DNA of 64,000 bases from NCBI GenBank assembly GCA_017434025.1, contig JAFRGC010000046.1:1-64000 (forward strand), given 5' to 3'. Under the pieces are notes generated by a model, which did no database searches, was not told the origin of the DNA, and was given only the letters and a program-made list of their open reading frames with translations. Every line of letters starts with the position of its first letter. Position 1 is the first letter of the stretch. Source of the stretch: Mogibacterium sp. GTDB lineage: Bacteria; Bacillota; Clostridia; Peptostreptococcales; Anaerovoracaceae. Position numbers and translations under genes: made by a program. This document shows, piece after piece, positions 1 to 64,000 of the stretch.

Positions 1-742
1 CTCCGAAGTACTGCAGATACTCAAGGCAGTCATCGAGGTTGTTGCCGCCCTCGAGGAACTCGTCAGCACTGATTCTTGCGAGGATAGGAATGAAAGGTCC
101 TACCTGTTTTCTGACTTCGTCGATGACCATTCTGGCAAGACGAGCTCTGTTCTCAGCGCATCCGCCGAATTCATCAGTTCTCTTGTTGTAGATAGGTGAG
201 AGGAACTGGCTGATGAGGTAGGAGTGTCCGCAGTGGACTTCGACAGCATCGAATCCTGCCTGAACAGCTCTCTTGGCAGCTTCGCCGTATTTCTTTACGA
301 TAGCTTCGATCTCATCTTTCTCAAGTGGACGAGGTGCCTCGCCGCCGAGCTTCGATGGTACTGTTGATGATGATACGGTTGGAACTCCGGTACGTGCAGA
401 GGAAGCAGATGCTCCTGCGTGGTTGATCTGTACTGCGATGAGTCCGCCTTCATCATGGACAGCTTCAGTCAGCTTGTAGAGCTTCGGCATGAACATGTCA
501 TGGTCGAGTCTCAGCTGGCTTGTTCCGTTAGAGCCTGTAGGGAAGTCTACGCAGACGTTCTCTACGATGATGAGGCCTGTGCCGCCTTTCGCTCTGAGTC
601 TGTAGTAATTGATGTGATCATCGTTGATGCCGCCATCCGGATCAGCGTAGTTGGTGCCCATCGGGGTCATGACTACTCTGTTCTTGAAAACGGTTTTTCT
701 AACTGTGATAGGTTCGAAAATGTGTGGATAATCCTTTTTCAT
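1..742 (-). CDS. Old Yellow Enzyme family NADH:flavin oxidoreductase (3' end outside window)
   Basis: Reading the minus strand from the ATG at 742-740 gives 247 open codons that run off the window, so the C-terminus is missing. The start has a GGAGGGAG ribosome site just upstream. The protein opens MKKDYPHIFEPITV, followed by an FMN-barrel pattern: RVVMTPMGTN, then INHAG near residue 107 and the SQFLSP...NKRTDEFGG stretch typical of enoate/2,4-dienoyl-CoA reductase-like members. These flavoproteins reduce activated C=C bonds with NAD(P)H in the cytosol. Whether the C-terminal Fe-S/FAD half of the long forms is present cannot be seen. It lies downstream of the LysR gene on the same strand, with a hairpin between them. 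The substrate is unknown; an unsaturated cyclic acid would fit the neighbouring hydroaromatic genes, which is inference. Confidence 0.88.
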   Translation of the reverse strand, partial: MKKDYPHIFEPITVRKTVFKNRVVMTPMGTNYADPDGGINDDHINYYRLRAKGGTGLIIVENVCVDFPTGSNGTSQLRLDHDMFMPKLYKLTEAVHDEGGLIAVQINHAGASASSARTGVPTVSSSTVPSKLGGEAPRPLEKDEIEAIVKKYGEAAKRAVQAGFDAVEVHCGHSYLISQFLSPIYNKRTDEFGGCAENRARLARMVIDEVRKQVGPFIPILARISADEFLEGGNNLDDCLEYLQYFG

Positions 743-799
743 TGTTTGATCTCCCTCCGACGGTTATCTTGCTGCCTTGTGGTACTTATATGATAAATA

Positions 800-839
800 A
801 ATAACGGGCAAAAGAAAAATATCTTTCTTGCCCGTTATT
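800..839 (-). terminator. Hairpin between LysR gene and oxidoreductase gene
   Basis: Perfect 12-bp arms AATAACGGGCAA (800-811) and TTGCCCGTTATT (828-839) enclose a short A/T-rich loop. It sits about 45 bases past the LysR stop. The run after it on the minus strand is A/T rich but not a clean U tract, so it may be a partial or two-way terminator. Confidence 0.55.
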
Positions 840-882
840 GATAGCCTGAAGGTATCAAATAGAAATAACCGATACTGTTGTC

Positions 883-1791
883 TTATACTATAGTTTTAAG
901 CATAGTCGAATCCAGATCGGAGCCGCTGATCATGAAATCTATGAACCTCTTGGTCGCCGGCATCAGGTAATGGTTCTTCAACCAGACGACATTTACATAA
1001 TGGACGAGTTCAGCATCCGAAACATGGTGAATCTTAAGATAGTTTTCATTCAGAATATCGACCTTGGCGACCAGAGCTATTCCGAACTGCTCTCTTACCA
1101 GAGCCTGTATCGAATTCTCATCAGAGCACTCGCATAGAATGTCAGGCTTGATCCCGAGATTCTTGTATAACCTGTTCGTGTAACCTCCAAGTCCCGATAT
1201 CCGGTCGTAACCGATCACCGGATAATTCGCAAGCTCGTAGATCGAAAGATCTCCTCTGTCTGCGAGAGGGTGCTCAAGTGAAGTGATGATCACCATTTCC
1301 TGCTTGAGGATCGGCACAAATTCCAGCTCCTCTTCATTCTTCGAATATGCGCAGAATCCGACATCCAGTTTGCCGTTCTTAATGTCCCTTATTATAGAAG
1401 AAGTTCTGTTCTGCGTGAAACCGAAGGTTACATGCTCATTTCCCGGAGTGTCGAGAAATGAACGCACCTTGTGCGGAATGTAGTAATTGGCGAGAGGGAA
1501 AACGTATCCGATGTCGATACGGCCGCCTGTCGACGATAATTCCTTCATTTTATATTCCGCGATATCGCACTCTTCCAGAATACGGTCCGCGTATTCCAGC
1601 AGCAGTCTGCCGCTGCCGGTCAGAGCAATGCCTCTGCCCGCTTTCTCAAACAGAACTACACCGAGCTCTTCCTCCAGAGAATCTATGGATCTGGAGAGGG
1701 ACGGCTGTGAGATATACAGTTCTTCGGCTGCCGCGCGAAAATTCTGCAGCCTGGCTACCGCCTGAAAGTATCTGAGCTGATTCAGAGTCAT
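883..1791 (-). CDS. LysR-family transcriptional regulator
   Basis: A 302-residue protein of normal LysR length. The N-terminal helix-turn-helix reads MTLNQLRYFQAVARLQNFRAAAEELYISQPSLSRSI in overlapping short motifs (residues 1-36), followed by a two-lobed effector-binding domain. I chose the ATG at 1791 because GGGAGG lies 6 bases before it; an upstream in-frame TTG at 1806 overlaps that ribosome site and is unlikely. It is transcribed away from the shikimate dehydrogenase gene, the classic LysR arrangement, so it probably controls the hydroaromatic cluster and perhaps the oxidoreductase gene behind it. The effector is unknown; shikimate, quinate or dehydroshikimate are reasonable guesses. 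Confidence 0.92.
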   Translation of the reverse strand: MTLNQLRYFQAVARLQNFRAAAEELYISQPSLSRSIDSLEEELGVVLFEKAGRGIALTGSGRLLLEYADRILEECDIAEYKMKELSSTGGRIDIGYVFPLANYYIPHKVRSFLDTPGNEHVTFGFTQNRTSSIIRDIKNGKLDVGFCAYSKNEEELEFVPILKQEMVIITSLEHPLADRGDLSIYELANYPVIGYDRISGLGGYTNRLYKNLGIKPDILCECSDENSIQALVREQFGIALVAKVDILNENYLKIHHVSDAELVHYVNVVWLKNHYLMPATKRFIDFMISGSDLDSTMLKTIV

Positions 1792-2095
1792 GAAAATTCC
1801 TCCCAATTAAATACCCTGCAAGCCCCCCCAAGATCCCCCAAAGACCCTCTGGTTCAGCTTTCCTAACTATATCATAGCTGGATATTGATTGATACTCTAT
1901 AGCTATCAATTTTCTCAATTTCTGGCATTAGACTCTATTGGAATCTAACGATAAAATATAACCATCAGATAGTTATTGTTTTAACAAAGTTGTCTTCTGG
2001 CTTGTGGTGAATCAGAGACTTCCATAGAAACGGCAGCCTATGACTGCTGTATAGAATCAATCACTTTATCGATCATTTATATAAGGAGAAAAACA
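1792..2095. promoter_or_regulatory. Divergent control region between LysR gene and aroE
   Basis: This 304-base gap has no gene. It holds an imperfect palindrome TTAGACTC-tattg-GAATCTAA (1928-1948) and a spaced inverted repeat ATTGAT...ATCAAT (about 1884-1910), both the size of LysR boxes. TTGTTTTAACAA (about 1977-1988) is a third small palindrome. TATAGAAT near 2050 could be a -10 for the aroE direction but I see no good -35. AAGGAG precedes the aroE start. Confidence 0.45.
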
Positions 2096-2974
2096 ATGGC
2101 AGAAAGAATTACAGGACATACCGAACTCATCGGACTTATGGCTTACCCAATCCGTCACTCCAGCTCACCTGCTATGCAGAACGAAGCATTTGCAGCAGTT
2201 GGCGCTGACTACGCATACCTCGCATTCGAGGTCGGTGCTGATGAGATCGAAGATGCTGTTAAGGCAATCCGCACTCTCAAGATGAGAGGATCCAATGTAT
2301 CTATGCCTAACAAGACTCTGGTAGGACAGTACCTTGACGAACTGAGCCCTGCAGCTGAGCTCTGCGGAGCAGTAAACACCATCGTCAATGACAATGGTTA
2401 CCTGAAGGGATACATCACTGACGGTATCGGCTTCATGGCAGCTCTGAAAGATAACAATATCGACCCTATCGGCAAGAAGATGACTATCGTTGGAGCCGGC
2501 GGCGCTGCTACAGCCATCGAGATCCAGGCTGCACTCGACGGAGTAGCAGAGATCTCGATCTTCAACATCAAGGACAAGTTCTATGTAGTTGGAGAAGAGA
2601 CTGTTCAGAAGATCAATGAGAGAACAAACTGCAAGGCTCAGATGTTCGACCTCGCTGATACTGAAGCTCTCCGCAGAGAGATGGCAGACAGCTACCTCTT
2701 CGTAAACGCTACTGGCGCAGGCATGAAGCCGCTCGAAGACGTATCAGTAGTTCCTGACAAGAGCTTCTTCAGACCTGAGCTCATCGTAGTAGACGTTCCT
2801 TACGGAACACTCCTCACCAAGATGAGAAAGATGGCTAAGGAAGTCGGCTGCAAGACCATGAACGGACTCGGAATGATGCTCTTCCAGGGCGCAGCAGGAT
2901 TTGAGCTGTGGACCGGCAAGGAAATGCCGATCGATCACATGAAAGAAGTCCTCGGCATCAGCTACGACGACTAA
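2096..2974 (+). CDS. aroE: Shikimate/quinate 5-dehydrogenase (AroE/YdiB family)
   Basis: A 292-residue protein that interconverts shikimate and 3-dehydroshikimate (or quinate and 3-dehydroquinate) with NAD(P). The substrate half holds YPIRHSSSPAMQN (residues 17-29) and the catalytic-lysine motif NVSMPNKT (about 66-73). NTIVNDNGYLKGYITDGIGF carries the conserved Asp. The Rossmann loop is VGAGGAATA (about 137-145). Because it is followed by a carrier and a type I dehydroquinase and faces a LysR regulator, a catabolic YdiB-like role is as likely as biosynthesis. Codons are strongly biased toward GCT/GCA/ATC/CTC, suggesting high expression. AAGGAG sits 8 bases before the ATG. Confidence 0.9.
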   Translation: MAERITGHTELIGLMAYPIRHSSSPAMQNEAFAAVGADYAYLAFEVGADEIEDAVKAIRTLKMRGSNVSMPNKTLVGQYLDELSPAAELCGAVNTIVNDNGYLKGYITDGIGFMAALKDNNIDPIGKKMTIVGAGGAATAIEIQAALDGVAEISIFNIKDKFYVVGEETVQKINERTNCKAQMFDLADTEALRREMADSYLFVNATGAGMKPLEDVSVVPDKSFFRPELIVVDVPYGTLLTKMRKMAKEVGCKTMNGLGMMLFQGAAGFELWTGKEMPIDHMKEVLGISYDD

Positions 2975-3027
2975 TTATGAAAACAGAACAGTCAGCAATG
3001 ACATATGGAAAATGAGAGGAAAAAATC

Positions 3028-4242
3028 ATGACTAACAAAAAGTATTTACCAAGTGTAATAGTTCTCTATCTGAACTACTTCCTTCACGGTATCGGATGTT
3101 CCGTACTCGGACAGGCCGTAATCAAAGACGCACTGTCAGCAAGCTGGGGCGTTGAAGCAATGTCCATCACAGCTATCGCTGCTGCACTCGGTCTGGGAAG
3201 ACTGATCGCTCTTCCGTTCGCAGGCCCTCTTTCGGACAAACTCGGACGTAGGATCTCCACAGCTATCGGTGGTTTCTCCTATGCTATTTACCTGATCGGT
3301 CTCGCTATGGCATTCAACGCTGGCGGTGGCTCCGGATACAAGATCGCTTACATCTGCGCTATCGTCGGCGGAATCGCTAACTCATTCCTCGACACAGGAA
3401 TCTATCCTGCTGTAGCAGAGATCATCGACAAGGCTCCTGGCGTTGCAACCATGGGAATCAAGTTCGCTATCTCCGGCTCCCAGTTCCTGCTGCCGTTCTT
3501 CCTCGGAATCGCTGTTGGACAGACTGCAGGCGGAATGGTTACTTACAACAAGCTGTTCTACGCTGTTGGTATCGCTTACCTCGTACTGATGGCTCTGATC
3601 CTGTTCTTCCCTCTGCCGGATACAGACAAGAAGGCTGAGAAGAAAGAAGGACTTCTGCAGAGCATCAAGAACGCACACTTCTCCGCTGGTTCCATCGCTA
3701 TGATCCTCATCGGATTCACATGCACAGGTACATTCCAGCTCTGGCTGAACTGCGCACAGAACTTCGCTAAGGACGTTGCAGGATGGGCTGAGCCACAGAG
3801 CATGCAGTCATTCTACGCAATCGGAACTATGATCGGTCTGGTAGTTACTGCTCTCCTGACAAGCAAGATCAAGGACGTAAGATTCGTAATGATCTACCCG
3901 GCTGTATGCCTTGCAATGATGGTAGTAGTACTCATGGCACCTTCACAGGGAATGCTCAAAGCCGGTGCATTCGTACTCGGTTGGTTCGGAGCAGGCGGAC
4001 TTCTGCAGATCGCAACATCTGTATGCAACATGCTCTTCCCTAAGATCAAAGGAACCGTTACAGCTCTCGTTATGATCGCATCTTCACTCTGCAACTATAC
4101 GATCCTGACCGCTGCTTCATCGATGACTCCGTCCGGAGTAATGATCATGAACATCGTACTGACAGGTATCGGAGTTCTGCTCGGAGTATTCGTAAACATG
4201 AACTACAGCAAGATGCTCGCAGCTGCTGAGAGTGATAAATAA
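3028..4242 (+). CDS. MFS transporter in hydroaromatic cluster
   Basis: A 404-residue integral membrane protein with about 12 hydrophobic segments. The family signature GPLSDKLGRR falls in the loop after the second segment (about residues 65-75) and a charged central loop (PDTDKKAEKKEG, about residue 200) divides two six-helix halves. It lies 53 bases after aroE and 51 before aroD, with a GAGG-type ribosome site, so it is very likely cotranscribed. By position it is a candidate shikimate/quinate/dehydroshikimate symporter; the sequence itself does not prove the substrate. It shares the strong codon bias of aroE. Confidence 0.85.
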   Translation: MTNKKYLPSVIVLYLNYFLHGIGCSVLGQAVIKDALSASWGVEAMSITAIAAALGLGRLIALPFAGPLSDKLGRRISTAIGGFSYAIYLIGLAMAFNAGGGSGYKIAYICAIVGGIANSFLDTGIYPAVAEIIDKAPGVATMGIKFAISGSQFLLPFFLGIAVGQTAGGMVTYNKLFYAVGIAYLVLMALILFFPLPDTDKKAEKKEGLLQSIKNAHFSAGSIAMILIGFTCTGTFQLWLNCAQNFAKDVAGWAEPQSMQSFYAIGTMIGLVVTALLTSKIKDVRFVMIYPAVCLAMMVVVLMAPSQGMLKAGAFVLGWFGAGGLLQIATSVCNMLFPKIKGTVTALVMIASSLCNYTILTAASSMTPSGVMIMNIVLTGIGVLLGVFVNMNYSKMLAAAESDK

Positions 4243-4293
4243 TCCAACCGGATCATTGATCAGAACGCGCTTTTAACAGAAAGGAAACACAAG

Positions 4294-5055
4294 ATGAAGA
4301 CTGTTAAAGTTAGAAATACTGTTATCGGCGAAGGCATGCCTAAGATCTGTGTGCCTATCGTAGGAGTAACCAAGGAAGCGATCCTTGAAGAAGCACGCGC
4401 TATTACAAAGCTGCCTGCTGACGTAGTTGAATGGCGTATCGACTGGTTCGAGAACGTATTTGACTTCGCTGCACTCGAGGACGTACTGAAGGACCTCAGA
4501 GCGGTCCTCGGAGATATGCCGATCCTCATGACATTCCGTACTTCCAAGGAAGGCGGAGAGAAGGCGATCGAAGATGATGTCTATGCAGATATCAACATCA
4601 AAGCTGCTCAGACAGGTTATGTCGACATGGTAGACGTAGAAGTCTTCACAGGTGATGAGATCGTTAAGAAGATCATCGAGGGAGCTCATGCTGCAGGCGT
4701 CAAAGTCGTAGCATCCAACCACGATTTCTTCAAGACCCCAGACAAGGACGATATCGTAGGCCGTCTCTGCAAGATGCAGGAGCTTGGCGCAGATATTCCT
4801 AAGATCGCTGTAATGCCTCAGAACAAGAAGGACGTTCTTACACTCCTCGCTGCTACTGAGGAAATGGCAAATGAGCATGCTGACCGTCCGATCATCACCA
4901 TGTCCATGGCAGGTACAGGCGTTATCAGCCGTCTTGCAGGCGAGGTGTTCGGTTCGGCACTGACATTCGGCGCAGCTGCTAAGGCTTCTGCTCCTGGACA
5001 GATGGGAGTAGAGGATCTCAAGCAGATACTCACACTTCTGCACGGGGCGCTCTAG
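4294..5055 (+). CDS. aroD: Type I 3-dehydroquinate dehydratase
   Basis: A 253-residue class I dehydroquinase, which converts 3-dehydroquinate to 3-dehydroshikimate through a lysine Schiff base. Seen here: EWRIDWFE (about 48-55) for the substrate pocket, VVASNHDF with the catalytic His (about 140-147), and PKIAVMPQNKKDV with the Schiff-base Lys (about 169). SMAGTG and APGQMG near the C-terminus match the family. Third gene of the aroE-MFS-aroD run. Type I enzymes serve biosynthesis in some bacteria and breakdown in others; the context here favours hydroaromatic use. An AAAGGAAA ribosome site precedes the start. Confidence 0.93.
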   Translation: MKTVKVRNTVIGEGMPKICVPIVGVTKEAILEEARAITKLPADVVEWRIDWFENVFDFAALEDVLKDLRAVLGDMPILMTFRTSKEGGEKAIEDDVYADINIKAAQTGYVDMVDVEVFTGDEIVKKIIEGAHAAGVKVVASNHDFFKTPDKDDIVGRLCKMQELGADIPKIAVMPQNKKDVLTLLAATEEMANEHADRPIITMSMAGTGVISRLAGEVFGSALTFGAAAKASAPGQMGVEDLKQILTLLHGAL

Positions 5056-5068
5056 CAATTTGCTGATT

Positions 5069-5114
5069 CATGTCCCGTCCCCGATGAACGATCATCCCTC
5101 CGGGACGGGACATG
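5069..5114 (+). repeat. Intercistronic perfect hairpin between aroD and dctQ
   Basis: Arms CATGTCCCGTCCC (5069-5081) and GGGACGGGACATG (5102-5114) are fully complementary over 13 bp with a 20-base loop. No U tract follows, so it is not a standard terminator. It ends 23 bases before the dctQ start. It may protect the 3' end of the highly biased upstream genes or act as a processing or partial stop site. Confidence 0.75.
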
Positions 5115-5137
5115 CTATCAAGAAAGGTAACAAAGCC

Positions 5138-5713
5138 ATGACAAAAGCAATCAAATGGCTTGATCACAATCTTGAGGAGTTCCTGCTGACCATCCTGCTG
5201 CTCGCTATGGCGGTGATCATGGGGGTACAGGTTTTCTCAAGATTTGCACTGAAGGCTTCGCTGTCGTGGACTGAAGAGCTGACCAGATATCTGTTCATCT
5301 GGGCAGGTTTTCTCAGCGTCAGTTACTGCAGCAAGAGGTGTATTTCGATCAAGATAGAACAGTTCGTGGCAAAATTCTCCAGGCGCACTAAGGCAATCAT
5401 CAAACTGGTCAATCACACGATAGAGCTGGCGTTCTTCTTCTATATGATACCGTTTGCATTCTCTTACATGATGTCGGCTGTAGAGAGCGGCCAGGTAAGC
5501 CCTGCTCTCGGCATCCCGATGTATTATATACAGGCGGCGCCGTTCGTATCGTTCATACTGGTAGCTTTCAGGATCATTCAGAGGTGGATCATCGAACTCA
5601 AGGTCTCCCTCGGAATGAAGGTCTATGACCCGGCTCATCCTGAACGCAATACTCCTGAATCATTCATTGAAGCAGGCACGGCTGCATCTGCAGCTGACGC
5701 CGGAAAGGAGTAG
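5138..5713 (+). CDS. dctQ: TRAP transporter small permease (DctQ)
   Basis: A 191-residue membrane protein with four hydrophobic segments and the DctQ pattern SWTEELTRYLFIWAGF (about 51-66). It forms the membrane complex with DctM in a sodium-driven, binding-protein-dependent organic-acid importer. I start it at the ATG at 5138, preceded by AAAGG; a longer open frame back to 5060 only reads through the hairpin. dctM follows after 2 bases. The tail has Ala-rich, non-membrane sequence. Confidence 0.9.
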   Translation: MTKAIKWLDHNLEEFLLTILLLAMAVIMGVQVFSRFALKASLSWTEELTRYLFIWAGFLSVSYCSKRCISIKIEQFVAKFSRRTKAIIKLVNHTIELAFFFYMIPFAFSYMMSAVESGQVSPALGIPMYYIQAAPFVSFILVAFRIIQRWIIELKVSLGMKVYDPAHPERNTPESFIEAGTAASAADAGKE

Positions 5714-5715
5714 CC

Positions 5716-7005
5716 ATGCCGGTAGGATTATTGTTCATACTGTTCGTTATATTTCTTATCATAGCGATCCCTGTGGGCATTACGCTCGGAATAACGGCCG
5801 TATTGCCTCACATATTCGATCCGTCGTTCACGGTGGGAGCAAAATATCTCATCAGAGCGATGTTCGGCGGACTCGACAGCTTCCCGCTCCTGGCGGTACC
5901 GATGTTCGTTCTCTCGGGCATCATCATGGCCAAAGGCGGGATATCACGCAAAATATTTGATATATTTGCTTACTTTTTCGGCAATTTCACTGCCGGAATG
6001 CCATGTGCAGTCATTGTTACATGTCTGTTCTACGGCGCGATCTCCGGATCCGCTCCGGCGACCGTCGCTGCCGTAGGCAGCATGACGATCCCGATCCTGG
6101 TCGGGCTCGGCTACGACAAGACGTTCTCGACATCTGTCGTAGCGGTCGCCGGCGGACTGGGTGTCATTATCCCGCCGAGTATTCCGTTCATCATGTACGG
6201 AATGGCATCCGGTGCGTCCGTAAGCGATCTGTTCCTGGCAGGAATCATCCCGGGACTCGTGATCGCAGCACTGCTCATGGGATACTCCGTATTCTACTGC
6301 AAGAAGAACGGAGAAGATAAAGACCGGATACAGGCTGAGATCGGAGCACTCCACAAGAAGGGCTTCGGTACAGTGTTCAAGGAGAGCTTCTGGGCGATCC
6401 TCAGCCCGGTCATAGTACTCGGCTGTATCTATTCGGGCATCACTTCTCCGACGGAAGCAGCGGTCATCTCGGTATACTACGCACTGATCGTCAGTCTCTT
6501 TATCTACAAGGAGATCGACTTCTCAGATCTGTGGGGCATACTTGTCGAAGCGATCAAGACTTACACGCCGATCCTGTTCATACTGGCAGCATCGACAGCG
6601 TTCTCGAGAGTCCTGACACTGATGCAGGTACCGCAGACAGTCAGCACGTTCATACTGGGCAACTTCTCGAGCAAAGTCGTGATCCTGCTCGTCATCAACG
6701 TGTTCCTGCTCGTCGTAGGAATGGTAATGGATACGACTCCGGCGATCCTGATCCTCACGCCGATCCTGCTGCCTATCGCGCAGGGAATCGGAATGGATCC
6801 GATCCAGTTCGGTGTGATCATGGTCGTCAACCTGGCTATCGGTTTCGTGACTCCGCCGATCGGCGTCAATCTGTTCGTTGCAAGCGCGCTGACAGATGTT
6901 CCGGTCATGAAGATCGCGAGAAAAGCTTTGCCGATGATCGCTTTGTTCCTTGTCGCGCTTCTGCTGTTCACATTCGTACCGGCGTTCTCGCTGGCACTGC
7001 TCTAG
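5716..7005 (+). CDS. dctM: TRAP transporter large permease (DctM)
   Basis: A 429-residue, very hydrophobic protein with roughly 12 membrane segments, the usual DctM size. Typical pieces are AMFGGLDSFPLLAVPMF near residue 50, the GAISGSAPATVAAVGS loop (about 109-124) and VIIPPSIPFIMYG (about 150-162), plus the C-terminal repeat GFVTPPIGVNLFVA. It is the ion-coupled translocation subunit. AAGGAG lies before its ATG and the next gene starts 10 bases after its stop, so dctQMP is one unit. Confidence 0.95.
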   Translation: MPVGLLFILFVIFLIIAIPVGITLGITAVLPHIFDPSFTVGAKYLIRAMFGGLDSFPLLAVPMFVLSGIIMAKGGISRKIFDIFAYFFGNFTAGMPCAVIVTCLFYGAISGSAPATVAAVGSMTIPILVGLGYDKTFSTSVVAVAGGLGVIIPPSIPFIMYGMASGASVSDLFLAGIIPGLVIAALLMGYSVFYCKKNGEDKDRIQAEIGALHKKGFGTVFKESFWAILSPVIVLGCIYSGITSPTEAAVISVYYALIVSLFIYKEIDFSDLWGILVEAIKTYTPILFILAASTAFSRVLTLMQVPQTVSTFILGNFSSKVVILLVINVFLLVVGMVMDTTPAILILTPILLPIAQGIGMDPIQFGVIMVVNLAIGFVTPPIGVNLFVASALTDVPVMKIARKALPMIALFLVALLLFTFVPAFSLALL

Positions 7006-7015
7006 GAGGTGCGCT

Positions 7016-8053
7016 ATGAGGACAAAATACAGAGACCGCATTTCAATGCGTTTTGCGGTGATCGCAGCGCTTGCTCTCATATGCGGACTGCTGGTAACAT
7101 CCTGCAGCAGCGATGACGGAGAGCAGAGATATGCTTATCCGCTTGCCACGGCAAGCCCGGAAGACACTGTTACGCAGATCTATTCAGAGAAATTCGCTGA
7201 AGAGGTCAGCAGGCTGAGTGACGGAAGGATCAAGATCCAGGTCTACGCCAACTCGACGCTCGGCGGTGACCGTGAACTGCTGGAATCGTGCAAGGACGGA
7301 GATATTCCGTTTGTTGTACAGAATACAGCTCCGCAGGTCACATTCATGCCTGATCTGGCGATATTCGATGTGCCGTGCGCGTTCGCGGAGCTCGATGAGT
7401 GCAGAGAGGTGCTGGACGATCCGGAATTCAGCAGCCTGATAAGCAGCGTTTACGAGAAGGGCGGCTATCAGCTGCTTGGCGTTGCAGACCAGGGGTTCCG
7501 TGTCATGAGCTCGAACAAGCCGGTGAAATCGATCAGCGACTTCAAAGGCCAGAAGATCCGTACGATGGAGAATCCGTTCCATCTGGCATTCTGGAAATCC
7601 ATCGGAGCCAATCCGACACCGATGAGCTTCTCAGAGGTGTATATCGGACTTCAGCAGCATACGATCGATGCGCAGGAGAATCCTTATGAGGTCATCGTAT
7701 CAAACAGGCTGTATGAGCAGCAGGATTATGTGATCGAGACCAATCATCTGCCGCATCTGATCACACTGATCATGAACGACGAGTTCTTCAAGAACATGTC
7801 TGCAGAAGATCAGAAGATCATGAAAGAAGCGGCGGCTACGGCAACTGCGTATGCGCGTCAGGCATCCGATGACAGGATCGCGGACAGAGTCAAGACTATC
7901 GAAGACAGCGGCACTGAGATCCTGAAGATCGACGAGAACACTTACCGTGCTATCGTCAAAGCAAGCGCCGAAGTGCGTGAGAGCATTCAGAGCAAAGTAG
8001 ATTCCGAAGTCTACAACACATTTATCGAATGTATCGATAAGTATCAGAATTAA
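7016..8053 (+). CDS. dctP: TRAP transporter solute-binding lipoprotein (DctP)
   Basis: A 345-residue DctP-type substrate-binding protein. A signal segment ending LLVTSC gives a lipobox, so it should be tethered to the outer face of the membrane, as expected in a Gram-positive. The mature part has GGDRELLESCKDG (about 83-95), the conserved Arg region GFRVMSSNKPV with KIRTMENP (about 160-190) that salt-bridges the carboxylate, and QEN near residue 220. I use the ATG at 7016, right after AGGAGGT; an upstream frame is a shadow of dctM. The ligand is an organic acid, perhaps a hydroaromatic acid by context. Confidence 0.93.
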   Translation: MRTKYRDRISMRFAVIAALALICGLLVTSCSSDDGEQRYAYPLATASPEDTVTQIYSEKFAEEVSRLSDGRIKIQVYANSTLGGDRELLESCKDGDIPFVVQNTAPQVTFMPDLAIFDVPCAFAELDECREVLDDPEFSSLISSVYEKGGYQLLGVADQGFRVMSSNKPVKSISDFKGQKIRTMENPFHLAFWKSIGANPTPMSFSEVYIGLQQHTIDAQENPYEVIVSNRLYEQQDYVIETNHLPHLITLIMNDEFFKNMSAEDQKIMKEAAATATAYARQASDDRIADRVKTIEDSGTEILKIDENTYRAIVKASAEVRESIQSKVDSEVYNTFIECIDKYQN

Positions 8054-8069
8054 GAATTCATACACGAAG

Positions 8070-8107
8070 AGACTGCTGCGCATGTCATTGCGCGGCAGTC
8101 TTTTTTC
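8070..8107 (+). terminator. Terminator after dctP
   Basis: AGACTGCTGCGCA (8070-8082) pairs with TGCGCGGCAGTCT (8089-8101) with one wobble, followed by a run of six T. It closes the hydroaromatic/TRAP run 17 bases after the dctP stop. Confidence 0.92.
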
Positions 8108-8132
8108 TTACCATACTTCATGTATATGATTG

Positions 8133-8141
8133 TGGTATAAT
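8133..8141 (+). promoter_or_regulatory. Extended -10 promoter for the Ldh2-family gene
   Basis: TGGTATAAT (8133-8141) is a perfect extended -10. A weak -35 would fall near 8113-8118. It follows the dctP terminator and precedes the next gene by about 60 bases. Confidence 0.6.
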
Positions 8142-8201
8142 TCCTACAAAAGGCGGCATTTGGGATACACACAAGCTGCTTACCGGAGAGGAGATAATAA
8201 T

Positions 8202-9314
8202 ATGGAAACAAGACCTTATGTGGATTGGGATCTGATGAACTCCTTCATGATCGACGTGTTCAAGTCATACGGCGTCCCGGAGGATGAGGCTGCGATCTGC
8301 GCAGACGTTCTGCTCGAAGCAGACCGCCGCGGGATCGAGAGTCACGGATGCAATCGTTTCAAACCGATCTACATTGACCGTTTTGTAAGAGGCACACTGC
8401 TGCCTGTTACAAATATCGAGATACTGAACGAAACACCGACCACTCTGGTCATGGACGCGCATGACGGAATGGGCATGGTGGCGAGTTACAAAATGATGAA
8501 GGCACTGATCGAGAAGGCGAAGAAATACGGCATGGCCGGTGGAGCGATCAGGAATTCTACTCATTACGGGATCGCCGGTTACTGGGCGACCATGGCGAGC
8601 AAAGAAGGCATGGTCGGCATCACGGGATCTAACGCGAGACCGTCTATCGCGCCGACTTTTGGCGTTGAGAACATGATGGGCACGAACCCGCTGGTTTTCG
8701 CTTTGCCGACAGATGAGGAATTCCCGTTCTGCATCGACTGCGCTACATCGACAGTACAGCGCGGCAAGATAGAATACTACGCGAGACAGGGCAAGGAAAC
8801 GCCTGCAGGAATGGTCGTAGCGAATGACGGCAGCACACTTACCGATTCTGAAGAGATCCTGAAGAGACTCGTTCAGGGAACCGCGGCTCTGGCACCTCTC
8901 GGCGGAGGTCCTGGAGATGAGATGTGCGGATATAAGGGCTATGGCTATGCAGCTGTTGTTGAGATCCTTTCCGCAGCACTTGCGGGCGGCCAGTTCATGA
9001 AGGCCCTGACCGGAAGCGATCCTGAAGGAAATCCGCAGATGTATCATCTGGGACACTTCTTCTTCGTTGTCGATCCGGACGCGTTCCTCGGAAGAGAAGA
9101 GTTCAGGAAGATAGCGGGCGAGATCTGCAGGGCATTGAGAGCTTCGAAGAAAGCGCCTGGCTATGACCGCATCTATACAGCCGGAGAGAAGGAATATCTG
9201 GCATGGCTTGACCGCAAGGATAAGGGAGTTCCTGTAGGCGAGACCGTTCAGAAGGAACTGATAGAATTGCGTGACAGGCTGGATCTGCCGTACAAATTCC
9301 CGTTTGAAGATTAA
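8202..9314 (+). CDS. Ldh2-family (malate/L-lactate/sulfolactate type) dehydrogenase
   Basis: A 370-residue member of the LDH2/MDG2 oxidoreductase family, which uses a fold unlike classical malate dehydrogenase and oxidises 2-hydroxyacids with NAD(P). The catalytic-His motif is RNSTHYGIAGYWA (about 118-130); GTNPLVFALP (about 160-169) and GYKGYGYAAVVEI (about 245-257) are the other family blocks. The ATG at 8202 follows GGAGAGGAG; the longer frame from 8130 runs through the promoter. Family members act on malate, lactate, ureidoglycolate, sulfolactate or similar; which one cannot be told here. It has its own promoter and is followed by an HD protein 30 bases on. Confidence 0.9.
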   Translation: METRPYVDWDLMNSFMIDVFKSYGVPEDEAAICADVLLEADRRGIESHGCNRFKPIYIDRFVRGTLLPVTNIEILNETPTTLVMDAHDGMGMVASYKMMKALIEKAKKYGMAGGAIRNSTHYGIAGYWATMASKEGMVGITGSNARPSIAPTFGVENMMGTNPLVFALPTDEEFPFCIDCATSTVQRGKIEYYARQGKETPAGMVVANDGSTLTDSEEILKRLVQGTAALAPLGGGPGDEMCGYKGYGYAAVVEILSAALAGGQFMKALTGSDPEGNPQMYHLGHFFFVVDPDAFLGREEFRKIAGEICRALRASKKAPGYDRIYTAGEKEYLAWLDRKDKGVPVGETVQKELIELRDRLDLPYKFPFED

Positions 9315-9344
9315 TAAGTGAACGGACAGAAAGGGAGGATGGAC

Positions 9345-9920
9345 ATGGTTACCAGAGAACAGGCATGGGAACTGCTGAAGAAGTATAATAAGGAACCGTT
9401 TCACCAGCATCACGCTGTGACAGTGGAAGGAGTCATGAGGTATTACGCAGGTAAGAAGGGATATGATCCGGAATTCTGGGGGCTCTGCGGACTGCTGCAT
9501 GATATCGATTTTGAGATGTGGCCTGAACAGCACTGTGTCAAGGCGCCTGAACTTCTTGCAGAAATAGATGCTCCGGAGGAGCTGGTTCATGCGGTATGCA
9601 GCCACGGCTATGGAGTCTGTTCTGATGTCGAGCCGCAGCATGAAATGGAAAAATTCCTGTTCGCGGCTGATGAACTGACCGGGCTGATCGGTGCTGCCAT
9701 AATCCTGAGACCATCGCACAGCTGCCAGGATATGGATGTCAAATCGGTCAAGAAGAAATACAAAGATAAGCGTTTTGCAGCAGGGTGTGACAGGAACATC
9801 ATTGCTCGCGGCGCTGAACAGCTGGGCTGGGAGCTTACAGACCTCTTTGCAGAGGTGCTCGAGGCGATGCAGTCGATGCCTGATCCTGATGAACTGGATG
9901 CTGCAAACGGTATAGCGTAA
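9345..9920 (+). CDS. HD-domain phosphohydrolase-like protein
   Basis: A 191-residue protein with an HD fold: an early His in HHAVTVEGVMRYYA (about 17-30), the metal-binding LLHDIDFE (about 47-54), and HGYG plus a late Asp in AADELTG. It resembles the small HDIG/YqeK-like hydrolases annotated only as HD proteins. I place the start at ATG 9345, 6 bases after GGGAGG; GTG 9318 and ATG 9339 are in frame but worse placed. It is cotranscribed with the Ldh2-family gene and ended by a terminator. Substrate unknown. Confidence 0.82.
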   Translation: MVTREQAWELLKKYNKEPFHQHHAVTVEGVMRYYAGKKGYDPEFWGLCGLLHDIDFEMWPEQHCVKAPELLAEIDAPEELVHAVCSHGYGVCSDVEPQHEMEKFLFAADELTGLIGAAIILRPSHSCQDMDVKSVKKKYKDKRFAAGCDRNIIARGAEQLGWELTDLFAEVLEAMQSMPDPDELDAANGIA

Positions 9921-9930
9921 CAAGATAGAA

Positions 9931-9956
9931 AGCCCTTTAACAAAAGGGCTTTTTTT
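9931..9956 (+). terminator. Terminator after HD gene
   Basis: AGCCCTTT (9931-9938) pairs with AAAGGGCT (9943-9950) and is followed by seven T. Confidence 0.95.
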
Positions 9957-10056
9957 CGTACAATTATCACATTTAAATACTATTATTGGAGTATATCAGC
10001 AAGGGACCGGGATACGGGTCCGGAACAGACAGAAATAATACCGAGAGGAGGTACTT

Positions 10057-12621
10057 ATGAGCTCGATAAAACTTACCGATACCCTGTGGTGGAACGGCGC
10101 GCTTGACCCGGATACTCATATATCCGATGTCATAGTCCAGATGGAATTCGGCACCACATATAACTCATATACTCTCAAGGGCAGCGAGAAGACCGCCCTG
10201 ATCGAGACTTCCAAGTTCAAATTCTGGGAAGCATTCAAAGGCGAACTTGATGATGCCGTCGATATCACCAAAGTCGATTACATCATCATGGATCATACCG
10301 AACCTGATCATTCAGGCACTTTGGAGAAACTCCTTGAACTCAACCCGAAACTCACGGTAGTTTGCACAGGCACAGCTGCGGGATTCCTCAAAGAGATCAT
10401 GAACAAAGACTTCCGCGTCATGAAGGTCAAGGAAGGCGACACACTCTCGCTTGGCGACAAGACCCTTCACTTCATGCCGGTACCGAACCTCCACTGGCCT
10501 GACACGATGTTCACTTACTGCGAGGAGGACAAGACCCTCTATACCTGTGACGTGTTCGGCGCTCACTACTGTCCGCCATCCGGCGATGTCCGCCGCAGCA
10601 AGCTGACCGGACAGGATGAGAAGAATTATCAGCGCACGATGCAGGATTATTTCAACATCATCATCGGCCCGTACAAGAACCCGTTCATGAACATGGCCCT
10701 CGAGAGGATCAAGGATCTCGACATCCAGATGATCTGTCCTGGCCACGGACCTGTACTGGATGCAGGCATCGACTGGGTGATGGAGAAATATCACGAGTGG
10801 TGCGCGAGACCGGAGAAGAAGGGCTCCAAGCTGGTCGTTATTCCGTACGTCAGCGCATACGGATACACCGGTTTGCTGGCTGACAAGATCGAAGAAGGCC
10901 TCAAGGCGAGCGGTGACATCGAAGTACACAAATACGATATGGTATTCGAGCAAAACGTCGCCGGAGTCATCGCGGATCTCAACGCGGCTGACGGCATTCT
11001 GTTCGGTACCCCGACTATTGTAGCGGATGCGCTCAAACCGATCTGGGACCTGACGACGAGCATTTTCCCGCCGCTGATGAAAGGCAAGCTGGCGAGTGCG
11101 TTCGGCTGCTACGGCTGGAGCGGAGAAGGCGTGCCGAATATCCTGGAGAGACTGCGCCAGCTCAAGATGAAAGTCCTCGACGGATACAGGATCAGATTCA
11201 AGCCGAGCGAGTCCGAGCAGCTTGACGCGTTCGACTTCGGATTCAATTTCGGCTGCATACTGCAGAACAAGGAAGTGAAGAAACCGAACGTTCCGGCAGG
11301 CGCTAAGAGAATGGTCAAATGCGTCGTCTGCGGAGCTATATTCGAGGAAGGCGAGGACACATGCCCGGTTTGCGGTGTAGGCAGCGACAAATTCGTACCT
11401 GTCGAGTCCACAGCGACTTCATTCAAGAAAGACACTGACGAGAAGTTCGTCATCATCGGAGGCGGCCCGGCTGCCAAGAGCGCTGCAGAAGCGATCAGAG
11501 ACCGCAACGCCACGGCCGTGATCACGATCATCACGCAGGAGGCGGATCTGCCGTACAACAGGCCGATGCTGACCAAAGCGCTCCTCTCAGATTTCTCGGG
11601 CAACCAGGCAGCGATCGAGGGTCCGGAGTGGTATGAGGAGAAAGGCATCTTCTTCATGCCGAACACTACCGTCACAAAGATCGAAACGGAAGAGCACAAA
11701 GTCGATATTACACTCGACGACGGCAGCACAGCGGCGCTTCTGTATGACAAACTGATCTATGCTCTCGGAGCGTTCTGCTTCGTACCGCCGATCAAGGGCG
11801 CAGACCTCCCTCATGTGGCAACCGTAAGGAATATTTCGGATACCGTACGCATCAAGAAGATCATCGAAGAGCGTGGTGTCAGGGAAGTCGTCTGCATCGG
11901 CGGAGGCGTAATGGGACTTGAAGGAGCCTGGGAACTCAAGCTCGGCGGTTATGATGTGACCGTTCTTGAGACTGCACCTGGACTTCTGCCTCGCCAGCTC
12001 GACGATCCGGCATCGGAGATCCTCGAGAACATCTGCAACAACGCAGGCGTCAAGATCGTGACCGGTGCGAAGATCACAGAGATCACGGAAGACGCAGTCG
12101 TTTTGGCGGACGGCACATCCTACCCGGCACAGCTTGTCATCATGTCGACCGGTATGAGACCGTACACCAAGGTCGCCGAAGACAGCGGGATCGAAGTGGA
12201 CAAGTGGGTCAAAGCTGACGACCGTATGCAGACCAACGTCAGAGACGTATATGCTGCAGGAGACTGCTGCGTGATCAATGGACAGCCGCAGGCATTCTGG
12301 GCACAGGCGATCGAGACCGGACGCATTGCCGGAGCCAACGCTGCAGGTGAAGAGCTCGAGTACAAAGCTCTGGGAAGCGCGCTCGTAATCAATGCGATGA
12401 ATACAGGCATTTTCGCGCTGGGCACCAACGGCAAGGATCCGGACAAGAAGTTCCGTACCGTTGAGTTCAGAGATGACCAGAGAGGCAATTATGAGAAGTA
12501 TTACTTCTTCAACAACCGCCTTGAGGGAGTCATCCTCATCGGCGATCTCGACCGCATGATCGAGCTCAGCGAGAAGCTGGACAAACACGCGACATATAAG
12601 GAAATGTTCGGCCGCAAATAG
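10057..12621 (+). CDS. Class F-type flavodiiron protein: FprA + short rubredoxin + NADH:rubredoxin oxidoreductase fusion
   Basis: An 854-residue three-part fusion that should move electrons from NADH to reduce O2 to water or NO to N2O in the cytosol. Residues 1-250 are a beta-lactamase-like diiron domain with HTEPDHSG (His80, Glu82, Asp84, His85) and later His in NLHWPD and PGHGPVLD. About 255-400 is an FMN flavodoxin domain (SAYGYTG, GSYGWSG-like CYGWSGEG). About 420-445 is a rubredoxin knuckle pair, CVVCG and CPVCG, only ten residues apart instead of about thirty. From about 465 a two-nucleotide FAD/NAD domain starts at FVIIGGGPAA, with VVCIGGGVMGLEGA and VYAAGDCC. This matches the class F flavodiiron layout known from Clostridioides. 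GAGGAGGT precedes the ATG. Confidence 0.95.
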   Translation: MSSIKLTDTLWWNGALDPDTHISDVIVQMEFGTTYNSYTLKGSEKTALIETSKFKFWEAFKGELDDAVDITKVDYIIMDHTEPDHSGTLEKLLELNPKLTVVCTGTAAGFLKEIMNKDFRVMKVKEGDTLSLGDKTLHFMPVPNLHWPDTMFTYCEEDKTLYTCDVFGAHYCPPSGDVRRSKLTGQDEKNYQRTMQDYFNIIIGPYKNPFMNMALERIKDLDIQMICPGHGPVLDAGIDWVMEKYHEWCARPEKKGSKLVVIPYVSAYGYTGLLADKIEEGLKASGDIEVHKYDMVFEQNVAGVIADLNAADGILFGTPTIVADALKPIWDLTTSIFPPLMKGKLASAFGCYGWSGEGVPNILERLRQLKMKVLDGYRIRFKPSESEQLDAFDFGFNFGCILQNKEVKKPNVPAGAKRMVKCVVCGAIFEEGEDTCPVCGVGSDKFVPVESTATSFKKDTDEKFVIIGGGPAAKSAAEAIRDRNATAVITIITQEADLPYNRPMLTKALLSDFSGNQAAIEGPEWYEEKGIFFMPNTTVTKIETEEHKVDITLDDGSTAALLYDKLIYALGAFCFVPPIKGADLPHVATVRNISDTVRIKKIIEERGVREVVCIGGGVMGLEGAWELKLGGYDVTVLETAPGLLPRQLDDPASEILENICNNAGVKIVTGAKITEITEDAVVLADGTSYPAQLVIMSTGMRPYTKVAEDSGIEVDKWVKADDRMQTNVRDVYAAGDCCVINGQPQAFWAQAIETGRIAGANAAGEELEYKALGSALVINAMNTGIFALGTNGKDPDKKFRTVEFRDDQRGNYEKYYFFNNRLEGVILIGDLDRMIELSEKLDKHATYKEMFGRK

Positions 12622-12641
12622 AGCAGCTGGAGGAAAATGAT

Positions 12642-13412
12642 ATGGGATTGACCAAGCAAGTGCTGAAATTCGCAGCACCGGTACCGAAGATCGAAGAGTT
12701 CACACGCTATCTGTTCATCGGGCCGCACCCTGATGACATCGAGATCGGATGCGGCGCGACTGCAGCCAAACTCGCACGGGCCGGTAAGCAGATCACCTTC
12801 CTGATCCTTACCGACGGAAGATACGGTGACGGACATTCCGGAGGCATCAGGGGCGATGATCTCGCCGCGCTGCGCAGGCAGGAAGCGACCCGTTCCGCAG
12901 AGCTTCTCGGCGTTCGTGACATCCGGTTCCTGGATCTCTGTGACGGAGGATTCTATGACTATGAGGATATGGTCAGGGGGATCGCGCATATCGTAGGGGA
13001 ATGCGATCCGGAACTGATCTTCGCGCCTGACCCTGATACCGGACGGGAATGCCATGTCGATCATCTGCGCACCGGTCATGCAGCTTCACATATCGCCTGC
13101 ATGGCGCCGTATCCGGGTATCATGGAGAGATACGGTGCAGACCGGGCAGGAGTGAAAGCCATCGCGTTCTATATGACAGCACGCGCAAACCGTTTTGTCA
13201 GGATCCCATCGGAAATGTACAGGCTGCAGGAAGAAGCGTTATTTGGCTGCCACACCAGCCAGTTCCCTGTGGACAGCGCGGAGGCGAGATCACTGGCTCT
13301 GTATCTGAAGCTGCGTTCTGCGGACTTCGGGCTCCGGAACCTGTGCACACACGCGGATGGGTTCCGCGTGTTGGGAGAGACGCAGATGCACTGCATGTCA
13401 GAAGTATACTGA
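12642..13412 (+). CDS. PIG-L/LmbE-family zinc deacetylase
   Basis: A 256-residue PIG-L deacetylase. The zinc motif GPHPDDIEIG is at residues 27-36 and the third ligand in HVDH near 138-141. Family members remove acetyl groups from GlcNAc-linked compounds (such as bacillithiol/mycothiol precursors) or amino sugars. It starts 20 bases after the flavodiiron gene with its own GGAGG, so the two are probably cotranscribed. A role in a low-molecular-weight thiol or in surface sugars is possible; nothing here decides. A terminator follows. Confidence 0.88.
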   Translation: MGLTKQVLKFAAPVPKIEEFTRYLFIGPHPDDIEIGCGATAAKLARAGKQITFLILTDGRYGDGHSGGIRGDDLAALRRQEATRSAELLGVRDIRFLDLCDGGFYDYEDMVRGIAHIVGECDPELIFAPDPDTGRECHVDHLRTGHAASHIACMAPYPGIMERYGADRAGVKAIAFYMTARANRFVRIPSEMYRLQEEALFGCHTSQFPVDSAEARSLALYLKLRSADFGLRNLCTHADGFRVLGETQMHCMSEVY

Positions 13413-13438
13413 TCGTCACGGAATAAGGTAAATGTCAG

Positions 13439-13471
13439 CGGGATGTCCGGTAAGAGCCGGACATCCCGTTT
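13439..13471 (+). terminator. Terminator after PIG-L gene
   Basis: CGGGATGTCCGG (13439-13450) and CCGGACATCCCG (13457-13468) are a perfect 12-bp stem with a 6-base loop, followed by TTTCATTT. Confidence 0.88.
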
Positions 13472-13532
13472 CATTTGCCGCGCGATAAGCTGCCTTCGGA
13501 AGTTTCTGTGAGCATATATATATGTACAAAGC

Positions 13533-13561
13533 TTGTTACAAACACTATATGATGTTAAAAT
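13533..13561 (+). promoter_or_regulatory. Promoter candidate for EamA carrier/L,D-transpeptidase pair
   Basis: TTGTTA (13533-13538), a 17-base spacer, and TAAAAT (13556-13561). The -10 ends only 6 bases before the first ATG of the next gene, so transcription from here would start at or just after that ATG. Confidence 0.5.
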
Positions 13562-13567
13562 GCATCT

Positions 13568-14452
13568 ATGAAGATTGAGATGAACGAGAGAAGGGGGGAA
13601 ATCATTGTCGGCCTGGCACTCGCATTGAGAGCCAGTTCTTTGCTGTTCTCAACGATAGCGATGCGGACGATGGGACCATTCCTGACCATCGGCATCAGGT
13701 TCACGATCGCATTCATCGTGATCGCGGCACTGTTCCATAAGAACCTGAACAAAGTCGATGTGAAGACCCTGCTTCACTGCGCGTTGATCGGCATCACGTT
13801 CTTCTTCGCGATGCTGTTCGAACTCATGGGGCTCAAATCGACGCCTTCCTCGGTGACGGCGTTCCTCGAGGGAATGGTCGTCGTGGTCGTGCCGGCGCTC
13901 ACATGTATCATTTACAGGAAGCTGCCGGATAAGATCACTGTGATCTCGGCAGTTCTCGCTCTGATCGGCGTAGCGTTCCTGACACTCAAGGGCGACAGGA
14001 TCGGATTCACCACCGGCGAGCTGCTGGTCCTGCTCGGTACAGTCTGGTATTCACTTTCTGTTATCGTGACAGATACGGCAGCAAAGAATGACGATCTCAA
14101 GACCGTATCGATCTACCAGCTGCTGTTCATAGCGATCTTCGCTTATATTGGAGCATTCTTTTTCGAAGAGATACGCATGCCGCAGAGCAGTACAGAGTGG
14201 GGCGCTGTGCTGGCGCTTGCGATCATCTGCAGCTGTGTGGGATTTACGATACAGCCGTTCGGGCAGAAATACATCACGCCGGAACGCGCGGGGATACTCG
14301 CCGTGTTCAATCCGCTCACCGCAGCGGTACTCGGAGTGATATTCCTGCATGAAACTATGACTCCGGGAATCATTGCCGGAGCGATATTGATACTGATTGC
14401 CATCGTTTTGCCGGCCTGGATACAGGACCGGGCAGCGCGGAGGTCTGAATAA
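13568..14452 (+). CDS. EamA/DMT-superfamily transporter
   Basis: A 294-residue membrane protein with ten hydrophobic segments arranged as two EamA halves, ending in a basic tail (IQDRAARRSE). Such proteins move small metabolites out of, or sometimes into, the cell. The start is uncertain: ATG 13568 and ATG 13580 (MNERRGEIIVG) are both possible, the latter closer to normal family starts, and neither has a good ribosome site, while AAGGGGGG falls inside the reading frame at 13591-13598. The L,D-transpeptidase gene starts 6 bases after its stop. Substrate unknown. Confidence 0.85.
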   Translation: MKIEMNERRGEIIVGLALALRASSLLFSTIAMRTMGPFLTIGIRFTIAFIVIAALFHKNLNKVDVKTLLHCALIGITFFFAMLFELMGLKSTPSSVTAFLEGMVVVVVPALTCIIYRKLPDKITVISAVLALIGVAFLTLKGDRIGFTTGELLVLLGTVWYSLSVIVTDTAAKNDDLKTVSIYQLLFIAIFAYIGAFFFEEIRMPQSSTEWGAVLALAIICSCVGFTIQPFGQKYITPERAGILAVFNPLTAAVLGVIFLHETMTPGIIAGAILILIAIVLPAWIQDRAARRSE

Positions 14453-14458
14453 AATACT

Positions 14459-15811
14459 ATGAAACGAATCATTTTCATCATTCTCGGAGCCGTGGTAGTA
14501 TTCTTCGCTGCGGTTTATCTTTTATATCAGCCGGCGACGGACAGATTCCCGGCCAAGTCAAGTGTCAACGGCATCGATGTGTCGGGACTGACGCCTGCGG
14601 AAGCTGCGACCAAACTGTCTGACATCTGGAAGAGCAAGGACTTTTCTTTCGATTACAAAGAACAGCTCTACACTGTTCCTATGGAATCTTTGACATTCGA
14701 TCCGCCGGTCGCGTCGATCATGCCTTCCCTGTCACACTTCCAGAAGTTCAGATATTTCCTGAGGCAGGGCAACAAGTTTGAGGTGCCGATGACTCCGACC
14801 GGATCTGAGGAGTTCTTCTCCAAGATCTCCGGCCTGTCACTGTGTGACAATTCCGAAAGGGTGAAGACCACGGATGCTTATATCGACCTGTCGGACTTTG
14901 AGTTCAGGATCGTCTATGAGAAGATCGGTACTGAGGTCGATCCGCAGGCGGTCAGAGACATTGCTCTGGCAAATATCGCCAATGGCGTATTCCACGCGGA
15001 TCTTACGGACGATGAAGTCATCAAGAAGCCGGAGATAACGGGAAATTCCAAGGTGATCAGAGACCAGCTCAAGTACTACCAGGACAATCTGTCGTTCAAG
15101 CTTGAGTATGAGATCGACGGTGAGACGGAAGTGCTGACGCCGAAGATGCTGGAAGAGATGGTCACTTACGGAGAGAAAGGCCCGGAATTCAACGATGATA
15201 AGATCGATGATTTCGTCTATGATGTGGCGACCAGATGCAACGAATATAACAGGATCTACAGTTTCACCTCACACAGCGGGCGCGAGATATCCGTGCAAGC
15301 GGTCACTTTCGGCAATGTGATCGACAAAGCCGGAATGAAAGAAACTCTGAAGAAAGCTCTGGAAGACCAGAAGGATCAGAAACTCGAGCTGCAGTGGTCG
15401 CTGTATAAGTACAGCGGTGGTGAAGGGATCGGAGACAGTTATATAGAGGTCTCGATCGATCAGCAGCACGTCTGGTGCTACAAGGACGGCAAAGTTGTCG
15501 TCGACTGTGACTGCGTGACCGGAATGCCGGGACACGATACTGTGAAAGGTGTCTACATTGTCCAGAATGTGACGGGCCCGACGGTCCTCAGAGGCGACAA
15601 TGATGACGGCACGAAATACGAGAGCCCGGTGAACTGCTTCATTCCGTTCTACGGCGGTCAGGGATTCCACGGATCCAACGGATGGCGCAGCCAGTGGGGC
15701 GGCAACATCTACAAGACTGCCGGTTCGCACGGATGCGTGAACTGCCCGGATGCGGCAGCCAAGAAGATCGCAGATACCGTGCGCTGGGGCTATCCGGTAG
15801 TCATCTATTGA
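14459..15811 (+). CDS. L,D-transpeptidase (YkuD domain) with peptidoglycan-binding N-terminal region
   Basis: A 450-residue exported protein. Residues 5-25 form one membrane anchor. The middle (KSSVNGIDVSGLTPAEAATKL near 33-53) is the start of a VanW/YoaR-type peptidoglycan-binding domain. The last 130 residues are the catalytic YkuD domain: IEVSIDQQHVW, then HGSNGWR and the active-site SHGCVN with Cys426. It forms 3-3 cross-links or links proteins to peptidoglycan outside the membrane. Start ATG has no strong ribosome site, so translation may be coupled to the EamA gene 6 bases upstream. Its stop codon abuts foreign-looking sequence (see the next entry). Confidence 0.93.
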   Translation: MKRIIFIILGAVVVFFAAVYLLYQPATDRFPAKSSVNGIDVSGLTPAEAATKLSDIWKSKDFSFDYKEQLYTVPMESLTFDPPVASIMPSLSHFQKFRYFLRQGNKFEVPMTPTGSEEFFSKISGLSLCDNSERVKTTDAYIDLSDFEFRIVYEKIGTEVDPQAVRDIALANIANGVFHADLTDDEVIKKPEITGNSKVIRDQLKYYQDNLSFKLEYEIDGETEVLTPKMLEEMVTYGEKGPEFNDDKIDDFVYDVATRCNEYNRIYSFTSHSGREISVQAVTFGNVIDKAGMKETLKKALEDQKDQKLELQWSLYKYSGGEGIGDSYIEVSIDQQHVWCYKDGKVVVDCDCVTGMPGHDTVKGVYIVQNVTGPTVLRGDNDDGTKYESPVNCFIPFYGGQGFHGSNGWRSQWGGNIYKTAGSHGCVNCPDAAAKKIADTVRWGYPVVIY

Positions 15812-16133
15812 TGACCGCAACATCAAGAAGCCGATCCCACCACTGCCAGACAGATTCAATACACCTGTATTCATCATCGCTAAGATCCTCAAGATGGACT
15901 TCCCACTGGCATTCGCAAACGGCCTGACCGCTCTGTACGGATTCCCTTGCGACGCTATCATCACAGAGAACACCGTCAACTCGCTCACAGATGACGCTGA
16001 TGAGAGAGGTTATCTGATGAGCAAGATGTTCCCTTCAATGATCGTCGGCGGATTCGTAACAGTAACGATCACATCCGTAATCTTCGCTGGTTACTTCGCA
16101 AGACTGCTCGGTGGCGGCGGGATCATCTTCTAA
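15812..16133 (+). pseudogene. 3' remnant of a membrane-transporter-like gene
   Basis: Directly after the L,D-transpeptidase stop an open frame runs about 107 codons to a TAA at 16133 without any start codon or ribosome site at its head. It reads DDRNIKKPIPPLPDRFNTPV, then a membrane-protein tail (MDFPLAFANGLTALYGFP near 15894; MIVGGFVTVTITSVIFAGYF near the end). This looks like the last quarter of a larger carrier. Codon choice (GCT, ATC, CTC, ACA) is like the highly expressed genes here and unlike the gene just before it. An internal ATG at 15894 could start a 79-residue peptide but has no ribosome site. I do not recognise the family with certainty; a deletion or assembly join at about 15812 would explain it. 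Confidence 0.7.
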
Positions 16134-16177
16134 ACTTCAAACAATATACTGGAAAACATATCAGACAACACCTATAT

Positions 16178-16218
16178 AAGCGCTTTCCGTTTCAGATGAG
16201 CGGGAAGTGCTTATTCTT
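16178..16218 (+). terminator. Hairpin after the transporter remnant
   Basis: AAGCGCTTTCCG (16178-16189) pairs with CGGGAAGTGCTT (16201-16212) using two wobbles, followed by a loose T-rich run. It is the natural terminator of the lost gene, consistent with its 3' end having survived. Confidence 0.6.
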
Positions 16219-16296
16219 ATGTCGCATTTCTGCCGCAATAGTGTAAAATCATATTACAGGTAGTAACCAGGACTTCTGAAAAGGGGAAGATAAGTC

Positions 16297-16887
16297 ATGA
16301 AAGAAACGATCGATTACTACAACAGAAATGCCGACTGGTATTACTGGACGACAGTTGCTGTAGACCTGGACGCGCTGAGGAAGAAGTTTGCTTCGTACCT
16401 GCCGTACGAAGCGACGATCATCGACATGGGCTGCGGCAGCGGCCGCGACGTGATGGCGTTCAGCGATATGGGGCACCACGTGATAGGTCTGGACGCGTCA
16501 GAGGAACTGGTCAAGCTGGCCAGGGAACGGCTGGAGATCAATGCAGTCGTAGGCGACATGTCTTACTGGAAGGCCAGGGCGCCGTATGACGGCATATGGT
16601 GCTGCGCATCATTGATACACCTGAACGGCGTTGAGAAGAAGCGGTTCTTCAACAACCTGGAATACAATCTCAAGCCGGGCGGTATCATATTCATTTCTGT
16701 CAAGGACGGTATTGAGACTGGAATCGATGCAGAGGGGAGATATCAGAGCAACTGCCCTGAAGAGGAGCTGAGAGCGTATCTGGAAGGCGCAGGCTGCGAG
16801 ATCCTCGAGATCCTGACCACTGAAGACGCGCTTGGGAGGGAGCGCTTCAAATGGCTTAACGTCTTTGCAAGAAAGAAGGAACAATAA
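16297..16887 (+). CDS. Class I SAM-dependent methyltransferase
   Basis: A 196-residue methyltransferase with motif I IIDMGCGSGRDV (about 41-52), an acidic residue after strand 2 in VIGLDAS (about 63-69), and motif IV-like GIWCCASLIHL. The substrate is not evident. AAGGGGAAG precedes the ATG. Its stop overlaps the start of the esterase gene by one base, so the two are translationally linked. TAAAAT at about 16242-16247 may be its -10. Confidence 0.88.
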   Translation: MKETIDYYNRNADWYYWTTVAVDLDALRKKFASYLPYEATIIDMGCGSGRDVMAFSDMGHHVIGLDASEELVKLARERLEINAVVGDMSYWKARAPYDGIWCCASLIHLNGVEKKRFFNNLEYNLKPGGIIFISVKDGIETGIDAEGRYQSNCPEEELRAYLEGAGCEILEILTTEDALGRERFKWLNVFARKKEQ

Positions 16888-18218
16888 TGGATAAAATAAC
16901 GATCGAGACCGGGCTTGGCAAAATCATCGGAACTGTCGAGAACGGTGTCTGCATGTACCGCGGCATCCCGTATGCTGTAACGGAAAGGTTCAGAGTGCCG
17001 CGCGACTACCCGAAATGGGATGTTTTCGACGCGACAGGAATAGAAACGGACTGCTATCAGTATCTGACTTACCGCGATGAGTCGCAGGGCCCGGATGCCT
17101 TCTATCATAAGGAATTCCGCAGCAATCAGGAGTTCCGGTTCGATGAATCACCGATGACGATGAATATCATCGTCAAGGAGAACGCTGTCAAACATCCGGT
17201 GCTGGTATTCATCCACGGCGGCGGCTTTGAGACTGGAACTGTCGGTGAACTGCCGTATGGAACCTGCACAGAATATGCCAAACACGATGTACTGTTCGTG
17301 TCGCTCGGTTACCGTCTGAACGTGTTCTCATTGTACGAGACCGGCAATTACGGACTGCATGATATGGTCTTCGGACTGAAGTGGATCAGGAAGCACATCA
17401 AAGACTTTGGCGGCGATCCCGACCGCATCACGATCATGGGGCAATCTGCCGGCGCGATGTCGATCATGAATCTCATGTATACCCAGACGCTCAAGGATAT
17501 CGTCAAGGGAGCGATCCTGATGTCCGGTGCAGGAACCGTACCGAGGATGACCGGTCCGTGGACTAAGGAGCAGGCCAAACCGTTCTGGGCGAACGTGCGC
17601 AAGCGGGCCGGCGTCAGAACGACCGAGGAGTTCCGCAAGCTCCCGGCGGAGGTCATATGGAACGCGTGGTATGATGAGTCGCGCGAGAACTGGAGCTTCC
17701 AGGCGGTACAGCCGGGGATCGACGGAAAGATCATTCCGAAACAGCCACAGAAGGTCGTCCGCGAGAGATCGTATCTGGACGTGCCGATGATCGTCGGCGT
17801 CACGTCCCAGGATTTCATGCCGTATATCATCTACGATATGGCGATCGGCTGGGCGATGAAGCACGTAAGACACGGAAGGGCCCCGGTGTACGGATATATG
17901 TTTGACCGGGCGCTGCCGGGCAATAGTTTCAGGGCATTCCACGGATCGGATCTGTGGTACATGTTCGGCAATATGGATAAGTGCTGGAGACCATTCAAGA
18001 AGATCGACTATCAGCTGAAAGACCTGATGGTGCACTATGTGGCGAATTTCGTCAAGCACGGGACCCCTAATGGTGACGGACTGCCGTACTGGCGCCGCGT
18101 CAGCAGGCGCAGCAGAGCCTTCAGGCATTTTGACGGGCACTCGAAGGGAATGATCACACCGCTCCAGTGCCGCAGGAAGATGGATCACACTTTTTTAAGA
18201 GACAAAGGACCGATGTAG
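16887..18218 (+). CDS. Type B carboxylesterase family hydrolase
   Basis: A 443-residue alpha/beta hydrolase. It has the family opening GTVENGVCMYRGIPYA, the oxyanion motif HGGGFETG (about 110-117), and the nucleophile elbow GQSAGA with Ser near 187. The acidic residue and late His (AFHGSDLWY, about 351-359) are also visible. It is a little shorter than the 480-550 residues usual for the family but complete. Likely hydrolyses esters of small molecules in the cytosol, as no signal peptide is seen. It overlaps the methyltransferase gene by one base. Confidence 0.88.
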   Translation: MDKITIETGLGKIIGTVENGVCMYRGIPYAVTERFRVPRDYPKWDVFDATGIETDCYQYLTYRDESQGPDAFYHKEFRSNQEFRFDESPMTMNIIVKENAVKHPVLVFIHGGGFETGTVGELPYGTCTEYAKHDVLFVSLGYRLNVFSLYETGNYGLHDMVFGLKWIRKHIKDFGGDPDRITIMGQSAGAMSIMNLMYTQTLKDIVKGAILMSGAGTVPRMTGPWTKEQAKPFWANVRKRAGVRTTEEFRKLPAEVIWNAWYDESRENWSFQAVQPGIDGKIIPKQPQKVVRERSYLDVPMIVGVTSQDFMPYIIYDMAIGWAMKHVRHGRAPVYGYMFDRALPGNSFRAFHGSDLWYMFGNMDKCWRPFKKIDYQLKDLMVHYVANFVKHGTPNGDGLPYWRRVSRRSRAFRHFDGHSKGMITPLQCRRKMDHTFLRDKGPM

Positions 18219-18252
18219 ACTGATACAGGCATCGGGCATAACAATATATCAA

Positions 18253-19623
18253 TTGGGAAGCAGATCTGACGGTAAATCCAATATACGCGACTTCACGACG
18301 GGCAATGTGCCACGGCAGCTCGTCAGTTTTGCTACGCCTCTCTTCCTGTCCAGCCTGCTGCAGATCGTCTACAACATGGTGGACATGATCATCGTGGGGC
18401 AGAAGCTCGGCAAAGTCGGCCTCTCGGCAGTCTCTGTCGGAGGTGATGTTACCGGATTCCTGACATTCATAGCAATGGGCTTCTCGAGTGCGGGACAAGT
18501 CATAATCTCTCAGTATCTGGGATCAGGGCAGAAGGAAAAAATCAGCCGATTCATCGGGACCATGTTCAATTTCCTGATAGGGATCGCAGTATGCCTGAGC
18601 GTCATATGCATGCTCTTGAGATCCCAGATGCTCAATATCATGAATACTCCGCCGGAAGCATATCAGGAGGCGATGAACTATTCGACAGTATGCATCGCAG
18701 GACTGCTGTTTATATATGGATATAACATCGTAAGCGCTGTGCTCAGAGGAATGGGCGATTCGATCAGACCGTTCATCTTCATCGGTATCGCAGCAGTCGG
18801 GAACGTCATTCTCGATGTGCTGTTCGTACTCATACTGGGCATGGGCAGCGGAGGCGCCGCGTTGGCAACTGTGATGAGCCAGGCGTTCTCGTTCATAAGC
18901 TGCGCGATCTATATCTTCAGGAACAAGCACCGGTACGAACTTACGCTCCGGAGGGACGAACTGGCAGCGATCGACCGCAATATGCTGAGCAGCCTTGTCA
19001 AACTGGGGCTGCCTATGGCGATCAAATTCGCGTCGGTGATGACCTCCAAGCTGTTCGTAAATGCTTTCGTCAACTCGTATGGCGTTGCGGTATCGGCGTT
19101 CTCCGGCATAGCACACAAGATGGGAAGTATCACCAACCTGATGTCCAACGCTTTCAATACTGCAGGGTCGTCGATGGTCGGACAGAACATCGGAGCAGGC
19201 CGGTACGAACGCGTCGGCAAAGTAATGAAGTCGATTTTCGCCATAACCGTCTCAATAGACACTATGCTGACACTGCTGCTGATCCTGTTCCCGGAACAGA
19301 TATATGGACTGTTCACGAGCGAAGCGGACGTCATAGCGATCGGTATCAAATATATCCCGATCGCCATACTGACATTCTACAGCAGTGCAGCGAGATCGGG
19401 AATGAACGCCCTGATCAATGGCAGCGGCAATTACAAAGTGAATTTCGCCACCGCGATACTGGACGGGATCGTCAACAGGATCGGACTGGCGCTGCTGTTC
19501 GGTCTGGCAATGGGAATGGAAGCCTACGGATTCTGGCTGGGCGATGCGCTGGCAGGATTCACGCCGTTCTTTATCGGGATAGTCTTCTACTATTCAGGGA
19601 AGTGGAAGCAGCGCAGCGTGTGA
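18253..19623 (+). CDS. MATE-family efflux transporter (first of three)
   Basis: A 456-residue protein with about 12 membrane segments and MATE hallmarks: FATPLFLSSLLQIVYNMVDMIIVG (in pieces, about 27-50), GFSSAGQVIISQYLGSG, and a second-half copy starting near residue 235. MATE pumps export drugs or metabolites using a sodium or proton gradient. The only start that gives a normal N-terminus is TTG 18253, with no clear ribosome site, so the exact start is unsure. It lies 34 bases after the esterase gene. Confidence 0.88.
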   Translation: MGSRSDGKSNIRDFTTGNVPRQLVSFATPLFLSSLLQIVYNMVDMIIVGQKLGKVGLSAVSVGGDVTGFLTFIAMGFSSAGQVIISQYLGSGQKEKISRFIGTMFNFLIGIAVCLSVICMLLRSQMLNIMNTPPEAYQEAMNYSTVCIAGLLFIYGYNIVSAVLRGMGDSIRPFIFIGIAAVGNVILDVLFVLILGMGSGGAALATVMSQAFSFISCAIYIFRNKHRYELTLRRDELAAIDRNMLSSLVKLGLPMAIKFASVMTSKLFVNAFVNSYGVAVSAFSGIAHKMGSITNLMSNAFNTAGSSMVGQNIGAGRYERVGKVMKSIFAITVSIDTMLTLLLILFPEQIYGLFTSEADVIAIGIKYIPIAILTFYSSAARSGMNALINGSGNYKVNFATAILDGIVNRIGLALLFGLAMGMEAYGFWLGDALAGFTPFFIGIVFYYSGKWKQRSV

Positions 19624-19650
19624 GAATGCGGAGAAGTCTGTCCGTAAATA

Positions 19651-19659
19651 TGGTAAAAT
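19651..19659 (+). promoter_or_regulatory. Extended -10 before phosphotransferase gene
   Basis: TGGTAAAAT (19651-19659) is a good extended -10, 42 bases before the next start. No clear -35 is seen. Confidence 0.45.
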
Positions 19660-19700
19660 TAAATGATAACGTGTAAGCGGGACTGAAGGAGGGGCGCGAT

Positions 19701-20519
19701 ATGGCTGACAATTTTGCAAGAGGCAGATCGGCGGAAGTCTTCCGCACAGATGATGGCAGGATCATGAAGCTGTTCTTTGCGGATTACCCGCGGGAATACG
19801 CTGAGAAAGAGTATAAGAATACGAAAGTCGTCTCCGAGCTCGGCTGTACTGATATGAAGGTGTATGACAAAGTCGAGAAAGATGGGAGATTCGGATTTAT
19901 CATGGACTTTATCGATGGGGTCTCGCAGAATGATATGCCGTCCCGGAATCCGGCCTATATATTCAGAGCAGGCCAGGATCTGGCGAGATGCCATGTGCTT
20001 GTCCAGTCGAAACACACCATGGAGCTCGAAGATATCCGTCAGCAGTGCCTCGATATTCTCGACACTGAACCGATGAGTTTCCTGACAGAACAGGAGAGAA
20101 GGAAGGCCGAAGGTTTCATCAGGGACCTGCCGGATGAAGATACCGTGCTGCACCTCGACTTCCACACCGGCAACACGCTTGTCGACAAGGAAGGCAAATG
20201 CAAAGTCATCGACTGGATGACCGCAGCCAGGGGAAACCGCGCGGTCGAGTACGCCATGATGGAGTTCCTCTTCTCTGAGGCAGAACTCTTCCCGGAGGCA
20301 TCGGAGGCACAGCGCAAGCTGTTCAGCATCCTGAGAGGCAGCATCGGCAAAGCGTTCTTCAGGGAATACAACAAACTGACACCGATCGATCCGAAAGAAG
20401 TCGACAGATACAGGCTGCTCGCCCTGATCATCAGGAGGAGCTGGAACATCGATTTCGAGAAACCGTATCTGACAAGAACGATCCGCAGCCTGATAGCGAA
20501 ATACTGCTGGAAATACTGA
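19701..20519 (+). CDS. Aminoglycoside-phosphotransferase-like (APH fold) kinase
   Basis: A 272-residue kinase-fold protein. The N-lobe carries KLFFADYPREYAEKEYKN (about 19-36) with the ATP-binding Lys and a following Glu. The C-lobe has the Brenner motif LHLDFHTGNTLV (about 152-163) and the metal site VIDWMTA (about 172-178). Such proteins phosphorylate small molecules such as choline, hydroxylysine, fructosamine or aminoglycosides; the sub-family here is the common clostridial type of unknown substrate. GGAGG precedes the ATG. It starts a run of closely spaced genes that continues to about 25943. Confidence 0.85.
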   Translation: MADNFARGRSAEVFRTDDGRIMKLFFADYPREYAEKEYKNTKVVSELGCTDMKVYDKVEKDGRFGFIMDFIDGVSQNDMPSRNPAYIFRAGQDLARCHVLVQSKHTMELEDIRQQCLDILDTEPMSFLTEQERRKAEGFIRDLPDEDTVLHLDFHTGNTLVDKEGKCKVIDWMTAARGNRAVEYAMMEFLFSEAELFPEASEAQRKLFSILRGSIGKAFFREYNKLTPIDPKEVDRYRLLALIIRRSWNIDFEKPYLTRTIRSLIAKYCWKY

Positions 20520-20540
20520 TATAGATACAGGAGCAAAGCA

Positions 20541-21569
20541 ATGAAAGTCGTATGTATATGTGATGCCGGTGCGCCGGAGATGCTGATGCAAAACGCTAAG
20601 AAACTGCCGGGCTGCGATGTGGAACTGTTCATCGATCCGGCAATGCTCGATATCCGACATCTGACGATGGTCGAGAGAACCGCGGAGAAGGGCGGCTCAG
20701 AGGCATTTGAGGCGAGCCAGGAACTCATCGCGGCAGTGACTGGCGCAGATGCGATCGTAACGCATGTCACCCCTGTCAACAAAGCAATGCTGGATGCGGC
20801 ACCGGATCTGAAGTATCTTGGCGTCATGCGCACCGGATACGAGCACATCAATATGGATGTCTGCAATGAGAGAGGGGTCACAGTCTTCAATGCAGAGGGA
20901 AGGAACGCTGTGGCTGTTGCGGACCAGACCGTCGCGCTCATGCTGTGCGAGATGCGCAACATCGCGCGAGGACATGCCGCGCTGATGAACGGCAAATGGA
21001 TCAAAACTTTCCCGAATGTGATGTACAGCCACGACATGAAGAACTGCACCGTTGGCATCATCGGTGTCGGCAAGATCGGGACACTGGTCGCGCAGAGACT
21101 CAAGGGATTTGGGTGCAGGATCCTCGGATGTGACCTGTTCCTGCCTGAAGAAGAGATCCTCAGGAGAGGATGCGATGAGGCAGTCAGCAAGGAAGAACTG
21201 CTCAGACGGTCGGATTTTGTGACGATGCACATGATATACAACGAGGGCGACCCGCACCTGATCGGCGCGGAGGAGCTGGCGATGATGAAGAAGACCGCCA
21301 TCCTCGTCAACTGCGCACGTTCGGGACTGGTAGACACGGATGCCCTGATAGCGGCATTGCAGGAGAACCTCATCGGTGGCGCGGCGATCGACGTGTTCGA
21401 TCAGGAGCCGCTGCCGGAGGACCATCCGTTCCTCAGCCTGCCGAATGTTACACTGACGCCGCACTCTGCAGGAACATCGATCGATGCGTTCATGAATTCG
21501 GCAGTGATCATCCTCGGACAGTTCGAGCAGATCCTCAGAGGCGAGACGCCGCGCAACAAAGTCAACTAA
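20541..21569 (+). CDS. D-isomer-specific 2-hydroxyacid dehydrogenase
   Basis: A 342-residue NAD-dependent dehydrogenase of the phosphoglycerate/D-lactate dehydrogenase family. The Rossmann loop is GIIGVGKIGTLVA (about 172-184). The catalytic triad residues appear in NCARSGLVD (Arg near 257), DVFDQEPLP (Glu near 287) and TPHSAG (His near 305). It would interconvert a 2-oxoacid and a D-2-hydroxyacid. AGGAG lies upstream. It is 21 bases after the kinase gene and 19 before an HD gene, in a run with a D-aminoacylase-like gene, suggesting use of 2-oxoacids from D-amino acids; that is inference. Confidence 0.9.
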   Translation: MKVVCICDAGAPEMLMQNAKKLPGCDVELFIDPAMLDIRHLTMVERTAEKGGSEAFEASQELIAAVTGADAIVTHVTPVNKAMLDAAPDLKYLGVMRTGYEHINMDVCNERGVTVFNAEGRNAVAVADQTVALMLCEMRNIARGHAALMNGKWIKTFPNVMYSHDMKNCTVGIIGVGKIGTLVAQRLKGFGCRILGCDLFLPEEEILRRGCDEAVSKEELLRRSDFVTMHMIYNEGDPHLIGAEELAMMKKTAILVNCARSGLVDTDALIAALQENLIGGAAIDVFDQEPLPEDHPFLSLPNVTLTPHSAGTSIDAFMNSAVIILGQFEQILRGETPRNKVN

Positions 21570-21588
21570 GATAAGGGAACAGATACAA

Positions 21589-22197
21589 GTGAGAAACCTA
21601 TATTACGAGAGCACGATCCACAAACAGATAAGGGACAAGCGCACCAACCGCAAGGAGCGGATAGCGCAGGACATCGGCCGTTACGGCAATGCCGTCCTCG
21701 AGTCAGACGAACTCAAGGCGGCTTATGAGCAGACACACCATCTCTGGTCGACGGTCGGGGAGCACACGCTGAGAGTCGCTGCGACCAGCGTCATGATCTG
21801 CTACGCGCTGCGCAAGCTCAACATCAAAGTCAATGTACCGGCAGTGGTCATCGGCTCGCTTTGCCATGACCTCGGGATCCTCGGCAGAGATCAGAAGTTC
21901 AGTTCGAAGAAGGAGTGCACCAATGAGCATCCGGTCGATTCGGTCAAGATCGCCAAAGAGCTGATCCCTGAACTGTCTGACACCTCTGCGGATATCATCG
22001 AGAGGCATATGTGGCCGATGGGCGAAAGCAAGGCGCCGAATACTCTCGAAGGGGTGATCGTTTCGGCCGCGGACAAGTATTCTGCAGTCAAAGACCTCGT
22101 GAAGGGGAGCGACATCAATAATACCGGTGTCAGGAATACAGTTTTAGAGAAGAAGAAAGAGATCCTGGATACGATAGACGGGAGGAACAGGAAATGA
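21589..22197 (+). CDS. HD-domain hydrolase
   Basis: A 202-residue protein with an HD metal site: HTLRVAATS (about 59-67), LCHDLGILG (about 92-100), NEHP and a final Asp in AADKYSAVKD (about 164-173). The start is GTG 21589, with AAGGGA 10 bases upstream. The N-terminal 35 residues are basic (RDKRTNRKER). Its stop overlaps the next ATG as ATGA, so it is coupled to the amidohydrolase gene. Substrate unknown. Confidence 0.82.
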   Translation: MRNLYYESTIHKQIRDKRTNRKERIAQDIGRYGNAVLESDELKAAYEQTHHLWSTVGEHTLRVAATSVMICYALRKLNIKVNVPAVVIGSLCHDLGILGRDQKFSSKKECTNEHPVDSVKIAKELIPELSDTSADIIERHMWPMGESKAPNTLEGVIVSAADKYSAVKDLVKGSDINNTGVRNTVLEKKKEILDTIDGRNRK

Positions 22198-23771
22198 GAG
22201 TTTTGTTCAAAGGCGGAAGTATTTACGATGGCACAGGCGCGAGAGCGTATACCGGCGACGTCCTGATCGAGGACGATATGATCGTCGAAGTCGGACCGCA
22301 GATCACTGCCGAGGCTGACAAAGTGGTCGATCTCGCAGGTCTGCAGATCTGCCCGGGACTGATCGACGCGCACTCCCACAACGATTTCTTCTATGACAGG
22401 GAAGACGCCGAGAAGTACTACAAGCCTTTCATAGAACAGGGCATCACGACACAGATCACAGGTAACTGCAGTTTCTCCCCGTTCGGAATGGATCCGGACA
22501 CACCATACAGAGATAAAATCGGAGGAGGCCTGTTCGATGCGCAGCATCCGGGCAGCTTTGCGGATTTCAAGAAGCGCGCAGCCGGCAACCTGTTTGTCAA
22601 CATGGTGCCGCTGATCGGCCAGGGTTCGGTCCGCGCGGGCATGACAGGCTACGACCCGACGCCGTATACGCAGGAGCAGATCGAGAAGGAGCTCACATAC
22701 GTGCGTGAAGCGATGGAAGGCGGAGCTTTCGGCGGATCGCTCGGTTTCATGTATGAACCGGACCGTTACGCGCAGGAAGACGAGATCATTGCTTTCGCCA
22801 AAGAGATCGCGAAATACGATGGTATCGTCACGATCCATCCGCGCGCATGCTCGATCGTCAGTGCTGACTATCCGCTGCTGACGAAGAAATCCCACCTTGA
22901 GATGGGCCTTGATGAAGCGGTCGACATCATGAAGAAGAGCGGATGCAGACTCGAGTACAGCCACCTGATCTTCACAGGACAGAGGAGCTGGAAGCTGCTC
23001 GACAAGATGCTCACGACATTCTACCGCGAGAAGAATAACGGCTATCCGATCGCGTTCGACAACTACGCGTTCCACTACGGCGCTTCGGTCATCACGGTCG
23101 TGTTCCCGGAGTGGTATGCACAGCTCAGCAGAGAGGAAGCTGCCAAACCGGTAAACCGCCGCAAGCTGGAGCTCACGATCCTCATGTACCGCAAAGTCCT
23201 GGGCATCGACTGGGACGACATGGTCGTCGCGTATATTTCCGATGAACATCCGGAGTACGAAGGCAAAACTATCCCGCAGTGCGCAGAGGAAGAAGGCCTG
23301 TCGAATCTCGACATGTACCTCAAGCTCGTCGACCTCTCGAACAGAGCGGGAAGCATCTATCTCGGCAAGTACTATAACGCTGAGATCGTCCGCCGCCTGA
23401 TGAACGACGAGATGTCCATTTTCATGACAGATGCATGGGTCGAGGAGAAAGGCTTGCAGAATATCGCGGCATTCCAGACATTCCCGCAGTTCTTCCTGCT
23501 GGGTCAGAGAGACGGTATGCCGATGGAGAAGATCGTCCGCAAGATGACCGGACTGACGGCAGACCGCTATCAGATCCCGCAGCGCGGCTATCTCAAGCCG
23601 GGATACAAGGCGGATATCACTGTGCTGGACATGTTCAACATGAAGGTCAATGAGGAGAAACCGGACTTCAGGCCGGAAGGCATCGTCCATGTCTATATCA
23701 ACGGCAAGCCGGTCATGGAGAACAGAGAATACCTCGGCGGCAGGGCAGGTGAAGTGGTGCTCAGGAAATAG
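22194..23771 (+). CDS. D-aminoacylase / N-acyl-D-amino-acid deacylase family amidohydrolase
   Basis: A 525-residue metal-dependent amidohydrolase. Ligand positions match D-aminoacylase: HSHND (about 62-66), the bridging Cys in GNCSFSPFG (about 88-96), GIVTIHPRA (about 210-218), LEYSHLIF (about 252-259) and FMTDAWVEEKG near 415. The start of the fold (GGSIYDGTGARAYTGDVLI) and the C-terminal beta sandwich (GYLKPGYKADITVLD) are complete. It would release D-amino acids from N-acyl forms. It overlaps the HD gene by ATGA. Confidence 0.9.
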   Translation: MRVLFKGGSIYDGTGARAYTGDVLIEDDMIVEVGPQITAEADKVVDLAGLQICPGLIDAHSHNDFFYDREDAEKYYKPFIEQGITTQITGNCSFSPFGMDPDTPYRDKIGGGLFDAQHPGSFADFKKRAAGNLFVNMVPLIGQGSVRAGMTGYDPTPYTQEQIEKELTYVREAMEGGAFGGSLGFMYEPDRYAQEDEIIAFAKEIAKYDGIVTIHPRACSIVSADYPLLTKKSHLEMGLDEAVDIMKKSGCRLEYSHLIFTGQRSWKLLDKMLTTFYREKNNGYPIAFDNYAFHYGASVITVVFPEWYAQLSREEAAKPVNRRKLELTILMYRKVLGIDWDDMVVAYISDEHPEYEGKTIPQCAEEEGLSNLDMYLKLVDLSNRAGSIYLGKYYNAEIVRRLMNDEMSIFMTDAWVEEKGLQNIAAFQTFPQFFLLGQRDGMPMEKIVRKMTGLTADRYQIPQRGYLKPGYKADITVLDMFNMKVNEEKPDFRPEGIVHVYINGKPVMENREYLGGRAGEVVLRK

Positions 23772-23798
23772 CACACATACAGGTATAAGGATAACCCA

Positions 23799-24995
23799 AT
23801 GTTTTCAAGAAGAAGTATCACAGCGCTGCTGCTGATCGTGATGATGATCGCAGCAGGCTGTTCTGCACATAGAAATGACGTTCCGGTGAATGAAGCTGCC
23901 GGAACGATCGCCGGACTGACGACGGCAGTGACGGCGGACAACAAAGCGCAATATGATTACACCGGCAAAGCCATGGAATACCTCGAGCGCATCGGTACCG
24001 AGTACAGGAACCGCATGCTGGACGGCAGCGGCGAAGACAACCGGCACGATGCCGCGCAGGAATGGATCATCTCCGAACTGAAGGCCGCAGGATACACTGA
24101 TGACCAGATCGTCAGGGAGGAATTCAGCGCAGACTGGCTGGGGACCGGACATAATATCATTCTGACGGTGGAGGGTGAAGACCCTTCCGGACAGATCATC
24201 GCCGGAGCGCATCTCGACGGGGACGGTGTCGGCGACAATGGTTCGGGAACTGCACTGCTGCTGGCGAACGCTGTCTCGATGCATGACATCAAGCCGCACT
24301 ATACGATCAAGTACATCTTCTTCGACGGAGAAGAAGACGGCTGCCTCGGGAGCGAATACAACGCAGGCCGGATGACTGACGAAGAGATCAGCCGGACGAT
24401 CTATATGATCAATCTGGACTGTCTGGCATTCGGCGATTACTGCAACATCTACGGCGGTTCGTACGGGGATGAAGGGATCCCGGTCGATGATTCGCAGCTC
24501 CGCGCACCGACAGCGACAGAAGCCTATGACTATGCGACGGATACCGCGGAGAACCTGGGATTTGGTGTGTGGAGGACTGCAGACCTCGACGGATATTATG
24601 CGAAGAACGGGACCGGCCCGGAAATAGAAGAAGGTACGTTCTATACCAATCCATGGACTCCGGACAATCCGGCGCCGTCCAACAACAGCGCTATGTCGCC
24701 GTCGACTCTGCCGGCAAGTGACCACATCGGATACATGGACCGGGGAATTGAGTACATTTACTTCGAGGCGACAAACTGGTTCGCGGAGAGCGAGAACGAC
24801 GAAGCTGACGCGATGTCGTATACAGGATATATCGAGACCTATGACCACTCGATCGGAGAATACGGCATGTTCATGAATACGGAGTACGATACCTGGGAGA
24901 ACCTGAACAAGTACTTCCCGGGCAGAGCGGAGAGCCATTTCCACCTGTATTCACCTCTGCTCTCAGCGCTGCTGCTCGCAGAACCGGAAGAATAA
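23799..24995 (+). CDS. M28-family metallopeptidase lipoprotein
   Basis: A 398-residue exported zinc peptidase. The signal peptide ends IAAGCSAH, a lipobox with Cys at about 24, so it is anchored outside the cell. Zinc-site pieces are AGAHLDGDGVGDNGSGTALL (about 130-149), FFDGEEDGCLGSEY (about 175-188) and MINLDCLAFGD (about 202-212), with a late SDHIGYMDRGIEY near 305. M28 enzymes are amino- or carboxypeptidases. Together with the D-aminoacylase-like enzyme and two carriers it suggests a peptide or acyl-amino-acid salvage run. A weak AAGGA site precedes the ATG. Confidence 0.88.
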   Translation: MFSRRSITALLLIVMMIAAGCSAHRNDVPVNEAAGTIAGLTTAVTADNKAQYDYTGKAMEYLERIGTEYRNRMLDGSGEDNRHDAAQEWIISELKAAGYTDDQIVREEFSADWLGTGHNIILTVEGEDPSGQIIAGAHLDGDGVGDNGSGTALLLANAVSMHDIKPHYTIKYIFFDGEEDGCLGSEYNAGRMTDEEISRTIYMINLDCLAFGDYCNIYGGSYGDEGIPVDDSQLRAPTATEAYDYATDTAENLGFGVWRTADLDGYYAKNGTGPEIEEGTFYTNPWTPDNPAPSNNSAMSPSTLPASDHIGYMDRGIEYIYFEATNWFAESENDEADAMSYTGYIETYDHSIGEYGMFMNTEYDTWENLNKYFPGRAESHFHLYSPLLSALLLAEPEE

Positions 24996-25016
24996 CATCT
25001 GACAGCAACAGATCCG

Positions 25017-25943
25017 ATGAAAAATGACAGCCGCCACAATCTAATAACCGGCACTCTGATCACTCTCGCAGGCGCAGGGCTGTGGGGGCTTAATGCGGTT
25101 GTGAGCAAATACCTCATGGCACGCGGTCTGGATAATATGTGGATGGCGAATTTCCGCATGATAACTTCGGGGTTTGCGCTGCTGCTGTATGCGCTTTACA
25201 GAAACCCCCGCGGCATGTTCGATATCTGGAAAGACCGCAGATCGGTGATACGGCTGCTTATCATAGCTGTTTTCGCATTCGGCATCTGCCAGCCTACGTA
25301 CTACCTGTCGATCGGGTACAGCAACGCAGGCATCGCCAGCGCGATCCAGCAGACCGCTCCTATCTTCGTACTGATCTGGGTCATCATCAGGGAGCGCAGG
25401 CTGCCGAGAGCGGCCGAACTCATAACGCTGCCGCTGGTAATTTTCGGATCATTCCTGATCGCAACTCATGGAGATCTGCATGCGCTTGCCGTGCATCCTC
25501 TCGCGCTGGTGTTCGGACTGATCTCAGCGCTGATGTGCGCGCTGTATATAACGCTGCCGGCAGAACTGATCAGGCGTTACGGTACGCTTGAGACGGTAGG
25601 CTGGGGTCTCTTCGTGGGAGGAATCGTCCTTGCGCCGTTCTGCAGACTCTGGGAGTTCCCGCAGACGTGGGACGCGTCGCTGATCGCCGGGATGGCATTC
25701 ATCATTTTGCCGGGGTCAGCAATGGCCTTCGCATTGTTCCTGTACGGAGCCAGCCGGGTCGGGCCGGTACGTGCAGGAGTTTACAATCTGTTCGAACCGG
25801 TAACAGCAGTCATTGCATCTGCTCTGTTCCTCCGGCAGAGCTTTCATATAACAGAGATCTTAGGTATAATCTGCATACTGTCAGGTATTGCGATCCTGAC
25901 AGTTGTACAGGGTAGAGATAAGGGGACAATCGATGGAAGTTAG
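25017..25943 (+). CDS. EamA/DMT-superfamily transporter (second)
   Basis: A 308-residue carrier with ten membrane segments in two EamA repeats: GAGLWGLNAVVSKYLMARG (about 19-37) opens the first, and ALYITLPAELIRRYG starts the second. The late block GPVRAGVYNLFEPVTAV is the standard EamA second-repeat motif. It starts 21 bases after the peptidase gene with no strong ribosome site and overlaps the next gene by 11 bases. Substrate unknown; amino-acid export would fit the neighbours. Confidence 0.86.
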   Translation: MKNDSRHNLITGTLITLAGAGLWGLNAVVSKYLMARGLDNMWMANFRMITSGFALLLYALYRNPRGMFDIWKDRRSVIRLLIIAVFAFGICQPTYYLSIGYSNAGIASAIQQTAPIFVLIWVIIRERRLPRAAELITLPLVIFGSFLIATHGDLHALAVHPLALVFGLISALMCALYITLPAELIRRYGTLETVGWGLFVGGIVLAPFCRLWEFPQTWDASLIAGMAFIILPGSAMAFALFLYGASRVGPVRAGVYNLFEPVTAVIASALFLRQSFHITEILGIICILSGIAILTVVQGRDKGTIDGS

Positions 25944-27705
25944 AAAAACCAGTATTCTGCAGCAGGTGATGGTACTGTTCGCAGTGGCGGTGATACTGAT
26001 CGGTGTATTCACCTATATTTCTCTGTACCTGATATCAGAGCACAGTGAGAAGGAGCATACGGAAGACCGTGCGAACCAGCTCTCTGCAGAGATCGCACTG
26101 GCGATCAGAGAATACCCATCACATAAGTGGCTGATCACATACTGGCATGAACATGCCGATGAGCTGGACATAGAATACGATGCCGAGTTCCAGTCGGGTA
26201 CGGAAACAGACAGGAAGTACAGTCTGTTGCTGTCGCATCAGCCGATGCTGCGGGTCCAGTACGCAACAGAAGAAGAAGTGGCCAAACTGCCTGCGGAGGA
26301 CCAGAAGCTCTTCGCGGAGATCGTCTATTCCTGGATCATCACGCGTCTCGATGAGCTTAAGGTCTGCTATGGAATGGATTACCTGTTCATCGTTATGACA
26401 GATGACACTTTCTCAGAGCAGTTCTTCCTGCTGAGTGCAGCGGATATCGATTCCGTACGGGGAACAGACTATGAAGAGGTCTATCCGCTGGGAGTAAAAG
26501 TCAAAGTCTCGGATGACCAGAAGGCAGCTATGCAGGATGCGGCAGAATTCGACAGACATCTGGCTGCTGCCGGAAATTATGTCGATTATTATGCTCTGCT
26601 GACCCAGATAGACAATTACTACGTCTTTATCGGTCTGACCTTCAATATGGAGGGCCTCAATGCCGATGTTGCGGTCCAGACGAGGAACGGCACATCTTTC
26701 ATCACGTTCATGGAACTGCTGCTGTCACTGATATGCCTGATGATGACAGCGTCGTATGTGATCAAACCGCTGAAGACAGTCCAGAACAATATCCGGACAT
26801 ATAAGGTGACCAAGGACAGCAGTACCATTATCAATGATCCGGAACTCATGAAGAACCGCAATGAGATCGGCGAGCTGGCGAATGACTTCAAAGATCTGGC
26901 GCTTGAGATGGATGAATATATCGACAGGATCGAGATGATCACTGCCGAGAGAGAGCGTATAGGGACGGAACTTGAAACGGCGAGGCAAATCCAGGCATCG
27001 ATGATGCCGAATATATTTCCGCCGTTCCCTGACCGCCACGAATTCGATGTCTATGCATCGATGGAGCCGGCCAAAGAAGTAGGAGGGGATTTCTACGATT
27101 TCTTCCTGATCGATGAAGACCATCTCGGTCTTGTGATCGCTGATGTATCCGGCAAGGGTATCCCTGCGGCGCTCCTCATGATGGCGACCAAGATCATACT
27201 GCAGAGCTACGCCAGACTTGGGTATTGTGCTGCTGATATCCTGGACAAGGTGAATGAGGCGGTCTGCTCCAACAATAAGGAGGAGATGTTCATTACAGTC
27301 TGGGTAGGCATTCTGGAGATCTCTACCGGCAAGCTTACTGCCGCAAATGCCGGACACGAATATCCTGTTATCAGGAGAGCCGGAGGAGACTTCGAACTGT
27401 ACAAGGACAGACATGGACTCGTCATCGGCGGAATGGAAGGGTCGAAATATTACGAATACGAGCTGCAGCTCAAGCCGGACGACAAACTGTTTGTGTTCAC
27501 GGATGGCGTCAACGAAGCGACTAACTCAGGCAATGAGCTGCTTGGAACTGACAGGATGATCAAAGCGCTGAACAATGATCCTGCAGCTTCACCGGAACAG
27601 ATCCTCGGAAATGTACACAAAGCGATCGACGACTTCGTACAGGATGCGGAGCAGTTCGACGATATTACGATGATGTGTCTGGAATACAGAGGATCGAAAG
27701 AATAA
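25933..27705 (+). CDS. Membrane-bound RsbU/SpoIIE-type serine phosphatase
   Basis: A 590-residue signalling protein. One membrane segment at about 12-35, an extracellular sensor of about 220 residues, a second segment near 260-280, a HAMP-like linker (VIKPLKTVQNNIRTYK), a coiled coil (AERERIGTELETARQIQASM) and a PP2C-like SpoIIE domain with GGDFYDFF (about 378-385) and VIADVSGKGIPAALLM (about 397-412). It should dephosphorylate an anti-anti-sigma factor in response to an outside signal. Start ATG 25933 follows AAGGGG; a frame from 25903 is only an extension. No partner kinase or STAS gene is in the window. Confidence 0.9.
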   Translation: MEVRKTSILQQVMVLFAVAVILIGVFTYISLYLISEHSEKEHTEDRANQLSAEIALAIREYPSHKWLITYWHEHADELDIEYDAEFQSGTETDRKYSLLLSHQPMLRVQYATEEEVAKLPAEDQKLFAEIVYSWIITRLDELKVCYGMDYLFIVMTDDTFSEQFFLLSAADIDSVRGTDYEEVYPLGVKVKVSDDQKAAMQDAAEFDRHLAAAGNYVDYYALLTQIDNYYVFIGLTFNMEGLNADVAVQTRNGTSFITFMELLLSLICLMMTASYVIKPLKTVQNNIRTYKVTKDSSTIINDPELMKNRNEIGELANDFKDLALEMDEYIDRIEMITAERERIGTELETARQIQASMMPNIFPPFPDRHEFDVYASMEPAKEVGGDFYDFFLIDEDHLGLVIADVSGKGIPAALLMMATKIILQSYARLGYCAADILDKVNEAVCSNNKEEMFITVWVGILEISTGKLTAANAGHEYPVIRRAGGDFELYKDRHGLVIGGMEGSKYYEYELQLKPDDKLFVFTDGVNEATNSGNELLGTDRMIKALNNDPAASPEQILGNVHKAIDDFVQDAEQFDDITMMCLEYRGSKE

Positions 27706-27710
27706 TTGTT

Positions 27711-27739
27711 TTGTATATAACACCTAAACATGATATGCT
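27711..27739 (+). promoter_or_regulatory. Promoter before small membrane protein gene
   Basis: TTGTAT (27711-27716), 17-base spacer, TATGCT (27734-27739). It lies just after the phosphatase stop and about 48 bases before the next start. Confidence 0.5.
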
Positions 27740-27787
27740 TTAGAGTGTAGATTTAATCATTATAACTAAGATAACAGGAAAGAGAAT

Positions 27788-28207
27788 ATGAGCAGGAATA
27801 GATATCAGGGACGTGGAAATATGAATTACAACCGCCAGTCAGGCGGATATCAGAAGAATCTGTACAGGCAGAAGATGAATGCAGAGGGCATCAAGGCTCC
27901 GAAGACGCTGGATCCTAAGAAACTCAGATGGATCCTTATCGGAATCGGTGCTGCATGGCTGATCCTCAGTATCATTCTGGTCTGGCAGTTCAAGTGGAAG
28001 GGTCTGATTATCGGTCTGGTGATCGGTCTGCTTGCTGTTGGAGGAATGTACCTGTTCCTGCAGTACAAGCAGAAAGAAGCCATCACATATTACAAGAAGA
28101 TCGGTATGACAGAAGAGATGTACATCAACGAGCTCAAGAAAAGGGGAACCGAGAAGAAGCAGCTCGAAACGTACAGGAAGATCTGGCGCAAGACCAAAGT
28201 CAAATAA
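27788..28207 (+). CDS. Small two-helix membrane protein of unknown function
   Basis: A 139-residue protein I do not recognise. Residues 1-45 are basic and rich in Asn, Gln, Tyr and Arg; about 47-65 and 71-89 are membrane helices (LIGIGAAWLILSIILVW; LIIGLVIGLLAVGGMYLFL); the tail is a highly charged helix (MYINELKKRGTEKKQLETYRK). Both ends probably face the cytosol. AGGAAAGAG precedes the ATG. It is followed by a short GNRA-capped hairpin and then cardiolipin synthase. Confidence 0.75.
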   Translation: MSRNRYQGRGNMNYNRQSGGYQKNLYRQKMNAEGIKAPKTLDPKKLRWILIGIGAAWLILSIILVWQFKWKGLIIGLVIGLLAVGGMYLFLQYKQKEAITYYKKIGMTEEMYINELKKRGTEKKQLETYRKIWRKTKVK

Positions 28208-28215
28208 CGAACATG

Positions 28216-28241
28216 CGGCCTCCGGAAACGGAGGCCGTCTT
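28216..28241 (+). terminator. GNRA-capped hairpin before cls
   Basis: CGGCCTCCG (28216-28224), GAAA loop, CGGAGGCCG (28229-28237), then TCTT. The stem is very stable but the T run is short, so it may be a weak terminator or an mRNA end protector. Confidence 0.6.
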
Positions 28242-28263
28242 ACAAGAAACAAGAGGTACTGCA

Positions 28264-29853
28264 ATGAAAGACATCAGCAGCCATGCAAATGCGGAAGATT
28301 TCATGAGGCTGATCAAACCTAAGAGGAAGAACCTGTTGTCGCTGATATTCAGCCGCTTCTTCCTGTTCGTGCTGCTTATGGCACTTCAGGTCTTCATCGT
28401 CATCATGCTGGTCGAGTATGCCAAAGACCACATAGGCAACTACCTGCTCCTCGAACGTCTTTTCGCATTCATGATGATCGTTTACCTGTTCTCGTGCCCG
28501 ATGGATTCATCTGCAAAACTCACGTGGATGCTGATCATCTCGATCGTCCCTATCGTCGGGGCGGCACTGCTGTTCTTCACCCAGTTCAACCTGGGCAACA
28601 GGAGAGTCAAGAAGAACATTACGTCACAGATCATCAGGACCAAGCATGCGATCCCTCAGCCGGAGGGCGTGATGGACGAACTTCACAATGAAGGCGATCA
28701 TACAGACGACCTCGTGCGGTATCTCTGCAGGAGCGGGTGTTTCCCTGCTTACGATGATACCAAGGTCACATATTTCCCGAGCGGCGAGGCGAAGTTTGAG
28801 GTGATGCTGAGAGAACTTGCCAAAGCGGAGAAGTACATATTCATGGAGTACTTCATCATCGAAGAAGGATATATGTGGGGCAAGATCCTGGATGTGCTCA
28901 CACTCAAGGCCAAAGAAGGCGTCAAAGTGCGTGTCATGTACGACGGGATGTGCGAGATATCCACACTGACACCGGATTACTTCAAGAGGCTCAGCAAGGT
29001 CGGCATCGAGGCAAAACCATTCTCGCCGATCAGACCGTTCCTCTCATCACACTATAATTACAGAGATCACCGTAAGATCCTTGTAATAGATGGCAAGGTC
29101 GCATTCACCGGTGGTGTCAATCTGGCGGACGAGTACATCAACCGGATCGAGAGATTTGGCCACTGGAAAGACGTTGCGATCATGGTCAAGGGCGGCGCAG
29201 TCAGGAGTTTTACTCTGATGTTCCTGCAGATGTGGAATGCCCACAAACAGGACGCCGTGTATGATGAGTATCTGGCGTACACGCCGGAAGCCGCAGAAGA
29301 TGCAAGCGGTTACGTTGTCCCGTACTGCGACTGTCCGCTCGATGATGACAAGGTCGGTGAGGCAGTCTACATGGATATCCTCAACCGCGCAGGCACATAC
29401 GTGCATATCATGACACCGTATCTCATACTCGACGGGGAGCTCGAGACAGCGATCAAGTATGCTGCCGAGAGAGGTGTTGACGTGAAGCTGATCCTGCCGG
29501 GCATCCCGGACAAGACGGTTGCATACGCGCTGGCAAAATCCCACTACTGGAACCTGCTTTCGTCAGGCGTGAAGATATACGAATATACTCCGGGATTCGT
29601 CCATGCCAAAGTATTTGTGAGCGATGACATCAAGGCTGTCGTCGGTACGATCAACCTCGACTACCGCAGCCTGTATCACCACTTCGAATGCGCTACCTAT
29701 ATGTTCAAGACAGACTGTGTGGAGGACATTGAGAAAGACTTCCAGCAGACTCTGTCACAGTGCAGAGAGATCACGAAAGAGATCGTTAAGAACGAGAACA
29801 GATTCTATATACTTACCGGCGGACTGGTAAGATTCCTGGCGCCGCTGATGTAA
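28264..29853 (+). CDS. cls: Cardiolipin synthase (phospholipase D family)
   Basis: A 529-residue enzyme that joins two phosphatidylglycerols into cardiolipin at the membrane. Two or three N-terminal membrane segments (about 30-105) are followed by two PLD catalytic motifs: HYNYRDHRKILVIDG (about 259-273) and HAKVFVSDDIKAVVGTINLD (about 447-466). I start at ATG 28264 after AGAGG; a longer frame from 27928 is a shadow of the previous gene. Length and order fit bacterial Cls. Confidence 0.94.
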   Translation: MKDISSHANAEDFMRLIKPKRKNLLSLIFSRFFLFVLLMALQVFIVIMLVEYAKDHIGNYLLLERLFAFMMIVYLFSCPMDSSAKLTWMLIISIVPIVGAALLFFTQFNLGNRRVKKNITSQIIRTKHAIPQPEGVMDELHNEGDHTDDLVRYLCRSGCFPAYDDTKVTYFPSGEAKFEVMLRELAKAEKYIFMEYFIIEEGYMWGKILDVLTLKAKEGVKVRVMYDGMCEISTLTPDYFKRLSKVGIEAKPFSPIRPFLSSHYNYRDHRKILVIDGKVAFTGGVNLADEYINRIERFGHWKDVAIMVKGGAVRSFTLMFLQMWNAHKQDAVYDEYLAYTPEAAEDASGYVVPYCDCPLDDDKVGEAVYMDILNRAGTYVHIMTPYLILDGELETAIKYAAERGVDVKLILPGIPDKTVAYALAKSHYWNLLSSGVKIYEYTPGFVHAKVFVSDDIKAVVGTINLDYRSLYHHFECATYMFKTDCVEDIEKDFQQTLSQCREITKEIVKNENRFYILTGGLVRFLAPLM

Positions 29854-29874
29854 GGATATGAGGAGGCAAGTGAT

Positions 29875-29949
29875 ATGGTTAAGAGTCTGATTGCAGCAAT
29901 GCTGGGTTTGACCGTTGCGTGGTTCCTGACCAAGGTCATCCACCTGTAG
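29875..29949 (+). CDS. 24-residue single-helix membrane peptide
   Basis: A very short gene: ATG at 29875 after GAGGAGG with a spacing of about 8 bases, then 24 codons, ending TAG at 29947-29949. The peptide (MVKSLIAAMLGLTVAWFLTKV, then IHL) has a charged start and one hydrophobic helix. The strong ribosome site and its place between two real genes, 21 bases after cls and 19 before the YlmH gene, support it. It might be a small regulator of a membrane enzyme such as Cls, which is only a guess. Confidence 0.55.
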   Translation: MVKSLIAAMLGLTVAWFLTKVIHL

Positions 29950-29968
29950 GCTGCAGGGTATAAGTAAG

Positions 29969-30730
29969 ATGGAAAGAGATGAACTGATCATCTCCAGAAT
30001 AGAAGATCGCATCGGGCAGTGCCGCGACGGTTACTATGTGACCGCCACCGGACTGCTCGATTCGCATGAGCAGGCGCTGGCGCGTACTGTCATGAGGCGT
30101 TCGGGAGACGTGAGGACCTTCTTCTACGGAGGTTATGAGGGAGCGGAGCGGCGCATGCTGATCTGCGTGCCTGCAGACATCCCTATGTCGGAGGCGGAAG
30201 CCGCAGAGGGGCTTCTTACCGTTCTGCGTGTCACCAAGCCGACGATCTCAAGAGAACTGTCGCACAGGGACTACCTCGGATCGGTCCTCGGACTGGGGAT
30301 CGACAGGAGCGTGACAGGGGACATCCTCGTTCGGCCGGACGGAGCGGACATCATAATCGTTCCGGAGATCGCAGAGTTCCTGCGCCGGGAATATACACAG
30401 GTAGGCAGGACCAATGTCACGACGGAAGTCGTCCCGGTCGAAGAACTGATCATACCCGAGAACCGTTCCGAGATGATAAGAGACACCGTTCCGTCGGTGC
30501 GGCTCGATAATATCATATCGTCAGCGTTCCGCATCTCAAGGAGCAAAGCAGCCGAGGCGATCCGCGGAGGGATCGTGTCGGTCGATCACATAGAAACGGT
30601 CAAACCCGATGCCAAACTCGAGGAAGGCGCAGTTCTCGTACTGCGCGGCAAGGGCAAAGCGATACTGCGCGAGCTCGGCGGCGAGTCGAAGAAAGGCCGC
30701 ATCTGGATAGTGATAGAAAGATTTATATGA
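29969..30730 (+). CDS. YlmH-family S4-domain RNA-binding protein
   Basis: A 253-residue protein of the YlmH family. The N-terminal two thirds include the family block REYTQVGRTNVTTEVVP (about 132-148). The S4 RNA-binding domain is at about 176-235: VRLDNIISSAFRISRSKAAE then GIVSVDHIE. Known YlmH proteins bind ribosomes and peptidyl-tRNA and help clear stalled ribosomes. Ribosome site weak. It overlaps the next gene by ATGA. Normally it sits near cell-division genes; here it is beside a CCA-type nucleotidyltransferase. Confidence 0.88.
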   Translation: MERDELIISRIEDRIGQCRDGYYVTATGLLDSHEQALARTVMRRSGDVRTFFYGGYEGAERRMLICVPADIPMSEAEAAEGLLTVLRVTKPTISRELSHRDYLGSVLGLGIDRSVTGDILVRPDGADIIIVPEIAEFLRREYTQVGRTNVTTEVVPVEELIIPENRSEMIRDTVPSVRLDNIISSAFRISRSKAAEAIRGGIVSVDHIETVKPDAKLEEGAVLVLRGKGKAILRELGGESKKGRIWIVIERFI

Positions 30731-32139
30731 GTGGAGACAGAGCTGTTCTTCAGGGGACGGATGAACTGAATCGTGACACAGCGCGCAGGATCGCGCGTCT
30801 GGTGGACGCAGCCGGCGGGAGAGTGTTCTACGTCGGCGGTTTCGTGCGCGACAAACTGCTCGGGATCGATAACAAGGACGTGGACATCGAAGTGCATGGA
30901 GTTGAACCTGCTGCGCTGCAGACGATACTGCGGGAAGTCGGGACACTGCTGTCGTACGGAGAGAGTTTTGGCATATATTCGCTGGCGGGAGTAGGGATCG
31001 ACATCGCCATGCCGAGGCGCGAGCGCAAGACCGGCACGGGGCACAGAGACTTCGAGGTTGATGTGGATCCGTTCATCGGAACGTACGAGGCGGCGCGGCG
31101 CCGCGACTTTACGATCAACGCTCTCATGGAAGATGTGCTGACGGGAGAGATCGTGGATCATTTTGGCGGCAGAGATGATCTGGCGGCGGGCGTGATCCGG
31201 CATATCGATGATGTGACGTTTGCGGAAGATCCGCTGAGAGTGCTGCGGGGAGCGCAGTTCGCGGCGAGATTCGGGTTCACGATCGCACCTGAGACGGTCA
31301 GCCTGTGCAGAACGATGGATCTGTCGGACCTCTCGAAGGAGCGCATCGAGGAGGAACTCCAGAAGGCTCTGCTCAAGGCGGATAGACCATCGATCTTCTT
31401 CGAGATGATGCGGGAGATGGGGCAGCTGGATGTCTGGTTCCCGGAACTGGAACAGCTGATCGGCCTCGAGCAGGACCCACTGTTCCACCCGGAAGGTGAT
31501 GTCTGGACTCATACCATGGAAGTCATAGACAGGGCAGCGCAGGTGCGCGACAAGTGTTCTGATCCGTACGCGTTCATGCTGCTGGCGCTGACACATGACC
31601 TCGGTAAGATCGTGACGACTGAGGAGATCAAAGGCCGCATCCACTCTTACGAGCATGAGATCAAGGGGCTTCCGCTGGTGGAATCTTTCGTCCGGAGGAT
31701 CACAGGGGAGAAGGCGGTCATCGATTATGTGCTGAATATGGTCCCGCTGCACATGAGGCCTAATGTACTGGCTTATTCCAAGCCGGCGGTTAAATCCACC
31801 AACAGGATGTTCGATGCTGCGGTGTGTCCGGAAGATCTGATCTATTTCGCGATGGCGGACAGGCCGGTCATATCCGGCACTGACCAGTTCACCGGAGACA
31901 GCGATTTCCTGTTCGAGCGGCTGGATGTATATAAGGAAATGATGGAGCGGCCGCATGTGAGAGGCCGTGACTTGATAGAAGCAGGTCTGGAGCCCGGAGA
32001 ATACTTCGGTGAGCTGCTGGACTATGCTCACAAACTGAGACTCGCCGGCATCGACAGAGATGCGGCGCTCAAACAGGTGCTGGCATACGCCCGCAGGAAT
32101 AATCGGAAGCAGAAACGGAACCCCGATCAAGTAAAATAG
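30727..32139 (+). CDS. CCA tRNA nucleotidyltransferase / poly(A) polymerase family with HD domain
   Basis: A 470-residue class II nucleotidyltransferase. The N-terminal catalytic motif is YVGGFVRDKLLG...KDVDIEVHG (about 35-59), with the DxD metal pair, and RRDFTINAL near 117. FAEDPLRVLRGAQFAARF (about 160-177) is the motif that chooses nucleotides. A C-terminal HD domain holds LTHDLGK (about 288-294) and later HxH-like sites. It adds or repairs tRNA CCA ends. Start overlaps the YlmH stop (ATGA). Confidence 0.9.
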   Translation: MSGDRAVLQGTDELNRDTARRIARLVDAAGGRVFYVGGFVRDKLLGIDNKDVDIEVHGVEPAALQTILREVGTLLSYGESFGIYSLAGVGIDIAMPRRERKTGTGHRDFEVDVDPFIGTYEAARRRDFTINALMEDVLTGEIVDHFGGRDDLAAGVIRHIDDVTFAEDPLRVLRGAQFAARFGFTIAPETVSLCRTMDLSDLSKERIEEELQKALLKADRPSIFFEMMREMGQLDVWFPELEQLIGLEQDPLFHPEGDVWTHTMEVIDRAAQVRDKCSDPYAFMLLALTHDLGKIVTTEEIKGRIHSYEHEIKGLPLVESFVRRITGEKAVIDYVLNMVPLHMRPNVLAYSKPAVKSTNRMFDAAVCPEDLIYFAMADRPVISGTDQFTGDSDFLFERLDVYKEMMERPHVRGRDLIEAGLEPGEYFGELLDYAHKLRLAGIDRDAALKQVLAYARRNNRKQKRNPDQVK

Positions 32140-32193
32140 ACAGGAATCGCAGCGATTTCAAGGCTTTGGACGTGCAGAAATACATGGGGAGTG

Positions 32194-32222
32194 TTGACTT
32201 TAGCGATTTAGCGTGGTAAAGT
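32194..32222 (+). promoter_or_regulatory. Promoter of the histidine operon
   Basis: TTGACT (32194-32199), a 17-base spacer, and TAAAGT (32217-32222). The spacer region holds a direct repeat, TTTAGCGA then TTTAGCG. The next gene starts about 48 bases after the -10. No T-box or His-rich leader peptide is seen. Confidence 0.75.
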
Positions 32223-32269
32223 GATGAAGCGTAAACAATAGGATAGCAATATAGTTCAACGGAGGACCA

Positions 32270-33265
32270 ATGCAATACGATCAGAATGTACTGACAAGGA
32301 CCGAGAGAAGGATCTTCGCCCTGAGAACGCTCTACAGCAGAGCGGGCTACAGGTCTTATCGCATGCGCAAATTCGAAGATTACGATCTCTACAGCAGGAA
32401 CAAGGATTTCCTTCTGTCGGACCGTGTCATTACTTTTACAGATACTAACGGCAGACTCAAGGCGCTCAAGCCTGACGTCACACTCTCTCTGGTCAGGAAC
32501 CTCAAAGACAGACCGGATGAGCTGCAGAGACTCTACTATGATGAGAACGTCTACAGGGTCTCGGAGCGCACGAATACCTTCAAAGAGATCATGCAGATGG
32601 GTCTTGAGTGCATAGGCGCAGCGGACAACGATGCTGTTGCGGAAGTACTTGACCTCGCGGAGAAGAGCCTGGCGCTGGTCGCGGAGGATCAGGATTACCT
32701 GCTCAAGGTCTCCGACCTGGATATCATGACATTGCTGATCGATGATATGACAGACAGCAAGGACATGAAGGCGGAACTCCTCAAGCTGGCCGGCGAGAAG
32801 AACCTCCACGGCATCAGGGATCTATGCGGCAGGAATGATGTTCCTGCAGAGAAATGCGCGACGCTCACAGCCCTGCTCGGGATCTATGGCGCGCCGGAAC
32901 AGACTTTGCCGGAGCTGGAAGAACTCTGCAGAGGGACGGTCGCAGAAGCAGAATCCGCTGAAATGATCAGTGTCATGCGCGAACTGACAGATGACAGCAG
33001 GCGGATCGTGATCGACTTCTCGGTGACGGGCGATACCAGCTACTATAACGGAGTCGCTTTTGCTGGGTACATCGAGGGCATTCCGGAACCGGTTCTGGTA
33101 GGCGGCAGATACGATATGTTGATGCGCAGGATGAAGAAGAGATCAAGAGCGATCGGCTTTGCGGTATATCTGGATTCGCTCGGGATGCTCGGCAGGAACG
33201 CCGGCGACAGAGCGATCGATGAATTCTTCAGCAATACGGTGCGTGACGAAGGCGGGGAGGATTGA
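32270..33265 (+). CDS. hisZ: ATP phosphoribosyltransferase regulatory subunit
   Basis: A 331-residue histidyl-tRNA-synthetase-like protein without the tRNA-binding part. Seen: RKFEDYDLYSRNKDF (about 28-42), a motif 2-like VTLSLVRNL...YYDENVYRVSERTNTFKE (about 66-104) and a motif 3-like PVLVGGRYDMLMRRM near 270-284. With HisG it forms the first enzyme of histidine synthesis and gives feedback control by histidine. GGAGG is 6 bases before ATG. First gene of the operon. Confidence 0.93.
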   Translation: MQYDQNVLTRTERRIFALRTLYSRAGYRSYRMRKFEDYDLYSRNKDFLLSDRVITFTDTNGRLKALKPDVTLSLVRNLKDRPDELQRLYYDENVYRVSERTNTFKEIMQMGLECIGAADNDAVAEVLDLAEKSLALVAEDQDYLLKVSDLDIMTLLIDDMTDSKDMKAELLKLAGEKNLHGIRDLCGRNDVPAEKCATLTALLGIYGAPEQTLPELEELCRGTVAEAESAEMISVMRELTDDSRRIVIDFSVTGDTSYYNGVAFAGYIEGIPEPVLVGGRYDMLMRRMKKRSRAIGFAVYLDSLGMLGRNAGDRAIDEFFSNTVRDEGGED

Positions 33266-33266
33266 T

Positions 33267-33881
33267 TTGGCAGCAATGATCAACGTAGCGCTTCCCAAGG
33301 GAAGGCTGGGAGAGAAAGTATATAAGATGTTCGAAGAGGCAGGATACGGCTGCCCGGATATTTTCGTCGGACGCAAACTCGTCTTCGAGAACAGAGACGC
33401 CGGCGTGAGGTATTTCTGGGTCAAACCGTCTGACGTGCCGATCTATGTCGAGCGCGGAGCGGCGGACATCGGCGTTGCGGGCAAGGACATACTGCTCGAG
33501 AGCGCGCCGAATGTGTACGAACTGGCAGACCTCGGTATCGGCAAGTGCCGCATGGTGGTAGCTGCGCCGAGAGGATTCGAGGACGATTCCGAATATCCGC
33601 TCAGAGTGGCGACCAAATTCGTCAACATCGCGCAGGACTATTACGCTTCGGTCGGCAGAGACATCGACATCATCAAGCTCAACGGCTCGATCGAGATCGC
33701 GCCGATCCTCGGGCTCTCGGATGTCATCGTCGATCTGGTCGAGACCGGAACGACGCTCAGAGAGAACGATCTCGTGATCGTCGAGGAGATCATGGATGTC
33801 AGCGCGAGGCTGATAGCCAACAAATCAGGATATAACTTCAAGAGCAGGGAGATCAGCGAACTGCTCAGCAAGATAAGATAA
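33267..33881 (+). CDS. hisG: ATP phosphoribosyltransferase catalytic subunit, short form
   Basis: A 204-residue HisG of the short type that needs HisZ, which is encoded just upstream. It has INVALPKGRLGEKVYKMF (about 5-21) and the PRPP-binding DVIVDLVETGTTLREN (about 151-166). The start is probably TTG 33267, with GGGGAGG 6 bases before it; ATG 33276 is in frame but 15 bases away. One base separates it from the hisZ stop. It joins ATP and PRPP to begin histidine synthesis. Confidence 0.93.
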   Translation: MAAMINVALPKGRLGEKVYKMFEEAGYGCPDIFVGRKLVFENRDAGVRYFWVKPSDVPIYVERGAADIGVAGKDILLESAPNVYELADLGIGKCRMVVAAPRGFEDDSEYPLRVATKFVNIAQDYYASVGRDIDIIKLNGSIEIAPILGLSDVIVDLVETGTTLRENDLVIVEEIMDVSARLIANKSGYNFKSREISELLSKIR

Positions 33882-33895
33882 GGACCGGAGGGCAT

Positions 33896-35218
33896 ATGAT
33901 CAGGATACTGGATTATGCGGAATTGACACCTGCTGAGGTGTTTGCAAGAACAGAGCCGACGTTCAACGTCACCGATGCAGTCGCTGAGATCATCGATGAT
34001 GTCAGGACAAATGGCGATGAAGCAGTCATTCGCTACGCTGCGAGATTCGACGGTATTGACCCGGAGAGCTTCAAACTCGAACTATCTGAAGAGGCCAGAG
34101 AAGCCGCGCTTCGCAGCATCAATGAGACTGATCCGGGATTTACCGGAATACTCAGGCGGGCAGCAGCCAATATCGTGAAGTTCCACAGCAGACAGGTGCG
34201 CAACAGTTTTATCATCAATGATACACCGGGCGTCATCATGGGACAGAAGGTCGTTCCGCTCGAGAGAGTTGGCCTGTATGTTCCGGGTGGCACCGCGGCA
34301 TATCCGTCGACTGTACTGATGGACAGCATCCCGGCCCTCATTGCAGGGGTCAGGGAGATCATCATGGTGACACCTCCGGACCCGGATGGGACGGTCAATC
34401 CGGCCATCGTAGCAGCAGCGGCAGCGGCGCAGGAAGCTGTGGGAGCCAGTGGCAGTGTCCGGATCTTCAGGACCGGAGGAGCGCAGGCGATCGCGGCGCT
34501 CGCTTACGGCACAGAGTCGATCCCTAAGGTCGACAAGATCGTCGGCCCGGGCAATGCATATGTCGCAGAAGCGAAGAGGCAGGTGTACGGCAAGGTGTCT
34601 ATTGACATGATCGCCGGTCCGAGCGAGATCCTGGTGGTCTCAGACAGCAAGAGCGATCCTGCGGTAGTCGCGGCGGATATGCTCTCGCAGGCAGAACATG
34701 ACAAGAACGCCAGTGCCGTTCTCGTGACAGATTCAAGAGAATTTGCGGAGGCGGTGCAGCAGGAGATAGAGAAGCAGCTGGCAGAACTCGAGCGCGAGGA
34801 GATCGCCAGAGCTTCCATAGAGAACAACGGCAAGATCATCGTCGCGGAAGACCTCAGACAGGCAATCGAGATCTCGAATGAGATCGCGCCAGAGCATCTG
34901 GAACTCTGCGTGGAACAGCCATTCGATTGGCTGGACAGCGTCAAGCACGCCGGGTCGATCTTCCTCGGCAGGAACTGTCCTGAGGCACTGGGCGATTACT
35001 TCGCCGGACCGAACCACACGCTGCCGACCAGCGGCACAGCGAGATTCTCGAACCCGCTGTCGGTAGACGATTTTGTCAAGAAGATGCAGTATACTTATTA
35101 CACAGCAGACGCTCTTGCGGATGTAGCAGAAGACATCGCGGCGTTTGCCCGCAAAGAAGGCCTGACCGGACACGCGAAGAGTGCGATGATCCGTTCAGAG
35201 AAACAGAGGGGACTATGA
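33896..35218 (+). CDS. hisD: Histidinol dehydrogenase
   Basis: A 440-residue HisD, which oxidises histidinol to histidine in two NAD-linked steps. Family blocks: ERVGLYVPGGTAAYPSTVLM (about 122-141), GPGNAYVAEAKRQVYG, AGPSEILVVSD, the zinc-site SQAEHDKNASA (about 263-273) and GPNHTLPTSGTARF (about 365-378). GGAGG precedes the ATG. It overlaps hisC by ATGA; its stop is TGA, showing that TGA is used as a normal stop in this genome. Confidence 0.96.
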   Translation: MIRILDYAELTPAEVFARTEPTFNVTDAVAEIIDDVRTNGDEAVIRYAARFDGIDPESFKLELSEEAREAALRSINETDPGFTGILRRAAANIVKFHSRQVRNSFIINDTPGVIMGQKVVPLERVGLYVPGGTAAYPSTVLMDSIPALIAGVREIIMVTPPDPDGTVNPAIVAAAAAAQEAVGASGSVRIFRTGGAQAIAALAYGTESIPKVDKIVGPGNAYVAEAKRQVYGKVSIDMIAGPSEILVVSDSKSDPAVVAADMLSQAEHDKNASAVLVTDSREFAEAVQQEIEKQLAELEREEIARASIENNGKIIVAEDLRQAIEISNEIAPEHLELCVEQPFDWLDSVKHAGSIFLGRNCPEALGDYFAGPNHTLPTSGTARFSNPLSVDDFVKKMQYTYYTADALADVAEDIAAFARKEGLTGHAKSAMIRSEKQRGL

Positions 35219-36291
35219 GCAGATTTCTCAGCAGTAAATACGCATCACTGGAACCATATACGCCGGGTGAGCAGCCTAAGACCAGGGTGCTGACCAAACT
35301 CAATACCAACGAATCGCCTTACCCGCCGGCACAGGAAGTGATCGACGCAGCAGCAGAAGCGGCCAGAATGCTCCAGCTGTATCCGGATCCGGATTGCACG
35401 GAGCTGCGCAAAGCGATCGCTGCCGTCATGGAAGTCGACCCGGACGAGGTGCTGTGCAACAACGGATCGGATGAGGGACTGTATTTCGCATATCTCGCTT
35501 ACTGCGACGGCGATACACCGGCAGTTTTCCCGCAGATCTCCTATGGATTCTATCCGGTGTTCGCAGACATCACGGGGATCAACTACAGAGAGATCCCGCT
35601 CAGAGATGACTTCAGCATCGCGCCGGAAGATTATTATGACGCGGAAGGGACCGTGTTCATCGCAAATCCGAATGCGCCGACAGGTGTTCCGCTCAGCAGA
35701 GCGCAGATCGAAGACATCCTGCAGCACAATCCGGAGAATGTGGTAGTCATTGACGAGGCGTACGTGGACTTCGGCACAGAATCCGCAGTGCCGCTCGTCC
35801 GCAAATATGATAATCTGCTTGTCGTTCAGACTTTCTCGAAGTCGAGATCGCTGGCAGGGATGAGACTTGGATTTGTCATCGGGTGCAAAGAGCTGATCGC
35901 CGATCTCAACGCACTGAGGTTCTCGACAAACCCTTACAACATCGACAGGATCGCTATGGCTGCGGGGATCGCGACACTGAAGCACGATGAGATCAATAAG
36001 GCGCACAACCGGACGGTCATGGAAACGCGTGAATATACTGTGGCTAAACTCAAAGAGATGGGCTTTGTAATGACCAACTCGACGGCGAATTTCATCTTCG
36101 TCCGCCATCCTGAAGTCAGCGGAGAGGTCATTTTCCGCAAGCTCAGAGAGAGGGGCGTTATCGTCAGGCACTTCACCAAACCGCAGATCGCGGAATACAA
36201 CAGGATAACGATCGGTTCCAGAGAGCAGATGGATATCCTGCTCAGGGAGCTGGCAGAGATCATGGAAGAAGAACAGGGATCGGAGGCATAG
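35215..36291 (+). CDS. hisC: Histidinol-phosphate aminotransferase
   Basis: A 358-residue class I/II PLP aminotransferase. [15 protein letters not shown] near residue 24 is the HisC start motif. The PLP lysine is in [15 protein letters not shown] (about 204-218) and NPNAPTG (about 152-158) is conserved. It makes L-histidinol phosphate from imidazole acetol phosphate and glutamate. Overlaps hisD by ATGA and is 2 bases from hisB. Confidence 0.95.
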
Positions 36292-36293
36292 CT

Positions 36294-36881
36294 ATGAGAA
36301 ATGCAGAGATAAGCAGAGTAACTGCAGAGACCGACATCAAACTGAGTCTCGATCTGGACGGCAGAGGCAACAGCGATATCGACACCGGCGTGGGATTTCT
36401 GGATCACATGCTGACGCTGCTGGCGAGGCATGGGCGTATGGATCTGGCCGTATCGGCCGACGGGGATACCTATGTCGACGATCACCACACTGTCGAGGAT
36501 GTCGGGATAGCGCTGGGACAGGCATTTGCCAAAGCGCTCGGTGACAAGAGAGGCATCAGGAGATACGGTGACTGCACGCTCCCGATGGACGAGGCACTGA
36601 TCCTTTCGGCAGTCGACATTTCCGGAAGGGCGTATCTCGGATATGAGCTGGAGATCCCGGCGGAGAAAGTCGGCACATTCGATACAGAGCTCGTCGAGGA
36701 ATTCTGGCTGGGATTTGTCAGGAACGCGGGTATCACCCTCCACATCAGACAGCTGGCCGGGAAGAATTCGCACCACATCATTGAAGGCGCGTTCAAATCC
36801 GTGGCACGCAGCCTGAGAGAGGCCGTCTCCTATGACGAAGCTTTCGCAGATGAGATCCCATCGACGAAGGGCTTGCTGTAA
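36294..36881 (+). CDS. hisB: Imidazoleglycerol-phosphate dehydratase
   Basis: A 195-residue single-function HisB without a phosphatase domain. Metal-binding repeats are [14 protein letters not shown] (about 33-46), [10 protein letters not shown] (about 63-72), LDTELVEEF-like [10 protein letters not shown], and the second set [17 protein letters not shown] (about 160-176). It dehydrates imidazole glycerol phosphate. The separate phosphatase step is covered by hisK at the end of the operon. Confidence 0.95.
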
Positions 36882-36945
36882 GAGCTATGACAGCGGAGCG
36901 CCCGGAGGCGCTTCCGGAAATAACGGGTAAGAACCGGAGAGAAGA

Positions 36946-37554
36946 ATGATTGCAATAATAGATTACGGAGTAGGCAACCTGTTCTCACTGCAGAGCTCTC
37001 TGCATGAGATCGGTGCTGAAGCAGTGGTCACTTCGGATGAGCAGGTGATCGCTGAAGCAGACAGAATAATACTGCCGGGCGTCGGAGCTTATGAGGATGC
37101 TGCGCGCAAACTCAGAGAGACCGGCATGGCAGACGTCGTGAGAAGGGAGGCTGCTGCAGGCAAACCTCTGCTGGGGATCTGCCTCGGCATGCAGCTGATG
37201 TTCGATGTGGGCTATGAATACGGTGAGCACGAAGGCCTCGGCCTGATCCACGGCGCAGTCAAGCCGATCAGTGATGTGATACCGCCTGACTACAAGATCC
37301 CGCATATCGGCTGGAACGCACTGAACATCAGGCAGGAGACACCGCTGTTCAAGTACATCAAGGAGGGTGATTACGTGTATTTCGTACACTCTTATTATGC
37401 AGCGGACTGTGATGAGTCGGTACTCGCGACGACGGAGTACGGCGCTGATCTGACGGCTGCTGCCGCGAACGGGAATGTCTACGGCTGCCAGTTCCACCCT
37501 GAGAAGAGCGGAACGACCGGACTGAACATACTGCGGGCTTTCGTAGAACTGTAG
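36946..37554 (+). CDS. hisH: Imidazole glycerol phosphate synthase glutaminase subunit
   Basis: A 202-residue class I glutamine amidotransferase. IIDYGVGNLFSLQSSL opens it; the nucleophile is Cys in GICLGMQLMF (about 77-86); the triad ends in CQFHPEKSG (about 184-192). It feeds ammonia to HisF. The 64-base gap after hisB holds only a small GC-rich dyad. Confidence 0.96.
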   Translation: MIAIIDYGVGNLFSLQSSLHEIGAEAVVTSDEQVIAEADRIILPGVGAYEDAARKLRETGMADVVRREAAAGKPLLGICLGMQLMFDVGYEYGEHEGLGLIHGAVKPISDVIPPDYKIPHIGWNALNIRQETPLFKYIKEGDYVYFVHSYYAADCDESVLATTEYGADLTAAAANGNVYGCQFHPEKSGTTGLNILRAFVEL

Positions 37555-37571
37555 GAGATCGGAGAGTAACG

Positions 37572-38315
37572 ATGCTGATATATCCGGCAATTGATTTATA
37601 TGACGGCAAAGCGGTCAGATTGTACCGAGGCGACTATGCCCAGATGACCGTTTACAGTGAAAACCCTCCGGAGATCGCCGTGAAGTTCGTCGAGGCTGGC
37701 GCACCGCAGATCCATGTGGTGGACCTCGAAGGAGCCAAGGACGGAACCATGCCGAACTTTGAGACGGTCTGCGCGATCAAGAGTGCGGCTGACGAGGCGG
37801 CCGGCAGGCCGGGCGGGGCTTTTGTCGAGATAGGCGGCGGCATCCGGGACGATGCTGCGGTAGCACGCTACCTGGAGGCCGGCATCGACAGGGTGATCCT
37901 CGGGACAGCAGCGGTGAAGGATCAGGACTTCCTGCGCAGGACGGTGGACCGATACGGTGAGAAGATCGCAGTCGGGATCGATGTACGGGATGGATTTGTC
38001 GCTGTCAAAGGCTGGACGGAGCTGTCGGAATACAGCCTGGAAAGTTTTGCACAGCTCATGCAGGACATCGGTGTGAAGACGATCATCTGCACGGACATCT
38101 CGCGCGACGGAGCGATGCGAGGAACCAATCAGGAGATGTACAGGCAGCTATCCGCGACGCTTGACATAGATATCGTGGCTTCGGGCGGAGTTTCCACACT
38201 TGAGGATGTGGAACAGCTGGCGGCGCTGGGTATCCACGGAGCGATCATCGGCAAAGCGTACTACACAGGCGCGATCGACCTCGCAGAGGCGGTAAGAACA
38301 GGAGCAACACAATGA
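37572..38315 (+). CDS. hisA: ProFAR isomerase
   Basis: A 247-residue TIM barrel. YPAIDLYDGKAVRLYRGDY (about 4-22) carries the first catalytic Asp and phosphate loop; IGGGIRDD, GVDVRDG-like GIDVRDGFVAVKGW (about 136-149) and CTDISRDGAMRGTN (about 176-189) give the second. It isomerises the ProFAR intermediate. It overlaps hisF by ATGA. Confidence 0.95.
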   Translation: MLIYPAIDLYDGKAVRLYRGDYAQMTVYSENPPEIAVKFVEAGAPQIHVVDLEGAKDGTMPNFETVCAIKSAADEAAGRPGGAFVEIGGGIRDDAAVARYLEAGIDRVILGTAAVKDQDFLRRTVDRYGEKIAVGIDVRDGFVAVKGWTELSEYSLESFAQLMQDIGVKTIICTDISRDGAMRGTNQEMYRQLSATLDIDIVASGGVSTLEDVEQLAALGIHGAIIGKAYYTGAIDLAEAVRTGATQ

Positions 38316-39070
38316 TAACCAAGAGGATAATCCCATGTCTGGATGTAAAGGACGGCCGGGTCGTCAAAGGGGTCAATTTCGAGAATCTCGGCGATGTGGC
38401 TTCCCCGGTGGACATGGCCAAACTATACACGAATTCCGGCGCTGATGAGCTGGTATTCTACGACATTACGGCAAGTGCGGAGGGGCGTAAACTGTTCACG
38501 GAGATCCTTACCGAGACAGCAAGGAACGTCTTCATACCGCTGACTGTCGGCGGCGGCATCAATTCGGTCGCTGACTTCGACCGGGTGCTCAAGTGCGGTG
38601 CTGACAAGGTCAGTGTGAATTCCGGCGCGATCAGGAATCCGGCTATCATAACCGAGGCGGCCAAACTCTACGGTGACCAGTGCGTCGTACTCTCGTGCGA
38701 TATCAAGAGGGTGAATGGCGAGTTCCGCGTCTTCGCGCGAGGCGGCCGTGACGATACCGGCATGGAAGCCATCGAGTGGATCCGCCGTTGTGTCAGCATG
38801 GGTGCAGGAGAGGTCGTCGTCAATTCGATCGATACCGACGGAGTCAAGAAAGGGTTTGATATCGAGATGCTGGATGCCGTGTGCAAAGCAGTATCCGTGC
38901 CGGTCATAGCATCAGGCGGCGCGGGAAGCATCGATGACTTTATCGAGCTGTTCCGCAAAGTCCCGACAATCGATGCGGGACTCGCGGCGTCGATATTCCA
39001 TTTTGGTGAGGTCAGTATCGAAGATCTCAAAGCGAGGATGGCTCAGGAAGGGATACCGGTGCGCCGCTGA
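38312..39070 (+). CDS. hisF: Imidazole glycerol phosphate synthase cyclase subunit
   Basis: A 252-residue TIM barrel paired with HisH. RIIPCLDVKDGRVVKGVNF (about 5-23) with the first catalytic Asp, VGGGINSVADF, DKVSVNSGAI and NSIDTDGVKKGFD (about 171-183) match HisF. It joins ammonia to PRFAR and splits the product to IGP and AICAR. Confidence 0.96.
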   Translation: MITKRIIPCLDVKDGRVVKGVNFENLGDVASPVDMAKLYTNSGADELVFYDITASAEGRKLFTEILTETARNVFIPLTVGGGINSVADFDRVLKCGADKVSVNSGAIRNPAIITEAAKLYGDQCVVLSCDIKRVNGEFRVFARGGRDDTGMEAIEWIRRCVSMGAGEVVVNSIDTDGVKKGFDIEMLDAVCKAVSVPVIASGGAGSIDDFIELFRKVPTIDAGLAASIFHFGEVSIEDLKARMAQEGIPVRR

Positions 39071-39106
39071 CGGAGCAGGTGTTGTTGCAGAAGAGGGAAA
39101 CGAAGA

Positions 39107-39766
39107 ATGATCAAGATCGAAGAACTGAAATTTGATGAGAAGGGTCTGATCCCGGCGATCGTCGTGGACGCAGTCACCAAGAGGGTACTGACCCTCGCAT
39201 ATATGAATGAAGAGAGCCTCAGGATCTCGATGGAGAAGGGCCTGACCTGTTTCTGGAGCAGATCCAGACAGGAGCTCTGGCTCAAGGGCGAGACCAGCGG
39301 CAATTACCAGCACATCGTGAGCATCACAGCTGACTGCGACAGAGATGCTCTGGTCGTGGTGGTAGAGCCGGACGGGCCGGCGTGCCATCTCGGGACGACT
39401 TCCTGCTTCGAGTATCCGGTGTGGGAAAGCGATGAACTCCATGAATTCTCGTATGAAGGCCTGATGGAACTGATCAAAGGCCGCAAGACCGACCCGAAGG
39501 AGGGATCGTACACGACCTATCTCTTCAAGAAGGGTCTCGACAAGATCCTCAAGAAGGTCGGCGAGGAGTCGACCGAGGTCATCATCGCTGCCAAATCCGA
39601 GGCTGACGCCGATGACAAGGCCGAGACTGTCTACGAGATCGCGGACCTGGCTTATCATGTGATGGTGCTGATGACAGAGGCGGGCATCTCTCTGGAGGAT
39701 ATCCACAGAGAGCTGGCGAAGCGCCACGTGATAGACAAGAAGGTCAAGCAGGAGAAGATGGTATAG
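39107..39766 (+). CDS. hisI: Bifunctional phosphoribosyl-AMP cyclohydrolase / phosphoribosyl-ATP pyrophosphatase
   Basis: A 219-residue HisIE fusion. The HisI half has [19 protein letters not shown] and the zinc-site [20 protein letters not shown] (about 77-96). The HisE half starts near 125 with [19 protein letters not shown] and the acidic [11 protein letters not shown] motif. Together these do steps 2 and 3 of the pathway. GAGGGAAACG precedes the ATG. Confidence 0.95.
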
Positions 39767-39777
39767 GAGATCAGGGA

Positions 39778-40656
39778 ATGCAGAGTTTTGACTTGCACAT
39801 GCATACCACATATTGCGACGGGAATGATACCGCAGAGGATATGATCCGGGCTGCGGTCGGCCGCGGGCTCAATACAGTCGGGCTGTCCGGCCATTCTTTC
39901 ACGCCGCACGATACGGAGTACTGCATGAGCAGAGCGGGTACGGAACAGTACATCTCGGAGGTGCTCGCGCTCAAGGGCAAATACCGTGACAGGATCAGAG
40001 TGCTGCTCGGGATCGAAATGGACTATTACGCAGATACCGATCCTTCGCCTTACGATTACATTATCGGATCGTTGCACTACATGTTTGCGGGACAGAACTG
40101 GAGTGATGTCGATGCGGACGCGGATACGCTCGTGAATTTTGCAGGGAAATGCTTCGGCGGCGAGATGATGCCGGTCGCAGAACTGTATTACGATACTGTG
40201 GCGGATATCGTGAGAGTGACGGACTGCGATATCATAGGACACTTTGATCTGATCACCAAATTCATCGAGAAATTTGCTCTGAACGCCGACGGGTCGGTCG
40301 TGAGAACCGACGGAAGTATACCGGAAGGCGCCGCGCCGCTGCTTGATACTTCCGATCCCTGTTATGTCAATGCCTGGAAGAAGGCGGCTGACAGGATCTT
40401 CGAAGACTGTGCTGCCAGAGCTGCGGCAGGGTACGTCAACCGGCTCGAGCGGCTGGGGATCCTCGCGGCGGGCGACAAACCGGTTTTCGAGATCAACACA
40501 GGCGCGATTGCCAGAGGGTACAGGACGACACCTTATCCGGCACAGGACCAGATCGATTACATCAAGTCCAGAGGAGGTGTTCTCATCCTCACATCAGACA
40601 GCCACAGTGCTGGGAATGTAGGCTACAGGTTCGAAGAATTCGAAGCGCTGCTGTAA
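39778..40656 (+). CDS. hisK: Histidinol-phosphate phosphatase, PHP type
   Basis: A 292-residue PHP-domain phosphatase. Metal ligands appear in DLHMHTTYCDGND (about 5-17), GLSGHSFTPHD, GIEMDYY (about 79-85), IGSLHYMF, DIIGHFDLITKF and TSDSHSAGNVG near the end. It completes the operon by making histidinol from histidinol phosphate, a job missing from the single-function HisB. It starts 11 bases after hisIE. Confidence 0.92.
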   Translation: MQSFDLHMHTTYCDGNDTAEDMIRAAVGRGLNTVGLSGHSFTPHDTEYCMSRAGTEQYISEVLALKGKYRDRIRVLLGIEMDYYADTDPSPYDYIIGSLHYMFAGQNWSDVDADADTLVNFAGKCFGGEMMPVAELYYDTVADIVRVTDCDIIGHFDLITKFIEKFALNADGSVVRTDGSIPEGAAPLLDTSDPCYVNAWKKAADRIFEDCAARAAAGYVNRLERLGILAAGDKPVFEINTGAIARGYRTTPYPAQDQIDYIKSRGGVLILTSDSHSAGNVGYRFEEFEALL

Positions 40657-40694
40657 TCGGGTACGTCTCGATCAATATTTCAATAGATGCACGG

Positions 40695-40742
40695 CTCTTC
40701 GTTGTACTCCTGCAGGAGTATGAAACGGAGAGTTTTTTCTTT
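40695..40742 (+). terminator. Terminator of the histidine operon
   Basis: A long hairpin with loop TGCA: the outer arm CTCTTCGTT pairs with AACGGAGAG, and the inner arm TACTCC pairs with GGAGTA, separated by a small internal loop. TTTTTTCTTT follows. Confidence 0.9.
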
Positions 40743-40748
40743 ATCGGG

Positions 40749-40778
40749 TTTACTGGCTGAGAGCCAGCGTGATAAAAT
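40749..40778 (+). promoter_or_regulatory. Promoter with dyad in the spacer
   Basis: TTTACT (40749-40754), an 18-base spacer, TAAAAT (40773-40778). The spacer contains CTGGCT-GAG-AGCCAG (40753-40767), a perfect 6-bp dyad, well placed as an operator. The leader then holds CCTGTT-GG-AACAGG and a GCGGG...CCCGC pair (40793-40828) before the AAGGAG ribosome site. Confidence 0.45.
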
Positions 40779-40880
40779 TCCTGTTGGAACAGGCGGGAAA
40801 CGCAGGCAATGCACTGACGGCAGCCCGCATAACAGCACATTGATCATATTATCAGCAAACATTCACCAGAAGGAGACACT

Positions 40881-41540
40881 ATGTATACAATTACCGATCT
40901 GTATGACCTCGATCATACCCTGGCCAAGGATTTTCTCAGCCAGTTCACTTATCCGTGGGAAGCACTCAAGGGCATCAAGGAATTCATCCTCCAGCTCGGA
41001 CCGACACTCGATCCTGAGGAGTATGAGGAAGTCAGTGAGAATGTCTGGGTACACAAGACTGCCAAAGTCTTCCCGTCAGCATATCTCGGAGCACCATGCA
41101 TCATCGGACCGAAGACTGAAGTGAGACACTGCGCTTTCGTCAGAGGATCCGCGCTGGTAGGCGCTGACTGCGTCGTCGGCAACTCCGTCGAACTCAAGAA
41201 CGTGATCCTCTTCGACCACGTCCAGACACCGCACTATAATTACGTCGGTGACTCGATCCTCGGATACTACAGCCACATGGGTGCTGGATCGATCACATCC
41301 AACGTCAAATCCGACAAGAAACTCGTAGTTGTCCACAATGGTACGGAAGACATCGAGACAGGCATCAAGAAGTTCGGCGCAATGCTGGGCGATTATGTAG
41401 AGGTCGGATGCAACTCAGTATGCAATCCTGGAACAGTGATCGGACGCCACAGCAACATCTATCCGACATCCTGTGTGCGTGGAGTCGTTCCTGAGAACAG
41501 CATCTACAAGAACAGTGGCGAAGTGATAGAGAAGAAATAG
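40881..41540 (+). CDS. Left-handed beta-helix (hexapeptide repeat) protein, sugar-nucleotide-transferase-like
   Basis: A 219-residue protein. Residues 50-200 are hexapeptide turns of a left-handed beta helix (KVFPSAYLGAPCIIGPKTEV, FVRGSALVGADCVVGNSVEL, GDYVEVGCNSVCNPGTVIGRHSNIYP in overlapping turns). It resembles the acetyltransferase half of UDP-GlcNAc pyrophosphorylase (GlmU) without the uridylyltransferase half. N-terminal 45 residues form a helical cap. Likely an acyl- or uridylyl-type enzyme on sugar nucleotides; the exact reaction is not clear. AAGGAG precedes its ATG and it has its own promoter. Confidence 0.82.
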   Translation: MYTITDLYDLDHTLAKDFLSQFTYPWEALKGIKEFILQLGPTLDPEEYEEVSENVWVHKTAKVFPSAYLGAPCIIGPKTEVRHCAFVRGSALVGADCVVGNSVELKNVILFDHVQTPHYNYVGDSILGYYSHMGAGSITSNVKSDKKLVVVHNGTEDIETGIKKFGAMLGDYVEVGCNSVCNPGTVIGRHSNIYPTSCVRGVVPENSIYKNSGEVIEKK

Positions 41541-41569
41541 TAAACGGTACGGATCAATACGTAACCGAA

Positions 41570-42946
41570 TCAGGCCTGAGTGACAGCTTCTTTGCTCAGG
41601 TCTGTTTTATTGTAATAGATCGTTGAGATGACTGTGCAGACGATCCATCCCAGTGGATAACCCAGGCAGACCGGGATCATCTCGTTGACGAAAAAGTGGG
41701 TGAGAACAAACAGATAGATCTGCCGGAAGATCACGTAGGAGAATATGGTGATCAGCATCGGCGCGCGTGAATTGCCAGCTCCGCGAAGGCCGGAGTTCAT
41801 CACGTTCGCAGAGCATGTGATCACATAGAACGGCGACATCCATCGGAGGATCCGGGCGCCGTTCATCACGACTTCCGGCTTAGCGTTGAAGAAATGCACC
41901 AGATCAGGTGCGAATATCAGGACCGGAAGGGACAAAGTCGCGGTAATAAGCGAGCTGATGATGATCGCTGTCTTGACGCCTGTACGGGCACGGTCGACCT
42001 GACCGCATCCGATGTTTTGGCCGACGAAAGTGGTAGCTGCGAGAGCGATAGACTGCATCGGCAGCAGCAGGAGGCCGTCGATCTTGGAGTAGGCGGTCCA
42101 TCCCGACATGACGTCAGCACCGAAATAGTTGATATATCCCTGAACAATGATGTTCGAGAACGAAATGATGCCCATCTGAAGTGCCGCCGGGAGGCCGATC
42201 CTGATGATCTGCTTGAGGATGACCGGATCGATCTTCATCTCGTGCATATTGAGACGTATGCACGTATCGGTACGGAAGAGGGCGATCATTACCATGACTG
42301 CAGAGACGCCCATCCCGATCACGGTTGCCAGCGCAACACCTTCAACACCCATATGGAATACGATGACAAATGTGAGATCGAGAATGACATTGAGAGAGAT
42401 CGCTGCCGCCAGATAGTAAAATGGCCTGGTGGAATCGCCGATCGCCCGCAGTGCCGCCGCGCCGATGTTGTAGAACATCAGACCGCCGATGCCTGCGAAG
42501 AATATCATGAGATAGAGCCTCGCCTCAGGCATTACTTCATCCGGAGTGTTCATCATCCTGAGGAACGGATCCTTGAGGAGGATACCCGCGATTGCCATCA
42601 CAATAGATATAAAGAGAGTCATTACGATCGATGTGTGGACAGCGCGCTGAGCGGCATCTTCTCGCTTCGCTCCGTAATTCTGCGAGATGACGACTCCGGC
42701 ACCGCTGGAGAATCCAAGATACAGACTGATGATCGTATTGATGATAGGACCGACAGTACCGACCGCGGAGAAAGATTCGTTGCTGACATAATTGCCGACG
42801 ACCCATGCGTCGACCAGGTTATAGAGCTGCTGGAAGACATTTCCGAGAAGCAGAGGAATAGAAAAGGATATGAGCAGTCTGGCGATATTGCCGTCTGTCA
42901 TATCCAGATTCTTATTATTGCCCGGAGCAAATCTGAACTTGGCCAT
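41570..42946 (-). CDS. MATE-family efflux transporter (second)
   Basis: A 458-residue pump with about 12 membrane segments. The N-terminus MTDGNIARLLISFSIPLLLGNVFQQLYNLVDAWVVGNYV (in pieces, residues 15-55) and GAGVVISQNYGAK are textbook MATE, and the second half starts near 235 with GLPAALQMGIISFSN. One of few minus-strand genes. Weak AGAGAG ribosome site but a good promoter lies upstream. Substrate unknown. Confidence 0.92.
   Translation of the reverse strand: MAKFRFAPGNNKNLDMTDGNIARLLISFSIPLLLGNVFQQLYNLVDAWVVGNYVSNESFSAVGTVGPIINTIISLYLGFSSGAGVVISQNYGAKREDAAQRAVHTSIVMTLFISIVMAIAGILLKDPFLRMMNTPDEVMPEARLYLMIFFAGIGGLMFYNIGAAALRAIGDSTRPFYYLAAAISLNVILDLTFVIVFHMGVEGVALATVIGMGVSAVMVMIALFRTDTCIRLNMHEMKIDPVILKQIIRIGLPAALQMGIISFSNIIVQGYINYFGADVMSGWTAYSKIDGLLLLPMQSIALAATTFVGQNIGCGQVDRARTGVKTAIIISSLITATLSLPVLIFAPDLVHFFNAKPEVVMNGARILRWMSPFYVITCSANVMNSGLRGAGNSRAPMLITIFSYVIFRQIYLFVLTHFFVNEMIPVCLGYPLGWIVCTVISTIYYNKTDLSKEAVTQA
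41571..41610 (+). terminator. Terminator of beta-helix gene, inside the 3' end of the convergent MATE gene
   Basis: CAGGCCTGAG (41571-41580) pairs with CTCAGGTCTG (41595-41604) with one wobble, followed by TTTTATT. It overlaps the last codons of the MATE gene on the other strand. Confidence 0.65.
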
Positions 42947-42997
42947 AATCTCTCTGCGCTATGCCGCGTAACGTCTGAAATCCTTCTTACAGTAAAA

Positions 42998-43026
42998 ACA
43001 TTACACCTAATTAAATTCTATTTCAA
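42998..43026 (-). promoter_or_regulatory. Promoter of minus-strand MATE gene
   Basis: On the minus strand TTGAAA (43026-43021), 17 bases, TAATGT (43003-42998), about 50 bases before the MATE start. Confidence 0.6.
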
Positions 43027-43055
43027 TATAAGAGGGAATTCGGGACTTTGTTGAA

Positions 43056-43095
43056 ACTTTTCCATATGACTGGGTCGGCACCATATGGGAAAAGT
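43056..43095. repeat. Long inverted repeat in divergent region
   Basis: ACTTTTCCATATG (43056-43068) faces CCATATGGGAAAAGT (43081-43095): 13 of 14 positions pair, with a single extra base and a 12-base loop. No T run on either side, so it is more likely a protein-binding site or RNA structure than a terminator. Confidence 0.6.
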
Positions 43096-43174
43096 ATCGT
43101 GAGCATAATATGAAACGAATAGCGTAGCCTTTCAATAATGATTGAAGAATCCAGTGTTCAATGGTAGAATTATA

Positions 43175-43207
43175 TGTCAGCTGACAGCACTTTAATATGT
43201 ATATAAT
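43175..43207 (+). promoter_or_regulatory. Palindromic operator candidate and -10 of the CofE-like gene
   Basis: TGTCAGCTGACA (43175-43186) is a perfect 12-bp palindrome. TATAAT lies at 43202-43207, about 30 bases before the start. CTGACA within the palindrome would be a -35 with a short 15-base spacer. Confidence 0.45.
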
Positions 43208-43237
43208 ACACTTTTAATATATATTGGGAGGTTCATA

Positions 43238-44437
43238 ATGAGCACAGAGAGAAGAGTGGGGACAGTATCACGCGGTATCAGATGTCCGATCTTCCGTGAG
43301 GGAGATGACCTTGGAGCACAGGTAGTAGAAAGCGTTCTTGCTGCAGCAGAGTCAGAAGGGTTTGAGATCAGAGATAAAGACGTACTTTGCATCACTGAGT
43401 CGGTAGTCGCCAGATGCCAGGGCAATTATGCCAGCGTCGACGCGATCGCGGCAGACGTCAAGGCCAAGCTCGGCGGAGAGACGATAGGCATCATCTGGCC
43501 GATCCTTTCCAGAAACAGATTTGCGATCTGCCTCAGAGGTATGGCAATGGGAGCGAAGAAAGTCGTTCTCATGCTCAGCTATCCGTCAGATGAGGTCGGC
43601 AATGCTCTCCTGACATTCGACCAGGTCGACAATGCAGGTGTCAACCCTTACAGCGATGTGCTCACACTTGAGAAATACAGAGAACTGTTCGGCGAGAACA
43701 AGCATCAGTTCACCGGTGTTGACTATGTTAAGTACTATGGCGATCTGATCGCTGAAGTCGGCGCAGAAGTCGAGATCATTTTCGCTAACCATGCAGAGGA
43801 GATCCTCAACTACACCGACAAAGTTATCACCTGCGACATCCACACCAGAGCCCGCACCAAGAGGATCCTCAGGAGCAAAGGCGCTACTGTATACGGAATG
43901 GATGAGATCCTGAATGCGCCGATCGATGGCAATGGATTTAACGAGAAGTACGGCCTGCTCGGATCCAACAAGGCTACTGAGAACACCGTCAAGCTCTTCC
44001 CGAGAGACTGTCAGGGTCTTGTGGACGGCATCCAGGCAGAGATGCTGGAGAAGACTGGCAAGCACATCGAGGTCATGGTATACGGCGACGGAGCATTCAA
44101 AGACCCTGTAGGCAAGATCTGGGAGCTTGCAGACCCTGTAGTTTCCCCGGCATACACAGCAGGACTCGAAGGAACTCCGAACGAGCTCAAGCTCAAATAC
44201 CTGGCAGACAATGATTACTCCAACCTGTCCGGCGAGGAGCTGAGAGAGGCGATTTCGCAGGCTATCAAGGAGAAGGATTCAGACCTCGTAGGCAACATGG
44301 CATCCGAGGGAACAACACCGAGAAGACTCACAGACCTGATCGGCTCACTCTGCGACCTGACATCCGGCTCAGGAGACAAGGGTACACCGGTGGTATACAT
44401 TCAGGGATACTTCGATAACTACACAACCGGAAGATAG
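43238..44437 (+). CDS. CofE-like (coenzyme F420-0:L-glutamate ligase family) protein
   Basis: A 399-residue protein resembling F420-0:glutamate ligase: FREGDDLGAQVVESVLAAAE then DKDVLCITESVVARCQGN (about 47-64) in the N-terminal domain, and EVMVYGDGAFKDPVGKIWELADP (in pieces, near 285-310) later. CofE adds glutamate to F420-0. No other F420 gene is in the window and the protein is longer than archaeal CofE (about 250 residues), so the true substrate may be another gamma-glutamyl acceptor. GGGAGG before ATG; codon use is strongly biased, so it is probably well expressed. Confidence 0.8.
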   Translation: MSTERRVGTVSRGIRCPIFREGDDLGAQVVESVLAAAESEGFEIRDKDVLCITESVVARCQGNYASVDAIAADVKAKLGGETIGIIWPILSRNRFAICLRGMAMGAKKVVLMLSYPSDEVGNALLTFDQVDNAGVNPYSDVLTLEKYRELFGENKHQFTGVDYVKYYGDLIAEVGAEVEIIFANHAEEILNYTDKVITCDIHTRARTKRILRSKGATVYGMDEILNAPIDGNGFNEKYGLLGSNKATENTVKLFPRDCQGLVDGIQAEMLEKTGKHIEVMVYGDGAFKDPVGKIWELADPVVSPAYTAGLEGTPNELKLKYLADNDYSNLSGEELREAISQAIKEKDSDLVGNMASEGTTPRRLTDLIGSLCDLTSGSGDKGTPVVYIQGYFDNYTTGR

Positions 44438-44456
44438 ACAATCAGTTGATATAGAA

Positions 44457-44492
44457 AAGATCCCGCACCGTTCGGTGCGGGATCTTATTGTT
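44457..44492. terminator. Two-way terminator between CofE-like and AGCS genes
   Basis: AAGATCCCGCACC (44457-44469) and GGTGCGGGATCTT (44474-44486) are a perfect 13-bp stem with loop GTTC. T-rich flanks on both strands suit the two convergent genes. Confidence 0.92.
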
Positions 44493-44520
44493 TTGATTGT
44501 TGTTATCGTGACGATCTCGA

Positions 44521-45969
44521 TTATCTGTTCTTTGCAGCCTGCTTTGCAGCCTTTGCAGCAGCAAGTCCATCGTCGTACTCTCCGGAAACCTTTCTGTCCC
44601 AGAAGTCCTTTGTCTCTTTGGCAACAACGCCGGAGAGAGCGAAGAGTGCGATAACGTTCGGGAATGCCATCAGTCCGTTCATCAGGTCTGCGAAATCCCA
44701 CAGTGTGTTCAGTGCTACGAATGGTCCGATTGCTACAGCAGCAACGTATACCCATCTGTAAACCTTAAGAGCTGCCTGGTTACCATTTGTCAGGTAGTCG
44801 AAGCATCTCTCAGCGTAGTAGTCCCAACCAAGGATAGTCGAGAATGCGAAGAGTCCAAGCGAGAGAGCGAGGATCAGAGCACCAACGATATCCGGCCATG
44901 GGAGACCATTACTGAATGAATAGATTGTAACGAGTACGCCCTCGAGACCCTGCTCGTGAGCACCTGTCATTACGATGCAGAGACCTGTCATTGTGCAGAT
45001 AACGATTGTGTCGAGGAATGTACCAGTTGAGGATACCATGCCCTGACGTACGCACTCCTTAGTCTGAGCAGCAGCTGCTGCGATAGGAGCGGAACCAAGA
45101 CCAGCCTCGTTCGAGAAGATACCTCTCGCAACACCCTTCTGCATTGCCAGCCACATTGCACCGAATGCGCCGCCTGCAACAGCTCTTGCACCGAATGCAC
45201 CAGCGAATACCTCAACGATAGCGTGTGGCAGCTGGCCGATGTTATAGAAGAAAATCAGAAGAGCTGATACTACGTACAGAACCATCATAGCAGGTACGAT
45301 TCTCTCAGTTACCTGAGCGATTCTCTCGATACCACCGATGATTACCAGGATAACAGCGATTGTGATAACGACAGTTGTGATAACTCTTGCATAGCTGTAG
45401 CTGCCGAACATGATGTGTGATTCATCAGGGTCAACTACTCTTACGATAGCGCCAACGATACCATTCATCTGTGTGGATGTTCCGATACCGAGAGCTCCAG
45501 CCAGCGACCCAAACAGTGCGAACATCTTAGCAAGCCATTTCCAGCTCTCGCCCATACCTTTCTCAATGTAGTAGAAAGGTCCGCCAAGGATGCTGCCGTC
45601 TGGCTTAACCTGTCTGTACTTGACAGCGAGAACACCTTCTGCATACTTTGTTGCGATTCCGAAGAATGCAGCAAACTCCATCCAGAAGAGTGCTCCAGGA
45701 CCACCGCCCATGATAGCTGTAGCAACACCTACGATGTTACCGGTACCTACGGTAGCAGCCAGAGCTGTTGTCAGAGCTCCGAAGCTGGATACGTCTCCCT
45801 CGCCGCCATCCTCGTTGTTAACAGCATACTTGAGGGACAGTGGAATGTGCTTCTGAGCGTGGAACTTGGTCTTAGTTGATAGTACGATACCGACCGCGAT
45901 GATGAGAACCATCATCACGATGCCCCATACCCAACCGTCTAGGGTGCTGATGATTTCGCCAATGCTCAT
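44521..45969 (-). CDS. Sodium:alanine/glycine symporter (AGCS family)
   Basis: A 482-residue membrane protein with about 11 segments. AGCS motifs: SFGALTTALAATVGTGNIVGVATAI (in pieces, about 62-86), GGPGALFWMEFAAFFG, and GIFSNEAGLGSAPIAAAAAQT (about 275-295). It imports alanine or glycine with sodium. The start is ATG 45969 after GGAGG; a frame from 46035 is only an upstream extension. Strong codon bias matches aroE and the CofE-like gene. A near-perfect promoter lies upstream. Confidence 0.95.
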   Translation of the reverse strand: MSIGEIISTLDGWVWGIVMMVLIIAVGIVLSTKTKFHAQKHIPLSLKYAVNNEDGGEGDVSSFGALTTALAATVGTGNIVGVATAIMGGGPGALFWMEFAAFFGIATKYAEGVLAVKYRQVKPDGSILGGPFYYIEKGMGESWKWLAKMFALFGSLAGALGIGTSTQMNGIVGAIVRVVDPDESHIMFGSYSYARVITTVVITIAVILVIIGGIERIAQVTERIVPAMMVLYVVSALLIFFYNIGQLPHAIVEVFAGAFGARAVAGGAFGAMWLAMQKGVARGIFSNEAGLGSAPIAAAAAQTKECVRQGMVSSTGTFLDTIVICTMTGLCIVMTGAHEQGLEGVLVTIYSFSNGLPWPDIVGALILALSLGLFAFSTILGWDYYAERCFDYLTNGNQAALKVYRWVYVAAVAIGPFVALNTLWDFADLMNGLMAFPNVIALFALSGVVAKETKDFWDRKVSGEYDDGLAAAKAAKQAAKNR

Positions 45970-46064
45970 ATAATACCTCCTTACAAAATAACATACATAT
46001 AAAAGATTGGCCGTACTCGTCCAGATTGAAGACATAATACACCAATCTGAATTTATACATTAAA

Positions 46065-46093
46065 ATTCTAAAACCCATATTTGGGATTGTCAA
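46065..46093 (-). promoter_or_regulatory. Strong promoter of the AGCS symporter gene
   Basis: Minus strand: TTGACA (46093-46088), 17 bases, TAGAAT (46070-46065). Two more TTGAC copies lie just upstream, and an AGATTG...CAATCT hairpin (46023-46048) sits in the leader. Confidence 0.8.
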
Positions 46094-46344
46094 ACAGAAA
46101 TATCGTCAAAAAAATGTCAAAATTCACCAAAACTTCACAAATCGTTGATTTTTCAATACTTTAATAACAACTTATAAAAAACACTGTTACAAAAAAATAC
46201 ATAGCGATACGCGAAATATGCGAAAGCCTTGAAAAATAAGAGGTTTCTGCAGATTCTGCTCTCCACAGGAAGAGAGTATCTGTGATCACAGCACAGATCA
46301 AAAGAAATGTAGAAATCATGAGCTGATAATGATAAAATAATTCA
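46094..46344. other. A/T-rich gap between divergent AGCS and ATPase genes
   Basis: No gene seen. The stretch is very A/T rich to about 46200. It then holds two small dyads: CTCTCC...GGAAGAGAG and ATCTGTG-ATCACAG-CACAGAT (about 46279-46299), the latter containing the palindrome TGTGATCACA. GATAATGATAAAAT near 46326 could be a -10 for the ATPase. Confidence 0.4.
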
Positions 46345-46364
46345 GTTATACGCGGTTATACGCG
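46345..46364 (+). repeat. Tandem 10-base repeat upstream of P-type ATPase leader
   Basis: GTTATACGCG occurs twice in a row (46345-46354, 46355-46364). A looser relative, ATACGCGAAATATGCG, lies near 46208. Confidence 0.75.
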
Positions 46365-46432
46365 GGATTAGGCTGGGGTATCTCGAGGGTACTCGGACCT
46401 AATCCCACCATTAACGAACTAATGGCGGGAGG
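46364..46432 (+). promoter_or_regulatory. Candidate RNA switch in the P-type ATPase leader
   Basis: Stem A: GGGATTAGG (46364-46372) with CCTAATCCC (46398-46406), 9 bp, enclosing a G-rich loop with its own small stem. Stem B: CCCACCATTA (46404-46413) with TAATGGCGGG (46420-46429), one mismatch, loop ACGAAC. The CCC at 46404-46406 is shared, so A and B exclude each other, and B hides the GGG of the GGGAGG ribosome site (46427-46432). I do not recognise a known riboswitch consensus. Confidence 0.6.
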
Positions 46433-46441
46433 AATATTATA

Positions 46442-49174
46442 ATGGAAGAGAATTATCGCCCTTATCTGGAGGATAAGGAAGCAGTGCTCAGCCGGACGGA
46501 ATCGGACGCGTCCGGATTGAGCTCAGCCGAGGCACAGGCCAGGCTGGAACAGTACGGTCCGAACAAACTGATTGAAGCGAAGAAGAGAAGCGCGATCCTG
46601 AGATTCTTCGATCAGATGAAGGATCCTATGATCATCATTCTGCTGGTCGCAGCCGCACTGTCATTCTTTACATCGATCTATCAGCATGAGAACCCGGCGG
46701 ATGTCTTTATCATCCTGTTCGTGGTCGTGCTCAACTCCGTACTCGGAGTCATACAGGAGAGCAAGGCGGAAGAAGCCATCGAGGCGCTCAAGAAGATGAC
46801 GGCTGCCAAGACCAAAGTCTTAAGAGACGGTGTCATCACGACTGTTGAGAGCGACATGCTCGTTCCGGGAGATGTGATCGTCCTCGAGGCAGGCGACAGT
46901 ATCCCTGCAGACGGCAGGATCATCGAAGAGGCATCCATGAAGGTCGAGGAGGCAGCACTGACCGGTGAGTCGGTGCCTGTCACCAAGCAGAGCGATGCGA
47001 TCGAACTCGGCAAAGACGCGAAGGATGTTCCGCTCGGAGATCGCAAGAACATGGTTTACATGGGCAGCACCGTGGTATACGGTCGCGGCAAGGCTGTCCT
47101 CACCGGTACAGGAATGTCCACCGAGATGGGTAAGATCGCTGATGCCATCGCACAGGCAGAGGAAGAACTCACTCCGCTGCAGATCAAGCTGGCGCAGCTC
47201 TCCAAGATCCTGACCAAGCTCGTCATCGGCATCTGCATATTCATTTTCGCGCTCGGCGTCATCAAAGCCGGACACCTCAGCATGGACGTCATGATCGACA
47301 CCTTCATGCTGGCGATCTCGCTGGCTGTTGCCGCGATTCCGGAAGGCCTTGTAGCGGTAGTCACGATCGTGCTTTCCATAGGCGTGACCAAAATGTCTCA
47401 GCGCAATGCGGTCATCAGACGACTCACGGCGGTAGAGACCCTCGGATGCGCGCAGATCATCTGCTCGGACAAGACCGGTACACTGACACAGAACAAGATG
47501 ACGGTAGTCGATTACTACTCGCAGGATCAGGATGTCCTGGCTGCAGGTATGGCGCTTTGCTCAGATGCTGAGCTCAAAGTGACTGAGTTCGGTGAGGAAG
47601 TCGTCGGAGAGCCGACTGAGGCTGCACTTGTCGCATATTCATCGATGCAGAATCTCCCGAAGCCGGGTCTGGTCAAGCTGTTCCCGCGTGTCGGAGAAGC
47701 TCCGTTCGACTCTGGCCGTAAGATGATGTCGACCGTCCACAGGAATACCGAGATGGATACTCCGGGCGACATGACGACTGAACTTGACGAACTGTTCGCC
47801 AAGTCGGAATATGTACAGTTCACCAAGGGCGCTCCGGATGTGGTGCTCAGACACTGTTCCTATATACTTTCCGAATCAGGCATCGTTCCGCTGACTGATG
47901 AGTATGCTGCCAAAGTCAGAAGAGAGAATGCCAGAATGGCAGGTAAAGCCCTGAGAGTTCTTTCCCTTGCTGTCAGAGCACATCACGCAAGACCGGATGA
48001 TTTCTCTGATCAGGCACTCGAGCACGACCTTATATTCGTCGGACTCGTCGGAATGATCGACCCGATCAGACCTGAGGTCAAAGCTGCTGTTGCGGAATGC
48101 CGCCAGGCTGGCATCAGACCGATCATGATCACCGGCGACCAGCTTGACACAGCAGTCGCTATCGGTAAAGACCTCGGTATCATCGACAGTGCTGATGACG
48201 CAGTTCTCGGAGCGGCACTCGACGACATGACAGATGAAGAGCTCCTCAACAAGGTAGGGACCTATTCCGTTTACGCGAGAGTACAGCCTGAGCACAAAGT
48301 CCGTATCGTCAAAGCATGGCGTGCGCGCAGCATGGTAACCGCAATGACCGGTGACGGCGTCAACGACGCGCCGGCGATCAAGTCTGCGGATATCGGCGTC
48401 GGCATGGGCATCACCGGTACAGATGTTACCAAGAATGTCGCGGACATGATCCTCGCGGATGACAATTTTGCAACTATCGTTTCAGCAGTAGAGGAAGGCC
48501 GCAGGATCTATTCCAACATCCGCAAGGCCATCCAGTTCCTGCTGGCTACCAATATAAGTGAAGTACTTTCGATCCTCATCGCTACGATGCTGAACTTCAC
48601 GATCCTCAAACCTGCGCACCTGCTGTGGATCAATCTGATCACAGACTCGCTCCCAGCACTCGCCCTCGGACTCGAGGACGGTGAAGGCGATGCGATGAAG
48701 CAGAAGCCTAGGAGCGCGCGTGAGGGCGTTTTCGCCGGCGGAATGGACAGAGACATCATCTATCAGGGGTCGGTCACAACGCTGCTGGTTCTCACGGCAT
48801 ACTTTGTCGGAGAGTTTCTGCAGACCGGACAGTGGCATATCACTGCCAGCAATGACGGTATCACAATGGCGTTCCTGACAATGTCGATGTGCGAGATATT
48901 CCATTCATTCAACATGAGATCGAGACGCCACTCCGTATTCACACTGTCAAAACAGAACTTCTGGCTGTGGGGTTCCGCGGCAGCTGCAATGCTGCTGACT
49001 ACTGTCGTCATAGAGATCCCGGCTCTCGCAGCACTGTTCGAGTTCTCGACGATCAGTCTCAGAGAGTATGGCATTGCGATGGGCCTCGCGATACTGATCA
49101 TACCGATCGTAGAGATCGTCAAAGTATTCCAGAGGGCAAGCGCCAGGAGGAAGGGCGAAGAACTCCGCAGCTGA
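46442..49174 (+). CDS. P-type calcium-transporting-like ATPase (P2A)
   Basis: A 910-residue cation pump. Actuator motif LTGESVPV (about 178-185), phosphorylation site ICSDKTGTLT with Asp343, nucleotide-domain KGAPDVVLRHC (about 461-471), hinge TGDGVNDAPAIKSADIGVGMG (about 636-656, in pieces), and ten membrane segments. The intramembrane AAIPEGLVAVVT (about 299-310) and the late NLITDSLPALALG are typical of Ca2+ (PacL/SERCA-like) pumps, though Mn2+ is possible. It exports the ion at the cost of ATP. A structured leader covers its ribosome site. Confidence 0.93.
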   Translation: MEENYRPYLEDKEAVLSRTESDASGLSSAEAQARLEQYGPNKLIEAKKRSAILRFFDQMKDPMIIILLVAAALSFFTSIYQHENPADVFIILFVVVLNSVLGVIQESKAEEAIEALKKMTAAKTKVLRDGVITTVESDMLVPGDVIVLEAGDSIPADGRIIEEASMKVEEAALTGESVPVTKQSDAIELGKDAKDVPLGDRKNMVYMGSTVVYGRGKAVLTGTGMSTEMGKIADAIAQAEEELTPLQIKLAQLSKILTKLVIGICIFIFALGVIKAGHLSMDVMIDTFMLAISLAVAAIPEGLVAVVTIVLSIGVTKMSQRNAVIRRLTAVETLGCAQIICSDKTGTLTQNKMTVVDYYSQDQDVLAAGMALCSDAELKVTEFGEEVVGEPTEAALVAYSSMQNLPKPGLVKLFPRVGEAPFDSGRKMMSTVHRNTEMDTPGDMTTELDELFAKSEYVQFTKGAPDVVLRHCSYILSESGIVPLTDEYAAKVRRENARMAGKALRVLSLAVRAHHARPDDFSDQALEHDLIFVGLVGMIDPIRPEVKAAVAECRQAGIRPIMITGDQLDTAVAIGKDLGIIDSADDAVLGAALDDMTDEELLNKVGTYSVYARVQPEHKVRIVKAWRARSMVTAMTGDGVNDAPAIKSADIGVGMGITGTDVTKNVADMILADDNFATIVSAVEEGRRIYSNIRKAIQFLLATNISEVLSILIATMLNFTILKPAHLLWINLITDSLPALALGLEDGEGDAMKQKPRSAREGVFAGGMDRDIIYQGSVTTLLVLTAYFVGEFLQTGQWHITASNDGITMAFLTMSMCEIFHSFNMRSRRHSVFTLSKQNFWLWGSAAAAMLLTTVVIEIPALAALFEFSTISLREYGIAMGLAILIIPIVEIVKVFQRASARRKGEELRS

Positions 49175-49211
49175 TTGCTGCAGGGTGCAAATATATATAT
49201 AGGTATATAAA

Positions 49212-50642
49212 TTGGAAGATAACAAAGAATTACAACAAAACAAGTCAAATCGCAGCACAGCGGCAGGGCCGAACCCAAACGGCCGTGCGTCTGACCGCCT
49301 GGGAACTGAGCCAGTCCATGGCCTGATGCTCAAGATGTCCGCGCCGCTGATGGTGTCGATGTTCGTGATGGCACTGTATAATATCGTGGACTCGATATTC
49401 CTCGGCATGTACAGTACTGACGCGCTGACGGCGGTGTCATACTGCTTCCCGTTCCAGAACCTCAACGTAGCGTTCGGTGTCGGAACCTCCATTGGTATGA
49501 GCGCGCTGCTCTCCAGATATCTCGGCGCTAAGGAGTATGAGAAAGCAGACAAAGTCGCGCACAACGGATTTGTACTGGCGGTGATCAACTACACGCTGTT
49601 CTTCGTGATCGGATGTTTTGCGCATAAGATCATGACAGCGATGACGTCAGACACCACGAACGCGCAGATAATCGCTGACGGTACTATTTATCTGAGGATC
49701 ACTCAGTGGCTCTCGATCGCACCGATGATCCAGTCGATGTTCGAGAGGCTGCTGCAGGGTACCGGCAGGACCAAATACATATTCTACATGCAGCTTTCCG
49801 GCACTCTGTTCAATGCGATCGTAGACCCGATCCTGATCTTCGGACTGCTCGGCATGCCTCGGATGGGAGCCAAAGGCGCCGCGCTGGCGACCGTATTCGG
49901 ACAGATCCTCGGCTGCATACTCGGCCTCACATTCAACAAGAAATTCAACAAAGAAGTCGCTCTGTCGATCCGCAAGGTGAGACCGCACTGGCAGACGATG
50001 AAGGACATATACAGGATCGGTATCCCTTCGATCGTCCTGCAGTCTGTCGGAGCGCTGATGAACTTCAGTATCAATCAGATCCTGTCGATGTTCTCCGATC
50101 TCGCGGTAACGACTTTTGGCGTATACTTCAAGCTGCAGAGTTTCGTGTTCATGCCGCTGTTCGGACTGAACAACGGATCGGTGCCGATCATCGCATATAA
50201 TTACGGAGCAGACAGGAAAGACAGGCTTGAACAGTGCATGAGACTTGGTGTCAGATACGGTGTCGGTGTCATGTCGGTAGGCACGCTGCTCTTCTGGCTG
50301 TTCCCGGAACAGCTGATGGCGCTGTTCAGCGCACCGCCTGAGATGGTATCGATGGGTGTCGTTGCGCTTCACATCATGTCGCTCAACTTCCCGTTCGCAG
50401 GTTACGCAATCATGAGAGGCGCGACCTTCCAGGCGCTGGGCAAGAGTGTCTACAGTATGAATATCTCTCTCGTCAGGCAGCTTGGAATCATCATTCCGGC
50501 AGCGTTTATCCTGGCGAAGATCGGCGGAGTCAATATGGTCTGGTGGGCATTCCCGATCGCTGAGATCGCGGGCTTCACGATGTCTGCGATGTACACGAGG
50601 CGCATCAGGAAGACTATACTTAGCAAGATGACTCCGAGATAA
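49212..50642 (+). CDS. MATE-family efflux transporter (third)
   Basis: A 476-residue MATE pump with MSAPLMVSMFVMALYNIVDSIFLG (in pieces, about 38-62) and GMSALLSRYLGAKEYEKAD. A hydrophilic 35-residue N-terminal tail precedes the first helix. The start is probably TTG 49212, with only AGG as a ribosome site, so it could be wrong; ATG near 49326 would cut close to the first helix. It follows the ATPase after 37 bases of A/T-rich sequence. Confidence 0.88.
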   Translation: MEDNKELQQNKSNRSTAAGPNPNGRASDRLGTEPVHGLMLKMSAPLMVSMFVMALYNIVDSIFLGMYSTDALTAVSYCFPFQNLNVAFGVGTSIGMSALLSRYLGAKEYEKADKVAHNGFVLAVINYTLFFVIGCFAHKIMTAMTSDTTNAQIIADGTIYLRITQWLSIAPMIQSMFERLLQGTGRTKYIFYMQLSGTLFNAIVDPILIFGLLGMPRMGAKGAALATVFGQILGCILGLTFNKKFNKEVALSIRKVRPHWQTMKDIYRIGIPSIVLQSVGALMNFSINQILSMFSDLAVTTFGVYFKLQSFVFMPLFGLNNGSVPIIAYNYGADRKDRLEQCMRLGVRYGVGVMSVGTLLFWLFPEQLMALFSAPPEMVSMGVVALHIMSLNFPFAGYAIMRGATFQALGKSVYSMNISLVRQLGIIIPAAFILAKIGGVNMVWWAFPIAEIAGFTMSAMYTRRIRKTILSKMTPR

Positions 50643-50665
50643 CAATTGTGTTAGTATATTTATAG

Positions 50666-51775
<1,110 letters not shown>

Positions 51776-51831
51776 CAGCTATATATACTGACGGCTGCTT
51801 GATTCGACCACACATATATTGATAACAATGA

Positions 51832-51885
51832 AAGAAGCATCCTGTCCTGGCGCATATCGGCGCAGGGGGAGATGCTTCTTTTTAA
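51832..51885 (+). terminator. Terminator after trpS
   Basis: AAGAAGCATC (51832-51841) pairs with GATGCTTCTT (51871-51880); an inner GCGC...GCGC stem stacks on it; TTTTTAAT follows. Confidence 0.88.
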
Positions 51886-51921
51886 TCTTCACAATAACTA
51901 CGAATTAATTGGACGATTGGA

Positions 51922-51930
51922 TGCTACAAT
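51922..51930 (+). promoter_or_regulatory. Extended -10 before flavodoxin-like gene
   Basis: TGCTACAAT (51922-51930), 56 bases before the next start. No good -35. Confidence 0.4.
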
Positions 51931-51986
51931 TCTCATGTATGGTTGGAGAATCATCATCGCTGCAAAGAGCAGTTTGACCAATTGAA

Positions 51987-52643
51987 ATGATAAGAAAAGT
52001 TGCAGGCATCTACTTCAGCCCTGTCGGCGGGACGGCAAGCATGATCGAAACACTTGCTGCCAGGATCGCATCAGGCCTGAACGAATGCAGCCCGGAGGGC
52101 ATCACAACTGAATCATATGACCTGCTGAGTATGGAAGATGCCGAACTGCAATTCGACGAAGAGACTATAGCGGTTATTGGCATGCCGGTATATGTTGGCA
52201 AAGCGCCCCTTCCGGGAATTGATTCTCTGAACAGGATCAGGGCGAACGGCACGATGGCAGTGATCGCCGTTTCTTACGGCGGCCGGACTTACGGCAACGC
52301 GCTGTATGAACTGCAGCACCATGCAGAGGAGAACGGGTTCAAGGTGATCGGCGCAGGAGCTTTTGGCATCAGATACAAGAACAGAGGGATCTTCCACAGA
52401 TCTCCGGCAGGCAGGATGGATTCTGACAGGATGAATTCATTCTGCAATGCCGCCGCAGCCAAGATCAAGCGTCTGGCCGGATGCGAGATCGACGGCCTGA
52501 GGATCAAACCAGCTCCGGTCGAAGTTGCCGGAAAGATGCCGGTCCACCGCATCAGCAAACTGTCGCCGCGCGCAGCTGCAGCCGCCCAGGGAGTGCTGGA
52601 AAGGCTGTCACTGATCCACAGAGAATCCGAGTGGTATCTGTGA
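51987..52643 (+). CDS. Flavodoxin-fold protein, like the flavodoxin half of EFR1-type ferredoxins
   Basis: A 218-residue protein with the phosphate loop YFSPVGGTASM (about 9-19, FMN-binding), VIGMPVYVGKAP (about 63-74) and VSYGGRTYGNAL (about 92-103). EFR1-family proteins have this fold followed by two 4Fe-4S motifs. Here the tail (PVHRISKLSPRA, then ending ESEWYL) has no cysteine cluster, so it is either a stand-alone flavodoxin-like form or has lost its ferredoxin part. No strong ribosome site; start therefore less certain. Confidence 0.78.
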   Translation: MIRKVAGIYFSPVGGTASMIETLAARIASGLNECSPEGITTESYDLLSMEDAELQFDEETIAVIGMPVYVGKAPLPGIDSLNRIRANGTMAVIAVSYGGRTYGNALYELQHHAEENGFKVIGAGAFGIRYKNRGIFHRSPAGRMDSDRMNSFCNAAAAKIKRLAGCEIDGLRIKPAPVEVAGKMPVHRISKLSPRAAAAAQGVLERLSLIHRESEWYL

Positions 52644-52708
52644 TCCCGCGTTTCTGAGGAGTGACCATACAGAGCCGGAGAATTTAGAGAAATAGATCCC
52701 GATCCATC

Positions 52709-52734
52709 ATCCCGATGAGGTCGGGATATTTGTT
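52709..52734 (+). terminator. Terminator after flavodoxin-like gene
   Basis: ATCCCGA (52709-52715), loop TGAGG, TCGGGAT (52721-52727), then ATTTGTTT. Confidence 0.7.
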
Positions 52735-53115
52735 TGCCGGGATCAAAACGATTCTTACAGGAGCCATTTTCTATCTGAGCCTATGGAGTTTCACACTTGC
52801 ACACAATGATTGTGTGCCAGCAGCTCTTGCCGACATGCAATGCGCATCTTTATTAGATGGAGGCATAACTATTATGCCTGAAGGGGTTCTGAGGTGGTGG
52901 TGCTGCAAATGATAGCCTGGAGGATGCAATACTCTTGGAATATAATACAGATATTGTATACAATAAGCCGGAGAGTTGGCAGATTCCTGCGCACAATTTG
53001 ACAGCTGTTACATGTGGAGATCTGTATAATTGAAAGATTGTATTACAAAATTGCTCGGAGCAGAGCGATAAAATGTAAAAAGTCTGTTAAATCAGTGATT
53101 ATGTGGCGAATTAAG
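52735..53115. other. Gene-poor gap before the citrate region
   Basis: I see no convincing gene. A 65-codon frame (52715-52912) starts inside the terminator and has no ribosome site. The gap holds a perfect palindrome TATTGTATACAATA (52952-52965) and TTGACA (52998-53003) with TATAAT (53025-53030) at a poor 21-base spacing. Confidence 0.5.
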
Positions 53116-53144
53116 TTGACAGTGGGCGGCTGCACAGCTAGAAT
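53116..53144 (+). promoter_or_regulatory. Strong promoter of the Re-citrate-synthase-like gene
   Basis: TTGACA (53116-53121), 17-base spacer, TAGAAT (53139-53144). The leader before the coding start is about 100 bases and contains short AACAAC-rich repeats. Confidence 0.82.
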
Positions 53145-53249
53145 ACATGTATACAAAAAGACGAAAATATGGCCGTCAGCATGACTAATATGACTGTGCG
53201 CATATTCACCAATACGATCAACAACACAAGGAACAACACGAGGAACAAC

Positions 53250-54677
53250 ATGAGCAATACTGAATTAGACAAGATCGACAGCTTTGATGCGATGGACAAT
53301 ACAAATAAGAGGAGGGCTAAGCTCAGCAACAGGACTAACCTGCTGGAGATGGAGGCTGTCCGCTATGAGGTGCAGGACATTCCTTCCCCAAATCTGTTCA
53401 GGGAGTTTTTCGAGTACACTGAGATCCCTAAGGTCGGATTCAACTTCAGGACCAGCCCGTACGATATGCCGGAGCAGATCTACATTACTGACTCCACATT
53501 CCGCGACGGCCAGCAGTCGAGGGAACCTTATACTCTCAAGCAGATCACCGACATCTTCAAGCTGATGTCTAGGCTGTCCGGCCCGAACGGCATCATCAGG
53601 CAGACAGAATTCTTCACCTACAGCGACCGTGACAAGGCAGCTATCAGAGCGTGCCAGGATCTTGGCCTTGAGTTCCCGCAGATAACCACCTGGATCCGCG
53701 CGAAGAAAGAGGACTTCAAGATCGTCAAAGAGATGGGTGTCAAGGAGACCGGCATTCTTACCAGCTGCTCCGACTACCACATCTTCTACAAGCTCGGCAT
53801 GTCGAGGAAGCAGGCGATGAATCATTACCTCTCCGTGGTGTACGATGCTTTCGAGGCAGGGATCAAACCGCGCTGCCATCTGGAGGACATCACAAGAGCG
53901 GACTTCTACGGATTTGTCGTACCGTTCGTGACCGCCGTGCAGGACATGGCACGCGAGGCAAAACTCCCGGTCAAAATCAGATTGTGCGATACGATGGGTT
54001 ACGGCGTTCCGTATCCTGGAGCGACGATGCCGAGATCAGTCGCGGGCGTCATCTACGGACTCAAACAGTACGCCGGCGTTCCGAGCGAAGATCTCGAGTG
54101 GCACGGTCACAATGATTTCTACAAAGCGGTCGTCAACGCAGCCACAGCCTGACTGTACGGATGCGGAGCAGTCAACTGCACTTTGTTCGGCATAGGCGAG
54201 CGCACCGGCAATATCCCGGTAGAGGCAATGGTGTTCGAATACGCACAGCTCAGAGGGACCCTGGATGGCATGGATACAACAGCTATTACTGATCTCGTAA
54301 GATACTACGAGCAGCAGGTCGGATACACGATGCCGCCGCAGACACCTTTCGCAGGAGCGAACTTCAACGTTACGAGAGCAGGTATCCACGCGGACGGACT
54401 GCTCAAGAATGAAGAAATATACAACATCTTCGACACAGGCAAATTCCTCAACAGGCCGCCGCTGGTCAACATCAACCAGGCTTCCGGCGCAGCAGGCATC
54501 GCTCACTGGATCAACAGCAGCTACGGACTCAAGGGCGACAAGCAGGTCAACAAGCACAGCGACATCGTTGCATACATCAAAGCCTGGGTCGACAGCGAGT
54601 ACGAGAGCGGCCGTGTGGCTGAGATCGGCGGACAGGAGATCCACAACAAGATCAATGAATTCATGACAGAGAGGTAG
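53250..54677 (+). pseudogene. Re-citrate-synthase-like (HMGL/isopropylmalate-synthase family) gene with one in-frame UGA
   Basis: One reading frame of 475 codons is broken only by TGA at 54150-54152 (codon 301). Before it: TDSTFRDGQQSREPY with the catalytic Asp/Arg, CHLEDITRADFYGF, DTMGYGVPYPGA and WHGHNDF. After it, in the same frame: LYGCGAVNC, FGIGERTGN, GIHADG. Both halves are needed for the barrel and no residue seems missing. Related proteins, as I recall them, have Trp at this spot, one base from UGA. The family joins acetyl-CoA and oxaloacetate to citrate; the neighbours aconitase and isocitrate dehydrogenase support this over isopropylmalate synthesis. ATG 53250 follows AGGA; ATG 53169 is an alternative with no ribosome site. 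It may be a fresh mutation, a sequence error, or read through. Confidence 0.8.
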
Positions 54678-54680
54678 GAC

Positions 54681-55847
54681 ATGAACAGTACTTCCGCAGA
54701 TAAAGTGCTCAGAGCACTGCCTAAGAACGGCGAGTTTGGTGCAGGCAGCGCAATAGGCCTCAGATACGCGAAGATACGCGCAGAACTGACGGATCTCGGT
54801 CTCTACGACAGAGATTCTCTGATCATGCTTAGGGACGGAGCCGGCAGAGTCGTGCTGGATTGTTACGGCAGGAGAGTCAGCCCTGACGTTTTCGGTGAGA
54901 TACAGGCGGAGCTCGCGGTTCTGACCAGCGGGAAATACTCCAAAGCCTACTCCCGCAGGAACAGAGCGGTCAAAGCCTCGAATGACGACATGGCGATGAT
55001 GTTCGGCTACAAAGTGAGCAGAACAGAGAGCGCCGGCCCGGGGACGATCGCGTGCCTGATCAGAGACAGAGGCTTTATCGTGACGGCGAGATTCCCGAGT
55101 GAACTGATCGCAGCATGCATCCTCATGGAGAAGATGTGCAAAACAGAGATCCTGTCACACCATATCGGCAGAGTGCACCACCTGAATCCTGTGCTCAGCG
55201 CCGTTGGTCACAGAGTATACATGACGAAATACTCGAAGAAGGCCAGGGAGGCAAGTGAGGCTGACGCAGCAGCGGGCAATAACAATGCCCCGGCAGAAAT
55301 CAGCGACCTCGCTCTGAGAGAAGCGGTCATAGAATACGGCAAACTTCTGGTCGAGAACAGGCTCATCCAGGCAACCTGGGGCAATGTTTCGGTGAGGATC
55401 GATGATGACAGGTTCCTGATCACACCGTCAGGCGTCAATTACGACCTGATCAAGCCGGAAGAGATCGTTGAGATCAGAGTGGATGACGGAAGTTACGCGG
55501 AAGGCCTCCGCCCATCCAGCGAGAGGATCCTCCACCGGCTGGTCTACAAAGAGAGACCGGACATCAAAGCGATCATCCATACCCATTCGTCCAACTGCCA
55601 GGTGTTCGCGGCGTGCCACGAGCCCCTCAAGACAGGCGGCATCGATTATCCTTGCGCAGAGTACGGTATGAGCGGTTCTGCCAAATTGGCGGAAAATGTC
55701 GCTGCAGTCATGGCGAATCATGACGGATGCATCATGGCGAATCACGGATTCGTCGCGGGAGACGTATCCCTCGCCGCAGCCCTCGAGAGAGCGAAGCAGG
55801 CAGAGGAAGCGGCAGGACGGATCCTTGGCGATGTATCAATAGACTGA
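54681..55847 (+). CDS. Class II aldolase/adducin-family protein with extra N-terminal domain
   Basis: A 388-residue protein. Residues 210-385 are a class II aldolase-like domain: TWGNVSVRI, FLITPSGVNYD, the zinc pair in IIHTHSSNC (about 297-305) and MANHGFVAG (about 352-360). The first 195 residues are not a standard partner; they resemble a worn copy of the same fold, for example CLIRDRGFIVTARF beside CIMANHGFVAGDV, with the metal His lost. An Ala/Asn-rich linker (ADAAAGNNNAPAE) joins them. It starts 3 bases after the citrate-synthase-like gene. Substrate unknown; probably a sugar-phosphate or hydroxyacid aldolase or decarboxylase. Confidence 0.82.
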   Translation: MNSTSADKVLRALPKNGEFGAGSAIGLRYAKIRAELTDLGLYDRDSLIMLRDGAGRVVLDCYGRRVSPDVFGEIQAELAVLTSGKYSKAYSRRNRAVKASNDDMAMMFGYKVSRTESAGPGTIACLIRDRGFIVTARFPSELIAACILMEKMCKTEILSHHIGRVHHLNPVLSAVGHRVYMTKYSKKAREASEADAAAGNNNAPAEISDLALREAVIEYGKLLVENRLIQATWGNVSVRIDDDRFLITPSGVNYDLIKPEEIVEIRVDDGSYAEGLRPSSERILHRLVYKERPDIKAIIHTHSSNCQVFAACHEPLKTGGIDYPCAEYGMSGSAKLAENVAAVMANHDGCIMANHGFVAGDVSLAAALERAKQAEEAAGRILGDVSID

Positions 55848-55935
55848 TTTGCGCAAAATGCGGCAATAATTCCACAATACGACGCCTGCTGAAGCTGTGA
55901 TTTCTCAGTGCGGACTATATTAATCACCTGACACC

Positions 55936-55966
55936 AAAACGATAGACATTGTCTATCGTTTTTTGT
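55936..55966 (+). terminator. Terminator after aldolase-like gene
   Basis: AAAACGATAGA (55936-55946), loop CATTG, TCTATCGTTTT (55952-55962), then TT. It is about 90 bases past the stop. Confidence 0.88.
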
Positions 55967-55975
55967 AAAAATGTA

Positions 55976-56005
55976 TTGGTAAAAATCTGTACCACCTCAT
56001 ATAAT
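55976..56005 (+). promoter_or_regulatory. Promoter of the aconitase/icd run
   Basis: TTGGTA (55976-55981), 18-base spacer, TATAAT (56000-56005), 80 bases before the aconitase start. Confidence 0.72.
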
Positions 56006-56084
56006 CTACTTGGAAGAAGCTGAAAGGCTTTGAAATATACGCGTTTGCAAGATCAACAGTAATTGTTCCGGGAGGAAAACAACA

Positions 56085-58328
56085 ATGATCAGATATATCC
56101 CGCAGGGCACACAATGGGTCAACGGTGCTCCGCAAGCAGCAGCCGAAAGCGTTGACAAATGCGCCGGCCGCAACGGCACTATCGCTTACCAGATCATGAA
56201 CGCACACCGTGATCAGACAGAGGACGGGATCTTTCATATCAGGTTTGACGCGCTGGTGTCCCACGACATCACTTATGTAGGAATCATCCAGACCGCCAGA
56301 GCGAGCGGACTCAAGGAATTCCCTATCCCTTATGCTATGACGAACTGCCACAACAGCCTGTGCGCAGTAGGCGGAACGATCAACGAGGATGACCACGTAT
56401 TCGGTCTCTCGGCTGCCAAGAAATACGGCGGCATCTATGTTCCGGCCAATCAGAGCGTCATCCACTCTTACGCAAGAGAAGAACTGACAGCTTGCGGAAA
56501 CATGATCCTCGGATCAGACAGCCATACCCGTTACGGTGCTCTCGGTACGATGGGCGTCGGCGAGGGCGGGCCGGAGCTCGTCAAGCAGCTTCTTAAGAAC
56601 ACTTACGATATCAACCCTCCTGAAGTCGTGCTCTGCTACGTTACCGGCAAGCCTCGCAAAGGCATCGGCCCTCACGATGTAGCGATCGCGCTCGTCAAGG
56701 AGACCTTCGGCAAAGGCCTGGTCAAGAACAAGATCCTTGAGTTCGCAGGCCCGGGGCTGGAATACCTTCCGTATGATTTCCGCAGCGGCATCGATGTCAT
56801 GACGACTGAGACCACATGCCTCTCATCCATCTGGGCAACAGATGAGGAGATCAGGAAGTACTACGAGATCCATAAGCGCCCAGAGTGCTACAGGAAGCTC
56901 GAACCGGCAGAAGGCGCTTACTACGATGCCATCATCACGATCGAACTCGATAAGATGGAATCGATGATCGCGCTTCCGTTCCATCCGTCCAATGCTTATA
57001 CGATCCATGAGTTCCTTGAGAACGCAGATGAGATCCTCGCAGGCGTTGAGGCTGAAGCAGCGAAGAAGTTCCCTAAGGCTCATCTGGATCTGCGTTCCAA
57101 GATCAGCGAAGCGGGCGTTCTCGCTAACCAGGGCATCATTGCAGGCTGCTCGGGCGGTATCTTCGACAACATCGTAGAAGCAGCTGACATTCTCGAAGGC
57201 GGCAGCACAGGCAATGGCTATTTCTCACTGTCCGTATATCCGACGAGCGTACCGACCAGCCTCGCACTCACACGTGCAGGCAAGACTGAGGCACTGCTCG
57301 AAGCAGGCGCAGTGATCAAGCCATCGTTCTGCGGACCATGCTTCGGTGCAGGAGACGTTCCTGCCAACAACGGTCTCTCGCTCCGCCACACCACCAGGAA
57401 CTTCCCGAACAGAGAAGGTTCCAAGCCGGGAGAAGGCCAGATCAGCGCAGTAGCCCTGATGGATTCGAGATCGATCGCTGCTACCGCTAAGAATGGTGGA
57501 TACATCACAGCAGCAACCGATATAGATTACGAGACAGAGCATCTCGAATATGAATTTGACAATGCAGTATACAAGAAGCGCTGCTACTATGGATTCGGCA
57601 AAGCGGATCCTGACGCAGAGCTGATCCTCGGACCGAACATCACGGACTGGCCGAAGATGTACCAGCTCGCTGACAACATGCTGCTCGAACTGGCTGCGGT
57701 CATCCGCGACCCGGTCACAACGACTGACGAGCTGATCCCGTCCGGAGAGACTTCTTCGTACAGGAGCAATCCTCTGCGTCTGTCCGAGTTCGCACTTTCA
57801 CGCCGCGTCCCTGAGTATGTAGGACGTTCCAAGGCTGTCGCAGCAGACGAGGCTGCACGCCGCGCCGGAGAAGAACCGGCCAAACTCGTCAAGGTCCTCG
57901 GAGCTGTCGGTGATGCCGGTGAACTCATGAAGAACACACAGTTTGGCTCGTGCGTATTCGCCAACAAGCCAGGCGACGGTTCCGCACGTGAGCAGGCTGC
58001 ATCGTGCCAGAAGGTGCTCGGTGGTTTCGCGAATATCTGCTATGAGTACGCGACCAAGCGTTACCGCAGCAACTGCATCAACTGGGGAATCATTCCGTTC
58101 ACACTGGCACAGGGAGCTGAGTTCCCTTATGAAGAGGGAGACTTCGTATTCGTACCGGGCATCCGCGCTGCGATCGCATCCGGTCAGGAAGAGATCCCGG
58201 CCAAAGTCGTACGCAAGGATGGCTCCGTTGAGGAGATCACACTGTATGTGAAGGGCCTCACACAGGATGAGAAGACAATAATACTTGAAGGCTGCCTCAT
58301 GAATTACTACGCAGCACAGAACAGATAG
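56085..58328 (+). CDS. Aconitase-family hydratase
   Basis: A 747-residue aconitase-fold enzyme. Fe-S cluster cysteines are in [10 protein letters not shown] (about 354-363) and [10 protein letters not shown] (about 414-423); substrate-site pieces are [19 protein letters not shown] (in pieces, about 144-163) and [13 protein letters not shown] near 557. It is longer than small archaeal forms and not the AcnB layout. Given icd directly after it, interconversion of citrate and isocitrate is the natural role. GGGAGG precedes the ATG; 17 bases separate it from icd. Confidence 0.9.
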
Positions 58329-58345
58329 ATACAGAAGGAGCATTT

Positions 58346-59560
58346 ATGGATAAGATCAAAATGACTACTCCGCTGGTGGAGATGGACGGAGACGAGATGA
58401 CCAGGATCCTCTGGAAGATGATCAAGGATGAACTGATCCTGCCATTCGTTGACCTCAAGGTTGAATACTATGATCTCGGACTTCCTGTACGTGATGAGAC
58501 TGGCGACCAGATCACCAAGGATGCCGGCAATGCGATCAAGAAGTACGGCGTCGGCGTCAAGTGCGCCACAATCACACCGAATGCGCAGCGTATGACTGAG
58601 TACAACCTGCATGAGATGTGGAAGAGCCCTAACGGCACGATCCGTGCGATCCTCGACGGTACTGTCTTCCGCGCTCCTATCACAATCGACAGCATCAAGC
58701 CGGTCGTCCGCAACTGGAAGAAGCCTATCACCGTCGCTCGTCACGCTTACGGCGACCTGTACAAAGGCACAGAGTACCGCGTCCCTGAGAAGGGCAAAGC
58801 CGAGCTGGTATTCACCGGCGAGAACGGCGCGGAGTTCCGCGAGACCGTGTACGATTTCGAATGCCCGGGCATCATCCAGAGCATCTACAACAAGGACAGC
58901 TCCATCACATCCTTCGCTCATTCGTGCTTCAAATACGCGATCGAGACCAAGCAGGATCTGTGGTTCTCGTCCAAGGATACGATTTCCAAGAAATACGATA
59001 TGCACTTCCGCAATACCTTCCAGAAGGTATACGACGAGTGCTACAAAGAAGAGTTCGAGCGCCTCGGCCTGACCTACTTCTATACACTGATCGATGACGC
59101 GATCGCACGTGTCATCCGCAGCGAAGGAGGATTCATCTGGGCTCTCAAGAACTATGACGGCGATGTCATGAGCGACATGGTTTCCACCGCGTTCGGATCC
59201 CTTGCTATGATGACATCCGTACTGTGCAGCCCGGACGGCAAGTTCGAGTATGAAGCAGCACACGGCACTGTAACACGCCACTATTACAAATACCTCAAGG
59301 GTGAGGAGACTTCGACAAATCCTATGGCTACGATCTTTGCATGGAGTGGCGCTCTCAGGAAGCGCGGCGAGATGGACGGACTGGAAGACCTGCAGGATTT
59401 TGGCGACAAACTGGAAGAGGCATGCATCGATACCCTCAACGACGGAATCATGACGAAGGACCTGGTCGGACTCGTAGACGGAATGGAAGTCAAGTCAGTC
59501 AATTCGCTCGACTTCATCCGCGCGATCCGCGAGCGTCTCGAGAAGAAGCTGGCAAACTGA
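58346..59560 (+). CDS. icd: NADP-dependent isocitrate dehydrogenase
   Basis: A 404-residue enzyme of the eukaryote-like (type II) NADP-IDH group. [20 protein letters not shown] (about 9-28), [28 protein letters not shown] (in pieces, about 74-101), the Asp pair in [12 protein letters not shown] (about 248-259) and [13 protein letters not shown] (about 306-318) are clear. It makes 2-oxoglutarate from isocitrate. AAGGAG precedes ATG. citD follows after 55 bases. Confidence 0.95.
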
Positions 59561-59615
59561 TACATCTGCAGTAATATATCTTAATCGCTATAGAGATCAT
59601 TCAGAGGAGAGAGAT

Positions 59616-59915
59616 ATGAAGATTCTTAAATCCGCAGTCGCAGGCACTCTTGAGAGCAGTGACTGCATGGTGACGGTCGAGCCGGGATCGAACGGGATCG
59701 AGTTCGATCTTGAGAGTGCTGTCATCCGCCAGTATGGCAAACAGATACGCAAGGTCACGCTGGAGACGCTCGGCCGTCTCGGCGTCAGAAATGCCAAAGT
59801 CCACATGGTCGACAAAGGCGCTTTGGACTGCACGATCAAGGCGAGAGTCGAGTGTGCGTGCATGCGCGCTTCCGAGCATGAAGGCAGGATCAACTGGGGA
59901 GGTGTTATAAGATGA
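59616..59915 (+). CDS. citD: Citrate lyase acyl carrier protein (gamma subunit)
   Basis: A 99-residue CitD. MKILKSAVAGTLESSDCMVTVEP at the start holds Ser14-Ser15, where the phosphoribosyl-dephospho-CoA group is attached. The rest (MVDKGALDCTIKARVECACMRA) matches the family. It carries the acetyl group during citrate cleavage. GAGGAGAG precedes ATG; it overlaps citE by ATGA. Confidence 0.95.
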   Translation: MKILKSAVAGTLESSDCMVTVEPGSNGIEFDLESAVIRQYGKQIRKVTLETLGRLGVRNAKVHMVDKGALDCTIKARVECACMRASEHEGRINWGGVIR

Positions 59916-60814
59916 GCAATCCTAACAAATACCGCCTGCGCAGGACGATGATGTTCCTGAACTGCCAGAAGCCTGGCCTGATCAAAGACCCATATGTTTA
60001 TAAACCGGATTCGATCATGCTTGACCTGGAAGACGCTGTAGCTGAGAGAGAGAAGGATGCTGCGAGATACTCGCTTTATCACGCACTTAAGGAGATCGAT
60101 TACCGCGGGGTCGAGAGAGTTGTCCGCATCAACGGCCTCGATACTGACCTCTGGCGCGAAGATATCAGATGCGCGGTCGCAGGAGGATGTGATTCCATCC
60201 GTATCCCTAAGACCGAGACTGCCGATGATGTGCGCACCGTCGAATACGCAATCGCAGAGGCAGAGCGTGAATTCCGCAGACCGGAAGGAAGCGTGCTGAT
60301 TATGGCTGCGCTCGAATCCGCAAGGGGAGTCATCAACGCTATGAGCATCTGCGACTCATCGGAGAGACTCTTCGGTATCGCACTGTCCGGCGGAGATTAT
60401 TCCAAGGATCTGCAGGTTTCCATCTCAGGAACCGGTGTTGAATTCATGGGCGCAAGACAGCACATGATCATCGCAGCGAGGGCAGCCAAAGTCCAGTGCT
60501 TCGACACAGTATGGACCAACCTCGATGACATGGAAGGTTTCAGGAAAGAAGTCGAGACGATACACGCCATGGGATTTGACGGCAAATCCATAGTCAACCC
60601 GAGACAGATCCCGATCGTCCACAAGATATACACTCCTAAGGAGAAAGAGATCATCTTCGCTGAGAAGGTCATCAAGGAGATCGACGAGAAGAAGGCACAG
60701 GGCATCGGCGTATTCACGGTAGACGGTAAGATGATCGACATCGCGTTCTACGACGGAGCGAAGAGAACGATTGCGCTTGCCAAGGCTTCAGGTGTATATA
60801 AGGGGGATTTGTAA
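59912..60814 (+). CDS. citE: Citrate lyase beta subunit (citryl-ACP lyase)
   Basis: A 300-residue TIM-barrel lyase. SIMLDLEDAVAEREKDAAR (about 30-48) carries the metal Glu/Asp, VVRINGLDTDLWRED (about 70-84) the CoA arm site, and FGIALSGGDYSKDL a later metal residue. It splits citryl-ACP to oxaloacetate and acetyl-ACP. GGAGG precedes its ATG, inside the end of citD. Confidence 0.96.
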   Translation: MSNPNKYRLRRTMMFLNCQKPGLIKDPYVYKPDSIMLDLEDAVAEREKDAARYSLYHALKEIDYRGVERVVRINGLDTDLWREDIRCAVAGGCDSIRIPKTETADDVRTVEYAIAEAEREFRRPEGSVLIMAALESARGVINAMSICDSSERLFGIALSGGDYSKDLQVSISGTGVEFMGARQHMIIAARAAKVQCFDTVWTNLDDMEGFRKEVETIHAMGFDGKSIVNPRQIPIVHKIYTPKEKEIIFAEKVIKEIDEKKAQGIGVFTVDGKMIDIAFYDGAKRTIALAKASGVYKGDL

Positions 60815-60815
60815 G

Positions 60816-62366
60816 ATGATTAATGCAGTAGGCAGAGAGATCCCGGACGAGATACTGGAGATCACCGGCAAGGAGCCTTTCCAGGGCAACTACTATCGTG
60901 ATGATGTACCTATGACGAAGATCGGTCCGACCATTCGTCCGGTAATGAATAATCAGAAATCCAAACTGGTAGCAAACATCCGCGAGGCACTGATCAAATG
61001 CGAAGCGCATGACGGCATGACGGTTTCGTTCCACCATCACTTCCGCGACGGCGACCTCATCGTGAACATGGTCATGAAAGAGATCCACGATATGGGTCTC
61101 AAGGATATCACGATCTGCGCGACGTCACTGGGCAAAGCGCACGCACCGCTTGTCCCGATGATCGAGGACGGTACGATCACCGGCATCGAGTCATCCGGAG
61201 TAAGAGGAGCGATCGGCGAGGCGATCTCGCAGGGCAAACTCAAGAAGCTTGCGATCATGAGATCACACGGCGGCAGAGTCAGAGCTCTGACGACCGGCGA
61301 GAGCCACGTAGATATCGCTTTCATCGGCGCGCCGACATCGGATGACTACGGCAACCTCAGAGGTATCGGAGGCAAAGCAGACTGCGGAGTACTCAGCTAC
61401 GCGATCGTAGACGGCAACCATGCAGACTACTGTGTCGCGATCACAGACTGCCTCGTTCCGTATCCGAACTTCCCGGCTCATATCGCTCAGACCAAGGTCG
61501 ATTACGTATGCGTTGTCGACGAGATCGGTATCCCGTCCAAGATCGCTTCCGGTGCAGCCAAGCCGACAACCGATCAGAGAAAACTGCTGATGGCGCAGTA
61601 CTGCACTGATGTCGTTGTGAATACTCCTTGGTTCAAGGAAGGGTTCTCATACCAGACAGGAGTTGGCGGAGCATCGATCGCTTCCACACAGTATCTCGCA
61701 GAGATCATGAGGGAGCGCAATATACACATGGGATTTGGCGTTGGAGGACTGACCAAAGCAATGTGCCAGCTCCTCGATGACGGTATGGCGAGGGTGCTGC
61801 TCGACGTGCAGGACTTCGACCTGGATGCCGTTAAGAACCTCAAGAATGTCAACCACCACAGGATCCCTGCTGGTGTCTACGCGAATCCGCTGAACAAGGG
61901 TGCAGTCGTCAACAAGCTCGACTACGTAGTACTTGCTTCGCTGGAAGTCGATGTACACTTCAACTGCAACGTTGTCGTGGGATCAGACGGAATGATCACC
62001 GGAGCGCAGGGCGGCCACCCTGACACTGCTCAAGGCGCGAAGTGCGCGATCGTCATCTGCCCGCTGATGCAGGGCCGTATCCCGGCGATCTGCACGGATG
62101 TAACGACAGTCACCACACCGGGTGAGAGCATCGACGTCGTCGTTACCGATTACGGCGTAGCGGTCAACCCTGCAAGGCCTGACATCCTGGAAGCGCTCAA
62201 AGCAGCTGACTGCGTGCCTCTCAAGACGATCGAAGAGCTGCGTGACATCGCGTACTCCATCGTAGGCAAACCTGAGAAGGTCGAATTCGAGGACAGAGTC
62301 GTCGGTATCATCGAAGCGCGTGACGGAACGATCATAGACGTAGTAAGACAGATCAAAGAGATCTAG
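60816..62366 (+). CDS. citF: Citrate lyase alpha subunit (citrate:acetyl-ACP transferase)
   Basis: A 516-residue CitF. The start MINAVGREIPDEILEITGKEPF and blocks FHHHFRDGDLIVNMV (about 67-81), SSGVRGAIGEAISQGKL and GAQGGHPDTAQGAK near 392 fit the family. It exchanges acetate for citrate on the carrier protein. ATG 60816 follows AAGGGGG; the frame from 60771 is an extension into citE. No citC or citX is in the window; citG is nearby on the other strand. Confidence 0.96.
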   Translation: MINAVGREIPDEILEITGKEPFQGNYYRDDVPMTKIGPTIRPVMNNQKSKLVANIREALIKCEAHDGMTVSFHHHFRDGDLIVNMVMKEIHDMGLKDITICATSLGKAHAPLVPMIEDGTITGIESSGVRGAIGEAISQGKLKKLAIMRSHGGRVRALTTGESHVDIAFIGAPTSDDYGNLRGIGGKADCGVLSYAIVDGNHADYCVAITDCLVPYPNFPAHIAQTKVDYVCVVDEIGIPSKIASGAAKPTTDQRKLLMAQYCTDVVVNTPWFKEGFSYQTGVGGASIASTQYLAEIMRERNIHMGFGVGGLTKAMCQLLDDGMARVLLDVQDFDLDAVKNLKNVNHHRIPAGVYANPLNKGAVVNKLDYVVLASLEVDVHFNCNVVVGSDGMITGAQGGHPDTAQGAKCAIVICPLMQGRIPAICTDVTTVTTPGESIDVVVTDYGVAVNPARPDILEALKAADCVPLKTIEELRDIAYSIVGKPEKVEFEDRVVGIIEARDGTIIDVVRQIKEI

Positions 62367-62395
62367 AGATATATAGATATATATTGAAGACAATT

Positions 62396-62455
62396 AAAAA
62401 CCGGCCGGCAGAGCCAGGGGAGCAAATCCTCAGAGTACTGCCTGCCGGTTTTTTT
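62396..62455. terminator. Two-way terminator between citF and the LysR gene
   Basis: AAAAACCGGC-C-GGCAG (62396-62411) pairs with CTGCC-T-GCCGGTTTTT (62438-62454) with one mismatch; an inner GGGGA...TCCTC stem stacks within. T runs leave on both strands. On the minus strand it overlaps the LysR stop codon. Confidence 0.88.
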
Positions 62456-63350
62456 ATCTTGAATTGCTGAATGCGGAAGATGTCTGCTTCGCGAATTCCC
62501 AGATGCGCTGCATCGCCGGACTCATCTCATTGGAGGAATTCCGCAGCAGGCAGATCTCCCTTGCCATCGAAGGATCCGTGAATGGGATCAGCCTGACATT
62601 GAAGCTGTCCAGAATAGGGAGTCTCGGCATGATTGCGACACCCGCGCCGGTCGAAACGGAAGCGGCGATCGAGCTGTACTCGTCCGCTTCGAAGACCGTG
62701 TTCGGTGTGATCTCAGCCTTCTTGAATTTGGTCTCAAGCTGGTGGTAGGTGATCGTATCGTGGCTGATCGAGACAAAGTTCTCGCCGGAGATATCGCTCA
62801 ATGAAACTGAGCTGAAGCCCGCCAGCCGGTGATTTGCCGGCACGACCAGAAACTGGTCCTGGCTGAAGATCGGGAGATAGTCGATCGCATCGATCTCCGG
62901 TTTGCCCGCGATGAGCAAGTCCAGATTGCCGCTGAGCAGCTGTTCAAGGAGCTCGCCCGCCATTCCCTGGCGGAAGCGGAACGCAGTCTGCTCGTCGCCC
63001 TGGTGCTGATAGAATTTGTTGACGAACTCCGGCAGGACCGTGAAGCTGACGCTGTAGATGTATCCCAGACTGATGATCCCCGCTGCCGGGAGCTTCATCT
63101 CGTTAAGGCGTTCCAGACCTTCCGAGATCTCGTTGAGAGCACGTTTGGCATATGGGAGGAATTCCTTGCCGTATCTCGTCAGGGTGACTTTCTTGCCCTG
63201 CTTCTCGAAGAGCGGCATCCCCAGCTCCTTCTCGAGCTTGCTGAGCGCGTAGCTGAGACTCGGCTGTGAGATGTACAGGAGATTGGCGGCACGTGTAGAG
63301 TGCAGGACCTCAGCAGTAACACAGAAATAACGCAGTTCCTGAAGCGTCAT
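62454..63350 (-). CDS. LysR-family regulator next to citrate lyase
   Basis: A 298-residue LysR protein. The helix-turn-helix is LRYFCVTAEVLHSTRAANLL then YISQPSLSYALSKLEKELG (about 6-45). The C-terminal effector domain is complete. It is translated from an ATGA overlap with citG, so it is transcribed together with it and converges on citDEF. Control of citrate lyase is likely by position. It may sense citrate or acetate; not shown by the sequence. Confidence 0.9.
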   Translation of the reverse strand: MTLQELRYFCVTAEVLHSTRAANLLYISQPSLSYALSKLEKELGMPLFEKQGKKVTLTRYGKEFLPYAKRALNEISEGLERLNEMKLPAAGIISLGYIYSVSFTVLPEFVNKFYQHQGDEQTAFRFRQGMAGELLEQLLSGNLDLLIAGKPEIDAIDYLPIFSQDQFLVVPANHRLAGFSSVSLSDISGENFVSISHDTITYHQLETKFKKAEITPNTVFEADEYSSIAASVSTGAGVAIMPRLPILDSFNVRLIPFTDPSMAREICLLRNSSNEMSPAMQRIWEFAKQTSSAFSNSR

Positions 63351-64000
63351 GACAGTTCACCCCCTTCATCGAGAATAAGTCCGGCGGACAGTTCGCGCCA
63401 TCGTTCGAGCAGGAAAGCGAGTGCGAGCATATCCGCACTGCCTCCGGGAGACAGGTTGCGGCTGATCATCTTGCTGTCGAGCGCTGCAAGGGCCGGTACC
63501 CGGAACTCAGCAGGCATCTTCGAGATGTCCGCTGCAGCCTGCCTTGCGTAATCCAGGCCTTCCTGACCGCCCCGGTGCAGCAGATTGGTATCTTCCATCT
63601 GCGCCATCGTATCACAGAAAGCCAGTGCCGCTGCCTGCTCACATCCCTGTTCCCGGTAGTGGCGCAGGTGTCTGGCACACTGCACGGCATTCGGGAAACC
63701 TGAGACCGCTTCTCCCATAGCTCCTGACGCTCCGTATCTGCGGTACACATTCCCGCCGTTAGTCGATGGTGATTCGAGCGACCGGCGCAGTCTCTCATCC
63801 GCGTCCTGGCGTGCGAGTTCAGCAGCATGGTACAAGCAGCTGCCGCCCTGCGTGAGGACCTTGCCCATGCCGGCAAGGAGCAGTCCCATCGAATAAATCA
63901 TACCTTTGTGAGTATTGACACCGCCTGTCGCGGCGAACATGGTCGCTTCGGCTGCGAGTCCGCGTCTGCGCAGCTCGCCCATGCTGCAGTCATCCAAGCC
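63347..64000 (-). CDS. citG: Triphosphoribosyl-dephospho-CoA synthase (N-terminus outside window)
   Basis: A 217-codon C-terminal part; the frame is open to the window edge so the start is missing (full proteins are about 280-300 residues). MFAATGGVNTHKGMIYSMG and the last block NLSPGGSADMLALAFLLER are CitG signatures. It makes the precursor of the CitD prosthetic group from ATP and dephospho-CoA. It overlaps the LysR gene by ATGA. Confidence 0.93.
   Translation of the reverse strand, partial: GLDDCSMGELRRRGLAAEATMFAATGGVNTHKGMIYSMGLLLAGMGKVLTQGGSCLYHAAELARQDADERLRRSLESPSTNGGNVYRRYGASGAMGEAVSGFPNAVQCARHLRHYREQGCEQAAALAFCDTMAQMEDTNLLHRGGQEGLDYARQAAADISKMPAEFRVPALAALDSKMISRNLSPGGSADMLALAFLLERWRELSAGLILDEGGELS

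Follow-up and report, generated by a model that had tools for sequence, protein, structure and literature searches.

An in-frame TGA at a conserved tryptophan codon of the Re-citrate-synthase-like gene in a draft Mogibacterium sp. genome

The Re-citrate synthase of Clostridium kluyveri resembles isopropylmalate and homocitrate synthases. The same likeness holds for Heliomicrobium HM1_2993 in the available part of PMC12016533, where a deletion of Re-citrate synthase was obtained and a glutamine requirement is discussed. In-frame stops in bacterial genes are, in the part of PMC7918605 at hand, widespread, under purifying selection on average and apt to be short-lived, persisting for the most part only at the scale of population polymorphism; that study kept stops common to orthologues in at least two species, to avoid artefacts. 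In-frame UGA codons also occur in bacterial selenoproteins, in genomes with selenocysteine machinery, and nearly all selenoproteins have Cys homologues according to the accessible text of PMC13188914. Finally, the section of PMC13092985 available deals with UGA-to-Trp reassignment and with readthrough by tRNA-Trp(CCA) carrying G24A or a 4-bp anticodon stem.

Within the window (i.e., the whole stretch of 64,000 nucleotides that was analysed), positions 53250-54677 of the forward strand form a 475-codon frame with a TGA at codon 301 (54150-54152) as its sole internal stop and a terminal TAG at 54675-54677 (Table 1). The TGA is in phase and flanked on both sides by conserved sequence, and the copies of congeners align straight through the site, in agreement with an earlier note, made from the sequence alone, which had described a frame intact on both sides of the TGA, without frameshift or lost residue, and a UGA filling exactly one residue position. 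The Pfam HMGL-like domain (residues 77-349, 118 bits) spans the stop. A split protein formed by restart after the UGA was rejected, the first in-frame ATG lying 25 codons on, beyond GIGERTGN; restart at the TTG at 54183 would retain this motif, and the use of that TTG is without support.

Table 1. Positions of the interrupted gene, its presumed signals and its downstream neighbours in the window.
Feature	Position	Strand	Remark
Sigma-A-type promoter-like site TTGACA-17-TAGAAT	53116..53144	+	exact position read
In-frame alternative start ATG	53169	+	same gene
First 300 codons of the Re-citrate-synthase-like gene, including the HGHNDF motif	53250..54149	+	most congener matches begin at codons 4-24
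In-frame TGA	54150..54152	+	TGG (Trp) at the site in the 109 related loci read
Dyad TGACTG...CAGTCA	54150..54174	+	off SECIS spacing; attributed to coding conservation
Remaining 174 codons: end of the HMGL-like domain (GIGERTGN) and C-terminal part (GIHADG)	54153..54674	+	conserved, stop-free
Class II aldolase-domain protein, next gene downstream	54681..55847	+	
Aconitase-like hydratase and NADP-isocitrate dehydrogenase	56085..59560	+	next steps after citrate
CitE (citrate lyase beta-like) and CitF (alpha)	59912..62366	+	CitE below NCBIfam cut-off

The best NCBIfam matches of the product were homocitrate and isopropylmalate synthases, all far below cut-off, and its closest solved relatives were isopropylmalate, homocitrate and citramalate synthases. 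The frame has an HMGL-like/IPMS-type domain and, as HGHNDF, an HxH metal motif, both of them expected of a Re-citrate synthase. Si-citrate synthase (PF00285) was detected in none of seven genomes searched (the own genome and six congeners), whereas 13 of 14 control genomes gave a match, and no second citrate synthase was recognised in the genome. It is probably of the Re (isopropylmalate-synthase-like) type, a name given on genomic context, with the stereochemistry presumed. A lineage in which no Si-citrate synthase was found and a gene near aconitase-like and isocitrate dehydrogenase genes are features shared with the Re-citrate synthase case; unlike the genes of Clostridium kluyveri and Heliomicrobium HM1_2993, the present one is interrupted by UGA.

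The promoter with a spacing of 17 that had been proposed upstream was recovered, and 27 of 30 genus members, counting the own gene, have a site with at most two mismatches from the sigma-A consensus in the 350 nt ahead of the gene (a count made without a shuffle control). The upstream neighbour is trpS; downstream, a LysR regulator and CitG are encoded on the opposite strand. With the hydratase, the dehydrogenase, CitE, CitF and CitG nearby, the citrate-related surroundings of the gene are confirmed, while the dependence of these neighbours on citrate is the earlier note's own reading. The product of 54681-55847 (388 aa) shows a class II aldolase domain only at residues 215-378; no Pfam family was found in its first 200 residues at the threshold used.

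The residue at codon 301, which had been put forward as a probable tryptophan, was read in related loci. All 29 other congener loci have TGG, and so do all 80 loci taken from named genomes (the best 80 of at least 587 matches), so that TGA is one transition away from the codon of the relatives; the own locus is the sole one with TGA. No relative among these 109 loci lacks a residue at the position, and all encode Trp there. Three of the named-genome loci (L039, L040 and L041) match congener loci L017, L020 and L025, respectively, letter for letter near the site and are apparent duplicates, leaving about 106 distinct loci. Among the matches listed, the loci at 83-84% identity include 'Mogibacterium sp. 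isolate RGIG2296' and 'Clostridiales bacterium isolate SIG269', which, from the letters that L040 shares with L020 and L039 with L017, seem to be congeners G016 and G002, respectively. Close matches in G032 and G005 and a more distant one in G059 (same order), which stand outside the 109-locus residue count, have no internal stops. In two alignments to solved structures, inspected by eye, the aligned residue is not Trp. Among the 31 congeners with a close copy, a stop inside the gene was seen only in G007 (a TAG near the N-terminus). In this orthologue (L016, on contig C121) the TAG is accompanied by a shifted N-terminus; the sequence separating two short repeats seems to have been deleted, whether as a true lesion or through an assembly fault.

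Beyond the UGA, none of the 89 columns that are invariant in 29 congeners was changed (157 aligned codons, with GIGERTGN and GIHADG among the conserved parts pointed out before), and there is no further stop; before the UGA, three of 155 such columns were changed. Among 30 genes the own mean pN/pS ranked 27th before and 26th after the UGA, i.e., similarly and only a little high on the two sides. Neither measure shows relaxed selection past the lesion, as is expected if the lesion is young. Since the distances to six near congeners at 4-fold sites amount to 1.1-1.75, the own lineage is long; neutrality over the whole branch would predict a hundred or more changes at the 89 codons, at which zero were seen. 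By a rough estimate from about 208 nonsynonymous-plus-stop sites, which assumes that half of the pairwise distance falls on the own branch, neutral decay could occupy only about 3% of that branch. Given that there is no decay after the UGA and that the promoter-like site is retained, the change is either very young or partly read through.

The preferred reading, to which a probability of about 0.6 is assigned, is that TGG has recently mutated to TGA, giving a nonsense allele of a gene missing from some congener assemblies, i.e., an ordinary loss-of-function change. A G-to-A transition would have converted the conserved Trp codon to TGA in the strain, or in the consensus sequenced, a real allele being presumed. 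Ribosomes would terminate at codon 301, and because termination would fall inside the HMGL-like domain the truncated product should be inactive. If the change is very young, the promoter and the downstream residues would still be intact. A disabling change in a gene that is intact in its relatives, by which pseudogenes are recognised, is what the alignments display. The present stop is consistent with the pattern in the available part of PMC7918605: it shares with the recent in-frame nonsense alleles treated there a lone in-frame stop, an otherwise conserved gene and no relaxed selection, but it differs from the stops kept in that study in being confined to a single genome.

The lesion may be tolerable where glutamate or citrate is imported (such nutritional rescue being presumed), and assemblies of congeners without the gene suggest that its loss is bearable. 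Four of 35 same-genus genomes have no close copy: G022 gave no match, and G020, G030 and G031 gave distant homologues only (listed completeness 92-95% for G022, G030 and G031, with 7% contamination in G022, and 59% for G020; some of these absences may be gaps). G031 keeps an aconitase (86%) and icd (89%), together with citE and citF of lower similarity, within 18 kb that yield no Re-citrate-synthase match; hydratase matches are only distant in G030 and were not found in G022. With the Heliomicrobium deletion in mind, loss is probably tolerable where nutrients allow, and may by extension be so in the present organism. Against a nonsense allele it must be held that, no other citrate synthase being recognised, loss of the gene should cost glutamate synthesis, and that an intact promoter and downstream part would be predicted equally by function through readthrough.

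Nonsense mutation and sequencing error had both been listed as options for the UGA, and both survive, the one as the preferred reading and the other as its main rival. According to the latter, the TGA is a base error or a minority variant in a draft consensus, probably assembled from a metagenome, and the cells carry TGG and a working enzyme. The own genome is a 2.22-Mb draft in 89 contigs with a completeness of 83.8%, and it is the one genome of the species examined. No other lesion and no decay occur in the gene, its promoter is kept, no other citrate synthase was found in the genome, and a second genus assembly (G007) also has an odd lesion in its copy. Single-sequence in-frame TGA clusters were likewise treated as mere candidates, with sequencing error as a possible cause, in the accessible portion of PMC1088965. 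On the other hand, the assembly is not visibly error-ridden, insofar as the nine other split-gene candidates that were run against Pfam (10 of 30, see below) have no domain spanning the stop, and a transition to TGA is also a common natural change. An error is judged unlikely, though it is to be taken seriously.

Readthrough of the UGA by tRNA-Trp at a useful rate, which would restore the native residue and yield less full-length enzyme, the stop acting as a throttle on expression, is a doubtful alternative with a smaller chance than error. Trp at all 109 loci read means that a near-cognate tRNA-Trp would insert the native residue, no decay is seen past the UGA, and many bacterial in-frame stops are argued not to be pseudogenes in the part of PMC7918605 at hand. 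The stop stands in a UGA-C context, and +4C, especially with UGA, is associated with inefficient termination in the available text of PMC5289835. However, this C opens a Leu codon that is also present in the TGG relatives (CTN in 28 of 29 congeners, TTG in L037), so it was not selected for leakiness, and UGA-C also ends ordinary ORFs (4 of 20 TGA stops in the window). The stop itself is absent from all related loci (0/109), and all six congener tRNA-Trp genes of host type that were read have G24 and an anticodon stem of 5 bp (L215, L217, L221, L222, L223 and L228; G24 by hand). Of the programmed readthrough considered in the earlier note there remain a context that is leaky in general and the A24 tRNA-Trp borne by C68, another contig of this genome; no other positive evidence was found, and no orthologous locus has the stop.

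The C68 tRNA-Trp(CCA) lies in a tRNA cluster and has a 5-bp anticodon stem and an A24 paired with U11 (position 24 was assigned by hand); PMC13092985 names G24A, the Hirsh change, as promoting the reading of UGA. Its T-loop, TTAAAAT, is odd. The tRNA clusters of C68 are found at 6543-7090 and 23086-26296 (L166 and L167), and several of their tRNAs are divergent second versions of tRNAs on other contigs. C68 looks phage-like: one of its proteins (805 aa) hits phrog_23782 at 2e-270 and has relatives at 42-47% identity in 21 viral-contig loci, and PHROG families, though no named structural one, are matched by six of the ten C68 proteins scanned. The contig is probably a phage or a related element in the bin. 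TGA ends 20 of 62 ORFs on C68, which counts against readthrough; the element thus shows no sign of using UGA as Trp itself. Congeners G010, G012 and G001 contain tRNA arrays (L216, L219 and L229) with a second type of tRNA-Trp(CCA); the array-type genes have a mismatched top anticodon-stem pair (i.e., a 4-bp stem) and A24 in three of three genes read, one at each of these three loci, and both traits are tied to UGA reading in the available section of PMC13092985. It is very improbable that the tRNA-Trp(CCA) of the phage-like contig, with its A24-U11 pair, reads the UGA-C as Trp when expressed, which would leave the host reliant on a mobile, near-cognate suppressor tRNA for the one citrate synthase recognised in it.

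A reassignment of UGA to Trp in the genetic code of the organism found no support in the stretches and loci sampled. TGA serves as an ordinary terminator: of the 51 window ORFs with a length of 120 aa or more, 22 end in it (the list counts the interrupted frame and an antisense ORF opposite it), as do 84 of the 266 ORFs from five host-like contig stretches (C55, C41, C11, C50 and C45). A survey of 464 kb gave 30 coding-like frame pairs split by one stop (9 TGA, 13 TAG and 8 TAA), of which ten were run against Pfam (six of the TGA, three of the TAG and one of the TAA candidates, with none of the six candidates of C68 among them). A domain spans the stop only in the Re-citrate-synthase-like gene, for which reason the lesion looks isolated; an absent spanning domain is no proof that two frames are two genes. 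An ARAGORN scan of own loci, which took in the tRNA-like places located, yielded no tRNA-Trp(UCA), a partial negative at 83.8% completeness; the only tRNA with a UCA anticodon was tRNA-Sec. A host tRNA-Trp of the own genome was likewise not found in these loci, the sole own tRNA-Trp being the CCA copy on C68. The systems in the available part of PMC13092985 have in common with the present case a UGA at a Trp site and an A24 tRNA-Trp, here on C68; they differ in that UGA is here an ordinary stop in the sampled stretches, that a single site is concerned and that the host-type tRNA-Trp of congeners is canonical in the six genes read.

The organism has selenocysteine machinery, for which a search had been recommended. 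The selA and selB genes and one tRNA-Sec gene (C45:13411-13503, L001) lie together on C45, and a second, different tRNA-Sec gene (C61:316-409, L002) is found on C61, where it adjoins genes resembling, by eye, subunits of the glycine-reductase complex. A GrdB-like gene (labelled by eye; L202:1761-3080, reverse strand, on own contig C65) has an in-frame UGA within GSTUGTCTRCG, and this UGA, used as a selenocysteine control, is followed in the SECIS model by a GGC-loop hairpin with a gap of 18 nt and -14.5 kcal/mol. UGA is thus probably decoded as selenocysteine elsewhere in the genome. A search for GRDA in the own genome gave only fragments at contig ends; C61 and C65 seem to end in the same grdA-like piece, which suggests two grd loci collapsed at a repeat.

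At codon 301, selenocysteine is strongly disfavoured despite this machinery and the GrdB-like precedent, and is hardly credible. Cys or UGA was found in none of the 109 relatives, all of which have Trp. The SECIS scan, our own implementation of the bSECIS constraints in the accessible text of PMC13188914 (apical loop of 3-9 nt, upper stem of 4-16 pairs, G in the first two loop positions, 16-37 nt from the UGA, and at most -7.5 kcal/mol), is passed by the own site at its edge (gap 37, loop GCATAGG, -8.6 kcal/mol), but it is also passed by 76 of 109 TGG controls, including 16 of 29 congeners, and the model is therefore non-discriminating here. The gene shares with bacterial selenoproteins such as the GrdB-like one an in-frame UGA in a genome with the machinery, and differs from them in that its relatives have Trp rather than Cys, in the non-discriminating SECIS result and in that no second UGA-bearing orthologue occurs among the loci read.

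The GACTG...CAGTC dyad reported around the UGA is present, and the UGA itself forms the 5' base of its stem; it is not evidence of recoding. Its apical loop is only 7 nt past the UGA, which lies within the stem, against the 16-37 nt of the SECIS model. As a regulatory element the dyad was rejected: the stability of the 61-nt fold does not exceed that of shuffled sequences (z -0.54, with 49 of 200 shuffles at least as stable), and the 3' arm also occurs in TGG congeners L013 and L016. The position of trpS beside a gene with UGA at a Trp codon was dismissed as coincidence, since an orthologous trpS (at least 89% identity) lies within about 4 kb in six of eight TGG congener stretches (the exceptions being L184, with only a 31% trpS-like match, and L186, with none).

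Should the TGA prove to be fixed and the codon read through, an enzyme of central metabolism would be sustained by UGA-to-Trp readthrough, a surprising state of affairs. For the present, the matter is of little consequence: what is seen in one draft genome looks like an isolated nonsense change or a sequence error, not like a new reading of the code. It does provide a clean example that an in-frame UGA in a selenocysteine-using bacterium is not to be called selenocysteine without Cys/Sec pairs in the relatives.
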